From NCBI GenBank assembly GCA_964023275.1, contig OZ029914.1, forward strand, positions 17,134,049-17,198,048: DNA of 64,000 bases, given 5' to 3'. Source of the DNA: Norana najaformis. Taxonomy: Eukaryota; Annelida; Clitellata; Crassiclitellata; Hormogastridae. Numbering within the stretch: the stretch's first letter is position 1; the number at the start of each line of letters is the position of its first letter. Shown here piece after piece: positions 1 through 64,000 of this stretch. The position numbers and the translations under genes are program-made. Below the pieces are notes generated by a model. The model searched no databases, was not told the DNA's origin, and saw only the letters and a list, made by a program, of their open reading frames with translations.

Positions 1-36
1 CTCGTTTATCTCGTCATTCATCTCACAAAGAGCTTC
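1..36 (-). CDS. DCTN1: DCTN1 exon 12, cut by the window edge
   Basis: Acceptor tgttacag then [12 protein letters not shown] in phase 0. It matches human EAMNEMNDELQE directly after the previous exon. The exon continues beyond base 1. Confidence 0.95.
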
Positions 37-3000
37 CTGTAACAAAAACAACGAATAATTTCTAATGAACGTCATTCGCTGTGAACACCCTTCTAAAGTA
101 ATTATAAGGTGCTTGTGCGTCACATGAGCGCAACGAAAATAGCTTTGTTAGAATGCTTAAGCAAGAGGTTCTTTTCTCGCTTCCTTCTGTCTGGCTATAA
201 AAAAACAGCGAAACTAGGCAAACAATATATAGTCTCTACTTCAGTTAGTGCAAAATAATATAATTAAATTAATTGGCTTTATCTGTTTCAACTTGCTTAC
301 CCACCGTAGCCTGACTACTGGTAGGCATATCCCTAAACTATCGGAATTCGGTCCAGCTTCTGTTTATGATTTTTTACTACGAATTCACTTGAAGCAAACG
401 ACGATTGATGCCTTGTGTATCATGCCTATCTGAGAATTCTTTTTGGGCATTGTTTATATGCATGTGTCTGTGCGATTGTGCGTTTCTATGAGCGTGCTAA
501 GTGAACATGTGCCATGAGTATGTTTAGTTTTAGAGAATACAGATGCCAATAAGCTCACGAGGTCCGCTTTCTCATCCTCCAATTTCTGGATGAGTTCTTC
601 CTGTTGCAGAGTCTTGTAGGTTAGCTGATCCACCATTTCTTCCGCCCCCTGAGCCGCATCCACCTGAGATGAAAAATTAAAATTAAATTAAACTTGGGAA
701 TTGTAGCTGTAATCGTAAATTTGTACAGCGTCTCTTTAAGATAAACTAATCAGAGGTGTTCACTATGCTAGCCTAAATGATGTTAAAGTTTATTAAGAAC
801 AAAAGTTCATAAGTAAGCAAGCAATGTTCAAATAACTAGTGACGTCAAAATAATGGCGGGCTCCCGCACAGCCGCATCTCCATCCAGTGTTTACAGATGT
901 CATCATGTTCGAGTTTTGTCATGTACTTATACAATTATATTGCCCTTCACGTTATTGACGTTATTTCTCTGGTAATTAGATTACAAAAACAGGCTAATGT
1001 TTGAAAGCATCGTAAACTTATGTAACCAAAAACACAGGAAGATACCAACTGTCTGGTAATAATCACAATTACAATGACCTTCGAGCAGATAATAATCTAG
1101 ACTCTTTTCAGTAGATTAAACTTTCTGGCCCAGGCGATAATCAACTGAGCGTTGACACAGAGAACAACATGCGAGCTCTAACCAAACTTGTGTCAACTGT
1201 TGGCAGAGAATGCTTTCCAGAGTATGCTTTATATATTAGATGTCAATGTTTGTAATATCTGCGTTTCACCTGTTCCTTGAGTTCCAGTACCTCTCACGTG
1301 TTTCTTGAGTTTCAGTACGTCTCACCTGTTCCTTGAGTTCCAGTACTTCCTCCTGCAACTGTGCAACATCTCTCTGCAATTTCTCTTTGTCTTTTCCCAG
1401 AGACATAGCATTAGCTTTAGCGGTATCCAACTCCTTCAGGATCTTCTGATGCTCCTGCTTCTCGTCGTTGTAATGGTCTCTAATTCTTCACAAAAACATA
1501 TTTGAAACCTATTTCAGAGGTAAGCATTTAACACTGAAACATATAGGGCAAAATATGTAGATATTTTGATAATCATTCAGAACAGCAATATAAATACATA
1601 ATTCAAACTAATAGGCAACAGGAGGAAAAGGCATAACCTTTGGAAAATTCAACGCAATGTTCTCTTTCAACTGTGCAGAGGTGAGATAGAGGCATGGCAA
1701 AAGTGTCCGATTTTAACACAAAATAAATAAAAGGAGGAGAACATGAATAGAAATTTTAAAAATTGCCGAAGAACATAATCTTAAAGAAGATCAAAATGTT
1801 AATTCATAACAAACAAATCAGTGCTTACTTGACGATTGCCTCTCTTAATCGTTCGTTTTGCTGCTCCAGATGTTTTACGTTGTAGTTGCTGATACCTAGC
1901 GGATCTAATTGTCAACAGTCTCACAATTACTACATGCAATGTACAGTAAGACAAGATAAGTAAACTTTGGTTAGACAAGAACTCATGTAACACTGGTCAA
2001 CAGCATAAATGTTTCAGAGATGAAATCAGTCAATTTTGAACAAACTTACTGTACTGAATAACAATGTGCCTCTTCAGCACCTATTATAACAGGTCCTTAA
2101 AAGGCCTCACACGAATATCCAGATGCATGAATACACACATGTAAGTTTGACGACATCAACATTATTCCTTGAATATGTGGTCTCGAAGATTTTTCGACTG
2201 AATCATTGAAACGAAAACAGAAGTCCAACAGAAGGACAGCCTTTCATTTGATCAATGCAGAACCGTCATTCATATGACACATAGGGCTTTGAAACCCAAA
2301 ACTTTGGATGAAGGGCTGATGCTTCAGCAACCAGCCGCCATGCCACCAAGGAGTAAAAAGGTCAAAAGAATATTAGGTTTCTAATATAGATGCAGCAATT
2401 AGTGAACTTACATATCGGCCAACATACAAGCTAGACCACTGTATTTTGGTAACCACAAACCGTATTTTGATAACCACAAAGAGGATTGCAATTCTTGGCT
2501 TATAGATTAGTAGAGACTTTGTAGATTAGCATAGTAATCGTAATCGTAATAGTAAGCTCGAGATTTCTAAAGTGTCCACTGAAACATCAGGTATATATAT
2601 GTATGTATGCTCGTTTTTATATATCCAAACATTCATATATCACCTTTGAAAATTTGTCTTATTCTTCAACCAGAACAGTTAGGATTCAAAGTGAAAGACT
2701 GTTACAGAACGTCTAGATGGTCCAACATATGAGAAAGCGCGCCGTGTTAAATACTTCGTGGTTGTTATTGCATAAGTGAATCTGTTAGTATATAATGTGA
2801 ATCTAAGTGAATCTAAAAACAGCTTTTATTTACTTTCAAAAGCGCTGTATTCACAAGCAACTGAAGCAACAACATATTAAACAGTTGTGCCGTACAACAT
2901 AGGAAAGAACAAATCAGGGCAAATATGATAAACTTAGATTACTTGATGTTTCCAAATCTTTCTTTATGATCTCCAGATTTTCGGTTAGCGCTTCCACCTT

Positions 3001-6000
3001 CTCCCTAAGATGATCCAGTTCCTGCTGCATGCTTTCACACTACAACACCAGTTTGCAAGTGTGTTTCATCAGCCTCACTAGAGCTCGAATTGGGCATGTT
3101 CACTGCCAACTACCTTATTGGTTGGATGGACATTATATTTGGCCAACTCCAACAATTTGCACCAGCTTTCGCGTGTATTGATGAATATTTACATTGCCTT
3201 TGAATATCATTTTCCGCTGAAATTTACCATGAAAAGTCTTTGTGAAGATCTAAAGAAAAATAATTGAAAGATGCATCAAAAGATAGGTCACACTACTGTC
3301 GAAAGGCATAGGTCTATAAAATATCTAATGGATATAAGCTAATGGATATTTCACTAAAATAAAACAAATTCTAGCATAAGAAATGACAGTTGACCTTTTC
3401 TTCCGCCATTTCCTTATCAAGGGTAACCATTTCAATCATTTCCTTTACATCCGTCGTCTCTTCTTTATATCGTTCGTACGCTTCTTGTATGTCATTAGCT
3501 TCCTATTTAAACAAGAGAAAAAACAGTTTCATATTTATCTAAACAATCAGAGCAACACTGCATTTAATAAATGTTTTATGCAATACGGCAAGGTATTGTA
3601 TTCTCTTATGATTGCATAACAAGGAATATCTATTCTGGGTGATTGTATGATTGCATATTTGGTAAGAAAGAAATAATACGTTAATACTACAATGTACCTA
3701 GTGTGATAAAAATATTTTCCGATTCATTTAGCTCTTTTATGCATTAATTTACGTCTCCTGACTAATTTAAATATATAGAAGCTAGAACTGAACTTGACAA
3801 CCTAAACACGGAATTTACAGATATAAGTGTATACTGTATATAACATGTATATATTGTCATCCAGTCATTTATAGCTAATAGTCAAGATGGCACACAGCAT
3901 CCACTTCATGCCTGAAGGTAGATGACAACTTTGACAGTGATTATTACCTTCTTAGATGCTTGTAGCTGCCTCTGAAGTTCCATTTGTGCCTCTTGCGTCT
4001 TAATCTTGTATTCCTGAAGCTGAAACACAATTTCAAAATCGTAAAAGGTTTCCTTATTTGTTATAATTTTGCAATTGCCCAGGAAGACAGAAATGCAGAA
4101 AACTTATTCTTCTCTGTAATCTGCAGTTCTAAATGAACACAGTTTAGTCAGTCGACAGTCTGCAAACTGTTTACTATATTTTAGACCTATTTGTATGTTA
4201 TTCGCGTTTACGTTAAAGCTTAGACAAGTGATTTCTACAGCGTCATTACCGTTAGCCTTGGTAACGAAATTTACATCCCTTTATCTGGCTTACGAAGTTG
4301 CTTATATCACCAGTGAAGGTGATACAACGACGTTTTCTGTTGCTTAAACTGGTCGAAACTCACAAAAGACGATGCCGCCCGTTTATTCATAACCACAAAG
4401 CTATGAATAATCAACTTGCTTCTTGAAGCTACAGTAATGAGAAAGAGGCAAAGAATCGTTTACACGTTTAACTTTATTCGTTTACACGTTTATCTTTATT
4501 CTATCATGCTTACCTGCTTCAGTTGTATCTTTACTCTTTCATATTGGACGAGTTGTTGTTTGTCATTTGCTCTTTTTACTCTGAGTGCCATCAGTTTCCC
4601 ATGAAGATCTTTAATCTCAAACTTCAATCTTTCTAATTCAGATTGCTGCTGACAAGATTTATAATCTATGCTCATTACCAGGGTGATAAAATTTGAAAAT
4701 AAACACTGCCTTTTGAGGCAAAAACATGATTCTAAAAATAATGCTAGCTCTGCTTGGTCATGATTGACGAATAGTGCACAAAAGTAATAATAGAAGACTA
4801 GCAATGAGTAACAATAACATGAACAACAAGAGTGAGAGGAAGGGTATTACAAACAATCAACGAAAACACTAACAACATTTATAATGCCACTGATAATAAC
4901 ACTAACAACATTGAAAATATATCAGCAATTAGCAAGACAAGATTGCACAAGCGACGGCAATGAAAATGCAATAACAATAACTATAACCAGTAAGAAAAGA
5001 CAGAAAATTAAGCAAAAGAATAAGGGAAAACAACAAAAACAAATAAAACGGCAGGCAAAAGATAGGCTGCCAAAATTAAAAAGCTAAAAATGCTTAAAAC
5101 AAATCCGTGGTTAATCGATCCTGATATTCAATATTGATATCAGCATGTTTTACTATTCTTAGTAATTGCGTAAGGTAAATATTATCTTAGAAATCAATAT
5201 GGAATCAACTCTGTTTAAACCTGTGGTATTGGCTGACCGACCGAGAAACCTTCTTCAATCGGTTCTGTTTTGACAAAAGTCGAGGCAGTAGCAGCACATT
5301 TGGTCTTGAAAAGCCCCGTGGTTATACTTTCGACACCCGAGGACGTTTGTCGAGTAGCGAAGGAATTTCTGGCCTTGGCAGATGAAGGGTCCAAAGACTC
5401 GGCAACTCCTAAACGAAAGTCACAATTTGAGTTACGGTTTGACTAGACAAGGAAAGTGATTCTTATACAGATCAGTAGAGTCATGGGTACAACGAATGTA
5501 ACGATCAGTACAAAGGAAAGATCAGAATTGCGTTATATGACACCTAAGTTTTACAGAAATATGCAAACTTAGTTTATTTTTTCTACAATTCTGCTAAGAC
5601 AAAACTCACCCCTATACCTAGCAAGAATTAAATGAACATCTATGAAACACAGCTAAGCCAAAACTACACCAAAACTCATGTAAGATGCTATTGCTAAAAA
5701 TTCAGTCTTGTAAATGTTAAAAGGAATTAGATGTCTCTGTTAGCGAGATATGTTGTCTTTTTGGTATCACTTTTGAATGCCTATCAATATTTTGTTTTGA
5801 AGGATTTTGAATATTTTGAACCGATTGTTACCTGTTCAATGAAAGGCTTCAATTCAATTCAAAATTCAATTCACTAATAAACAAAACTAAATGAGAAACA
5901 TGATAAAGACTAATTCAACTGAGGAAGCGGTAAGATTAAACAGATCAGCAACTTGAGTGAAAGTCATAATGAAATGATATTAACGTAACGTTTTAGGCTA

Positions 6001-9000
6001 TAAAAGCAGCAATTTACAAAATATCTGTATATATAAAGAGCCAATACTCCAATGCTAATACTTCTAAATCGAATTGCTTGAGAACATGAACAGCATAAGG
6101 TTTAGAAGTATTAGGTTGTTATATTTGCCGTTTTGCATGTGCAATATGTATTGTGCTGCCGTTAAAACTCATTTATGAGCCGTACAATTTTTACATTGAT
6201 ATCAAAATATTCGTCAGCCATCAAACGTACAGCACCTAGTCGTTCAAAACGAAGGTATAATCCATTAGATGATTTGAAGCCCTGTGAAAAACTTACTAAC
6301 TTTCTTATAGGCGGACTCAAATATCTGCACAGCATATAATAGTTATTCGAGGTAATAGATAGTAGGCCTAGATTCAGATTTATATTATTCGAATTGACAG
6401 ACAAAAGAAATGGTCTTCTTTTATAATAAAGAAGTAAATAACTAGTCTTACCCGACAAATGAGCTGAATACATCGCTAGTGTAACAACAAGAAAAGATAA
6501 AAGTTTAAAATCAAACACAATGTAAAAGGCCAAATAATAACTGTAACCATTGATTAACAGTAGATTGTGCCAGTATTTCGAACGGCATTAGGTGGCATAA
6601 TTTAAGCTGCATTTTATTCTTTAAAATAAAATTTTCATTACTTTTAAATGGTGTTCTTAGCAACACCGTTGCCCCATAACATAAAAGAAACAGTTGCGAG
6701 AAAATAAAAACAGTTCATTAAATGAAAATAAAATACCAACATTTATAGTATCATGTCTCTAAAAGTGCGACTGCATTGAGAAGTATTGTAGCTTTACGAT
6801 ATCGCATATACAAATTATCGATTAGGCCTGCAAAGGCAATTGTAATTACAATACCTAATACAGTTGCTTAATCCAACAGTTAACAGATTTCTTACTTTCT
6901 CTGGCAGTCGGAGGTTTTAGAAGTGACGTAAAGGGACGAGGTTGTTCTTTTTTGATATTCTTATCCACGTTTACGAGATTGTCGTTCGTATCATCATCGG
7001 CACAAACAGTTGGGGACACATGAGCACTTTTGGCCGATATGTTGGGTTTATGATCGCTGCCCTCTTCGACCTCGTCTCCCACAACATGGAGCTGCACGGC
7101 AACATTTATTCAATTCATTCTCTGATTCATAAAGAAAACGATCCGCGAATTTATTGTACTGGTAAATTTCTTTAGCGCCACTTACACAAAAACTACTTAG
7201 ACGCGCTCTCAGCATGAGATTCGTGTGGAAATAAGGGACTCTTTAAAACATGATCAGTATTAAAACTTCCTCTTGTCCAGTCGTTTGTCAAGCTGCCTGT
7301 ACTAAAACATTCATGCAAAATGATTTCCAGGAAGAGATCAAATTACAAATTTACTTAGGACACGATTATTAGAACCAAATGAACAAAAACGTGATTTCAA
7401 GGCAACTATTCCTTAGCTAGACCCATCAACAAAGAACAGAACATTGTGGAATGAGACTGGAGCATCTTCCAGCTGGGGTAGAGACCCGGCAACAGCAACC
7501 AGAAGATTTTGGGTTTCATGGCTTGACAACGAATGCCCAGTTCAGACATCGTGCAAACTGCAAAGCAGCATGAAAGATCATTGCCTTCGCAATCAATAAA
7601 CACAAGAATAATAAGACAAATGGCGACCAGCAGAATCTAAACATCTTCCACTGAAAAAGTTTTTGAACATGGTTAAAAGGAAATACAATTAATACATTGT
7701 ATAAGTTACATGTATAACTAAAAGTTGTCCTCCTACATGTAATGTGGATGGACCCTAACTCTGATTGGTACGCAGGCAATGATAAACAAAATTTAGAATT
7801 AATTGATAGACCAATGGACAGATATAAAAAATAGTGCAGATTGGAAGAGAATATTAGAAGACAGTTGTAATTGTAATCTGACATTTATAAAGCGCCACTT
7901 CAAGAATAGACTCATCAGAAGCGCTCCCGACCCGAACCAGTGAGACCACTGGCAAATAGTACAGACTTCAGGCGCTTGCGAAACTGCGGAAGAGACAAAC
8001 TGAGGAATACTAGCCGAAGCTCTCGGGAAAGGCGATTCCAGCTATTGGGTCCAACATAGGCAAAGCTTCTAGACTGCGCTGTAGCAGTGCGCATACGAGG
8101 GACAGTCAGAAGTCCAAGGGAGGCCGACCGGAGAGTGCTACGGCCTGGAACCAAGGAGACCGAAATGCAGAAGTTATTGCTAATGCAGTTGGCGTTAATG
8201 CGACAGAAACGTGCATTTGTTACTAACATTGTCCCAAGCTTCTACCTGAGACTGTCTGACAAACAGGCCGTGGTTTTCCCTGCAGGTGAAGTAGCAAATG
8301 CCTTGGACGGTTCCATTATTTTTGCCTTTCGGTTCATCGAGAATGATTCCAAGCCATTTGCCAGAACCTTCACAAAACAACGTTCAAATATTAACTACAA
8401 TTCAAAGAGACTAACTATAACTAAACATTTATCATCGTTATGTTATCCTGTATAACTCAAAACATTATAAAGTAACGACATTTATTCATAATGAATATTT
8501 ATTCGTTATACACAAATGTCTGTGTATAATATAGATATTTAACTCTTAAGTTTTTTGTCACGTGTAAACTATGTCTGATGATCCAGATTTACTCGTGCTA
8601 CTGAAACGACAACTAGAATTATCAAACCCGCTGTCAAACAACAGTTGATAGCGAGCAAACATAGGAATGCTCTAACTTATTCACTGGAGTTTAATCAAAT
8701 CAAATCCGCAGCCGCCTTGTTGCTGCGTCAGTTTCGGTGCCACGTAAAAATTTGGGAAGTTCACAGAAACTAGACACTAGTATCACGCAGTAAGTTACAG
8801 AACGGCGCCTCCGAGATCTTCCTAGTTAGCATATATAAAAGTCCACTTACTTGCTCGTATACATAGAACATCTAGGCATCTTGTTATTAGAAGCAACTAA
8901 CCTTTAGAAAACTGTGTGCTTCCGACAAAAGCCACTGTTCCAAGAAGACATTTGCCAAGCAGTTCAACCCTTGACCCAACTTTTATTAATCGGGAATCGG

Positions 9001-9004
9001 CCAT
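1..9004 (-). CDS. DCTN1: Dynactin subunit 1 (p150-Glued), N-terminal part, 12 coding exons
   Basis: Dynactin's largest subunit tethers dynein and cargo to microtubules; it acts on cytoplasmic microtubules and at the centrosome. Exons, in transcription order: 9004-8902, 8367-8246, 7091-6896, 5408-5221, 4648-4514, 4019-3948, 3502-3395, 3039-2943, 1895-1829, 1485-1326, 663-559, 36-1 (runs off the window). Every internal boundary is GT/AG, phases match at every join, and the lengths sum to 1,389 nt = 463 codons with no stop. Residues ~1-75 form the CAP-Gly domain ([32 protein letters not shown]). Residues ~76-203 are a linker rich in acidic, Ser/Thr and basic residues. From ~204 the coiled coil matches DCTN1 block by block ([42 protein letters not shown]). 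The remaining C-terminal half lies beyond base 1. Identification rests on remembered family sequence. Confidence 0.96.
559..663 (-). CDS. DCTN1: DCTN1 exon 11 (coiled coil, [10 protein letters not shown])
   Basis: 35 codons, phase 0 to 0: [19 protein letters not shown] through EDEKADL. Human DCTN1 has VDAALGAEEMVEMLTDRNL here. Acceptor catctcag, donor CTC/gtgagc. Confidence 0.96.
690..850 (-). repeat. LINE/SINE-like 3' end in DCTN1 intron
   Basis: The sequence GTAATCGTAAATTTGTACAG followed by a GATAAACTAATCAGAGG block matches 54,525-54,590 and, more loosely, 55,655-55,705. It is an old minus-oriented retroelement 3' end with an ATTAC-type tail. The right edge is uncertain. Confidence 0.5.
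1267..1346 (-). repeat. Three tandem 28-bp copies of an exon end plus splice donor
   Basis: Copies at 1323-1346, 1295-1318 and 1267-1290 repeat the last coding bases of DCTN1 exon 10 together with its donor. The copy at 1323-1346 is the real exon end. The copy at 1267 keeps both the exon-like sequence and a GTGA donor; the middle copy has diverged. Because 28 is not a multiple of 3, use of the distal donor would shift the frame. Confidence 0.85.
1326..1485 (-). CDS. DCTN1: DCTN1 exon 10 (coiled coil)
   Basis: 160 nt, phase 2 in, 0 out. Encodes [19 protein letters not shown] through LEELKEQ-type residues (…[10 protein letters not shown]). It aligns with human [21 protein letters not shown] through TIDELKEQ. 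The last ~21 coding bases plus the donor are repeated twice more in the intron that follows (see the repeat entry at 1267-1346). Confidence 0.94.
1829..1895 (-). CDS. DCTN1: DCTN1 exon 9 (coiled coil)
   Basis: 67 nt, phase 1 in, 2 out. Encodes [19 protein letters not shown] then IV, aligned to human [20 protein letters not shown]. Acceptor gctag before GTATC, donor TCAA/gtaagc. Confidence 0.93.
2943..3039 (-). CDS. DCTN1: DCTN1 exon 8 (coiled coil)
   Basis: 97 nt, phase 0 in, 1 out. Encodes [18 protein letters not shown] then [14 protein letters not shown], aligned to human [29 protein letters not shown]. Donor TCAA/gtaatc. Confidence 0.94.
3395..3502 (-). CDS. DCTN1: DCTN1 exon 7 (coiled coil, [10 protein letters not shown])
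   Basis: 36 codons, phase 0 to 0, from [15 protein letters not shown] to [11 protein letters not shown]. The TLDKEMAEE signature is one of the best conserved stretches of p150-Glued. Acceptor aaatag, donor AAG/gtcaac, a weaker donor than its neighbours. Confidence 0.96.
3948..4019 (-). CDS. DCTN1: DCTN1 exon 6 (coiled coil)
   Basis: 24 codons, phase 0 to 0: [20 protein letters not shown] followed by ASKK. Aligns with human [20 protein letters not shown]. Acceptor gtttcag, donor AAG/gtaata. Confidence 0.94.
4514..4648 (-). CDS. DCTN1: DCTN1 exon 5 (coiled-coil start)
   Basis: 45 codons, phase 0 to 0: [19 protein letters not shown] through KIQLKQ. It matches the opening of the p150 coiled coil (human [23 protein letters not shown] region), including the conserved LKRA-DK and KIQL-Q segments. 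Donor CAG/gtaagc. Confidence 0.95.
5221..5408 (-). CDS. DCTN1: DCTN1 exon 4 (Ser/Thr-rich linker)
   Basis: The acceptor cgtttag at 5409 and donor CCACAG/gttta at 5220 bound a 188-nt open segment, phase 1 in and 0 out. The product is Ser/Thr/Ala-rich ([26 protein letters not shown]) with no known fold. It fits the disordered linker preceding the coiled coil. Position and exact phase fit support it more than sequence similarity does. Confidence 0.8.
5600..6895. other. DCTN1 intron, no recognised feature
   Basis: AT-rich intronic sequence. A 123-codon open frame on the minus strand at 6162-6533 has no recognised motif and no conserved splice context, so I do not call it a gene. Confidence 0.6.
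6896..7091 (-). CDS. DCTN1: DCTN1 exon 3 (acidic linker)
   Basis: The acceptor is ccgtgcag before CTC. It encodes [13 protein letters not shown]... ending near PPTARE, and the donor is GAAA/gtaaga. Phases are 0 in and 1 out. It corresponds to the poorly conserved Ser/Pro/charged linker after the CAP-Gly domain. Confidence 0.85.
7865..8235 (-). mobile_element. LINE-A 3' end (truncated non-LTR retrotransposon)
   Basis: The minus strand reads the C-terminal tail of a LINE reverse-transcriptase protein ([42 protein letters not shown]). This is the motif order common to CR1/L2/Jockey-like ORF2 ends. A short 3' UTR follows, ending GTGGCGCTTTATAAATGTC and ATTACAATTACAA. It is 5'-truncated, as is usual. 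It lies in the DCTN1 intron just after the CAP-Gly exon and is the uninterrupted equivalent of the copy split at 18.2/20.6 kb. Confidence 0.85.
8246..8367 (-). CDS. DCTN1: DCTN1 exon 2 (CAP-Gly core with GKNNG motif)
   Basis: Encodes [28 protein letters not shown] and HGLFVRQSQ. The GKNNG loop replaces the usual GKNDG and forms the pocket that binds C-terminal EEY/F-type tails of tubulin and EB1 in this family. It starts with two bases completing a Gly codon and ends in phase 0 (CAG/gtaga). A LINE-A 3' end begins within about 25 bp downstream of the donor. Confidence 0.95.
8902..9004 (-). CDS. DCTN1: DCTN1 coding exon 1 (start codon, first half of CAP-Gly)
   Basis: Encodes [19 protein letters not shown]... 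through [13 protein letters not shown] plus one base. The GSRVELLGK and GTVAFVG blocks are the opening strands of the CAP-Gly fold and match the fly Glued N terminus in layout. The donor at 8901-8902 reads AAAG/gttagt. A pyrimidine-rich acceptor ending in AG lies at 9016, 11 bases before the ATG, so an upstream non-coding 5' exon is likely; I could not place it. Confidence 0.93.
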
Positions 9005-9015
9005 TAGTAGCGGTT

Positions 9016-12000
9016 CTAAAAATCGAAAGAATTAGAGATGTTTCAATCAACAGTAACATTTTTGCCGAACCACAAGCTATAGATCTACTGTAGATCTACT
9101 TACAAATGCAAAGTGAGATTTATAGTTAAGGTTTCAATTGACATTTGTCAGTGGTGAGAAACTGACGCCACTAGAAGCGTGTACTCGATGACGTAACTAC
9201 TATAGCAATCACTTGAACACGAACTTTCAACCGTAGCCGAGGATCGTGCAATTCGCATTAAAGGGTAAAAAATAAGGTGTCCGTTTAGAATAAAGAAGCA
9301 AATAGGAATAGGAAGTATTACCTAACAGTTGAGATGAAAACATTTACTTTCACAACGTTGGATTTAGAAAAAAAAACAGCTTTCTCAGGTGGATATACGT
9401 AGACAAGAATAAAGGTGTGGATATACGTGGAGAAAACACACCTGAGATCAATATGCGTGATAAGTTTACCTTTCTAAGTCGGACATACGTGAAAAAAATA
9501 CCTGATTGAGGTGTATATACGTGGATAATAGGCCTAAGGCTTTCTCCACAAGAATTCCATTTTCACGAATCTTACCATAGTCATGCCAGTTCCTGAAGGA
9601 AAGTACATTCCTGTCGAATGGAAAGAATGCAGTGAATAACGCAGAGGTTAGTCAGTTATTCAGACAATGAATATAGTGTCTGTTAGTACCTTACAAAAGC
9701 GTTGTACGTATGCTCAGTGTGAATTGCACATCTACGCAGGTTATATCACGCAGATAAAGCCAGGAGTGTCTAACTCCTGGTGTTTAGAATGCGTCTTCAA
9801 CAACATACAAAAGTTGTATGCAACATAGAATTAATGTTGAATGCTTGTGCGTGTACACTTCCAAACAGTAAGGCCATCGGGACACTCCCCGTCTGAGCTA
9901 AAGTTAGTTCAGAGTGGCAAACTTAATCTACAAAGTTAAAGCTAAATGCAGAAAGTGTACAGCATTTACGAAAGACGATGAAAACTTAATAGAATGAGCA
10001 AACTTCTAATCTGATTTTTGTTAGTTTCTGTAGCGTCGTTGTAAAAATGCAAAAAATCAAACGATGGCTTAAAAGTAGACAGATGCAAATGCTATATACG
10101 CTTTGCCCTGAACTCTAGGCCAGGATTTAATACAATACAATACAATACAACTTATATTTATAACGCGCCTTAATAAAACAATGTCTTACTCAAAGGACAC
10201 GTTACAACATAAATACGCCAGCCTGTGATGTTAAATGTCATTAAGAGCAAAAATTTTCGTCGATTAGCGGGCAATGCTGAGGTCACCAGGAATGTCACCC
10301 GTAAGCTGACTCGCGCACACACGCTGACCCCAACCAACATGATTCCATCCTCAGTTGACAGATGACAACGAGTTCAGCGTCAAGGTCGTTCAGCAACGAC
10401 GGGCAATGATCACCACCGTCCCAACGCCGCCCTTCGCAGATGGTAGAGTACGCGGCATCCGGGCATAACTTGAACCACCAGGTCGATCCGTGTCGGACAG
10501 GTATTCCGTTGATGGTAGAACCGCTTTCTGACAGACGCATGAAACAATTCCGAAGCCTTCCATCGCCTTTCGACGGCATGAGCCATGGTCGAGAGAGTCT
10601 GAACCTGACATCCATTGAATACATAATGAACTGTTCCAACGATAGAGGCGCCAATCACGAGCGCGAAAAAACCGTCCGAAACTGAAAATCCACGGCGAAT
10701 TCATCTAAATGACACCGGAACGCCAACTCGATCACAATAGAAGCGTCCGAACACGACAGAATTCCGAACATGTTTCGCTTTTAGACGAAATTTAAGCCAA
10801 AATGACAGGCGGCGGAAAACACGGCCACATCATGGTCGCCGGGAGTGAACTCCCCTTAACCAATTAACTGATCTGAAGTAGGTGTCCTTAGTCGGGGACA
10901 ACACGCGGTGTTCAGTCGTGGCACTAAGAACATTCGGAATTTTCTATTGTTTTATATGAAGTGCCATATAAGTTGACAGATACAATACAATACAATAATC
11001 AACATCATAAAACCTATCCAGAACAACGGAACTATTGACTTTTGATCTCACCCATGGATATCTGTCAAAGGTAGATCTGTGGCATATTTGCTAATGCGCA
11101 TGTCTTTCACCTATACTTATGGAAATCGAATCCCGGTTGCGTCAGGTGAAACTGAAAATATGATGTATAATGAAGGTTGTCCTGTTGGACGATTGCTATT
11201 GTCGTATTTCTGCTTCACCCGAAAGACCGTGCAACCCCAAGACCACGCCTCTTATTAATATTTTTACAGAGACGTGTACTAATGATGGATTAGTTTTAAT
11301 TTTCCTCACCCTAACTTATCGTATCGCACGTTGCCTTACCTTACCTTACCATAATCCGACCAATATGAGAATCACAACTTAACATACTTGATAGGGTAAC
11401 CCCCAATATTGTCATCCTGATATCCTGGTTAAACAGGGAATCACAATAGGTAAAATTATTTGCTGGTTTCTCATCCTTGGCCGGTGAATTATCATTTTAC
11501 ATGTCTTTTTATGATTAAGTTTTAAGTTACACGTAGCCGCCCAAAGGGTAACACGAGTAATTTGATTTCCATTTTTGAGTGGAAATCAAGTGATTTTTTG
11601 AATATTATGTGTTAAATTGTCACATTTATTTGAAGTCTTGTTTGTATGTGTTTGATATTGGCTGTTTGAGAATTTTGCTTTTTACAGATGGCATAAGTTC
11701 GCATATAAATTATTGAAAAGAAATAGGATAATCTTGCTTTAGCCATAGATAAAAGAGTTATAATACTTGACTATGTTTGATATTGTAAGTGTATTGTTTA
11801 AAATATATTATGTTTGAAAAGGTTCTCATGTATTATTATAATAAAAATGAGTGATTATCTAGACCTCTCTCTCTCTCTCTCCTTCTCGCTGTAATTAACG
11901 GGATTGTCTAGTGATTGTCTCGCCCGATGCTTAGGTTTAATGAACTATCAATGAAATATCATCTCTATAGCTGAAAGATTCAATAATCTCCTAAAATTTT

Positions 12001-12210
12001 ACATTACATGTTGGTAATTAAGAAGTCTGTAATTCTTTATATATCAATATATGATGGTATAATTTCAGTTATTTGTAGCTGTTTTATAAAGAAATGATGA
12101 CAATTTCTAAAATAATACAGACATTCTTTAATAAGTATTTTAAATACTACATGCATTCTCCGAAGTGTTGTAAACGATCTTTGTAATCCTTTCATGACAA
12201 TAAACGATTG
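9016..12210. other. Region upstream of DCTN1 coding start
   Basis: No coding exon recognised. It contains a degenerate repeat of GTGGATATACGTGG at about 9,390-9,530, AATAC-type repeats at 10,130-10,150 and 10,980-10,996, a GC-rich block at 10,275-10,900 and a (CT)n run near 11,866. The DCTN1 promoter and non-coding first exon probably lie here, but I cannot locate a start site. Confidence 0.5.
10275..10900 (-). repeat. Dispersed GC-rich repeat, relative of 54.78-55.31 kb
   Basis: The blocks around ACCGTCCGAAAC (10,672) and the TTTAGAC...AATGACA segment (about 10,780-10,805) recur in the same order and orientation near 55,134 and 55,250. Several overlapping open frames exist (up to 119 codons, minus) but none is recognisable. 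It may be a low-copy repeat or an old gene duplicate. Confidence 0.4.
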
Positions 12211-12213
12211 AAC

Positions 12214-12358
<145 letters not shown>

Positions 12359-12976
12359 AACCAGTGTCTAATGTAAGGTCGACTTGAGCGGGAATGGTAA
12401 CCGTAATCTATCGTTAAAAACTCAATACTTTCCACACTAATGTTTCGGAACTGTTTCCAAAGTTAGTTGGCCCAATATTCTGCTGAGTAAATGTAAATGT
12501 ACTCGGTTTTATATAGCGACCCTATTACCTCGACGCTGTTTACTTTTCACTAGAAAGTAAGTGACTGAAGGCGATGATTTGAGACGCCGCAAATCAGAAA
12601 TTGGAAGTGTAATACGAGCGGATGTGCAAAGATTCGAGAATTGAAGTATAGCAACAGACAAAGCTTAGCTTTTTTCGTGATTTGCTTCAGCTTAAACACA
12701 ACTTACCCTACCAGCTCCTTTCCCCTTCTCTCTCTGGTCTTCTGGCAACCGGACTTGGTTCTTGACATGGCATCTTTGGATAACCCCACTGACTTGGCGC
12801 AACGCTCGTGAATAAGCTGGTGTCCTGCTCTCAGCTTTTAAGTAGCACTTTAGAAATTTGAAGTTTACGATGACGAGTACGGTTAATCAAGTTTGATGAT
12901 GAAAAATTTGAAAAGAAAACAGTGGGAGAGCAAAGGCCTAATGTTGCTGTTATAATTATTAATATTATTGTTAATG

Positions 12977-12986
12977 TTATTATTAT

Positions 12987-13065
<79 letters not shown>

Positions 13066-13068
13066 GTA
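12977..13068. repeat. (ACT)n microsatellite with ATT leader
   Basis: A short ATT run passes directly into about 26 ACT units. The Val, Leu and Thr homopolymer frames here are artefacts of the repeat. Confidence 0.97.
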
Positions 13069-13110
13069 TTATCATTATTCATTTATTATTATTATTTACA
13101 TAACCTCCAA

Positions 13111-13670
13111 TTATAAAATGAACAGATCGTCATCAGTCCTCAGCTGCCTTGAGGTCTGCAAACCTCTGCCCCTGAAAGCGACGGCATTATAACGCTGTGT
13201 GCAAATTGAGAGGCGCTGAGAAAGATGGATTGTCTCACGTGGATCACCAGAAACAGCAGTTAGTCGGCGACCCACTTCAGAAATAAATTCAAGATCTGTC
13301 AGGTTGATTGGCCCCAATGTCTCAAATGCAACTGGGACAAAGTTGTGTGATGGAGGGAGATCTGAGTACTTTGCGCATTTTCGAACTGCAGCTGTCCAGC
13401 TGCGCCTCCTGGTGACGTTGATGTCAGATTGATGTATGACGGCGCACATGTGTGGACATTTGCTACATCTCATGCAAGATATCTGCCGGACGACCACGGT
13501 ACCAGCGTTGCTCCGTCCGGTCGTTTTCCATCATTACGCAGAAGCCAGATGGTTCCTTAGAGCTAGGGATGTCTGCCTTTCGAAATGCTCTCCAGATGAT
13601 TTCGTTCATGATGTAGTGTCTGCTGGAACGACCACTTGCCATTTTGCATATCAGTCCATAATGTCCTCCT
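13111..13670 (-). mobile_element. Retroelement C-terminal domain, degraded copy 1
   Basis: The minus strand carries the tail domain seen at the C terminus of many marine-invertebrate retroelement proteins. It has a GKRPDGATLVPW-type motif near 13,520, then KCAKYSDLPPSHNFVPVAFE, TLGPINLTDLEFISEVGRRL and QRYNAVAFRG. The PD and KxxKY pattern resembles the restriction-endonuclease-like domain of some non-LTR elements (inference). It is old and broken. An ATT/ACT microsatellite adjoins it at 13,708. Confidence 0.7.
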
Positions 13671-13707
13671 TGGTCAACTGTCTTACCACAATGGTACTGA
13701 TGCGGCG

Positions 13708-13738
13708 TATTATTATTATTATTATTTTTATTTTTTTA

Positions 13739-13770
<32 letters not shown>

Positions 13771-13832
13771 TACTACTACTACTACTACTACTGCTACCAT
13801 AATTATTATTATTGTTATTATTATTATTTCAT
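13708..13832. repeat. Compound (ATT)n/(ACT)n microsatellite
   Basis: ATT units, a T-rich break, more ATT, about ten ACT units, then ATT again. Frames across it are not genes. Confidence 0.96.
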
Positions 13833-14810
13833 TATTAATTCCTATGGGTTCATTTCTTCCTCGGATAAAAATATAATAGTAATGATAATAATACACTGAA
13901 GAAGGTGAACTTCAAGAAACAAACGACATTCAGCAATTAGTTGAAAATTGAAAATGTGCGACTGAAAATCTAATGTCAAACAGCACAATGCAAAGACCGA
14001 CAAATGTTCTTCTGTAAAAACAGCAAAACGTGCGAAAGAAGCGAACCAATCCAACACCGCAAAACGCATAACATCAAAACCATTAACCGTTAGAAATTAA
14101 ATTACACACAGTGCATAGAAAGCGTACACAAATAGGCACACAAGCTTACACAAAGGGGCCGTGCAGCGCGCAAACCCTATCAGACCCGATTTCCTAGACG
14201 GATCGAATAGGCTCGCGTCGCTGTACGGCCGTCTTAAGAGATACGAATAAAGGCAAACAAGGGAAGAAAATAGACTTAGAAAAGTTATCTAACATGTCGG
14301 CATATATCAAAGTCATCTGAAACCTGTCGACATACTTCAAAGTCACTTCCGATCAAAGAATATTAGGAGTGAACAGTTCCGATTAGACTAATTCGCCGCT
14401 TTCAAGGGCCGCGTTCCAGAACTCAGACCTTTTGAAGGCATAGTTCTACAAGAATTCTCACCCAACTCCATTCAAGACTCGTTTTCGAGATCACTGTCTG
14501 ATTAAATGAATCCGACAATCGACTTTCATCTGCTGCCTTCAGTGTCACTTTCTGTTCCCCAGCTCAGGTTTAAACAGACCGAAAATGAAACGCCGACTGA
14601 ACCAATCGTCTTTGCTCTGCTGTTAGCTATCGCTAACGAGCATTTATGTAACGCCACTTGTCTTTTGTTTTCTGTTTTCTGCTTGGAATCGTCTCGTCTT
14701 CTGTAAACCCTGGGTTTGAGCATGGCACATTGTCAATGGCGAGACCGACTGAGGAAAGGGGAATGATCACTATTAGTCTATTTCGGGTATGACAGGATGG
14801 AAAGTATTAG

Positions 14811-14995
14811 CATTTAGTATTTCTGCATTTATTAAGCGCTACTCTATAATGACTAAGCATCAATCGATGGCGCTGAGCAATTGTGAATGAAGAACTTGCT
14901 CCAGGTCCCTACACGGTAACCGTCTCAGTGGAGGCTCGAGTTCGCGCTCGCCGCAGTACAAGTCGAGCGCTCTAACCAATCAGCTACCGTTCTCT
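14811..14995 (-). mobile_element. SINE family 1 (tRNA-derived), minus copy
   Basis: Read on the minus strand: a tRNA-like head with an A-box-like GTAGCTGATTGGTTAGAGCG, a degenerate B box (GCGAACTCGAGCC), then a body CTCAGCGCCATCGATTGATG. The 3' end is a GCGCTTAATAAATGCAGAAA tail. Body and tail match the plus copy at 26.5 kb. The tail resembles the LINE 3' ends in this window. Confidence 0.8.
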
Positions 14996-15176
14996 GTATT
15001 TCCAGGAAAGGTGGACATTTCTACCCCAAAGATGTGTACCTACCATGCATAAATACTGAAAATCGTATTTTCATGAATCCCGCGCCACCCTTCGCAAGAG
15101 GGCGTTTTTCTGGATCCCACACGAGACTCTTATGACTTCGCCATTGTACGTAAGACAACGCAGCGATCGGGACAGA

Positions 15177-15607
15177 CTACGTCTTCGTGGGGGTATCGTC
15201 ATCGTCGTCTTTCATCTGGTAGCACATCTGTCCCATTTTCACCCCATCTTCACTGACCATAGGCACAACGCGACACCTCGTCACAACTTCCAAACCAGCG
15301 TCTGTTCCACCCGAAGCATCAGGCTTCTTGGCGTTGGGGTTCGGAGGGTACCGCCCTCTATTGCCCTCTGACGACGAGGAACTTTCGTCCAACCGCGGTT
15401 CATTGTAATCACCGTAGTCGCCGTCTTTCGAACGTATGATGACTGTATCTGGTGACAAAGGCTGTTGCACTCGGACGTGGCTTTTCCGCACCGCGCCGGA
15501 AGAGGAGGAGGACAATTGTTTCGTGTCGTTCAGGAAGGCAGACTGTTCTCCGTTTGACGCAGCTATCTCGGCCGAACTTCTGTCGTCATCCTTTGAACTG
15601 TGTTTAA
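15177..15607 (-). CDS. Terminal coding exon of an unrecognised membrane protein
   Basis: 142 codons plus stop on the minus strand. The acceptor gtgttgacag precedes TTAAACAC, and the exon opens with two bases completing a codon (phase 1 intron). The product is hydrophilic and disordered: an HSSKDDDRSSAE start, a Ser run, DTVIIRSKDGDYGDYNEPRL, a second Ser/Glu run and an acidic MKDDDDDTPTKT end. It is clearly richer in G+C than the flanking DNA. Its phase fits the exon at 39,655-39,957, which ends in a transmembrane helix, so this would be the cytoplasmic tail. I know no family for it. Confidence 0.55.
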
Positions 15608-15683
15608 CTGTCAACACAAATCATTCGTTACTACTAAGTATATTGTGGTCAAGTATTATACACGTCTATCACTATCAATTTAT

Positions 15684-15937
15684 GTGCCGCACGGTGGTCT
15701 ATAAGTAACGCGGTTGCGGGTTCGACTCCGTGTAAAGACCATGGACAGTTGTTGCGCACACCGTGCCTCTGTCACGAAGCAGTAGAATTTGGTACCGGTG
15801 TAAGCTTGGAAGTAAACGGCAAGTCCTGCGATGCAGGTGTTAAGGACCTTTGGATTCGTCCTTTGCTGGTTGTCTAAAGCAAAGGAGATGAGCGCCTCCC
15901 ATACGTCTCACTTGTGGAATATGGGATACTTCACTTT
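15684..15937 (+). mobile_element. SINE family 2 (tRNA-derived), copy 1, with 9-bp target duplication
   Basis: The tRNA-like head has a textbook B box (GGTTCGACTCC at about 15,719) and an A-box-like GTGGTCTATAAGTAACGCGG. A ~190-bp body follows (GTGCGCACACCGTGC-like, TGTAAGCTTGGAAGTAAAC, CAAGTCCTGCGAT) and the end is TATGGGATACTTCACTTTA. The 9-bp direct repeat ACTATCAAT lies at 15,671-15,679 and 15,938-15,946. Confidence 0.85.
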
Positions 15938-15959
15938 ACTATCAATATTATAGTCGTGG

Positions 15960-16106
15960 TTCTGTGGGTGATGGCTCTTTCGTACCAACTCAGCCTTGCC
16001 TCACCGATTACATGGTAACTGACTGCGGCTTGATGTTGGTGCGCCATCGGTTGATGCCTTTTGCGTCGGCGCTATAGAAGTTGCAAATTACAATTACAAG
16101 GCTTGA
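15960..16106 (+). mobile_element. LINE 3' UTR fragment
   Basis: Ends GATGCCTTTTGCGTCGGCGC then TATAGAAGTTGCAAATTACA plus ATTACAAGG. The CGGTTGATGCC...GCGCT-TAGAAGTT block is shared with the LINE-B end at about 51.5 kb. Confidence 0.6.
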
Positions 16107-16499
16107 AAATGAATTGTTAATTTTACATAACCAGCATTTGAACCGTAGAGGCAGAGATGCATGCAAGATGCATTAATCATTTCTCACCCTTCCACCAGCA
16201 GTGTTTCCCGCCCGGTTTTCGATCGCATGTGTATGTGGTAAATGCGACGATTAGCTGCTAGTCACGCATAAGGAAAGGTTTTCAGGGTAATTGGAAATAT
16301 CCAAGAGATCCTAAATTGCAGAGGGATTTCTCTGGATATGCAATTGTCATATGCTATCACTGATAGATGCGAGCAACTGATTGGCAATTACCTGAGCCTG
16401 AAGTGAGCAAACCATTTCACTTAAACGAAACTGTTAATTTAAGCAAATCTTTTAGTTTATTTCATAAACCTTCTATTATTTTTATTTTATTAGTTTATT

Positions 16500-16795
16500 T
16501 TATACAAACTCACCAACGCTTCATCTCTTGCAATTTCTGCGCTGGACTTTCACTCAAAACTGAAAACATTACTTTTCCAAAAATCTTATCCTGATTTTTC
16601 CTCTTCCCCGTATCTTTTTCCTCGCTTTTTTCCACCGTAGCCGTCCGACTGCCTGAATGCCTGACTCCTGGATCTTGACCTGGAACCGAACCCTTTTGCC
16701 TGTCGATTTTGTCTTGGCTAAGCGCCTTTAAATAAGCTGGTTCCCGCGACTTAGCTTTCGCTGGGCGCTGTAGAAATATCGAGACTACGATTACA
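16500..16795 (+). mobile_element. LINE-D 3' end, copy 1
   Basis: Reads a LINE ORF2 C terminus (ISALDFHSKLKTLLFQKSYP) followed by a 3' UTR with GACTCCTGGATCTTGACCTG, GGTTCCCGCGACTTAGCTTT and the end GGGCGCTGTAGAAATATCGA then ATTACA. Other copies lie at 29.2, 35.8 and 48.4 kb. Confidence 0.8.
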
Positions 16796-17751
16796 TGTCG
16801 ATGGACTTCCAGAAATATCGTTCAAATCAAACTAATTGCACTCAACCTATGAGATAACTATTTTACACCAGATTGCAGTTTAAAACATTTCTGCATAAGT
16901 TTAGATATTACGACCAAATCAGTGCAATGTTTAATTCACTCTATTTGCGAGAGTCCCATTTGGCTGTGTTCTCCTGCAACTCCGTCATGTAAGATGATTC
17001 ACAACTGTGCTCATATTATGTTTCGCAGCTTACAGCTGCGAAGTACGAAGCATTGCCTTTCTTTACCCTAACAGAGCGACAGGTCTATTAAGCACCAATA
17101 GGATATTAAATCTGACTGGTTCATGCATCGCCGGAGACAAATTACCTGAAAAATTCAATCAACGTTTGCAATATGACATAAAAACGACAATTCAGTGCGA
17201 TATTGCGCAATTCTTTGTTGTTCATCGGTCACCATTTGTCTCACTTATGCCGTTCCTTGTTGCAAGAGATGAAAATTGATATTGATAGCGAATCTAACGT
17301 TGTACGGCGATAGACTCATCTCTATCCATCTGTGTACAGCATCAGGACAGCTTTATGACAGTCGAGAAAATGAAAGAATGGGGCTGCATAATTATGCATT
17401 TTTCTTTAATCGTGAAATCCTAAATTTAATAACTTGTGCCTAGTTTAGCGAGGATTTTAAAGTAGAGATTTAATTCGAATTGCATTCTTTGAAGTTGTGG
17501 TCAAAATGTTCAAAGTGGTGATTAAAGTAGTAGTGTTAATGAATTTAGTAATTGGTGTTTAGTTTATTGATGAATTTAAAAGTAAAGTTTTAATTTGAAT
17601 TATTTTCTTCAAAAATATAATTCTATCAGAATTTTCACAGAAGAATATTCTGAATATTACTATCACAAACATAAATGGGGTATAACACATTTTAAGCCTC
17701 CACAACGTATTCTCAGACTCTGAGCTATTTACCAACTTGCAATAACTCCAT

Positions 17752-18039
17752 AGTGCGGCAAGGTGGACTATAGGTAATGCGTTTGGTCAATGATTATGCG
17801 ATTACGAGTTCGACTCCATGTAACTCCTGGAAAAAGTTGTTTGCGCACACCGTGCTTCTGTCATCAAGCAATATAAATTGGTACCAGTGTAAGCTGGGAA
17901 GTAAACAGCAAGTCCTGCGATTCACTGGCCCCGTGTCCAGGACCTTGGGATTCGTCCATTGCCAGCTCAAGGGCTTAAATAATAGCAAATGAACGCCTCC
18001 TCTACGTCGCACTTGTGGGATATGGGATACTTTACTTTA
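17752..18039 (+). mobile_element. SINE family 2, copy 2
   Basis: Same order as copy 1: GGTGGACTATAGGTAATGCG, B box GAGTTCGACTCC, CGCACACCGTGCTTCTGTC, GTAAGCTGGGAAGTAAAC, CAAGTCCTGCGATTC, end ATGGGATACTTTACTTTA. It carries an extra ~17-bp segment in the head relative to copy 1. Confidence 0.85.
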
Positions 18040-18167
18040 ACAACTCAATTAAATGCTCTATTGTCGAAGACGCTCAGTAACTGTGACTAACTAATAAACG
18101 TATTAATAATTATTATTAATTATGAACTATTATTAATTATTAATAGCTATTAATTATCAACTGTAAT

Positions 18168-18264
18168 TGTAATTGTTGTAATCTGACATTTATAAAGCGC
18201 CACTTCAAGAATAGACTCATCAGAAGCGCTCCCGACCCGAACCAGTGAGACCACTGGCAAATAA
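18168..18264 (-). mobile_element. LINE-A copy, 3' part, split by the DNA transposon
   Basis: Near-identical to 7,868-7,954 (tail, GTGGCGCTTTATAAATGTC, then the CCGACCCGAACCAGTGAGAC block read on plus). It stops at ...GGCAAATAA where the transposon begins. The other half resumes at 20,618. Confidence 0.92.
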
Positions 18265-18475
18265 CACTGGACAACAAATTTTTACAAAAGTCATGTTACT
18301 GAAATGAAATTAGTCAGTTCTTATCAATTTGTATGTGCTGAACACGAATATGACAGTGAAAATGCCGAATTGGCTCTAGTTTTTTTGTAATCTGAAATGA
18401 AGTAATTTTATATCGCACAATGCATGCCAATAGTGATACACTTACAGTTAATATTTGTAAAAACCAGGTCATAGA

Positions 18476-20167
18476 CTAGTTCTTAGATTTTTTTGCCTGT
18501 CTCTTGTACAGCTGTTCGGGAGCATCTCTGCGGAGTGTCCAACAGTAGTCAGCCAACATTGTAGTGGACCATTTTCCCTGGTACCTTTGCTCCATTGTTG
18601 CGATATCTTGATGAAAACGTTCGCCATGTTCGTCACTAACCATACCACAGTTGTCAGGGAAGAAATCCAGATGGGAATGAAGGAAATGCATCTTCAGAGA
18701 CATATTGCAGCGAAATTTCTGGTACTGCTTGAGCATGTCTTCTACTAGTTCCTTGTAGTTTTCTGCCCTAACATTCCCCAGAAAGTCTGTAGACACTAGA
18801 CGAAAAGCATTCCATGCTTGTTTCGCATCACCCTCCAGCAAGTTGTTGAAGCGGTCATCTTTGAAGAGTTCTCTAATCTGACGACCCACAAAAACTCCCT
18901 CTTTAATCTTTGCTTCGCTGAGTCGAGGGAATTTTTCATGCAGGTATCGGAAAGCTGGCGAAGTGCGGTCCATGGCTTTCACGAAGTTCTTCACCAAACC
19001 TAGTTTGATGTGAAGGGGTGGTAGTAGGATTTTGTGAGCCTCGACCAGAGCTGGGTGCTGGATATTCTTCTGTCCAACTGCCATGTTTTGTCTGGGAGTC
19101 CATTCCTTCCGCACGTAGTGCAACTCTCTTGCTCGGCTATCCCACTCACACAAGAAACACATATATTTTGTATATCCTTGCTGCAGTCCCATTAAAATGG
19201 CAACTACCTTCAAATCACCACACAGGTGCCATTTGTACCTGTTATAGTCAATGGAATGCAGTAGCTGTTTTAGGTTATCGTATGTCTCTTTCATGTGGAC
19301 AGCATGCGCTAATGGAATAGATGGAAGACGGTTTCCACTGTGCAAAAGCACAGCCTTAAGACTCAGTGTTGAAGAGTCTACAAAGAGTCTCCATTCTTGT
19401 GGGTCATGAGTGATCTGTAAGGCATTCATGAGGTCGTCAATATTGGAACAGAATACCAGATTACCTTCCTTCATAAAGAAAGGTTCCAACTGCTGATGGC
19501 GCTTTCTATATGAAGTAATTGTGACATCTTCTTCTAGAAGATTCCATTGTTGGAGTCTTGATCCTAGCAATTCTGCCTTGTTTTTGGATAAGTTCAAATC
19601 ACGAACAAGGTCATTTAGTTCTTCCTGTGTTATTCTGTGTGGGGTTGATGATGCACCACAGTGAAAATCGGGATCACTGCACGCTGACGGACCAGGAGAA
19701 GAACATGTCGGCTCACCCTTGTCCTCATCAGATGAATCAAGGAAAATATATTCTGCTGGAGGTTCTGGAATAGGAAGTCCATCACCATGTGGAACTGGTC
19801 TCAATGCTGACGGAATGTTTGGGTAGACTATTGTCGACTTCTTTTGCTTCGTTATTCCACCGGAAAGAGGAGGAACCAAGCAGAAGTAACAGTCATCTAC
19901 GTGGTTGCTTTGCTCTCTCCACACCATGGGAACTGCAAACGGCATTGATGGTCTTTTGCCATTCAACCACTGTGAAAGCTGTGTTGTACATGTAGCACAG
20001 CATATATGCGGGGCCCATGGCTTGTCTTGGTCACCAACCTTGCATTCGAAGTAACCATGATATGCCTTCTTGACTTGATAAGTGATACTTTTCTTCTGGT
20101 TGGCAAATGTCACTTCCCCACAAATGTAACAAAAGTTGTCCACAGTATTTACGCACTTCCGAGGCAT
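18476..20167 (-). CDS. Putative DDE-type transposase of the CACTA-like element (563 aa)
   Basis: Uninterrupted single-exon ORF from ATG at 20,167. Residues 5-96 hold a Cys-rich N-terminal domain (C13-x2-C16, C42, C56/C57-x2/3-C60, C93-x2-C96), likely a zinc-binding DNA-recognition module. Residues ~98-178 are a Pro/Ser/acidic linker. The core from ~180 is shared with the divergent 46.5-kb copy. It carries EWRLFVDSS (D264), CGDLK (D318), YMCFLCEWDSRA (C337, C340), LPPLHIKLGL (H386), KMHFLHSHLDFFP (H494, H497, H499) and SDEHGERFHQD (E513/E516). That order suggests an RNase-H-fold nuclease with an inserted Cys2-His2 zinc site, as known in RAG1/Transib and related transposases (inference). Homologues are familiar to me only as uncharacterised animal proteins. 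Confidence 0.85.
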   Translation of the reverse strand: MPRKCVNTVDNFCYICGEVTFANQKKSITYQVKKAYHGYFECKVGDQDKPWAPHICCATCTTQLSQWLNGKRPSMPFAVPMVWREQSNHVDDCYFCLVPPLSGGITKQKKSTIVYPNIPSALRPVPHGDGLPIPEPPAEYIFLDSSDEDKGEPTCSSPGPSACSDPDFHCGASSTPHRITQEELNDLVRDLNLSKNKAELLGSRLQQWNLLEEDVTITSYRKRHQQLEPFFMKEGNLVFCSNIDDLMNALQITHDPQEWRLFVDSSTLSLKAVLLHSGNRLPSIPLAHAVHMKETYDNLKQLLHSIDYNRYKWHLCGDLKVVAILMGLQQGYTKYMCFLCEWDSRARELHYVRKEWTPRQNMAVGQKNIQHPALVEAHKILLPPLHIKLGLVKNFVKAMDRTSPAFRYLHEKFPRLSEAKIKEGVFVGRQIRELFKDDRFNNLLEGDAKQAWNAFRLVSTDFLGNVRAENYKELVEDMLKQYQKFRCNMSLKMHFLHSHLDFFPDNCGMVSDEHGERFHQDIATMEQRYQGKWSTTMLADYCWTLRRDAPEQLYKRQAKKSKN

Positions 20168-20254
20168 TACTGTTCTGTATTGTATCTAAATGGATAAAGT
20201 AATAATAGTTTTATAAAACAGTAACTTAAACTGTCTCGCACAAAGTCTGTAATA

Positions 20255-20320
20255 TTGTAAATGCTCAACCGTTCCGACTCGCTTTATATAGTACACTGCT
20301 GACGTCATCTTACGTCAGCA
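20255..20320 (-). promoter_or_regulatory. TATA box and paired CRE-like sites of the transposase gene
   Basis: On the minus strand, CTATATAAAG (20,282-20,291) lies about 115-125 bp upstream of the ATG. Just upstream of it are TGACGTCA (20,300-20,307) and TGACGTAA (20,310-20,317). The arrangement is CRE/ATF-like sites then TATA. These motifs also form an imperfect palindrome, GCTGACGT...ACGTCAGC. Confidence 0.6.
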
Positions 20321-20617
20321 GCCGACTGGCTGTAGTTTTACATTGCATCAGAAAATGACGTAATCAACTGTGCATGATGTGTCCATGATGGGATTATGCA
20401 ATGAGGTGGAATATTACATCATTCTAGACTTATTTAGGATATTGTCGCAGTCCTACTGCATAAATTTACATGGTGAAACATAAAAAATGAACTATATGAA
20501 ATATTTTCAAAACGAGAGCCAATAAAAATTTTTTATGGTTATATTCGTGTTCAGCACACCAAGATGCTACACATTAGGGCCTTTTCCAGTCAGTAACGAT
20601 TTCTATGTTGACCAGTG

Positions 20618-20766
20618 TAATACAGACTTCAGGCGCTTGAGAAGAGGAAGAGACAAACTGAGGAATACTAGCCGGAGCTCTCGGGAAAGGCGATTCCAGC
20701 TATTGGGTCCAACATAGGCAAAGCTTCTAGACTGCGCTGTAGCAGTGCGCATACGAGGGACAGTCT
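20618..20766 (-). mobile_element. LINE-A copy, 5' part, split by the DNA transposon
   Basis: Resumes TAATACAGACTTCAGGCGCT and runs colinear with 7,957-8,105 (GAAAGGCGATTCCAGCTATT, CAAAGCTTCTAGACTGCGCT) to ...GAGGGACAGTC, where the 5' truncation meets AT-rich DNA. Confidence 0.92.
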
Positions 20767-21340
20767 TAGTTATTAATAATTAATTATTCATAAATAATAA
20801 TAACTAATCAGCGAATACAGCGAAGAGCAGCCTGTGTGCTGTTAGTGATGAAATTGAACGCGATTGCCTTTCGTTGAGTCTACTTCTACCCGCTACACGC
20901 ATGAAGTCCTTCCTTCCTCCCCTCTCTTGCTTTATCACGAACGAGTCACACCATCGTGTCGATGCCGTTCATAAAACATCCCGCAGAAGCTGATTTCCAT
21001 CGGCATCGGTCTTTCACGCGTGCATCGTGTCCAAGATAAACAAAGCCCTGCTCCATATTCCACTCTACGCGTCGATCGTGCAATTTCTTAAAAGCCGAAT
21101 ATAAAGTCGCCGTTTATTGATTTCGCGACGTAAAGAACCATTGTCCGAAAATCAAATTGATCAACGCGATCGACCTATCTAGGCGCAATAAATCCTTTGC
21201 GAGTTCCCTATCGCCGTTCGATTGTAATGGTAATGGGAACGAAAATCTCCATTCGTTCGCCGATGGACGGATCGCTCGCATACAAATACGACGATGCAGT
21301 TTTTATTCGGGTGCAGGATTTCTTACGTTCGTTTTAGAGG
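20767..21340. other. No recognised feature
   Basis: AT-rich start, then moderately CpG-rich unique sequence. I see no gene or repeat. Confidence 0.5.
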
Positions 21341-21478
21341 CGTTAGCCTGAATTGGCCCACATCATCCCTGCGACACAGGCCAGGTCGTGCGCTACAAAA
21401 TGGCGGCCATTTAATTTGATGGTGCAGAATCGCAGCAAATACTGCGCTAATGGTGATTGGCTGGCCATGGGTTGAATA

Positions 21479-21694
21479 CTACTGCGACTGAATCTGATTT
21501 GCATGCGCAGAATGGCAGGGAGTGTCAATGGCATGCGATTGAATGCCAAAACGATAAACTGGGCTAATGAAGCAATCAAGAAAACTTAGTTTCATTCGAG
21601 CAGAAATCATAGACGTTGTCTCATCTGCCATTGCAGTGAAACCTATTGGTTGGTTTTGGAGCTTTCCTATTATGCTTACGCACTTGTCCAACAA
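21479..21694 (-). pseudogene. hAT-like (ZMYM6/DUF4371-type) transposase fragment
   Basis: The minus frame reads LDKCVSIIGKLQNQPIGFTA followed by MADETTSMISARMKLSFLD. This resembles the first catalytic segment of animal hAT-like transposases (F-VLADETTD-S---QLS---R). Only about 40 residues are recognisable; the rest is decayed. No inverted ends were identified. Confidence 0.5.
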
Positions 21695-22621
21695 AATGTG
21701 CTGGCCAACTGTGTGATGCTACACAAATTTACAGTTGAATAGCAATGATGACATGATATTGAAACAAATCCTAAATATTACGTCTACTTCTATGGCTTTT
21801 CTAGTCATCTGAGCATCATTTGCTTACTACTGAACTTTTTGTGCTCAGTGAACTTCACACCACGTAGGCTAGCGTAGTCAGTGCTTTTGTATGGGACTTA
21901 AAAGTCGCTATATTAAGTGTCTAGATATATACATGCATTTATATGCCTGTGAATTAAAAACATAGAACTAGAGTTATCGCTCAGCTGATATGTTTTTGTG
22001 TGTAATGTGTTCGCGTAGTTATTATGGTGTAATCTAAATGGGTAATGTAGTCTAACCAAACATTTATGTAGCGTCTGTGCACGGATTGTTGATAATCAAA
22101 ATCCGGTGCTAAGTAAATTAGTTTAAAATGCAAGCTCGGCATGCAAGCATCTTATTTGAGTTTTAAGTGGCCGGCATTGACTCTTACGACGTCCACGACA
22201 GCCTGCTATAGTATAATATAAATTCTATAAATTTGTGTAGATTGTGTCGAATCTGCTTGCATACTTCAGTTGCTAAAATGTGATGTGATGCACTATAGAG
22301 TAAAGAAGACAATTTACAAGGCACAGTTCAATAGTTAAACCATTTCAAAAGTGTTTCAGAGAGTCATAAGAAGCAAATGCGTGTAAGCCGTCATATTATT
22401 ACAACAATAGAAAAAATACCCTAAACCGAGCGAGAAATACAACAATCATTCGTGCAGGAACATATGAGAAATATCATGATAGCAGTAGAACTAAACTGTC
22501 TTAAAAGCTTATAAAAGCGCAATATAAACCAGTGGCTAATGCACAGAGCCGTAAAGAACGTACGCAACTATTACGCTTAGCGGACTGAAGCTTTTCTAAT
22601 GTAGGTTACTTATATGTATGA

Positions 22622-22690
22622 GGAGATTTAATATAGCGCCTTTTAAGTACCTCACGAATGCTCTGCACACGCAGTATGAAAAATGTTGAA
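22622..22690 (-). mobile_element. LINE-C 3' end fragment
   Basis: Contains TATAGCGCCTTTTAAGTACC then TCACGAATGCTCTG, the same design as 28,186-28,225. Short and old. Confidence 0.45.
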
Positions 22691-23144
22691 CAGAGTCGAA
22701 TGCATGAGTACGTGTATAAAATGGAAGACTGTTCCAAAAAGGTCAAACGCAGGAGAAGGCACAATTGATGTGTGGAAGGGCGATGCCTGCACTTCCTCGC
22801 TGGCAGCAGAGCGCTGCTTGTTTTCTCAGTATCAACTATCACTTCGTCAATAACTGAAAACCTGGATCCGGCCTGTGAAAGTCCAGTTTCATTATCGTAA
22901 TGTGGCAATAACAATAATTTGAAGTCACACAGTTAGCTTCGACCTAACGATATGATATTTGTTAGGAAAGGCATTTCCTAATTGATTAGCACACATGGAA
23001 TAATGGCCGTATCGATAAGTCAATATTTACTCGAGATGTTTGCACTGCGTCGTGCAAAAAGTTGCTTTTTTCTCGATAGAAAACACTGCCGGCCAGCAGA
23101 GCAAACATCGCATGAAGTATTGGATGGAACGGCGGACATGAAGA

Positions 23145-23545
23145 TATTATTAGTCCAACTAGAACAGCAGAACAATATTAGCTCAAACAGAACAATTCAA
23201 TAGTCATTAGCCAAAATAGAATACTAAAATAGTAAATCCAAACAGTATTTAGTCAAATAGAATGCTAGAACAAATAACTCCAAAGAGAATACTAGAACAG
23301 AACTTAATCCCCCTTAGAATTCTGAAAATTATTATTCAAAATAGAAGTGTAGAATAATATTAGCTCAAACTGACTTGTAGACCAGTATATATTAGCCCAA
23401 CTAACATACTGTAACAGTATTAGCCAAATTCATGTACTGGAATAGTATTAGCCAAACTAACATACTGGAGAAGTATTACTCAAGCTAACCTACTGGGACA
23501 GTATTAGCCTAAATAGAATACTAAACAGTCTTAGCCCTAAAAGAA
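23145..23545. repeat. Degenerate ~30-bp tandem repeat
   Basis: About a dozen decayed units of the type TAGAATACTRGAACAGTATT followed by AGCCAAA. Unit length and sequence drift along the array. Confidence 0.7.
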
Positions 23546-23814
23546 CAAGTGACGATCGCACGCATGAAGGCTATTATAGGTACTACATGATCGTATTCTA
23601 AAAGGTATTGTTTGATCGTATTCTCGAGTTAGAGTCAGGTATTCTTAAAATTTTCAATTTGTTTCCAAATAACAAGCAAATCTTTAGAAATGAAGCCATA
23701 GAAAAGGAGGAAGCAAAACAGTTCAATAAACATATAGATCATCTTTTGAAGGCAGATCTAACTTTCGTTTCAAACCTACATAGGCCCTATATAGGCACTA
23801 AGATTACCTCACGA

Positions 23815-24110
23815 AGTATGTATGTATTTATGTAAGTAAGTCAGTCACTAAATATCTATGCATATATTCAAGTAAGTTAGTCAGTAAGTATGTATTACTG
23901 TATGTGTTTATTACTGTATGTATGCATTACTGTATGTATTACTGTATGTATGCATGTATGTATTTATGTATGCAAGCAGGTATGTTTGCTTGAAAATATG
24001 TATATACGCATTTATGTAAGTATGCATTTATGTATGTATGCAATTTTGTATGTATCTTTGTATGTAATTATGCATTTATGATATATTAATGTATGTTCGC
24101 ATGCATGCAT
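23815..24110. repeat. Degenerate (TATG)n array
   Basis: Imperfect TATG/TGTA units with short interruptions. Its Tyr/Val/Cys-rich frames are not genes. Confidence 0.85.
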
Positions 24111-24399
24111 GACGTTCATGTACCTTATATATCGTGTCACTAAGATTAGCTCACGACGTTAATCGCAGTGACAGTCATCAAGGTCAGTCGGTTGTCGGAT
24201 GTTTAAATAGTTTGTACCTTACAATCATATCTTGTCTTCGTATTCATTTGCAGTCGCTTCAGCGTCGAGACAGTCAGTCAAAAGCGCGTGGATCAGCGCC
24301 TGTTTATATAAAAGCTAAAGCAGGACTTGGATGTCGTATTAATGGCTAAGGAGCAAGTGCAATGCATCCTAATTTCGCTGAAAGATGGCTGTTCGTCGC

Positions 24400-25070
24400 C
24401 TTGGTTCCGTTGAGACCGACTGACATCTGACTTCTATATAGGACTGAGCTTCCGTTATGCGAGAGTTAAGTGGACATTGATGGATGAATGGCGAGCCAGA
24501 ACGAACAGCGCAAACCGAAGGTGGCGAACGTAGTGTATGAGCCGTGCTGACATCTGCCGTAAAGAAGACGAATTGCCTGCCCAAGCAGGCAGAGGGATCG
24601 CTCGGTCACTGATGGTATTCGGGAGACGACGCCGGCGGAAGAGGAATTAGTTTAAGGAACACCGTCGCCGAAATATCGCTACATGTTGCTCTTCTAGTCT
24701 CGCGACGACGAGACGTACAGCGAGGTTTCAATGCGACAGAAATGAGAGACGACGAGAGTATATTTCTCGTTGGCAATTTTCTAAGGCGACACCTAAAGGT
24801 CGGTTTTATAATCGTATCACGTCCGTGGAAGATTCTTTAATGCAACTCTTTGCGGGCGACTACCAACCACACAGCCATGGTAACAAGTCTGTCACATAAC
24901 ACGTAACAGACACACACAAACATACACACACATATAAACACACCCACACACACAACCACACACTGTCAGCTGTTGACTGTTGATGGGATTTCGTAAGGCC
25001 GCCAATGTGTTCGTGAGAGATACAACCAGTAGAGACCTCACGGCTCAAAAAGTATTATCGGCCCATCTTA
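24400..25070. other. Unique sequence with (CA)n tract
   Basis: CpG-rich unique sequence at about 24,400-24,860, then a CA-rich tract at 24,905-24,962. No gene recognised. Confidence 0.5.
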
Positions 25071-25295
25071 AGACGCACCTTTTTAGAACTGCTAGATAGT
25101 CATGCCGCAGCATCTTTGTGAGGTTGTAAAAATGCGCTATATAAGTTCTCGGAAGATACATGCGTACATAGATACCTAATCCACCTGCGCCAGCATCGTT
25201 CCACAACAGATGATCTTGTCGTTCTTCTAGAGCAATACTTAAGCATCACTTAGCTGTTTGACAGGCTCTTTAAAACGATATGCATTAACAAGCGC
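25070..25295 (+). mobile_element. LINE-C 3' end, plus copy
   Basis: Begins with a LINE C-terminal signature (HLKTHLFRTAR-like frame near 25,075-25,100). It runs through ATGCGCTATATAAGTTCTC to CTCTTTAAAACGATATGC. It is the inverted counterpart of 28,045-28,234 over its whole length, about 2.9 kb away. Confidence 0.75.
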
Positions 25296-26484
25296 CATAA
25301 CAATCAGCATCATTATTATAACGACAACGACGACAACAATAGATTAGATTAGATTAGAATAGTCCTGTTTTTAGCGGACATCTCTTTATGAGTCACACCC
25401 GTAGACAGCTTGAGTGCTAGAGGCAAATGAATGAAAACATACAACTTAGTTGTATTCATAGACCCAATTATATATGTCGGCAGTTTCGTTCGGATTCATG
25501 GCAAAAAACCAAAAAAACATTAAAACACTCGGAAGAAGACGACTACGAATGCAGAGCCGATAACTATACTCAGATACCTCATCTTATGCTATAGTCTGGA
25601 GCTTTAGCTAAACGTAAGTCCGCCGTTCTGTTACATGTCGTCATGTCCAGCATGCTTTTAAGTACTGGTCCAAAGTCCCTTGCATACTGACTGCTTGGTC
25701 CAGTTAGAAACATCCACGATGCACCAGCATAGATAGGCTTCCAACACTATTGTGAGGAACTCATAAAGCACTATGCTAAATGTTTGTACAACTAACCATT
25801 GTACCTACAATGCCCTACCCTGAATACGGTGGCGTAGTGGCATACGTAATATGACTTGGCGTTCAACCCCGAACGCTAGGGTGGAAGGGGTGAAAGAGCC
25901 TTCAGTCACGTAACTCGTAAATAAAGTCTGTCCGCATTTGAAAAAGCTTTTCCTACCTTTTGCGTGCGCTTTTGCCGAGTCATCATTTATGTTGCTTGTG
26001 CGTGCAAGATATGTTAAGGTAACACAATTGCTTATTCGTCTTTATAGAATCTCCTCTATAAACGCATAGCTTTCTCCAGAATTAATCTAAAAATAGCACA
26101 CCTTTTTGACCACTCAACCCTTTTGCCACTCAACTCGCCAGAGTTTATGTATGTATGTGTGTTTCTGCATGTTAGTTTGTATGTACATGTAAGTAGGTCC
26201 TTTAGGATTTACAAGCCAGCAAACAGGATCTGAAATGATGTGTTTTTTGATGGAACAATCGATGATAGGGAATTACGGCTCTGTAGCCATTGAAGTACGA
26301 GGTTATTAAGATTTGCCTCATAGTAGTACGCATTCGCCGACTAACTATTCTTATGCAAAACGACCTTTGGAGACAAAAGATAGAGGCGGCCAGGTGACGA
26401 TTGTCTTGAACAGCAGCAGCAACAATAGAAAAAGTTAATGACCTTATTTTCTCCTTCCTCTTGTCGTACTTCTACTCTCATTTA

Positions 26485-26653
26485 TGGGCACGTTAGCCTC
26501 TTGGTTAGAGCGATCGGCTTCTAAATCGGAGACTACGGGGTGCGACCTTCCCCTAAGAGGTTAGTGTGTAGCTGCATGTCACTCATATATGCTCAGCGCC
26601 ATCGATTGATGCTTTCATTAGATTGTGGCGCTTAGCAAATGCAGAAATAATTA
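26485..26653 (+). mobile_element. SINE family 1 (tRNA-derived), plus copy
   Basis: tRNA-like head GTTAGCCTCTTGGTTAGAGC with an anticodon-arm-like CGGCTTCTAAATCGG and a B-box-like GGGGTGCGACC. It is followed by GCTCAGCGCCATCGATTGAT and the tail GTGGCGCTTAGCAAATGCAG. Matches the minus copy at 14.8 kb. Confidence 0.82.
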
Positions 26654-26699
26654 TTCATTGTAAGCTCTTCCAAGTCTCAGCGATTGCATTTTAGTCTTT

Positions 26700-27300
26700 T
26701 TTCTGGAACAATATTTATCATCTTCTGTTTTGCCAATTTACCTGCAATTTCTGCCTTCCGTTTCTCGTTCTGTTGTTAATACTCGTTCTCTTTCTCCTCA
26801 TCATCCTACATTTTACTTCAATTATAATTATTTATAGAAGTATGGAAGTTATTCAGGAGTTATTCTCGATCACTCTTAAACTCAGTTTTCTCCACGAGCA
26901 CTGTTTCCTTCTGATTAACTTATTCTTTTTGTATCGTATGCCATTGTTTTCTTTTCCTTAACAATCCTTTTCCTTCTCCAAGTTCTTTGAATTGCGTTCA
27001 GTCTCAGGCTTCATTCACTTTTCTTCTCCATCAACTTATTCAATTCCATCTTCTCCTCTTACTCTTCTTCGTTTGTGTTTCTACTTTGTCCGTCCACCAC
27101 TCCTACTCGTCGTCTTACTCCATCCTCTCCTCTTTTCCATTATGTCACCAGTTTCTTTCCCACTTTGTGTTTCAATTCCTCTCAATTTCTTTTATCGAAC
27201 GTAATTCTTTTACATTAGTGCTGTTCCATCGTAAATGTATTAGTCGATTTATGGAGCGTAGGAGCCGCAACTGCCTCTCGGCTTCCAATTGAATCTCGTT
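26700..27300. other. Pyrimidine-rich unique sequence
   Basis: TTC/TCT-rich stretch with overlapping open frames lacking any recognisable motif. Not called a gene. Confidence 0.5.
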
Positions 27301-27412
27301 AAATCGATCGACCCCCATCAACAGACAGCACATCTTATTCTGCAAGGAATCTGATATTTCAGACTATTGTGAAGGTTCGACACATGGTTCTCTGTTAAGT
27401 AAAAAATTAAAA

Positions 27413-27449
27413 CAAGCAGCAGCAACAAGAACAATAATAATAAAATTAA

Positions 27450-27480
<31 letters not shown>

Positions 27481-27680
27481 AGTTCGGATTTGTATATCTG
27501 CTTTACGGATATTTGAAGTCTGTTTTCTTGCGAAAGCGTGGTTCTATTCTCGATGTTTGTTCGCCTTTTTCGGAATTTATCCATACTTCTGATTCAACGT
27601 TTGCCGTCACGCACGCACTCCCCATAACAACAACAACAACAACAACAACGACAATAACAATAACAATAAAACTAATAACA
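27413..27680. repeat. (TAA)n and (CAA)n microsatellites
   Basis: ATAATAATA-type run at about 27,430-27,481 and CAACAACAA/ACAATAACA run at about 27,627-27,670. Confidence 0.9.
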
Positions 27681-27768
27681 TATGTTGGCCTTTGACCTCT
27701 GAAATCCTCACCAATGTCGCTGCGGGGATTTGGTTGGCACTGATGGTCACCATGGCCTCGTTTGTAAA

Positions 27769-28450
27769 TTAGCTTTCGGGCGATTCCTTCGTCATTACTC
27801 CACCAATGACATAATCTTGCGCAGCCTTACAGAAAGCTGTTGTTCCAAGCACTAAGAAATCAACAGGCTTGTTTCGCTGTAATGGCAAGAGACCAGACGG
27901 GGTTACGATGTTTACTTGGGTGGCGGGTAAATACCTGCCCTGGGATGCCACAGCTATAAACACTTATGCAGCATCTACATCACCCACAGAGCAAATTCAG
28001 CAGAACAGGCTGCCATACATAAAACCGTAAAATATTCATGGTATACATATCATTTTAAAGAGCCTCTCAAATTGCTAAGTGATGCTTAAGTACTGTTCTA
28101 GAAGAAGGACAATTTCATCTGTTGTGGAACGATGCTGGCAAAGGTGGATGAGGTATCTACGTATGCATGTATCCTGCAAGAACTTAAATAGCGCATTTTA
28201 AGAACCTCACAGAGATGCTGTGGCATGACATATCTACACATCTTTCCCTACACATGTTTTCCCACATATAGCCTTCGAAACACTGGGCCTAATTAATTCA
28301 TCCGTGAGGTTGGCCGTCGCCTTCCGACCATCTCTACAGAGCCACGTTGGTTCGCTTTCCTGTTTCAGCAGCTTTCCATCTGTATCCAGCGCTACAACGC
28401 CATTGCTTTTCGTGGCACGTTTTCCGATGTTTCTGAGAACGAGGCCTGAT
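27769..28450 (+). mobile_element. Retroelement C-terminal domain, degraded copy 2, with nested insertion
   Basis: Plus-strand relics show GKRPDGVTMFTW near 27,890, W-x-A-GKYLPWDAT, an AAIHKTVKYSW segment ending near 28,041, and after the insertion FETLG (about 28,275) and QQLSICIQRYNAIAFRGTF ending near 28,448. It is the same domain as copies 1 and 3. A LINE-C 3' end (28,045-28,234) interrupts it. Old and broken. Confidence 0.7.
28045..28234 (-). mobile_element. LINE-C 3' end nested in retroelement copy 2
   Basis: Reverse complement of 25,080-25,290 (TTTTAAAGAGCCT, GTGATGCTTAAGTA, CATCTGTTGTGGAACGATGC). A possible 7-bp target duplication, ACATATC, is at 28,045-28,051 and 28,228-28,234. Confidence 0.7.
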
Positions 28451-28679
28451 TTTCCAGATACCGTTTGTCAGCTTCTAGCATAATTTTTTTTGTTTGGCAA
28501 AACACAATAATGACAGGAAAACTATTTCCCTCCATCAGCGCTTATCTATGGCCGTCCAGAGCTTCGATCCGGGCGCTTTTTGCAGCACTTTCCCCATCAG
28601 CGAAGATTAGCTTTCCCAGAATAACTTTCAGCTAATTTTGTAATCCTGAGAGATCGTATGTACTCGGGTAAAAATAATA

Positions 28680-28985
28680 GCAAGTAACTTATATAGCGCC
28701 AGTGTGTCATGCACAAGGCATCAACCAATGACGCATCAAAGCCAAACCGCTATCAGGTCAATATCCAGAAGATCAGTCCATTAAGACAGAGAGGCTACCT
28801 GTGGAGGACAAGCAATTTGAAAAAGGCAAGTCCCAATTTGACAACGAAATAACAGAAGCGACTGAGCAGGACAAACAAATACAGGAAGAGAGTTCCAAAA
28901 TATAGGTCCAGCAACGGAAATAACCCGTTCAACAAGAATAGTTCTAGTTTTAGATATAACCAAAGAGTGAAACGAAATGACTCAC
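28680..28985 (-). mobile_element. LINE-B 3' end, copy 1
   Basis: The minus frame reads VISKTRTILVERVISVAGPI then FWNSLPVF, the conserved tail of LINE-B proteins, followed by a 3' UTR with CTGATCTTCTGGATATTGAC and TATATAAGTTACTTGC-type end sequence. Confidence 0.8.
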
Positions 28986-29189
28986 AGGCAATTAGGTGAC
29001 CTATATTTTACTGCAGTGGCACCTTGACCCTAATTCAGATGGTGTCTTGCATTAATTTCATAATGAACCTTGGCCCAATTTAGATGGCTAATCTGAGTAG
29101 ATATTTCAAGCAGAACCATGTTCTAACTTAAACGACCACTCAGTGTTACGACAATTATCTGATCCATCATACGAACTCACCATCACTTC

Positions 29190-29640
<451 letters not shown>

Positions 29641-30139
29641 CGTCCTTCAAATCACCTCTGTTTTTATCCCACTGGATACCCTACTAGCAGTTTATCTTGG
29701 TCATAATCCACGCGAGCTGATGAGTACTGAAGCCAACAAAGCGTATCTATCTCGTGCCAATCTTGCTAACACTTGAAGACAGCAGCCACGGAGTTTATCA
29801 ATTACGTCACTAAGCAGTCATCACGTCCCCTAGAAAACGAAACGTTCTCTTCTGTCAATCTACGTGTTGCTCGTAATCTCATTATCGTCCTCAAAGTCCA
29901 TTCAGGTCGGATCTCCCAAAAGAGTCCGAAGCGCAAAGGAGGCAATCGATTGACGGGTCCGTCGCCAGGGTGCGCGCGCCGCTCAATTATTTATCATCGC
30001 TGACTCCGCTGCGAGCATTTGGGAAAAGCGCTTAACGCTGTTCCTCAGAAGCCAGCAAGAGTCGACTGAACGTCTTTCCTGCATGGTGTCTACACTCTGT
30101 CGAACAGCGCTGGAGATAATACCACTGAACGTTTTACGG

Positions 30140-30450
30140 CCCTGTCTGTCTGTCTGTCTGTCTGCATGTATGTATATATGTCTGTCTTTAGGCCTTATGT
30201 ATGTATGTCTGTATCTCTTTATGTCTTTCTCTCCATCTCTGTCTGTCTGTTTTTCTGTCTGTCTATAGGCCTTATGTATGTATGTCTCCATGTCTTTATG
30301 TCTTCCTCTCCATCTCTGTATTTCTGTCTGTCTGTCTATGTCTGTTTGCTTGTCGGCATATTTCTCTTCATCTCTTTCTATCTCTCTCTTTCCCTTCTCC
30401 ACTTCCTCTCGCCCTCCCTCCATCTCACCCACTATCTATCTCTCTCTAGA
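30140..30450. repeat. TGTC/TATG/TCTC compound repeat with ~85-bp units
   Basis: The block TAGGCCTTATGTATGTATGT plus CTTTATGTCTT...CCATCTCTG occurs twice, at about 30,188 and 30,267. It is embedded in TGTC and pyrimidine-rich sequence. Confidence 0.85.
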
Positions 30451-30937
30451 TCGCCATCTAACGAGTAGGTAGTAAATTTAACAGAATGTCCGTCGTTGGC
30501 TTTTGACTATGCATACAGTTTCGCGAACTTGCCGCGCAAGGGTCGACTATGGAGCTCTTGTTTATTTACGACAGACGTCATCGAGAAAGCGAGAACGAAT
30601 CGACGAAGTGGAAAGAGAAGAAAAAATACGAGCGATGGAGATCCGTGCAAGAGGCAGAAATGCACCAAAGCCATCCGTGGTCTCAAACTGATATGTGTCG
30701 TTTGTTGGCGAGTGATTTATGTAGCGCCCAGGGTTTGTTTAAGTTGAAATCACGGCACTCGTGATATATAGGCACTACTCTCCAATTGATTTGATTTAGT
30801 GCAATCTCTGCTCAGGACGCAGCTCTTCTGCGCTGCTGGGAAGTTTCGAGATTTTCATTTACTTAGTCCCACATTTACTCTGCATACATTACAACCATAT
30901 ATGCTACCATTTACTCGTTCTCGACCTTCTTTGTATG

Positions 30938-31311
30938 TTGTATATGTATGTATGTATGTGTGTGTGTATGTGCGTATGTATTTATGTTTATCTGTCTGTC
31001 TGTATGTGTGTATGTATGTATGTGTGTGTACGTGTATATGCATGCATGTATGTATGTGTGTGTACGTGTGTATGCGTGTATGTATGCATGTATGTATGTA
31101 TGTAAGTGTGTGTGTATGTATGTATGTTTATCTGTGTGTATGTGTTTATGTACGTATGTATATAAGTTCATATTTATTTTTGTATGTATGTGTGCATGCA
31201 TGTTTGTTTGCATGTGTATATGCAAGTACGTAAATATGTATGTATATGTGTATGTAGATATATATGTATATATGTATGTAGGGATGTATGTATGTGTGCA
31301 TATATGCATGT
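30938..31311. repeat. (TATG)n-type array
   Basis: Long imperfect TATG/TGTG array that ends exactly where the LTR-like element starts. Confidence 0.93.
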
Positions 31312-31784
31312 TGTTACAGCCGGCCTATGTGTAGGAACCGGATGGAAGGAGTGGTTGTAGAATGAGCCGTATCTTTGGGGCATGAACCGGGTCACCATAT
31401 AAACGGGAAAGATACATTAGTTCTGAGAGCTTGGATAGTTAAATTTAGGTAGAGTCAGACGTGACTCTGTTTTGATGTTAGTTGTGCCAACACCCCGTTT
31501 AGTTAAAGTATGTAAATGTCCTCGTCGTTTTTGTAACGTCATGTGGTGCAATGCAATGTGTCTAGAACTGAGACCTATGAACTAAACTGAGACCCATAAA
31601 CTAAACTGATGCCCCTGAACTCAATCGAGGGTTATGAACTGAAAGTTGTAAAACCGTTTCCTGGTACCGCCTAGCCTGACAGTATAAAAACTTAAAGCTT
31701 AATGAAGCCTGGCTGTATGGCTCAGATAAAGATAGCACCAGACGACAAATTCAATCTCTGCATGCAGCAATCTAATTTATAACA
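31312..31784 (+). mobile_element. Solo LTR-like element 1 (fossil)
   Basis: Starts TGTTACAG and probably ends ATAACA. It shares with the 35.3-kb element the order CCGGATG-AAGGAGTGGTTG, a TATAAA-type box, GAGCTTGG-TAGTTAA and GAGTC-ACGT-GACTCTG. No internal retroelement genes lie beside it, so it is a solo LTR. LTR superfamily not assigned. Flanked on the left by a TATG array. Confidence 0.55.
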
Positions 31785-31985
31785 TACATATGTATATCAT
31801 ATGCTTACAAATGTGCAGGCCTTCACATATATGTAATAAAATGCAACATATGCATGGAATTACGAACACCCATGGATAGAGATTTCATAAAATCTGTAAC
31901 ATTTATATCTGTTGCGATTACACGGAAATTTTTAGCACACTGGAAGCCAGGCAAGAGACGGAAGCGCTTAAATAACATTCTCTTG

Positions 31986-32315
31986 ACCCGACCCGACCCG
32001 ACCCGACCCGACCCGACCCGACCCGACCCGACCCGACCCGACCCGACCCGACCCGACCCGACCCGACCCGACCCGACCCGACCCGACCCGACCCGACCCG
32101 ACCCGACCCGACCCGACCCGACCCGACCCGACCCGACCCGACCCGACCCGACCCGACCCGACCCGACCCGACCCGACCCGACCCGACCCGACCCGACCCG
32201 ACCCGACCCGACCCGACCCGACCCGACCCGACCCGACCCGACCCGACCCGACCCGACCCGACCCGACCCGACCCGACCCGACCCGACCCGACCCGACCCG
32301 ACCCGACCTGACCTG
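31986..32315. repeat. (ACCCG)n pentanucleotide array
   Basis: 64 perfect ACCCG units (31,986-32,305) then two ACCTG units. The minus strand is GGGTC repeated, with G-triplets spaced by two bases. Stop-free on both strands; not a gene. Confidence 0.98.
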
Positions 32316-32524
32316 ACAAGTAAAGGCTTTAGCGGCAGAACTCTGAACCCGTGGAAACGTTTTGGTTTACTCTGACTGACGCAACTTAGAAACTTTTTTT
32401 ACTTCTCGATAATAAAACGTTGCCGAATCCTTTAATTTTGTAGGAAGCCCTTTAAAATAAACATGTAAAGGGATTTGGAATGACATCACCGTCTTCTGGT
32501 CGCCAGTGGGGTTTCGTGATTCAT

Positions 32525-32980
32525 GGAATTGCGTATGTATGTGTATATATCTATACATATACGTTTAAGTTTGTATATCTGTGTACCGACGTACATACGT
32601 ATGTATGTACTTATGTACAAATGTATGCATGCATGTAAGTATGTATGTATGCATGCATGTATGTACGAGTGTCTATCTGTCTATCTATATGTATGTATGT
32701 ATGTATTTATTTATGTTTATACTTATGTATGCATGTATTCATATGTGTATGTATATATGTGGGCATCTGCATGTATGTATGTATTTATTTATGTATGTAT
32801 TGTTTGCATATATATATGTATGTTTATATGCATATATGTATGTAAATATGTATGCACGTATATATGCATGTTTGTATGTATGTTTGTTTGTATGCAAATA
32901 TGTATGTATGTATATATGCATGTATGTATTTATGTATGTATGTATGTATGCATGTATTCGTGTGAAAATGCATGCATTAA
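32525..32980. repeat. (TATG)n-type array
   Basis: Imperfect TATG units with GCATGC and TATA variants. Confidence 0.93.
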
Positions 32981-33164
32981 TGTGTGTATCCTGTTATTTG
33001 GTGATAGATCTATGTATGGTCGTATACGTGTCTATATGGAGCTTGGTATTATTGGGCGCTGAGAGTCATGCGCCGCAGCTATTAGTCAAGTGCAGGACGA
33101 TGTCGCCGGCGCCGCCTTTGTATATTCAGTCAACAGCGCCGCACATCCATGTCGGCGTCCCTTG

Positions 33165-33560
33165 AACGAGAGGGAGGTAGCGACAGAGATAGGAAGAGAG
33201 ATGGGAAGAGAAAGAGAGAGGGAGAGGAGATGGGGAGATGGGTGGAAAAGCAGCAGGGGAGAAGTGAAGTGAGGGAGAGAGAAAAAGAGGGAGAGAGAGG
33301 GAGATAGATGTAGAATTTGGAAAGTGATAGGTAGGAGAGAGGTGAGGAGGGAGAGTGGAGAGAGGAAGAAAGTGGAGAGAGAGATGGGGAGAGAGAGGGA
33401 GAAATAAGGAGAGGGAAAAAGAGAGAAGAAGGGAGTGAGGGTTGGAAGTAGGAAGGGACGGAGGGGGAGATAGGGAAGGAGGGAGAAAGAGAAAGGGATA
33501 AACTAGAGAAAATAGAAATGAAGACTGGAGGATGGGAGAGGAGTAATGAAGGGAAAGATA
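33165..33560. repeat. ~400-bp purine-rich tract
   Basis: GAGA/GGGAGA-rich plus strand with few pyrimidines. Paired in opposite sense with the pyrimidine tract at 33,750. Confidence 0.92.
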
Positions 33561-33749
33561 TAGAGAGATGGGGCGTCATGCGAGCGTGGGAGGGGTCGGA
33601 GTGTCGCCCCAGTTGCAGGGAGAAAATATCACCAGATTAGCGAATGATTAATGACCGTTGCTGTTATCGGTACCTGATGTCCGGTGATGGACGCTAGCTG
33701 GACACGGAATTCCAAGCGTCGTCGCCCGTCCCAATGGACGCCATAAGTT

Positions 33750-34125
33750 GCTCGACCTCTCCCTTCTCTATCTCTCTCTCCTCTCTTTCTTTCTTTCACT
33801 CTCTTTTTCTGTCTCTTTATTCCTCTCTCTCCTCTCTATTTCTCTTTCTCTCTTTCTCTGTCTCTTTAATCCTCTCCCTCTCCTCTCTCTCTTTCTCCTC
33901 TGTCTCTTTTTCTCTCTTTCACTCTCTCTCACTCTCTCTCTCTTTCCCTCTCCTCTGTCTCCCCCTTTATTTCTCTCTCTATCCTCTCTATCTGTCTCTT
34001 TCTCTGTCTCTCTGTCTCTCTGTGTCTTTGTCTCTTTCTCCTCTATTTCTTTCTTTCCTTCTCTCTCTTCCTCTCTCTCCTCTCTGTCTGTCTGTCTGTC
34101 TCTTTATCTCCACCTTCTCTCTGTG
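33750..34125. repeat. ~375-bp pyrimidine-rich tract
   Basis: TCTCTC/CCTCTC-rich plus strand, ending with TGTC repeats. The 190 bp between it and the purine tract is CpG-rich unique sequence. Confidence 0.92.
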
Positions 34126-34349
34126 TTGCCCGATGATCAGCGACAGTCTATGGGCGCATGTCGGCGGCGTCGATTCGAAGAAGAACTGCACGGAGAGAAC
34201 AGAGACAGCCAGACAAAAGGACGTGACAGACGCGCACACAGACAGAAACAGACACAAGGACAAACTATAAGAAAGACAGCACAGATAGGCAGAATGACTG
34301 GCGGGCAGATCGATGAGCTAGACATCATTATATATATAAATAATATATA

Positions 34350-34500
34350 TATATATAGAAGAGACAGAGAGAGACAGAGAGAGACAGAGAGAGACAGAGA
34401 GAGACAGAGAGACAAACAGACAGACAGAGAGAGAGAGAGAGGTGAAAGAGGGACGGAAGGGCACAGAGAATAGAGAGACAATGAGACACTTAGACACAAT
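34350..34500. repeat. (GAGACA)n array
   Basis: GAGACAGA repeats then GAGA-rich sequence, preceded by a TATATA stretch. Confidence 0.9.
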
Positions 34501-34539
34501 GACACAGAGATTAATCGGAAGCAGAATAAGACCCACCCG

Positions 34540-34610
34540 CATCCGGACATTTCCCCCGGACAATTCCTCTGGACGTTTCCCCTAGAGTAATTCCCCCCGG
34601 ACGTTTCCCC
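34540..34610. repeat. Four degenerate CCGGACGTTTCCCC units
   Basis: Spaced about 20 bp apart; short and decayed. Confidence 0.75.
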
Positions 34611-34619
34611 AACTTATGC

Positions 34620-35339
34620 GTAATGAATTAGAAATGTGTAAGCAATTTAAAATATGTAAGATGCCACGACGGATACGACGAAGAGGAACCATTTGTACAG
34701 AAGCCGCTTGCCTGAGTTGCGGCATTTGTTGTGGTGTTTTTCCTCCGTTTCGGCGGCTTTTTTTGGTATAGTTTCTGTCATTCAGTAATTCAGTTCTGGC
34801 TTGATCGGGCGCTCATGGATATGCTCATACTGGGAGCTGACAATAGTTCCAACTTTCACCTTTATTTTCGTCTTGCACTCTGCTGTGTGAAACCTTTTCC
34901 ACGACCTAGTCGTTTTTCACACACATAGCTTCCCACGTTGTCTGCCAAGTTCTTTTACTTCATATGACTCTGACTATTAGACACTACTTTAGTCTTCCCA
35001 CCAACTTTGTGAACTGTCTACATTCTAACTATGATAGTCCTAGACTGATAAGGTCCTACATTTCACTCCATTCACGTCCATTCTATAGAATCATGATTAT
35101 GATAGACTCTTCGCAAATTGTAGGCACCTATACCAAGCAATATTGTCAATCAGTAATACAACGAGCATAGGGGCTTAAACTTCATTTTCAGATTTAAATC
35201 AATGATCAACGAAACAACGAAGCAACGAATGAATAATACACTAGAGAGATATAGATATGTAAGAATATATACATATGACGTTCATAAAAAACGCATGCAT
35301 ATCATTCATTCATATATTTATACATATATTTATACATAT
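34620..35339. other. No recognised gene; AT-rich with TATA/TACA-rich end
   Basis: Open frames of 60-70 codons lack motifs. The last ~60 bp are TATTTATACATA repeats leading into the solo LTR. Confidence 0.5.
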
Positions 35340-35730
35340 TGTTAGAGTCGGCCCATATGGAAGACCCGGATGTAAGGAGTGGTTGCCCCAGAAAACCTAT
35401 AAAAGGGGATGTTTCCTTCAGTTTGCCGAGCTTGGCTAGTTAAGTTAAGATAGGCCGAGTCCTACGTGGCTCTGTGTTCTGTTAGTTGCCAAGACTCCGT
35501 TTATCGAGTTTATGTAAAGGTCCTCCGTCTGTTGGAGGAATCTGAGAGGTTTTTGTGTTCGAGTTGTTCTCTGATGAAAAGACTTCGACTTTTGGCTTCA
35601 AAACAGCCGTCGTCGTTCTGGCTGATGTCAGGTATTCTGTTGTACGTGTTATAACCTCTTGCAAGTGTAAATATACATTTTATCTAAACCCAAGCGAGTT
35701 ATATACTTTGAATAGGAGTAGCACGTAACA
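35340..35730 (+). mobile_element. Solo LTR 2 (fossil), with 4-bp target duplication
   Basis: 391 bp starting TGTTAGAGTC and ending GCACGTAACA, with the TG...CA ends of an LTR. A CCTATAAAAGG box is present. ATAT flanks it on both sides (35,336-35,339 and 35,731-35,734). It is closely matched, inverted, at 61,933-62,358. Superfamily not assigned; looks relatively little decayed. Confidence 0.8.
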
Positions 35731-35756
35731 ATATACTCATACATGCATACAAGCTC

Positions 35757-36060
35757 GAAATATTTTACAGCGCCCTACGAAAGCTAAGTCGCGGAAACCA
35801 GCTTATTCCAAACGCCAAGTCAAACCAAAACCGATAGACAGGAAGGGTTCGGTTCCAGGTCAAGATCCAAGAGTCAGGCATGCAGACAGTTGTTGCAGAC
35901 GGCTGTGTTGAATGTGTTTGGAATTGAACCGGAAAGTGAGATAAGGGGGAGTGGAAGAACCAGGATAGGATCTGCGGAAGAGGAGTGTTTTCAGTTTTGA
36001 GTGAAAGACCTGCAGGAGAGATTGCATGAGCTGAACGCATATTGTTTATATGTATGGCCA
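35757..36060 (-). mobile_element. LINE-D 3' end, copy 3
   Basis: Minus strand: GCGCTGTAAAATATT-type end, CGAAAGCTAAGTCGCGG (plus), CAGGTCAAGATCCAAGAGTC, and upstream the ISAGLSLKTENT frame. Matches copies at 16.5 and 29.2 kb. Confidence 0.82.
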
Positions 36061-36280
36061 ACGATTTTAAATCAAGGCTGGTTGACCTGAGTAGCTTATC
36101 ATACCCGACCAGGTGACCGTCACCCGCTGCCGGTCGTTGATCGTGAGACGTACGGACGGAGAAGAGGCAACGACGGCCGAGATTGTCTCTGTTGCCGCTG
36201 CAATCGCCGCTGCTTTTACGACTAATTCGTGGCGACATGCCATAGCAGCGTTAGAACGACGTCGAGGGTTTGCCCGTCGA

Positions 36281-36790
36281 ACCACCCACCCATCGACCAA
36301 ACCATCGACCTACCCACCTATCGACCCACCCACCCATCCACTCACCCACCCATCGACCCAACCATCGACCCACTCACCCATCGACCCACCCACCCATCGA
36401 CCCACCCATCGACTCGCCAACCCATCGACCCACCCACCCATCAACCCATTTACCTACCCTCTTACTCACCCACCCATCGACCCACCCACCATCGACCCAC
36501 CCACTCATCGACCCATTTACCTACCCTCTTACTAACCCACTCATCGACCCACCCACCCATCGACCCACCCACCATCGACCCATTTACCTACCCTCTTACT
36601 CACCTACCCATCGACCCACCCACCCATCGATCCACCCATCGACCCACCCATCGACTCACCAACCCATAGACCCACCCACCCATCAACCCATTTACCTACC
36701 CTCTTACTCACCCACCCATCGACCCACCCACCATCGACCCACCCACTAATCGACCCATTTACCCACCCTCGTACTCACCCACCCATCGAC
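36281..36790. repeat. Minisatellite of CCCACCCATCGA units with higher-order structure
   Basis: Short units CGACCCACCCACCCAT grouped into blocks that recur with CATTTACCTACCCTCTTACT. Three frames read Thr/Pro/His-rich without stops; these are repeat artefacts. Confidence 0.94.
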
Positions 36791-37019
36791 TGAACGAACG
36801 AAGGTTCCCGAACGAAAACTACACCATGAACCTGGAACTATAAGGATTTCGTGGCGTAGGTTGGACCAGGTGCTGCTAACGATATCTTATTACTGTTAAT
36901 AGTGCGCAGTGAAAACACGAAAGGCGAACTGGCATCAATGGCATCAGTTGCACGGACGATTTGCTAAATGAGATCAGACGACGCAACCGTTGCACTACTT
37001 TGAACAAATTAACATCCGG

Positions 37020-37300
37020 CGCCACATTAAAGGAAGAGGAAAAGGACGAGGAATGGGAGGAATTAGACACGAAGGCAGAGTAAGAGAGGCAAAAGGAGAA
37101 GGTGGACAGCGCGGAACAAACGAAGAAAAGCAGCAGGGGATAAAGATGAGACGAGGACATGAAAACAAGAGAATAAGAGAAGGAGAAAGAAGAGGAGAAG
37201 GAGGATGATAGAGAAAACGAAATGATATAACCGGGAAAAGCAGATGGAAAAACACAGAAGGATAATATATATTAGAAAAAGAAGAATAAATAGAATGATA
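37020..37300. repeat. Purine-rich tract
   Basis: AGGAAGAGGAAAAGG-type sequence with a purine bias on plus. No gene recognised. Confidence 0.7.
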
Positions 37301-37379
37301 AAATAGATCAATGCTGTAGGATTATAAATGTAAAAGTACATTTCAGAGATTTCAATCTAGCACGGTTCGGTACGGAAAC

Positions 37380-37480
37380 ATTAACTGGCGTGGTACCCAT
37401 TCAAACGGGCAGCGGTGGTTAAGGATCTCACCCGATAAACTCCCTGAATAATGAGCAGGGTCGAGGCCATACGGTCTCTA
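37380..37480 (+). repeat. Dispersed ~100-bp repeat, copy 1
   Basis: CATTCAAACGGGCAGCGGTG ... GATCTCACCCGATAAA ... GAGCAGGGTCGAGGCCATA. Second copy at 38,985-39,075 in the same orientation. Confidence 0.75.
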
Positions 37481-37776
37481 TTGAAAAACGGATTATAGAC
37501 TATAAGACGTACGAGCCAAAGACTGGACAGAAAGGGAGAAGTAAGAAATGCAGTAATCAGGAAAGGATGAGGAAGAACTGGAAAATGATACAAAGAAAGT
37601 CGGAGGATAGAAAGCACGGAAAGAAAAAAGTGGAGTAAGAAATACAGTAGCGGGAAAATAAGAAAGGAGGAAAGTAAAGGCGGGATAAGAAAGAAGATAC
37701 AAGCATGTGTTGTTAATTGGTCGCTTTTGATACGAATGTGTTCTATCTGTGCTCTGATGTACGCAAATTGTACATT

Positions 37777-38283
37777 GCATTCTATACATGCTATGATGTA
37801 CACTCATAGTACATTGTGTTCTGCCTATGCTTTGCTTTACGCTCATTGTACATTGTGTTATGCCTATGCTCTGATGTACACTCATTGTACATTGTGTTCT
37901 GCCTATGCTCTGATGTACACTCATTGTACATTGTGTTCTGCCTATGCTCTGATGTACACTCATTGTACATTGTGTTCTGCCTATGCTCTGATGTACACTC
38001 ATTGTACATTGTGTTCTGCCTATGCTTTGCTTTACGCTCATTGTACATTGTGTTCTGCCTATGCTCTGATGTACGCTCATTGTACATTGTGTTCTGCCTA
38101 TGCTCTGATGTACACTCATTGTACATTGTGTTCTGCCTATGCTCTGATGTACACTCATTGTACATTGTGTTCTGCCTATGCTCTGATGTACACTCATTGT
38201 ACATTGTGTTCTGCCTATGCTCTGATGTACACTCATTGTACATTGTGTTCTGCCTATGCTCTGATGTACACTCATTGTACATT
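37777..38283. repeat. 39-bp minisatellite, about 13 units
   Basis: Unit TTCTGCCTATGCTCTGATGT plus ACACTCATTGTACATTGTG. A variant unit (GCTTTGCTTTACGCTC) occurs at about 37,827 and again about five units later at about 38,022, indicating block duplication. Because 39 is a multiple of 3, several frames stay open for about 160-215 codons on both strands. Confidence 0.96.
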
Positions 38284-38984
38284 CCTGTCGTCCTATACAC
38301 GTGGTAATTACGGTCAAACAAAAAAGCTAATCGGCGAAAAGATCGATGCATCGCCAAGGGAGTCCTAGTTCTGCTTACGTCGCCAACAAAGTCAGTAAGT
38401 AAGATAACTGTACAGATCGTACGCTGGCTTGTCATTTGATTCGATGCTGATTAGGAACTACTGCGATCAAACAGTTCATCATGTAACATCACTTCGAATA
38501 ATTAATTACTTTTAGCTTCTGAAGTACGCATTGCATCAATACAACAGAATACAAGAATACCTTACAATACAATACAAGATTACATTACGATACAGTGACA
38601 TTCAGTGCAAATAAAATACAATACAAAGTGCAATACAGTATAACAAAGCAGAAAACAATACAATAAAATGCAACAGAAATTTGATGTTGGCCTCTTACAA
38701 TTCCTAGATTTGCACTTTGAAGGCTGGTATGAAGAAAAATTGTGAACCACAACCAGAATAGAGGAGGTAAGAACAGAATTTTTCAGCTGCATTCACCAAA
38801 GAGGCAAATACAGACCCGGAAGCTCTTGTCGCAGTTTGTTAGGTAACCTATTCCGCTGGCCTGGTTAGCTACAGGCGTACGTCAAGGCTCCTCTGAGTAT
38901 GAGGATGGCGGTTTGCGTCCCGTTCTTTCATATAAGAGATTTGAATCTCGGGCTAGCACGTCCAGTACTCGGGGACCTTAAATT

Positions 38985-39075
38985 GCGTGGCCTCCATTCA
39001 AACGGGCAGCGGTGGTGAAAGATCTCATCCGATAAATTCAATGAACAAATGAGCAGGGTTGAGGCCATAAACGTG
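38985..39075 (+). repeat. Dispersed ~100-bp repeat, copy 2
   Basis: Same blocks as 37,380-37,480 with a few substitutions. Confidence 0.75.
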
Positions 39076-39345
39076 TACATTTACCTTTTATTCCAGAAGG
39101 GTGACCCTATTATGACGAAGTTTCTATGCTGCGCCGCGGAAATTCAAGCCGGCAGACAACCAGCGCAGTGATTGAAGAATATGAGTGATAGGCCCATGGC
39201 TTAGTGCGGCGGTTAAGATTATTGCCAAGAAACTTTGAAATATTTGTGCTATTTGTGAGTTTGACATTTCGATACTAGTAAGAAGCAAATTACAATAGTC
39301 CAAACTACTGGAAAACTGGATTCCAAGAAGACTTATGAAGAAAGA

Positions 39346-39412
39346 CAAAACGATTCCTCGCTCACCCGATTGACATATGACGTGTTACCAAATGCATTAC
39401 TTACTTACTAAA
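39346..39412 (+). repeat. Short dispersed repeat with (ACTT)n tail
   Basis: CGATTCCTCGCTCACCCGAT ... CATATGACGTGTTACCAAATG then TTACTTACTTAC. A second copy at 59,911-59,977 has the same tail. Probably a retroelement 3' end. Confidence 0.6.
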
Positions 39413-39654
39413 CGCCTAATATTACTTAGGCTTATATCACAAATTATAGTGATTTAATTACAATGGATATCGATGTAATGGACAATGATAAGTTTATTTG
39501 GAAAGACTTTTCAACTTACGTGTAGAATGACTTAGCAAAATAAGGAATATGACAAGTTTGAAAACTTCATGAGTAGCCGCGGATCCCCCTAGTAATCGTA
39601 ATGGTAAACTCGAAAGAGAAAGACAGACAGAAAGAGAGAGTATGTGTCTCTTAC

Positions 39655-39957
39655 CGATGGAAGTGTAGACGATGACGAATATCACAGATAAGAGAAGGGC
39701 GACACCTGTCGTTACAAACGCGATGTTAAGGATTTTCTTCAGAATGATGTTGCTGGCGTTTTGCGACCGATTTATCTCCTGCAGCTTCCGTGCTGTTTCC
39801 GGGTCTCCCGACTGGAGCCGGTTGTCTTGCAACCGCCTCAGCAGCCGTTCCAATAGCGATGTTCCGTCCCCTGGCGCCTTCGTTTTCTTGGCCCTGGACG
39901 TCTCGGAGCTTCCAGCCACCGTAGACGCTCCGTCTGACTGGGCCTGGCCCGCCAGTG
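39655..39957 (-). CDS. Exon with transmembrane helix, same putative gene as 15.2-15.6 kb
   Basis: 303 nt on the minus strand between acceptor ttcacgcag and donor ATCG/gtaaga; phase 1 in and 1 out. It encodes a low-complexity stretch (GQAQSDGASTVAGSSETSRA), a basic amphipathic segment (LLERLLRRLQDNRLQ, ARKLQEINRSQN), then a hydrophobic helix, NIAFVTTGVALLLSVIFVIV. Joining to the exon at 15,607 restores an open frame (…VYTSI/V/KHSSK…). G+C is far above the flanks, supporting coding status. N-terminal exons must lie above 40 kb; I saw none. Confidence 0.55.
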
Positions 39958-40112
39958 CTGCGTGAACCAAGCATATAGTAAAACTGTATTTATATAACTC
40001 TTTTTCTGTATTTACCAAATAAATAAATGTCGTAAATAAAATTAAAATAAATAAGCAAATAAAATATAATAAATTAATTAATTAAATAAAATGAATAAAT
40101 AAATAAATGTCG

Positions 40113-40800
40113 CATCATCGTTAATATTCATTTCTAAACTGCGATGCCTTTTAGAGTGATATTCTGGTTCTATTATTCAAGACGGAAGACGCGAGTCACA
40201 ATCATCATAAAGATTGATAAAACATTAAGATTAGAGGCGGAAGTTTACTGGAAAAATAATTATACCAGTGAGTCCTTCGTGATATACTATGGTCAACAGT
40301 ATCAAAAGGCGCATTGAAATCAACCATCCCTGAGATCTGGGTTATCCCTCAGATAATTATACAATTGAGTTCTTAGTGATATAGTACGGTCAACAGTATC
40401 AAAAGGCGCATTGAAATCAACCATCCCTGAGATCTGAGTTATCCCTCAGATAATTATACAATTGAGTTCTTAGTGATATAGTATGGTCAACAGTATCAAA
40501 AGGTGCATTGAAATCTACAATACCTGAGATCTAGCCATGGTGCCATTATATTCAAGATCAGATACAACAGGAGGACCTCAGTTATATATGATACTTGAGG
40601 AAACCTGATAGGAAGCTATTTGATTCCAAATACATTATTAACCATCTAGATGCAAAGAATATTTTAAGTGATCATAAATAGAAAAGTCGTGTCGTCGCTA
40701 ATATACATTTCTAAACTGCTAAGCCTTCTAGAATGATATTCTGAATCTATTACTCGAGAAGGAAGACACGAGTCACAGTGACCATAAAGATTGAAGCATT
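40113..40800 (-). mobile_element. LINE reverse-transcriptase fragment with internal triplication
   Basis: The segment around GTCAACAGTATCAAAAGGCG encodes, on minus, DFNAPFDTVDH, the A motif of LINE reverse transcriptase. A ~95-bp block containing it occurs three times (starting about 40,262, 40,366 and 40,460). Flanking ~105-bp segments at 40,113-40,220 and 40,692-40,797 are also direct duplicates. Confidence 0.75.
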
Positions 40801-41324
40801 CAAAACTGTTTCAGCAACACTGGGTCAGTGAGAGGTCAAGTATATCTGCCAAGACGTTGACGATGGCATCAATACTGAGCCATACAGACTGCTTGGCTGG
40901 CTTTGTCGTCGTTTGCTTGAATTGCTGCAAGACGAGCCACATGGTGCACCGCTTCAAAAATTAAAGGCAAAGAGATTCATATATAGTGGAAAAATAATCG
41001 CTCAATTCTCGCTCAATTCTCTCGTGTCACTGTTACCCCTCATGGATGTTATCTGAGGTTTAACGGTTCGCTCGATTGAAGCGTGAACACAATACAGCAG
41101 TCGAATAACAAGCAGCATTTCTTTTCTGGTGATGTGACTCAACGATGACTTGTCACCGGGGGTCTAACCCAAGACTTTGAGGTGAAAGGCCAAATGTGCT
41201 TTCACGCAATCCGTGCTTAGAGCAATGAAATATGACATCAGCATGAAATGTTATATAACGAACTCACTATGTCATTTTTCTAAGGTTATCTTTATTTTAT
41301 GAAAGGTTGGAATCCATATTCGTT

Positions 41325-41440
41325 TATTGATTGATTGATTAATTGATTAATTGATTGATTCATTGATTGATTCATTCATTCATTCTTACTTTCATTCACT
41401 CGTTCGCTCGTTGGTACATTCGCTCGTTCGTTCATTCAGA
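41325..41440. repeat. (TGAT)n/(CATT)n/(CGTT)n compound microsatellite
   Basis: Shifts from TGAT to CATT to CGTT-type units along its length. Confidence 0.9.
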
Positions 41441-41759
41441 ACATTAATATAACCTCACGATATCTACCAAGAGACGCTCGACTGTCAACTGACATTTGCA
41501 TACTGTCTTACATATATGCGGGCAACATGGTCATTACTGTATCTACCGTTCTGTTGTTCCTTTATCTTTATTGTAAATGATAGGAATCAGTATTAATGTG
41601 CGCTGACATCTGTGTCACACATGCGGACAACATGGTCATCATCTACCCTTCTGCTGTACTTTTGTCATCAAACATGCGACAGAAGAACACCGAAATGGAC
41701 CAGTGACTTTCATGTATAGTCGAACGTTACATACATTATATACACGTTCATCTGTACAG

Positions 41760-42230
41760 CGCCAGAGTGTCTGTGCTGTAGGTTAGTGATTGCGCCTGAC
41801 AGTCTATAAAGGATGAAATAGATAATACAATATTACTGTGGGTCTATATCAATAGTAAAGAGAAAGATAAATCTAATAAATCTCCTTATAAGCGGATCGA
41901 CCAGAGCCCGTCTGTAATCATATCAATTTGGCCGCAATATCCCGTCACCGCATATACAGCTGCACCTGGACCAAGCGAGACAGAGAGGGGGACGGGCACG
42001 CGTGATGTCCGGCCAATCGCCCCTCCAATATGTTTGAGTCGGGTGGATGGATGGAAGGGGTGAAGCACGGGCGAAGGAAGACAGCGCAATTGGCCGAACC
42101 CAGGGAATTGACTCGTCGGTGTTGTTATTATATGGCGCGAACTCATATGTACGGCAATATGTCAAATGCCATTGTCACATAATTCGTCTGGCTACCAATA
42201 ACAACATCAATAATGACATTGGTTGGTCTA
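41760..42230. other. Unique sequence, no gene recognised
   Basis: GC-richer block at 41,890-42,120 with overlapping ~80-codon minus frames that show no motif. Confidence 0.5.
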
Positions 42231-42235
42231 TTAGT

Positions 42236-42299
<64 letters not shown>

Positions 42300-42335
42300 A
42301 CAACAACAACAACATCATCATCATCATCCACGGAT
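42236..42335. repeat. (ATC)n with (CAA)n microsatellite
   Basis: About 20 ATC units, a short CAA run, then more ATC. Confidence 0.97.
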
Positions 42336-42689
42336 TCATCATTGCCGTCATTGTCATTACCATTAAGGAACAATATGCAAAAACAACTATGTATTTCTCC
42401 ATTTAGTAGTAGAAAAGGGCCAACAATTCAGCAAGCAAGAGCGGCAACAAAACAACCGCAATAAAACAACCGCATACAACAGCACAATAACACTAACAAC
42501 AACTGAAGCAGAAATGATGATTGCAAGATGAATTTAATAATAATGATGACACTAATGACAGTAAATTATAATTATTTTTGCTTTTATATGATCATCGTAA
42601 TAAAATATTACTAGCACCTAATATATAATATATAATAATAATAATGATGATGATGAATTACCTCGTTATGGTCAAAGGCTATAGTTGTC

Positions 42690-43330
42690 AAGTCTTGATG
42701 GACAGACTGGTGCTAAGACTTTGAATGTACACTACCCAATTAGGTACATTACTTGGCAATCGTTCACTAGGACATTATTTCTATGCTGATGATACTCAAG
42801 TGTACATTTCGTTTGACAGTTCGTCTAGTGCGGCTGTTGTCTACAGCCTTTGAGGAGGTACAATCTTGGATTGCGGCTAAGAAAATCCTCCTTAACCAAT
42901 CGAGAAATTAATTTCTACTACTGTGCACTCCACAGTAACTTAAAAAGTTTGAATGGCTTAAATTTTTAAAACTGGGTAACTCAGTTATTTAGTGTGTTGA
43001 TTCTGTTTGTAAATTGGGTGTTGTATTACTCTACTATGTTTCTCACCGACAGCGTAACTGATATTTGTAAATCGTCATACATGCATATTCGTGACTTTTG
43101 CAGAAGTAGGCGTCGTATCCCTATGTCATCTGATTGCCTTTCTCTGGCAATATCTAAAGCTAGAACTGTTCTTAGTGAACGAGCTTTTTCGGTTGCTGGA
43201 CCTAGATTTTGGAATTCTTTTTCTGTAGTTGTCTGTTTTGCTCAGTCGCCTGTGTCATTTCGTTCTCAACTTTAGGCTTATCTATTCAAATTATGAATGC
43301 CCTTTCTATGCGTCGGTTCTTGTAGAAGCA
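42690..43330 (+). mobile_element. LINE-B fragment with internal deletion, plus copy
   Basis: Reads reverse-transcriptase motif C (YADDTQVYISFD near 42,785), QSWIAAKK, then the C-terminal signature SLAISKARTVLSERAFSVAG and PRFWNS. The region normally between these motifs (about 150 residues in comparable LINEs) is missing. The minus copy at 43.7-44.6 kb shows the same joint. Confidence 0.85.
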
Positions 43331-43734
43331 TATATCGTCAGTTGAATCTGTAAGTGGCGCCCGGCTTCAGAGGCAAGACGTCTTGAGATCCTATATTCAT
43401 CCCATCCTATTCCAAATCACTGCCCTTATTATTTGTTCTTTGTCTTGTTTGTGGCTGTTGGCATTTCTGAGCAGACGTATCCCTTCTTCCCCAGTAAGGA
43501 AAACGTGTGTTATTTGGACCATCGTGAAAATAAAAACTCTTATTGTATAGCAAAACCAGCAGAGCAGAGAATCAGCGACATCGCGTTTGGTTGTCTGATT
43601 GTTGGACTGATCATTTTAATTGAAAGCGAGAAGACGATAGGCGTTGGGAAACATTGAGTCTAGTAATAGCACAAAGCGCATCCCTTACAGAATTATTATT
43701 GTTATTATTAATTATTATTGATTCGTAAATTCTA

Positions 43735-44650
43735 TACCACCGGTGACTAAAGCAAAACGCATCAACCGATGGTGCATCAAAATCAGGTTATCATCCAGAG
43801 GTACTGTACAGTCCACTAAGACAGAGAGACAGTCTAATGTGGATAAGCAGGTGACTGAGCAAAACAGACAACTACAGAAAAAGAATTCCAAAATCTAGGT
43901 CCAGCAACCGAAAAAGCTCGTTCACTAAGAACAGTTCTAGCTTTAGATATAGCCAGAGAAAGGCAATCAGATGACATAAGGATATGACCCCTACTTCTGC
44001 ATAAGTCACGAATATGCATGTATGACGATTTACAAATATCAATGACGCAGTCGGTGAGAAACATAGTAGAGCTATACAACATCCAATTTACAAACAGAAT
44101 CAACAAACTAAATAACTGAGTTACCCAGTTTTAAAAATTTAAGCCATTCAAACTTTTTAAGTAGTAGAAATTCATGTTTCGATTGATTAAGAAGGAGTTT
44201 ATTTGCCGCAATCCAAGATTGCACCTCCTCGAAGGCAGTGGATAACAGCTGCACAGATGAAAGACAATACAAACTGTCAAAAGAAATGTGCATTTAATTA
44301 TCATCAGCATAAAAATGATATCCTAGTGAACGATTGCAAAGTAATGTTCCTAGTGGGGTGCGTTACATCATAAGCAATAGAGGGCCAAGTACCGAACCAT
44401 GAGGGACACCACTCGTCGGCAAAGCACAGGATGAATAAGTACCATTTAAGTACGCTTACTGGCTGCAGAAACCCCAAACCAAAGCTGGAGGCGATGCAAA
44501 AGAAGCGAATGGTCCACAGTATCAAAAGCAGCAGACAGGTCAAGAAGAACAAGTGCCATCACCCTACTCTTTTCCAACTAGCACATGTTTTCATTATGAA
44601 CGACAATAAGCTGAAATCTGCGGCTCCTAGCAGCAAAAATAGCAGCTAAA
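43735..44650 (-). mobile_element. LINE-B fragment with internal deletion, minus copy
   Basis: Minus strand reads LLDLSAAFDTVDH (about 44,510-44,550), a PHGSVLGP-like block, AD-NQ near 44,310, QSWIAANKLLLNQSKHEFL, then ICKSSYMHIRDLCRSRG and KARTVLSERAFSVAGPRFWN. It starts further upstream than the plus copy, and its 3' UTR has an extra deletion. Confidence 0.87.
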
Positions 44651-44659
44651 CCAAAGCTG

Positions 44660-45640
44660 CGGCGTGCTCTCAACAACTTTCTTAGTTCAAAAAGGCATTT
44701 GCCTATAAAGAAGCTCAGTTAAAAACATTGAAACTGCAAAACCAGCTCATTAGCTGTTTGTGCAGGAGTTACGTATAAATAAGATGTCATACTACCATGC
44801 TTTATTTAAATAGAGTTTATGCCAAGGTAGAAATTTAACAGTTTCGTAATTCGGGACGATTTAAATTGGAAGTCAAATTTTGAAAAGATGGCAATAAGAT
44901 CCGAAATATATGATTACACAGGACCAGCAGAATGAAGCGATTGTGTACCAGAATGACTTACCTTTTAACATTCGTTCGTATAAATTTAAAGTTTTTCTTA
45001 CAAATTTTACTACCAGTTCATTTTCTCGTACAAATCTGAGGCTAATAGTTTCTCAATAGACAGTCCTAATAATTTCAGACCATTCATTTGATGTTTGAAT
45101 CATTTTTGACATAATTTTAATGTGCTTTTATCCAATTTTTTTACAAAAATTGGCTTGCCTACCCTCCTATTTTAACCCTTCAACTCAGCTATCGCGCACA
45201 ATTAGAACATTTATTATTAATAGGTTCTTATAGGCAGAATGATTTAAATTCGGTAAAAAGATGAAAATATCAATTTTGCTTATGATCAGTCATTTCATTT
45301 CTCCTTGTATGCTGTTCTGAGAAAATCGATTAGAAAGCTGTGGCGTTAATTAAAAGCAGAAAGCAGAAGCTAGAATGACTCAGGCAGTTATGACGTCATT
45401 TCACATAAATTGCTACTTAAAAACAAAAATCTATCAGCGAAATACAATTTACGGACTCCTTCAAGAGTAAAGAGCCAGAATAGTAAGCCTATTTCAGACT
45501 TTGTATTAAAAATAAATGTTTTAAAAGCAGAACAGTTATCTAAATGACGCTTGCTTTTGCCGTGTATACAAGACTATAAACCAATCGGCATGGAGTAGAT
45601 CAGCCTTATGGCGAAATGATTGAATATTTATGTAGCCCAC
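44660..45640. other. AT-rich sequence, no recognised feature
   Basis: No coding motif, repeat or RNA gene seen. Confidence 0.5.
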
Positions 45641-45647
45641 TTAACAC

Positions 45648-45745
45648 ATCATATTTAGCTCAGAGGCGTATTTAGCCCAGTGGTGTATTTACTTCAGTGG
45701 CGTATTTAGCTCAGTGGCGTATTTAGTTCAGTGGCCTAAATAATT
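45648..45745. repeat. 17-bp tandem repeat, about 5 units
   Basis: Unit CGTATTTAGCTCAGTGG with point variants. Confidence 0.88.
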
Positions 45746-46193
45746 CAGGAGGGTATTTAAGGGTGAATTGTTTGCCACGTTCCCTTTGCCGGAGGCTTTT
45801 GTTTTTCATGATATCTGCTTTTCCCAACGTTTCTGTCATTCTCTTGCATTTTTGTGCAATATCATTTATAATAAAATTACTCAGCAAGTTACGAGAAGTG
45901 TCTGTTTTCGTTTAGAAGATCGCCCATGAAATCCGACGGTAATCCAAGTTATATGCTTAACCTAATGATACAGTACGGTGTTAAGAGGTATGGTAGTCAC
46001 CACGGCCCATCAGTGGCAGAATTGACCCCGTCAGGGTTTCTAAACAGGACATTGCTTTAGCCCCATGGCTGGCCTCTTGTTAAATTTCTGATGTTATTTG
46101 CGCTTTAGCTGCGAGATTCTTCTACCAGACGTTTGAAAGCTTTTTAAAGTTTTGCCGGAAAGCATGATGCTGTTTGTGAGAAACAATAGATTC

Positions 46194-47696
46194 CACTGGC
46201 CAACACATAATTTGTTGCCTCAAATGTTAGAACTGTTTCTGGGTATATTTGACCTGCTGATTCCAGAAAAGGCACCAGTTTTCTCCCAGCAGGTCTAGTT
46301 TTCGAGATATAGAACATTATGCCATATACCAGTCCTTGCCTCTGCTCGCCCATAAAACATAAGGCTATAGCTATAATTATGTAGTGCTCAATTTATTATG
46401 TGATACACTAAATAAACATAATAATACAAATACTTAAAAGAAAATGGTAGTACCTGAAACTGTACTTATATGATACCAAACAGAACAAGTTTGTTATAAA
46501 AATTTCAAGTCATTCGACACCGAAGAAGCTCCTTTTGTACGATTTCCGAGTGTGGCATCTGCCGGAACAATCGCGCATAATATTCCAGCAATAGTCTGCC
46601 ATCATGTGTGCATCCCATCTTCCTTGATATCGATTTTCCATTGTTTTGATGTCTTGGTGAAATCTTTCACCTTGCTCTTCGCTGAAGTCACCAAGATTCT
46701 CTGGAAAGCGATCTAAGTGACTGTGGAGATAATGGACTTTAATGCTCATGTTGCAGCCAAGCTTGTTGAAATGAAGAAGCATATCCTCTACTAGTTGTGC
46801 ATAATTGTCTGCCTTCTTGTTGCCAAGAAAATTTTTAGTTACAAGAACAAAGGAAGACCAGGCACAAGATTCGATTTCATTCATTGATGGTATGAAAAGT
46901 GGGTCATTCATAAGTTGCCTGATCTGTGGACCATCGAAGATTCCAGCCTTCAATTTTTCCATTGTAATTCCTGGTAACTTGTGTACTATGTATTCGAAGC
47001 ATGAACTTTCTTTATTCAAAGCCCTGACAAATTCTTTCATCAGGCCTAGCTTTATATGTAGTGGTGGCAGTATGATCCTATCTCGTGCCACCAAAGATTC
47101 CTTGATTACATTTTGAGCTCCAACCACCATGTCTTTCCTCGAAGGCCAATCTTTTCTTGTCCAATGTTCATGCTTGGCTCTACTGTCCCAAAGACACAAA
47201 AAGCAGGGATACTTTGTGTAGCCACTTTGTTGACCAAGGAGGAAATTTACCATCTTCAAGTCTACACAAATTACCCATTGATGTTCTTTGTATTTTATCT
47301 TTTCCAGTACTAAACAGATGGCATTGTACTCTTCTTTCATCCTGGTGGAGTGACCGATTGGAATAGAACCAAATTTGTTGCCGTTATTTAAAAGCACACA
47401 TTTCAGACTACGTTTTGAACTGTCGATAAAAAGACGCCACTCATCTGGGCTGTAATCCGACAGACCAATTTTCTTCAATAAGTTGCTGATGTCATTACAG
47501 AATACTAGGTTGTTGTCTTCGGTAAAGAATGGCAGCAAATCCTTTTCTCTGTTTCTATGAATTGTAATTTTCGTTCCAGGCTGAAGTGCATTCTTTTCCT
47601 TTAGTCTGGACGCAAGCAATTCAGAGGACTCTTTGGAAAGATTTAAGTCCCTGATCAGATCACTCAACTCGACTGATACCTTGGGCTTTGTGACAA
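46194..47696 (-). mobile_element. Second CACTA-like element, truncated at its transposase 5' side
   Basis: The left end CACTGGCCAACA at 46,194 matches the terminal repeat of the 18-kb element. A similarly placed subterminal block (CCTGCTGATTCCAG ... GGTCTAGTTTT) lies 60-110 bp inside. Homology stops at about 47,696, where a LINE/SINE-type tail (GGCGCTATAGAAGTC) begins. The right end and N-terminal zinc-finger region are missing. Confidence 0.75.
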
Positions 47697-47712
47697 CGGC
47701 GCTATAGAAGTC
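46510..47712 (-). pseudogene. Transposase of the second CACTA-like element, N-terminally truncated (~385 aa left)
   Basis: Open frame with no ATG at its start; the homologous region begins VSVELSDLIRDLNLSK and ends at the stop at 46,510. It keeps all core motifs of the 563-aa protein: EWRLFIDSS, CVDLK, KYPCFLCLWDSRA, LPPLHIKLGL, KVHYLHSHLDRFPE and EEQGERFHQDIKTME, plus RYQG-W...MADYCW. By eye about half the residues match the 18-kb protein, so it represents another subfamily. The first ~170 residues, including the Cys-rich domain, are absent, so it is presumably not functional alone. The core is nonetheless uninterrupted. Confidence 0.8.
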
Positions 47713-48110
47713 ATTAGATTAGATTCCACGATGTCATTTTCCAATCATGTTGGAGCCATATGCAGATCAGCTCAATTTTACAAATTAGATTTCGTTCTGT
47801 CTTGATCCTTGTCGCTAATGCTTTGATTTCTAGCAGACTTGACTGATGCCCCTTATTCCTGTGCATACTCTTGGTCAATGTTTATGATAAAGTGTTTTCA
47901 GTCACGAACAACTATAGGCGCTCCATCGACAGTCAGTTAGCGGCCTTTATTGCTGCTCAGTTAGGTGTTTATGAGTCCAGTTTCAATCTTCTGAGCTTGG
48001 AACTGAATATAAACGGCGGTTTCGATTTGATCGAGGCACAGAGCGTTGAGATAGCTACATAATAGGAATCTTAATTAGACCAAGTTGAATCAGGGCTAAC
48101 AAACCAATAT
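47697..48110. other. LINE/SINE tail then unique sequence
   Basis: GGCGCTATAGAAGTCATTAG plus ATTAGATT at 47,698-47,722 is the common retroelement 3' end of this window. The rest shows no gene. Confidence 0.5.
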
Positions 48111-48417
48111 AGATCAGATTTCAATAAGAAAAAGATAAGCCTGAGCTGCAACGAGATAATGACTATCATGCTGAGATAGATAAGCTGATACGAGATGATA
48201 ACGGATAGCAACGCATGAGATAAGATGAGGTGATAGGAGAGGATATAATAGTTGAGTTGAAATGACATGGCGTGAGAGGGATGCAATGGGATGGACTCTG
48301 ATCATATCCGATATGGCATAACCATCTACTATGTTACAAATGCAAATCGAACACAGGCTTACCCAATTACAGCAGGTTCTTCGTTATTGATATAAGGTAA
48401 AATAGCATAAGCTTGTT

Positions 48418-48720
48418 TCTCATTCATGCTCCACCGCTTGCAATTTCTGCTTCGGCCTTTCACTCAAAACTCAAAACATTCCTCTTTCACAGATCGTATC
48501 CTGATACCCCTTCTTCCTCTTATATCTCTCTCCTCTCCAACCCCAAATACCACCCCATAGCTGTAGGCTGTCTCTCCATCTGACTTTTGGATCTTGACCT
48601 GAAACCTAACCCTTTTGCCTATCGATTTTGTTTAGACTGAGCGCCTGTGAATGAGCTGGTCCTCGCGGCGCGGCTTTCGTTGGGCGCTTTAGAAATATCG
48701 GAATTACGATTACGATCCTA
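48418..48720 (+). mobile_element. LINE-D 3' end, copy 4
   Basis: GCAATTTCTGCTTCGGCCTT and TCACTCAAAACTCAAAACAT, TTGGATCTTGACCTG, GGCTTTCGTTGGGCGCTTTA, then ATTACGATTACGA. Same layout as copy 1. Confidence 0.84.
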
Positions 48721-48929
48721 CTGGATTCAGATCAAAACCTTAGATCCGCCAGAGCTATCAACAAGAATCTGTAGATGAGGCAGTGAGTAAAATCATCTAA
48801 CCTTGATCTGTAATGAAAAGAGCTTTCGACGTCGATGGTAGACTGGACTGCATAGCTTGACTCCGCTGTTTGACAGGTCAAAGCAACTCTTCTCTGTCTC
48901 ATGTACCCGGGCCGCCGGACAACCGGGCA

Positions 48930-49440
48930 GACAGACGGACGGACGGACGGACGGACGGGTGACTAAGGCGACACCCAAGCGGCGTTCTTCGGTCGATGAT
49001 TGGTGCGGTAGCCTGGTGCGCGACTTACGATGCCATTAATTTATGTCTCCGTTCTACGATATCGACGAGAGATGGATTATTTCGCTTGTTGTTGTTGTTG
49101 TTGTCGTTCATCTGCGCCACAGCAGATCATCCGTCCGTTCGTCCGTCGCGGGCCACCGTCTCGCTCGCTGCTCCGTCCCTCCGTCCGATCGGTCGCTGTC
49201 GATAAAGCCGCCGCTCGGTCTCACGCTCGTTTTCGCGCTCGCGCCTCCCCACCTTGTTCGTCTGCCTGTCTATCTGTCTGTCTGATTGTAAATCTGCCTG
49301 TTTGTCTGTCTGTCTGTTTGTCTGTATGATTGTCCGTCTTCGCTCAACTGAAATTCATTCTTTCTCGCTCTTTATCTCGGTCTTGTTTTTCCTGTTTGTC
49401 TGTCTGTTTCTGTCTCTCTTTCTGTCTGTTTTTGTCTCTG

Positions 49441-49471
<31 letters not shown>

Positions 49472-49490
49472 GTTTTTGTCTCTGTCTGAC

Positions 49491-49525
<35 letters not shown>

Positions 49526-49720
49526 GTCTCTGTTTTCGTCTGTGTAACTTTCTACAGGGCTGCGTCTGTCTATGTCTGTCGACGTCAGTTCTGATGTGCC
49601 TGGTCCTGATTCAGTCGTGATTCCTCTCCAGACAGACGGCGCCCTCTTCTCCGTCCGTCCGTCGGTCGGTTGGCGTCCGTCGGTGCAGCTCGTCAGGCGG
49701 CTGTGACAGGGGCGGGCGGG
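48930..49720. repeat. Cluster of (GGAC)n, (TGTC)n and CCGTCC repeats
   Basis: GGAC run at 48,935-48,958; GTCCGTC-type at 49,125-49,200; TGTC/TCTG at 49,255-49,330 and 49,390-49,530; GTCCGTCGG at 49,645-49,685. CpG-rich unique DNA separates them. Confidence 0.88.
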
Positions 49721-50154
49721 CGGCCGACTATGAGGCCCCTACAGCCGAGGCAGCACAAGCGAAGAGCAACGATGAAGGGACAAACTCTGTCTGCCTCTTC
49801 TACGCCTCCAACGACGACATCAGGGCTCGTGTATTAGACGATGGCAGCGAAAGAGAATGAACGAGCGAGGAACGAACGAGGCGAGCAAGCATCATCGCCC
49901 ATTGTCCGCTGCTTCCTTCCCCTTCCCCAATCGATCCAAGTGCGTGCGTCCGATCTGACGCTTGTTCTCGTTCTGTCATTGGCTTCATATGTTAGATGGC
50001 GTCGCCGACCAACTCTTCATCTTCCTCTCTCTTTCACTTCCTCGTTCGCCTCCACTTCCGCCACCAACATGGAAACGAAAAAGAGCATAATTGGATGGGA
50101 ATAGACGGAGAGAAAGGCTGCGTTTGCCGATAGGTTGATTGAATACGAGTATGG

Positions 50155-50430
50155 CCACATGTATGCATGTATGTATGTCTGCTTAGGTATATACAGACCC
50201 TTATGTATGTCTTTATAATCGGACTGTATGTATGTATGAATGTATACATGCATGTATGTATGCATGCATACATGCATGTATGTATGTATTTATGTGTGTA
50301 TGCATGTATGTATGTATTTATGTGTGTATGTATGTATTTATGTATATGTGCACGTATGTATTTATGTATATGTGTATGTATGTATGTATGTGTATGTATG
50401 TGTGTGTGTATGCACGCATGTATGTATGCA
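50155..50430. repeat. (TATG)n-type array
   Basis: Imperfect TATG units; Cys/Met/Tyr-rich frames are artefacts. Confidence 0.93.
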
Positions 50431-50477
50431 GCAACCGTTTGAAGAGAATGGTTTTCTATGAAGTACTTAATTGTCAC

Positions 50478-50640
50478 TGCAATTGCAATCGCAATCTTAT
50501 GTAGCACCACTTTACGAGAAACCCCTCAGAGACGCTCAAGGCCTGGCAACGCAAAACCGCGATGATTTAATAGAATGTTTTTCAAGCTCTTACAGAAAAT
50601 TGGCCAAGATTTATCGAAACTCTTTCTTCAAGCACAGATG
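50478..50640 (-). repeat. Old LINE-like 3' end
   Basis: ATTGCAATCGCAATCTTATG then TAGCACCACTTTACGAG: a tail plus GCGCT-like 3' end in minus orientation. Confidence 0.4.
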
Positions 50641-50759
50641 TCAACGGTCAGCATAGCAGAGACCCGCGTTTACACGACGCAACTTCTTTTTTCTTTTTCA
50701 AGTTCTCTGTCTCCACTCCGGGCAGGTTCGAAGGTCCAATGGCGCCATTCCTGACGTTG

Positions 50760-51236
50760 TTAGGCCTCCTTCTTCAGTTTCCCATATCCGTCCTCCATCG
50801 TCCAGTCAAGTAGCAATTGTCTAGGTCTTCCTCTTCTGTTCTTTCCTTCCATTCTTCCCTCTATGATATTTCTCAGAAGGGAATCACCTCTCACTATGTG
50901 TCCAATCCATTTCCTCTGTCTCGTTCTTATTGTAGCCATCAAAGATCCTTTCCCATCCACCTGATGAAGCACCTCTTTGTTTGTTTTATGCTCTCTCTTT
51001 AGGTTCCCGTTCAGTCCTCCTCTTATCAATTCTTTTCTCTTCATAAAAGTGTCTTTTCCCATCGCTACCCTTCTTTTCGTTTCATTATGACATTTTGCAT
51101 CTGTCGTGATCATACTTTCAAAGTAGGAGAACTGCCTGACCTGTTCCAACTCTTCATCGTTTATTATTATTCTTACTGTTGTTTCTACCTTTCTGCTTAT
51201 CTTCATAATCCTTGTCTTTTTGATATTTATTTTCAT
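50760..51236 (-). mobile_element. RTE-like LINE reverse-transcriptase C-terminal fragment
   Basis: Minus frame of 158 codons: MKINIKKTRIMKISRK, EQVRQFSYFESMITTD, KDTFMKRKELIRGGLN, NKEVLHQVDGKGSL, RTRQRKWIGHIVRGDSLLR, IEGRMEGKNRRGRPRQ. These are the successive blocks after the catalytic core in endonuclease-reverse-transcriptase LINEs. A stretch between KREHKT and NKEVLHQ is absent relative to the family, an in-frame internal deletion. There is no start-to-end element here. Confidence 0.85.
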
Positions 51237-51399
51237 ACAAACAAAATAATGACGAAGCGCAAATTGGAATTTCTAAACATGGTTGCCGATACATACTATA
51301 AGCTCCTAGGGATATGTTCTTGGTTTTTGCGATTGGCAGTGGAAACTCTGAAGAAACCGTACTTAGGGCCTAGGCAACTCGGTAACTGTTACGATAAAT

Positions 51400-51565
51400 A
51401 CAGTTTATCTTTCTGTCATTTCGTTCTCGACTTAAAATTTGCCTGTTTCAAATTGTTTATCTCTCTGTCTTGTGGACTGACCTTCTGGATATTGACCTGA
51501 TTGCCGCTTGTGAACCGTCGGTTGATGCCTAGTGCATTAGATGCCGGCGCTTTAGAAGTTACTAG
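51400..51565 (+). mobile_element. LINE-B 3' end
   Basis: Reads FRSRLKICLFQIV-like sequence, then GACCTTCTGGATATTGACCT, ACCGTCGGTTGATGCC and GCCGGCGCTTTAGAAGTTAC. Confidence 0.7.
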
Positions 51566-51889
51566 TTATTTATTTATAAATGCTGGATGGTTTTAATCAT
51601 CATTAATAACTCCATCGTTTACTGGTATGAACTAATGTTTGCAATTAGTTTATGAATTTGCGCTTTGAAAGGTGAATGCGATGGAATAAATTGTTGAACT
51701 TGGTCGACAACTAATGAAGATAAAACTAGAAATGGTAGCCCTACATGCGAGAATTGTGAATTAAGTCAATGTAGATTGAAAAGAATATCGTGACAATCGA
51801 GTAGTAGCACATGCTAATAGCTACCATTGTCATGTTTATGCCTAAGCAGAAAAAATCGGATGGATATTTATGCATAGACAACATGCAGA

Positions 51890-52037
51890 ATGCGATGTAT
51901 GCACGTATGTGTATGTATGAATGAATCTGTGTGCACAAGTATATATGTATTTATGCATTTGTATATGCATGCATATATGTATGCATGCCTGTATGTATGC
52001 ATGCATGTATATATGTCTGCATATATGTATGTATGCA
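51890..52037. repeat. (TATG)n-type array
   Basis: Imperfect TATG/GCATGC units ending where an LTR-like element appears to start. Confidence 0.9.
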
Positions 52038-52496
52038 TGCCGTTATAGACGGTTTATAAGGTAGGACCTAATGGGTAGAGTTGTACGTTGTACGCCTTCT
52101 GTACAGTTTGGCGGGAAAGCCGACCTTATAAAAGGTGTTGTGTTTAACATTGGCTCATCCTGGATTTTGTTTGTTAGTCATGCGTGACCGTTTTTATTGC
52201 AAGTCTTTGGACTAGTTGTGTCTAGTTTTTCTGCGTGGAGGACTTGTTTGGTTCTTCGTAGCTGTTTTGGTTCTTTTTGAGCCGCTTTCATCACCTTCTG
52301 TTGGTGAACGGTTTTTATTCGCTTCATGAAGTTTCTTGCTGGTTTTCTCGACGTCTTATTTCTCTACGTGAGCCACGTTACGACCGTAAACAGCTTAGCA
52401 AAGAAACAGTTTATCCTAGAGCTGGTATTCTATTACATATCTCATGATATCCTAGCATTCTATTACCTATTTCTTGATAACCTGCAGCAATGTCTG
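52038..52496 (+). mobile_element. Possible solo LTR-like element 3 (fossil)
   Basis: Begins TGCCGTTATAGACGG, has CTTATAAAAGG about 85 bp in, and a GTTAGTCATGCGTGACCG block like the GAGTC-ACGTG-CT block of the other LTRs. It may end near CTGCAGCA. TATG-type repeats flank both sides. No clear target duplication; low certainty. Confidence 0.35.
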
Positions 52497-52549
52497 CGTG
52501 TGTGTATATGCTATGTATGTATGTGTGTATGTATGTAACTGAACCCTGT

Positions 52550-53340
52550 TATAGTTAGGTGCTTTCTTTGTCTCCTGCTACTTCTCATCCTAGTACATCT
52601 CTCTTCATCCCTTTCTCGCGTGCCTCTCCATCCAATTTCAAATGCATCGTTAACTAAGATCTATAGGCCTACCATTGAAAGCAATATCATTTTCTGACAT
52701 AAAGCAAAACGGCTGTCAGGCAGCACATACTACAGAGGTGCAGTTTATTACCCATGTGGCTTTCGGCAGCCAATACAAGGCGGGGATCTTGTTACGCTGT
52801 CTAAAGATGCGTAAAGAGCAATTGCAAGTTAATTGATTGATGTTTATATGAACGAATGCGTTTTAGTTGAAGATACCCCTCTTATTTCCTGCTACCATAG
52901 ATCTTCTGCCGAGTTACACTGAGTGCACCGTTTATTTAAGACGGCAGATCCTGAGATATTCATCAGTTGATGCTCGTGCTGTTACTCACATTCCTTCCCG
53001 GTGGAACCAATAATGGGAAACCTTCAAACTGCTGAACAAACTGATTCAGTTAACTGTTTGCTTCCAGTTCAAAGGACTTATGCGCTGTCACTTAGGATTA
53101 GACTGCCATCGGTCTCCTGGCTGTTCCCATCCGCGGTGCCAAAACAGAGAGGGAGTTTCCTGTTTGATGGGCACCTGACAGTCATTGGAGCAGATGGCTG
53201 GTTTCGCGCCGGTCACCTGTCACTGCTGTGATCTTGTTCAAGTTCTTCCCCAACTCTTGGGCAAACTCTAACTAATCGGTATTCAAGCTTCCAGCAGTTT
53301 TGACTGAAACTGTAACAAACTGTTTTGACTGTGAGATTGC
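52550..53340. other. No recognised feature
   Basis: A 76-codon frame at 53,001-53,231 shows no motif. Confidence 0.5.
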
Positions 53341-53349
53341 AACATATTT

Positions 53350-53800
53350 GCTTGGGTTATCGTGAGCTGCTTTTCCACTGCCGAACCTGTATTTTGCGAT
53401 GTTTTATGCTCGTAGGATGCTGCGAATGTGTTAGGCACCGAATCATCTCACGCCAAGCGACTATCTGAGTGGCCCAAGGTATTACGGTCACCCCATCGGG
53501 CCTCTTGCCATCAGCTCTTGCACGCCACTGGACTCTGACGGTTGATATTTTGGCTCTTATGAAAGCCCGCCAAATGACATCATTGACCATGCATGCCGTT
53601 GTTGCCTCCCTGTGATGCATGAGAATCCGTGACGACCACTGGGCTTCAATATAACACAGGATTTGCTTGTGGTTGGTTCACATAACGCAGTTCCCAATCG
53701 CAAGCCGGCTGTTAACTTTGGTACCTGCGTTGGATCCCTAATCCCGCCGTCAAAATGGGGAGTGCATGAAACCAGTCGCATGAATTTGGCGATTACACGG
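53350..53800 (-). mobile_element. Retroelement C-terminal domain, degraded copy 3
   Basis: Minus frames carry GLRLGTALCEP, HGFSC, a zinc-finger-like Cys/His segment, NDVIWRAFIRAKI and DGKRPDGVTVIPW. These are the N-terminal half of the domain whose C-terminal half survives at 13.1 kb. Old and broken. Confidence 0.7.
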
Positions 53801-53857
53801 CTAGCTATCGGGCCTTATTTACTGAATCGGTTGCACCAATGACAGGCCTTGAAGTAC

Positions 53858-53859
53858 AT

Positions 53860-53917
<58 letters not shown>

Positions 53918-54185
53918 CCACCATCATCATTATCATCACCTTCTTCTTCTTTTTCTTCTTCTTCTTCTTCTCATCATCATCAGCAGCAGCAGCAGCGGCA
54001 GCAGCACCACCACCACCACCATCATCATCATCACCTTTTTCTTCTTTGTTTTCTTCTTCTTCTTCTTCTTCTTCGCATCATCATCATCATATACTTCTTC
54101 TTCTTCTTCTTCTTCTCATCATCATCATCACCATTATGATTATCATCATCATTATTAATGTTGTTATTATTATTATTATCATTAT
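53858..54185. repeat. (ATC)n/(TTC)n/(CAG)n compound microsatellite
   Basis: ATC, TTC, CAG, CAC and ATT trinucleotide blocks in succession over about 330 bp. Confidence 0.97.
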
Positions 54186-54514
54186 TACGAAGAGAACTTG
54201 AATGATTTTCTACCTGTTAATTTAGTTATAGCGTTCGATTGCATCCATGGACGTTGTTGTTCCAACAGGCGGCCGTTGTTTCATCATCATATGAGGGCGT
54301 TGACTGACCGAGGCCTACCTAGTCCAAGGCTTCTAGCTCGGCTGTCTCCGTCGTAGCCGGGTTAGAGCCAGTGGCGACTCAGCCTAATCGATTTACAGGC
54401 ACCGAAGACGTTTCATGAAAAGCCGAGGCCTACTAATTCCATGCCGTCTAACATTTTTTGTGTTCATTATTGATTTCAAGGAGCGTTTCGCCAGTGATCA
54501 GGTGCAGATAGATC

Positions 54515-54700
54515 GTAATAGATCGTAATTGTAATTGTAATCAGAAATTTGCATAGCCGCCGCTTCGGGATAAACTAATCAGAGGCCCTCTCTGCGCAAG
54601 CTTTGACGATTTCAGATTTCATTAAAAACAGAACATTCATCTGTCAGGAAACATTGCTCAGATAAATAGAAGTCACCAGTGGCAAGCTCTCGCACACATG
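54515..54700 (-). repeat. LINE/SINE-like 3' end
   Basis: GTAATTGTAATTGTAATCAG then TTTGCATAGCCGCC and GGGATAAACTAATCAGAGGC: the same family as 690-850. Confidence 0.55.
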
Positions 54701-54779
54701 CAAAGCCCTACCAACAGATTCCCAACTAGATTTGAAAGATGACAGCATGTTCAGAGTTTATAAAGCACGTGGCATTGAG

Positions 54780-55340
54780 GATGAGGAACGACAATGGGCG
54801 ATGTGATCCGCCGCCGATGGCTCAACGGTTGTCTCATCGTCCAACAGTCCCTCGTAGATGGAAAACGACGCGGCGTCCAGATATTCCTCGAACCCCCGGA
54901 TATGCTCGGGACAGGCATTCGTCACCCGCCGGCGGGTAGGTACTTGAGCCATTCCATGAATGACGGTGGGTGCCGCTCCAAAAACTCTCTACGCCTTTCC
55001 TCCACCGACTCCAAGATTTCCCAACGTAGACGGGGTACATAGTAGGTCTGGAGCTTGATTGTCCATCTTCAATCATGTCTCCCTCTGTAGGTGGACCGTC
55101 CAGTCGAAGAAGATCACGATAACGTGTAACAAAAACCGTCCGAAACGCAGTAGACCCCTAAATTCGTGTTGGAAACGAAAATAATTCCGACTCGCAGACC
55201 AGGCAACAGTAAAAGTCCAAACTGCCAGAATTATCGAGCAAATTTCACGTTTAGACAGCATAATCCGTCAAATTGACACGAGGAAAGCCAACGACCGATA
55301 TGACCGTGGACACTGACAAGGGCCCCCTCGTCGTCCAGGG
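54780..55340 (-). repeat. Dispersed repeat, relative of 10.3-10.9 kb
   Basis: Shares ACCGTCCGAAAC and the TTTAGAC...AATTGACA block with the 10-kb copy. A minus frame contains PRLRWEILESVEERRREFLE and another begins with a hydrophobic segment (LSKREICSIILAVWTFTVAW). Not recognised; coding status doubtful. Confidence 0.4.
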
Positions 55341-55554
55341 AGAGGGTGCAAGAGGCCGAGGATTATAGCGCCTTCTGTGACTGTTTGTCCTCTGATCGCC
55401 TTTGTTATTCTTGGAAAGAGTCTGCGTGGGACCAGCGGCAGAGAAGTCCTTGCAGACGATTCATGGCTGATCCAGAACTCTGCTTACTCCACAGCCGCCG
55501 TGGCTGAATGGAATCATATCCTGTGAAGAATTAAAAAGGATTGATAAACTAATG

Positions 55555-55640
55555 GATGATTGGATAGATGGATGGGCGGAAGGACGGACGGACGGACGGA
55601 TGGATGGATGCACGGATGAACGGATGGAGAGATGGACTGA
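55555..55640. repeat. (GGAC)n/(GGAT)n microsatellite
   Basis: GGACGGACGGACGGATGGATG run directly beside the LINE-A tail. Confidence 0.9.
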
Positions 55641-55644
55641 TGGA

Positions 55645-56050
55645 AAAATGTAATTGTAATTGTAATTTGAGATTTATAAATCGCCTCTTAGAGGATAAAC
55701 TCAATAGAGGTGCTTCCGACCCGAAAAATTAAAATCACTGTTGAACAGTACAGTCTTCAGGCGCCTGCGGAACACTGAGAGGGGGAGAGAAAGGAGCTCA
55801 AGTCGCAATACTCGAGGGAGACGATTCCAGCAAGTGGGACCAACGTAGGCAAAGCTTCTCGATTGGGCTGCAGCGGTACGCATGCGAGGGACAAACAGGA
55901 GATCTTGAGTGGCCGAGCGAAGGTTGCTACGGCCCGGCAACGAGGAGACCAAAGTGCAGAAGTCCATGAGGTTAAGGGGAGCAGAGCCAAGAACACAATT
56001 GCGCATGAGGGAGAGGGTCTTAAAGTGGACACGCTGCTGGACGGGGAACC
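55645..56050 (-). mobile_element. LINE-A 3' end, copy 3
   Basis: Minus strand: [54 protein letters not shown], then a 3' UTR ending GGCGATTTATAAATCTCAAA and ATTACAATTACA. A diverged relative of the 7.9-kb copy. Flanked by GGAT repeats on both sides. Confidence 0.85.
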
Positions 56051-56315
56051 AGTGAAGAGTGGATGGATGAAATGGATGGATGAATGGATCGAATGATGGT
56101 TGGATAGATGGATGAATGGTAAATGGACGGACGAAGAGACGGATAGGCAGATGGAAGTATGGACAGAAGGAGGAATGGACAGATTAATGGATGAATGAAT
56201 GGATGGCTGAACAGATAGGCCTACCCACTGATGTATGTTTATGGGCAGATGGCAGGATGTTACATAAACAGAATGATGGCTGGCTGGATGGACGGACAAA
56301 TGGATGGATGTATAT
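56050..56315. repeat. (GGAT)n-type array
   Basis: Imperfect GGATGGATGAAT units over about 260 bp. Confidence 0.9.
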
Positions 56316-56384
56316 AAACTAATTTAGTTTCGCAGAATGTGTTCCTATTTTCATGCTGCTATGAACAGCTGTGGAGTCAAAATG

Positions 56385-56640
56385 CTAAATCATCATCATC
56401 ATCATAAACCATGGGTACAACGCCCGTCTGTGTCCGATGCCATTTTCACTATGTTCGTCCAGTGTTGTTTTTCCAGTGTGGCGTGGCTCAGCTCCTGGAC
56501 TGATGTTCCACAACATTCGATTATGTCGTCTACCCATTCTTTGTGGGGTCGTCCTCTCTTGTTTGGTCCATCCATCATTCCGAACACTAATGTCTTGATC
56601 TTCCTATCGTTGCTCTTTCTGCATAAAATTCCGAAGTCTG
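56385..56640 (-). mobile_element. RTE-like LINE C-terminal end with (ATG)n tail
   Basis: Minus frame: FGMMDGPNKRGRPHKEWVDD then TSVQELSHATLEKQHWTNIV. This matches the GxxRGRPxxxWxDD tail typical of RTE-type LINE proteins. It ends in ATGATGATGATG, a usual RTE 3' tail. Confidence 0.75.
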
Positions 56641-57356
56641 TTTTTTAAATTTTATTTTGAGCAATCGGAGCAATCGGGCGTTTCACAATCATTCGCCAGA
56701 TGTCTATGGCTAACGTTGTAGTTGCTTCATTTACGCAACTGTTAAACGGCAGAATTACTAGTGTTTTCTTAAACGGCTCTAAAAGTCTGAAGGTGGCTTC
56801 AACCATCAACCGCTCATAAGAGCCTTCGTCGTGGAGGCGCTACATGTGTGCATGTGTTCGCTTGGGTGAATAGTTCCAACATTCCTGAGAGAATGCAAGG
56901 CTTTAGCACAATCACACATACAAGGCAATGATGTTTTAAGACATATTGCAAAGATCCCATACGAGCACACTGTCACAATTAGGTACCATTATAAGAGCCC
57001 AATTGTAAGATACCCAATACATTCTTCAATAATCGCTGCTTCAAATGGCCTTTGTGCAAGTCTTGTGTACATATTCCAGCCACATGATAATTTCTGTGCA
57101 GAAATTTGCCAGAAACAAAAATAGGGCCTCATCATCGTGGCAAGTTTTTATAGCGAAGCGTAGAGTACATATATGTTCAGTCCTCACGTCAAGAAGAAAT
57201 CTGGTCCGAAAGCGATTTGATGAAGACGTATCAGATTCTGTTTGCATTATGGATAAAACTGCTTTCCGCTTTCACGATGGAAGGCGTCCGATATAATTAT
57301 ATCCATCTGTCTAATAGCGGATTGGAAAAGTTACACCTATTGCAATTCACTGTGTA

Positions 57357-57936
57357 GACTCTTCTGGCCCATTTGGAGTCTCTTCTTGGCCATTTGGCGC
57401 CTCGTCTGGCCAATTTGGAACCCATTCTGCCCCATTTGGAGCCTCTTCTGCCAAATTTGGAGCTTCATCTGGCCCATTTGGAGCCTCTTCTGCCAAATTT
57501 GGAGCTTCATCTGGGCCATTTGGAGCCTCTTCTGGGCCATTTGGAGCCTCTTTTGGCCCATTTGAAGCCTCTTCTGCCAAATTTGGAGCTTCATCTGTGC
57601 CATTTGGAGCCTCTTCTGGGCCATTTGGAGCCTCTTTTGGCCCATTTGAAGCCTCTTCTGCCAAATTTGGAGCTTCATCTGTGCCATTTGGAGCCTCTTC
57701 TGGCCCATTTGGAGTCTCTTCTTAGCCATTTGGCGCCTCGTCTGGCCAATTTGGAGACTCTTCTGCCAAATTTGGAGCTTCATCTGGGCCATTTGGAGCC
57801 TCTTCTGGGCCATTTGGAGCCTCTTCTGGGCCATTTGAAGCCTCTTCTGGGCATTTGGAGCCTCTTTTGGCCCATTTGGAGCCTCTTTTGGTCCATTTGA
57901 AGCCTCTTCTGGCCCATTTGAAGCCCCGTCTGGCTT
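57357..57936. repeat. 21-bp minisatellite, about 27 units
   Basis: Unit TTCTGGCCCATTTGGAGCCT plus C, with variant units (TTCTGCCAAATTTGGAGCTT plus C) arranged in a repeating higher-order order. With 21 = 3 x 7, the minus strand reads a seven-residue repeat (MAQKRLQ) for 165 codons and plus reads LEPLLxH repeats for 175. No gene evidence beyond openness. Confidence 0.95.
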
Positions 57937-57939
57937 AGT

Positions 57940-59160
57940 TGGTGGCCACGCAATTCATGTCGTGCTTAAGTTTTTATGATAGTATGATAGGCTGTATGGT
58001 TTAGTGACCTACTTTGTATGTGTTGGCCTTTTATCGTCGCGTTTAGAGTTCGAATCCAGCTTAGCATTTAGACAACTTATAATTCACTCTCAAAAACTAT
58101 GTTGCCTGATTGTTGCCCATAGTACTTTTCCTGTAGGATTATCTTTTTGGGAAATCTTCCACTGCATATGCATATTCTTATTTTGTGATATCCAGTTGAA
58201 CAGTCATTTCCAGCTTGCCAGAAGCTTTTAGACGGAGTAAAGCACATTTGGCTGGTTCTCAAAAGACGCAAATGTATTTGTCTTCTTTTTATACAATCAG
58301 CGGCTAGGAAGTGAGCAACAAAATGACCTGATGATTTACTTTGTGGTTTATTTATGCTTTAAAAGTTGGATGCCTGGCTCGTATGGTACTTGTTTACTAC
58401 TTGATTTTCCCATAATTATCTCAGATAAGATCATAAGTAGAGAGCTGCACAAATTTGTCAAAATCATCTGGTAAAACCCATATCAAAGACCACGAAATAA
58501 CAGCATATAACACGAATATTGCAATCATTACACTGGTTGCCATCCAGTATATAATCCAGTTTAAAATCTCTTATAGTTTACAATTAATAGGCATTAGGCC
58601 TATGTTAAAATCAACCACCTACCTTAATCTGCTTCTTGCTCAAACCTTATACAAATAGATAACAGACCCTATGTTGCGCTCGATTAGCGGACACAAACGT
58701 CCCTAGGAGGGATTAATTCCAGCCAGAAGAAGAGCCGACACACGACTCTTGCAGTGTATGGCCCAAGAACTAGGTTGGGCTTTCCGCTTTCTCAGTCTGG
58801 GCTGGCCCAGGGCTGTAGAATTCACTGCACAGTTCGGCGAGTTCTTTAATATCAATCAGACCTAAACTTAAGACTTGCCTTTTCAACTTGGTTACCTACC
58901 GTCGCCTGATTTCTGGTTTCTCTTAACTATCAGATTTCGATCAGGCTTACCCAAAGGGTTTTGATTTTTGACTGCGGTTTCGTTTCAACCGACCGTCGAA
59001 AGATAACATGTACATTATAATAACGATGCTATGAGGTCGTTAGATTGGATTAGAACATATCACACTCAGGCAAGATCAAAGCAGATCAGATCCGAATATT
59101 GGATTAGATTAGATTAGGCACAAGTATTGTACCGTAATGTATTTGCCTATTTACAGTATA
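57940..59160. other. Mostly unique sequence, no gene recognised
   Basis: At 58,695-58,729 there is a segment, AGGAGGGATTAATTCCAGCC, that recurs inverted at 63,942-63,968. At 58,885-59,005 a CTACCGTCGCCTG...GATTTTTGACTG block resembles 294-420. Both look like old dispersed repeats. Confidence 0.45.
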
Positions 59161-59164
59161 TAGT

Positions 59165-59400
59165 ACCGCTCACAGAACACACTACTCAGAGGCCCCCTGG
59201 GTATAAGAACCCCGAGAAATTGTAAGGCAACCAGCCGAAACAGTCCTGTCTTCCAACAGCCGCCTGAGCTCGATTAGTAAGCGGAAGACTGTTCCAGTTT
59301 GACAGGTCCACCAGCGCAAAACCCTATGCTGCGCTTTCGAAGTCCTAACCCCGGAACAAGGAGACCAAAAGACGAAGAGTCCGTCCACAATTCGCAGAGA
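59165..59400 (-). mobile_element. Old LINE-like C-terminal/3' fragment
   Basis: Minus frames contain a NWNSLPLTN-like segment in the position of the conserved WN-LP of LINE tails. Strongly decayed. Confidence 0.35.
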
Positions 59401-59910
59401 AAGAACATTTTACAGCGAAATTTACAAACGTTCGGTAGGAAAAAACCGATGGCATTACCAACGCACAGACGGCCCACATAAAGGGACTTCTAGCAATAAT
59501 CCAGGGGGATAGATAGTGCTGATGTACTGGCCTATGTCCCTTCTTCGTCTCTCCTAACATATTCCAGTGTCATAGTTTGCCATGACGAAGCCCACCACGT
59601 CAATTGCCGCAACAAAGCGTCTCATCACTTCCTTAGCGATTCGTTTCCTGCATATTAGTTTCGACTCATTGAAGGTTCAATGCGACTCTTATGGCACAGC
59701 GTCAGCCGTCGAAATGACTCGGAATGTCTCGCATATATCTTCCTAGTCGGATAGAAATGAGCGACTTCGCCGAAATTTGGCGCTATTAAAGTATAACTGA
59801 CAACCCTGCTGAGGTGGTCCGATCGTCGTGGGTTGATGTTTGCAGGAGTGCGACCTTGGACCATACGACGCTGGTTGTTGGGGATAAAGCTTAATCTAAT
59901 CATTTACGCC

Positions 59911-59977
59911 TACGATTCCTCGCTCAGCCGATGGACATATGGCGTGTTAACAAATGTCTTACTTACTTACTTCCTAA
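59911..59977 (+). repeat. Short dispersed repeat with (ACTT)n tail, second copy
   Basis: CGATTCCTCGCTCAGCCGAT, CATATGGCGTGTTAACAAATG, TTACTTACTTACTTC; pairs with 39,346-39,412. Confidence 0.6.
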
Positions 59978-60000
59978 TCATCAGAAATAGCTTTACAGCT

Positions 60001-60690
60001 GAAGGACGGAAGCGAGAGAAGGACGGAAGCGAGAGAAGGACGGAAGCGAGAGAAGGACGGAAGCGAGAGAAGGACGGAAGCGAGAGAAGGACGGAAGCGA
60101 GAGAAGGACGGAAGCGAGAGAAGGACGGAAGCGAGAGAAGGACGGAAGCGAGAGAAGGACGGAAGCGAGAGAAGGACGGAAGCGAGAGAAGGACGGAAGC
60201 GAGAGAAGGACGGAAGCGAGAGAAGGACGGAAGCGAGAGAAGGACGGAAGCGAGAGAAGGACGGAAGCGAGAGAAGGACGGAAGCGAGAGAAGGACGGAA
60301 GCGAGAGAAGGACGGAAGCGAGAGAAGGACGGAAGCGAGAGAAGGACGGAAGCGAGAGAAGGACGGAAGCGAGAGAAGGACGGAAGCGAGAGAAGGACGG
60401 AAGCGAGAGAAGGACGGAAGCGAGAGAAGGACGGAAGCGAGAGAAGGACGGAAGCGAGAGAAGGACGGAAGCGAGAGAAGGACGGAAGCGAGAGAAGGAC
60501 GGAAGCGAGAGAAGGACGGAAGCGAGAGAAGGACGGAAGCGAGAGAAGGACGGAAGCGAGAGAAGGACGGAAGCGAGAGAAGGACGGAAGCGAGAGAAGG
60601 ACGGAAGCGAGAGAAGGACGGAAGCGAGAGAAGGACGGAAGCGAGAGAAGGACGGAAGCGAGAGAGGGACGGAAGCGAGAGAAGGACGGA
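60001..60690. repeat. 17-bp tandem repeat, about 40 near-identical units
   Basis: Unit GACGGAAGCGAGAGAAG, nearly invariant. As 17 is not a multiple of 3, all three phases are read in turn (a 17-residue protein period). No stop occurs in any phase on either strand, giving open frames of 290 (plus) and 369 (minus) codons. Confidence 0.98.
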
Positions 60691-60754
60691 TGGGCAGTGT
60701 CATGATATGAATATTACACCTACGGGATTGCATTGTTAAAAAGCTGCAACCAAA

Positions 60755-61175
60755 AAATAGACTACTCAATCGACAACGCGTTGTTATGACGCCAATCATC
60801 ATCTGATTGGAAAACGCGTTGCCGTGACAACAGCAGCTGCTAATTTTACAACGTGCTGTCAAGGCAATCAACAGTATACTGCTTAATGAACGAAGCATTG
60901 TTATGAGACTATTGGAAAAAGCGTTGCCATAACAACAGCAGCTGCTAATTTTACAGCGAGCTGCTAAGACAACCAACAATGTACTGCTCAATTGACAACG
61001 CGTTGTGTGTATGACACCAATACCAAGTGGTAAAAGCGTTGCCAACACAACTAACAACAGATTGCTCGATGGACAACGCGATGCTATTACACCAGTCACC
61101 AATTGATTGGAAAACGCGTTGCTTTGACAACAGCAACTGCTAATTTTACAACGCTTTGCAGGACAACAACAGCTG
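60755..61175. repeat. ~115-bp tandem repeat, about 4 diverged units
   Basis: Units contain GATTGGAAAACGCGTTGCC, ACAACAGCAGCTGCTAATTT, TACAACG and CTGCTCAATTGACAACGCG. Divergence is much higher than in the neighbouring arrays. Confidence 0.9.
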
Positions 61176-61189
61176 CTGAGGCTGCTACT

Positions 61190-61412
61190 CGTATTTAAGG
61201 CCAGTCAGGTAACCATTGTTTTAAACGTGTTTAAGGCCAGTCAAGTAATCATTGGTTTAAACGTATTTAAGGCCAGTCAAGTAACCATTGTTTTAAACGT
61301 ATTTAAGGCCAGTCAAGTAACCATTGTTTTAAACGTATTTAAGGCCAGTCAAGTAACCATTGTTTTAAACGTATTTAAGGCCAGTCAAGTAACCATTGTT
61401 TTAAACGTATTT
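61190..61412. repeat. 36-bp tandem repeat, 6 units
   Basis: Unit GTATTTAAGGCCAGTCAAGT plus AACCATTGTTTTAAAC, nearly identical between copies. The in-frame 63-codon plus frame is a repeat artefact. Confidence 0.96.
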
Positions 61413-61932
61413 AAATAATCTTCTAATGACTGAATGTCTAGAGTCAGTCTTCACTCTATTCACACCCAGGACTATAGAAATTAGTGCAGTTTGCAATTAT
61501 TCTCGTGAAATAAATGCATTACAAGAATTAATTCCTCGATCTTTAAAGTTTTAGTCAAATCAAGAAACATTGGTAAATATACTGCATACATGGAAGTTGA
61601 CCTGTTGAACTTTGACCTGGACCTGAATCTGACGTACATGTATATTGGATGTAGGTCAGAGTTGTAGCAGGTTTTAACAGACAAACATGTGTTCAGAAGT
61701 TTCGGCCACAGCGGCTTCTGATCTTGGCAGATGCCTTGAACAGCAGAAGAGACCGCTAGCCTCCTATTTGCTGTTGATCTGGGAATCTATGCTGGCCAAT
61801 GAAGGCTGTTTGAGTATTGAATATGATTACCCTAACCAACAAATGGCGCCCATCCTACAGGCGTAAAATCAGGCACCATCAGAAATTCCAATAACCTTGT
61901 AAATAGAGACGCACATATTGGTTTATATATAC

Positions 61933-62358
61933 TGTTACGTGCTACTCCTATTCAAAGTATATAACTCGCTTGGGTTTAGATAAAATGTATATTTATACTT
62001 GCAAGAGGTTATAACACGTAGAACAGAATACCTGACATCAGCCAGAACGACGACGGCTGTTTTGAAGCCAAAAGTCTAAGTCTTTTCAGCAGAGAACAAC
62101 TCGGACACAAAAACCTCTTAAGTTCCTCCAACAGACGGACCTTTACATAGGCTCGTAAAACGGAGTGTGGGCAACTAACAGAAAACAGAGCCACGTAGGA
62201 CTCGGCCTATCTTAACTTAACTAGCCAAGGTCGGCAAACTGAAGGAAACATCCCCTTTTATAGGGTTTCTGGGGCAACGCCCCCCCCCCCCCCAAAGAGA
62301 CGGCTCATCCTTCAACCACTCCTTACATCCGGGTATTCCATATGGGCCGACTCTAACA
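61933..62358 (-). mobile_element. Solo LTR 4 (fossil), inverted relative of 35.3 kb
   Basis: Reverse complement of the 35,340-35,730 element with high similarity and a C-homopolymer expansion near 62,280. Ends TG...CA; ATAC flanks it on both sides (61,929-61,932 and 62,359-62,362), a 4-bp target duplication. Flanked on the right by an ACATATAC-rich tract. Confidence 0.8.
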
Positions 62359-62469
62359 ATACATATACATTAGATGTACATATACACATAAATATACATA
62401 TACATGTGCATATAAACAGAATAGACTGTCATGGTGAACGCATCTCCAGTCAGATGAGCCGTTTCCTCA

Positions 62470-62770
62470 TCCTGTTAGCCATTTTTCCTTTCTCCCCTCT
62501 TTTCCCTGTTCTATTTTTCTCCTACTCACCATACCCTCCACCCTCAAATCCTTCTCCCATTTGAACTTCTTCTTCTACCTTTCGTAGTTTTGCAAATTCT
62601 CTTATTCCTCCTATAATTGTCCTTTCCTTTCCTACAGTACTCCTAAGATATCATTTACGTATTCTTCCTCCTCATATTTTTATTCTTCTTTTTATCGCTC
62701 CTCTAATTCTTTATTGTATTCTCCCTATTCTCATTCTATTTTCCCTCTAATCCTTCCTCTTTGTCCTCCT
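62470..62770. repeat. Pyrimidine-rich tract
   Basis: CTCC/TTC-rich sequence leading into the 21-bp array; no gene. Confidence 0.7.
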
Positions 62771-62772
62771 AT

Positions 62773-62975
62773 TCCTATTCCTCCTCGTCTTAATCCTATC
62801 CCTCCTCGCCTTAATCCTATTCCTCCTCGTCTTAATCCTATTCCTCCTCGTCTTAATCCTATCCCTCCTCGCCTTAATCCTATTCTTCCTCGTCTTAATC
62901 CTATTCCTCCTCGTCTCAATCCTATTCCTCCTCGTCTCAATCCTATTCCTCCTCGTCTTAATCCTATTCTTCCAC
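62773..62975. repeat. 21-bp tandem repeat, about 10 units
   Basis: Unit ATTCCTCCTCGTCTTAATCC plus T, with G/A and T/C variants. Frames read NPIPPRL (plus) or RRNRIET/GLRRGGI (minus) repeats; not genes. Confidence 0.95.
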
Positions 62976-63144
62976 TTACCCTTCCTTTGTCCACCTCTCT
63001 TATCCCTCCTCTCATTATTTCCCATATTATTCTTCCTTCTGCTCCTCCCTGTCCTGTTGATGACCTGATTGGAATGCATTTGTTCGAGGCGTCGTAATCA
63101 CCGTCCCACAATCCTCCGGCGGCTGAAACGAATCAGACGACGAC

Positions 63145-63230
63145 CGAAGGACGGATGGACGGACGGATGGACGGACGGAAGGACGGACGGACGGAAGGAC
63201 GGACGGACGGACGGACGGACGGACGGATGG
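63145..63230. repeat. (GGAC)n microsatellite
   Basis: GGACGGAT/GGAC units. Confidence 0.94.
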
Positions 63231-63239
63231 GTTGTAGAT

Positions 63240-63745
63240 TTGGGGTAGGAAACAAACAAAGGAAGAGGCAGAAGAAAGAAGAAGGAAGGAGGGAGAACGG
63301 GGAGAAGGACGGAGTAGGAGGAAGAGAAGACGAAAAGGAGGAGGGAGCAAGAAGAAGGAGGGAGATGAAAAGGAGGACGATAGAGGAGGGGAGGAGGAAG
63401 GAAGAGGAGGAAGGAAGAACGAAAGGGAGCAGGAAGTAGGAGAGCGAGAAGAGAAGGAAGGAGGAGGAGGAAGATTAAGTATGATGAAGAAGGAGGAGGA
63501 TGGAGGAGTGGAAAGGAGGAAGGAAGCGAAGGCAAGAAGATAGATGAAGAAATAGAAGAAAGAAGGAAGGAAGAGAAAGGAAATGGTAGAAAGAAGGAAG
63601 TGGAGGAAGGAATAGTTTCAGATTAGAGCAGGAAGGAGGAGGAAGGAACGGAAGAAAGAAAAGGAGGAAAGGGTGGAGGAAAAAGAGTAGAAAAAGAGGA
63701 TTAATAAGGAGGAGGAAGGAGGTCGAGGAAGGACTAGGAGGAGGA
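63240..63745. repeat. ~500-bp purine-rich tract
   Basis: GGAAGGAGGAGG-type plus strand with very few pyrimidines. Confidence 0.92.
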
Positions 63746-64000
63746 AGGCAGAAGATTCAGTGCCTGACGGTGGCGGACAGCCACACGAAGACGGTTATCG
63801 GATGGAAAGAGAATCATTTATTCTAGCGCTTACTCAGCGCAGACTTGATTGGTGTATTAATGAGCGTAATCGTATCACATAATCAAGAGACTGATTCCCA
63901 GATAAATTCGTCAAAGGGGTAAGCAATTCAAATCCTTCCTTCTGGTTGGAATTAATCCCTCCTAGGGGAGGGGTCAGCCACATGAATCCTTCTTTTCCAT
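63746..64000. other. No recognised gene at window end
   Basis: Contains the TGGAATTAATCCCTCCTAGG segment (63,948-63,967) shared, inverted, with 58.7 kb. Confidence 0.5.

Follow-up and report, generated by a model that had tools for sequence, protein, structure and literature searches.

A probable Chapaev3 DNA transposon within a LINE-derived repeat of Norana najaformis and its copies in the genome

The window analyzed here, 64,000 bp of contig OZ029914.1 of the annelid Norana najaformis, contains a 563-aa open reading frame (ORF) at 18476–20167 on the minus strand. Which type of mobile element does this ORF belong to? The original prediction described an uncharacterized protein family as the cargo of a CACTA-like transposon caught inside a LINE. 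The element is best read as an already described kind, Chapaev3, with a striking recent burst and a loose target duplication. Very probably, it is a cut-and-paste DNA transposon whose DDE transposase has a core of the RAG1/Transib type; it is present in about a thousand copies, many of them from a recent burst, and in the window was inserted into a LINE, in the part coding for the C-terminus.

Structure and insertion site of the window element

The element is flanked by TAA at 18262–18264 and 20618–20620, starts with CACTGG at 18265 and terminates with CCAGTG at 20617. The two TAA are the left and right copies of the target-site duplication, with A before the left copy and T after the right one. 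Between them, the complete Chapaev3-type transposon is 2,353 bp in length (18265–20617), and the ORF places it on the minus strand. Read inwards, its terminal inverted repeats are CACTGGACAACA (18265–18276, plus strand) and CACTGGTCAACA (20606–20617, minus strand), and the outer 12 bp agree at 11 positions. In the window, the 18-bp subterminal block TGTGCTGAACACGAATAT is seen once in direct orientation (18334–18351, plus strand) and once as its inverted partner (20541–20558, minus strand), at distances of 69 and 59 bp from the respective ends. The ORF is single and stop-free, and the element contains no other that reaches 150 aa. Inverted ends, subterminal block, TAA on both sides and uninterrupted ORF are thus confirmed as predicted. 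The end pattern CACTGGNCAACA, with one mismatch at most, occurs five times in the window against 0.94 expected, and two of the five are the element's own ends. The count of five was reached in none of 100 shuffles.

The flanks, when joined, are colinear with an uninterrupted fragment of the host repeat at 7871–8107 (plus strand), with 96% identity over 237 columns. This fragment is an empty-site paralogue. In one frame, the host repeat reads like the C-terminal tail of a reverse transcriptase, and from this motif we take it to be a LINE. The empty site had been described as restored in exact length with one substitution. This is correct at the insertion site itself, where the 7.9-kb copy shows one substitution; the two copies differ again around 20 bp away, by 3 bases that the interrupted copy lacks. 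Against the whole genome, the joined flanks gave 1,527 candidates, of which 40 LINE copies were scored. All 40 cover the entire 159-base query with 97–98% identity, and each spans 162 bases. Four of these 40 were read, and all four carry GGCAAATAATACAGACTTC, the joined site without any substitution, within ...GGCAAATAATACAG..., which is flank plus flank minus one TAA at the site. Their three extra bases are at the same place, outside the insertion site. Because these four copies equal the two flanks minus one TAA, the target of the window insertion is ATAAT. The prediction of a complete DNA transposon within a LINE-derived repeat is therefore upheld.

Two other sequences in the window are related to this element. 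A 385-aa ORF at 46510–47667 (minus strand) is a remnant of a second, divergent Chapaev3-type transposase with 50% amino acid identity to the first; residues 1–166 of the family were not found in it. A 24-row tree separates the second copy from the first by a branch supported at 100/100. The sequence CACTGGCCAACA at 46194–46205 (plus strand), a match to the end pattern 316 bp past the stop of this ORF, is taken as the end of the second copy (46194–47712), and the association of ORF and ends would thus be seen again. Here TTC is in front of the end, not TWA. The other is a solitary end, TAA-CACTGGTCAACA, at 1991–2002 (plus strand), behind which 60 bp align to the end at 18265 with 70% identity. 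Neither an ORF nor a visible partner end in the window accompanies this solitary end (1991–2078). Elsewhere, at 31854–38435 and 57337–60705, the window contains long tandem-repeat tracts with repetitive ORFs on both strands, such as those with DPTRP, SIGRTQCTMSVHQ and EGRKREKDGSERRTEAR units.

The transposase

The C(2)C, LH and H(4)H motifs and the DDE triad were found in the window transposase, and their placement on strands and helices was also inspected. D264, D318, C337/C340 and L385/H386 are kept in all 122 aligned proteins, and H494, H499, E513 and E516 in 120 of them. The N-terminus is rich in Cys and His and conserved (C5, C13, C16, H54, C56, C57, C60, H89, C93 and C96), which may or may not correspond to the N-terminal Chapa zinc finger of Chapaev3. 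The predicted fold of residues 176–557 matches the core of RAG1, the recombinase of the human immune system, and the HzTransib transposase, and contains the RAG1-type RNase H core. In the fold alignments, the protein is just 10–15% identical to RAG1, BbRAGL and HzTransib. By sequence, neither PDB, the RAG1 core and HzTransib included, nor NCBIfam yielded a useful match for the protein, and Pfam returned one weak, irrelevant match per ORF below the cut-off. The spacing of D318, C337 and C340 (19 and 22) is the same as that of D708, C727 and C730 in RAG1.

The conserved DDE and zinc-ligand-like residues and the RAG1-like predicted fold support the prediction that the ORF is the transposase of the element. 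These residues, like the ends, the duplication, the empty site, the copy number and the near-identity of the sampled copies, are established as far as sequence can show them. Catalysis, DNA binding and hairpin chemistry are what we infer for this protein, and the catalytic Glu could be either E513 or E516. At position 429, the window copy carries Arg instead of the Pro found in 119 of 120 homologues, a difference that may bear on its competence to move. Among 60 fetched genomic copies, the window copy included, two have Arg, 57 have Pro and one is unreadable.

Copies in the genome and their target-site duplications

Copies were counted in 608,420,607 bp of genome in 17 contigs. The 31-mer of the low-coordinate end has 779 exact matches, that of the other end 886, and an internal 31-mer 952, whereas the reversed patterns of all three gave no match in the whole genome. 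The internal 31-mer was chosen as identical in all of 42 two-ended copies (see below). The low-coordinate 31-mer is exact in 38 of these 42, and the end counts are therefore somewhat too low. Internal sequence is about as common as the ends, which indicates that most recent copies carry transposase sequence and are not miniature derivatives. If all were full length, 952 copies would occupy about 0.37% of the genome. There are hundreds of copies in this one genome, and many are nearly identical. The strand counts of the end patterns are uneven (447/332 for the 779 matches, 496/390 for the 886, and 212/143 for the ends preceded by ATWA) while those of the internal 31-mer are even (486/466); perhaps this is a counting artefact.

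The copies scored by protein similarity, 77 as the best of 6,566 candidates, are stop-free in 73 cases. Sixty of the 77 were fetched and 17 left out. Exact CACTGG is kept in 51 of the 60 and exact CCAGTG in 49, and ORFs consistently lacking such ends, which would have contradicted the prediction, were not found. Eighteen fetched copies lack one or the other exact end and were excluded from the counts of duplication and divergence, leaving 42 two-ended copies. Pairwise, these 42 differ by 0–0.94% (mean 0.51%), and each 2,353-bp copy has on average 6.2 substitutions from the majority (about 0.27%). The substitutions fall in 173 singleton columns and 27 shared ones. Rich in singletons, this pattern has the star shape that a recent burst leaves, as seen in a sample weighted towards well-preserved copies: sampling from the best protein matches biases the stop-free share, the low divergence and any signal of selection. 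An apparent purifying selection (60 non-synonymous versus 65 synonymous codon differences in the 42 copies; 3.8 to 1 under neutrality) was rejected because of this sampling. Among 120 flanks of 300 bp, 29 pairs show partial matches (43–224 columns, 73–94% identity). Partial matches of this kind are expected from shared repeats, and the copies are thus separate insertions and not one duplicated block. The element family was active recently, and the prediction of recent activity is borne out for the family.

Thirteen fetched copies miss 36 to 305 bp at one end (L184, L185, L190, L198, L205, L210, L212, L214, L215, L225, L227, L228 and L234), and one (L236) misses a little at both. They are otherwise 99.3–99.7% identical. 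In L210, an inverted 144-bp end piece is found about 0.8 kb away.

The commonest context of the low-coordinate ends is ATWA, which precedes 355 of the 779. An exact 3-bp duplication is seen in 23 of the 42 two-ended copies, against a mean of 7.7 and a maximum of 20 when the right flanks were shuffled 5,000 times. The remaining 19 have no exact 3-bp duplication. Ten of the 19 have a 4-bp repeat, either direct or offset by 1–2 bases on one side (2.7 by shuffling, a count of ten being reached in 0 of 5,000). Offset repeats of 3 bp number nine, against 4.9 by shuffling (reached in 1%). Decay does not explain the deviating duplications because the copies are too alike. They are read as loose cutting or joining, with 1–2 extra bases at some ends, and recombination between copies could be the source of a part of them. 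Junctions with 4-bp duplications, or with 1–2 extra bases between the longer repeat and the end, are seen in the near-identical copies L188, L189, L191, L195, L200, L203, L206, L207, L218, L232 and L237.

Several copies without a 3-bp duplication were named beforehand as evidence against a transposon, and 19 such copies literally exist. The transposon reading nevertheless stands because of the 23 exact duplications against 7.7 by shuffling, the 355 of 779 ends preceded by ATWA, and the exact empty site. Transib transposons generate 5-bp target duplications. Five flanking bases agree on both sides in none of the 42 copies, while three agree in 23. With the low identity in the fold alignments, this leaves next to no likelihood that the element is a Transib or RAG-like transposon, as the match of the predicted fold to RAG1 and HzTransib would otherwise suggest.

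Relatives and comparison with known transposons

The protein search with the window ORF gave 2,011 relatives at E ≤ 0.001 among 8,000 scored candidates. In 110 of the 120 relatives listed, the longest contig is 1.8–3.3 kb, about one element, as would suit isolated repeats in assemblies of short reads. Where a listed relative has a named source, it is a poison frog, a firefly or a moth, with 56–60% identity to the window ORF. For the second ORF, the listed relatives with 64–74% identity come from the firefly, three other beetles, a psyllid and a worm lizard, and also from one record that bears the label of a bacterial metagenome-assembled genome and is taken for contamination; no relative was found in bacterial and archaeal genomes. 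Horizontal transfers of Chapaev3 have been reported (PMC4079192), and the patchy host distribution seems to fit them. Neither the protein nor two alignments turned up a relative in viral contigs, and the bracovirus copy named in PMC4079192 was not encountered. Among viral protein structures, none of 244 matches reached E ≤ 0.001. Matches to the end patterns in contig collections (56 and at least 115, all single) were rejected as chance: not one of the 171 had paired ends or encoded the ORF.

The 563-aa, single-exon protein probably binds the CACTGG ends, cuts the element out and inserts it at a staggered break, with ATWAT as the commonest site. Such joining would generate the TWA duplication. 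In this genome, the family reached roughly a thousand copies, many in the recent burst, and the window copy landed in the LINE. A further proposal, which we make tentatively and with rather more doubt than belief, is that this is a presently active Chapaev3. It would have about a thousand copies mostly keeping the transposase gene, the sampled ones being 0.27% from the majority, and a relaxed joining, often with 4-bp duplications or 1–2 extra end bases. It would then be a living relative of RAG1 outside Transib and RAG-like elements. Among the open-licence papers listed, none showed a Chapaev3 transposition assay in its title or the start of its abstract, which is a weak negative. A genome in which a Chapaev3 element has recently spread makes a test of activity practical.

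Chapaev3 elements (Garfield, Merrow and Conan) were published in 2007–2008 by Kapitonov and Jurka in Repbase Reports, as cited in PMC4079192 and PMC4411706. The window element shares with them CAC...GTG ends, which most sampled copies also carry, and the published TWA duplication between A and T, here ATAA...TAAT with the empty site ATAAT. The C(2)C, LH and H(4)H motifs are also shared. The size of about 2.3 kb with 556–563 aa in one exon, as in most members, is typical but not defining; Garfield_BM is 2,289 bp and encodes 556 aa in two exons. Because ends, TWA site, size and motifs fit the published Chapaev3 transposases (PMC4079192, PMC4411706), the element is not an unclassified lineage, nor is its protein a cargo, and the original prediction was too broad here. 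A protein family called "uncharacterized" or "hypothetical" in databases, if named at all, is now tied to a known transposon group. Two differences are seen. The TWA rule is looser than published, as the 19 deviating copies show, and the copies outnumber the highest figures tabulated in PMC4079192 (Table 1; >254 for Merrow_PM and 281 for ConanN2_AC), although the counting methods differ. A further CMC/Transib-like lineage, near but outside Chapaev3, would accommodate the deviating copies. The assignment to Chapaev3 uses described features, and PMC12730594 calls it uncertain where Plavaka, ESTA and Lanisha stand with respect to CMC. Such a lineage is very unlikely, since the testable Chapaev3 features are present both in the window copy and in most of the family.

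"CACTA-like" is right at the level of the CMC superfamily and not beyond it. CAC ends and 3-bp duplications are common to EnSpm/CACTA and Chapaev3 and not diagnostic, and C(2)C and H(3-4)H motifs are also shared within the superfamily (PMC12730594). A strict-sense EnSpm/CACTA element is highly improbable, however: TWA between A and T is a published Chapaev3 trait and the commonest context here, and the plan of about 2.3 kb and 560 aa is that of Garfield_BM. The two groups are set apart here by described features. From the RAG1 core and HzTransib, the element differs in the 3-bp duplication and in having a single ORF of at least 150 aa, and the search of PDB gave no sequence match to them, whereas the predicted folds are alike. 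The predicted model supports a RAG1/Transib core in Chapaev3, a kinship already proposed in PMC4411706.
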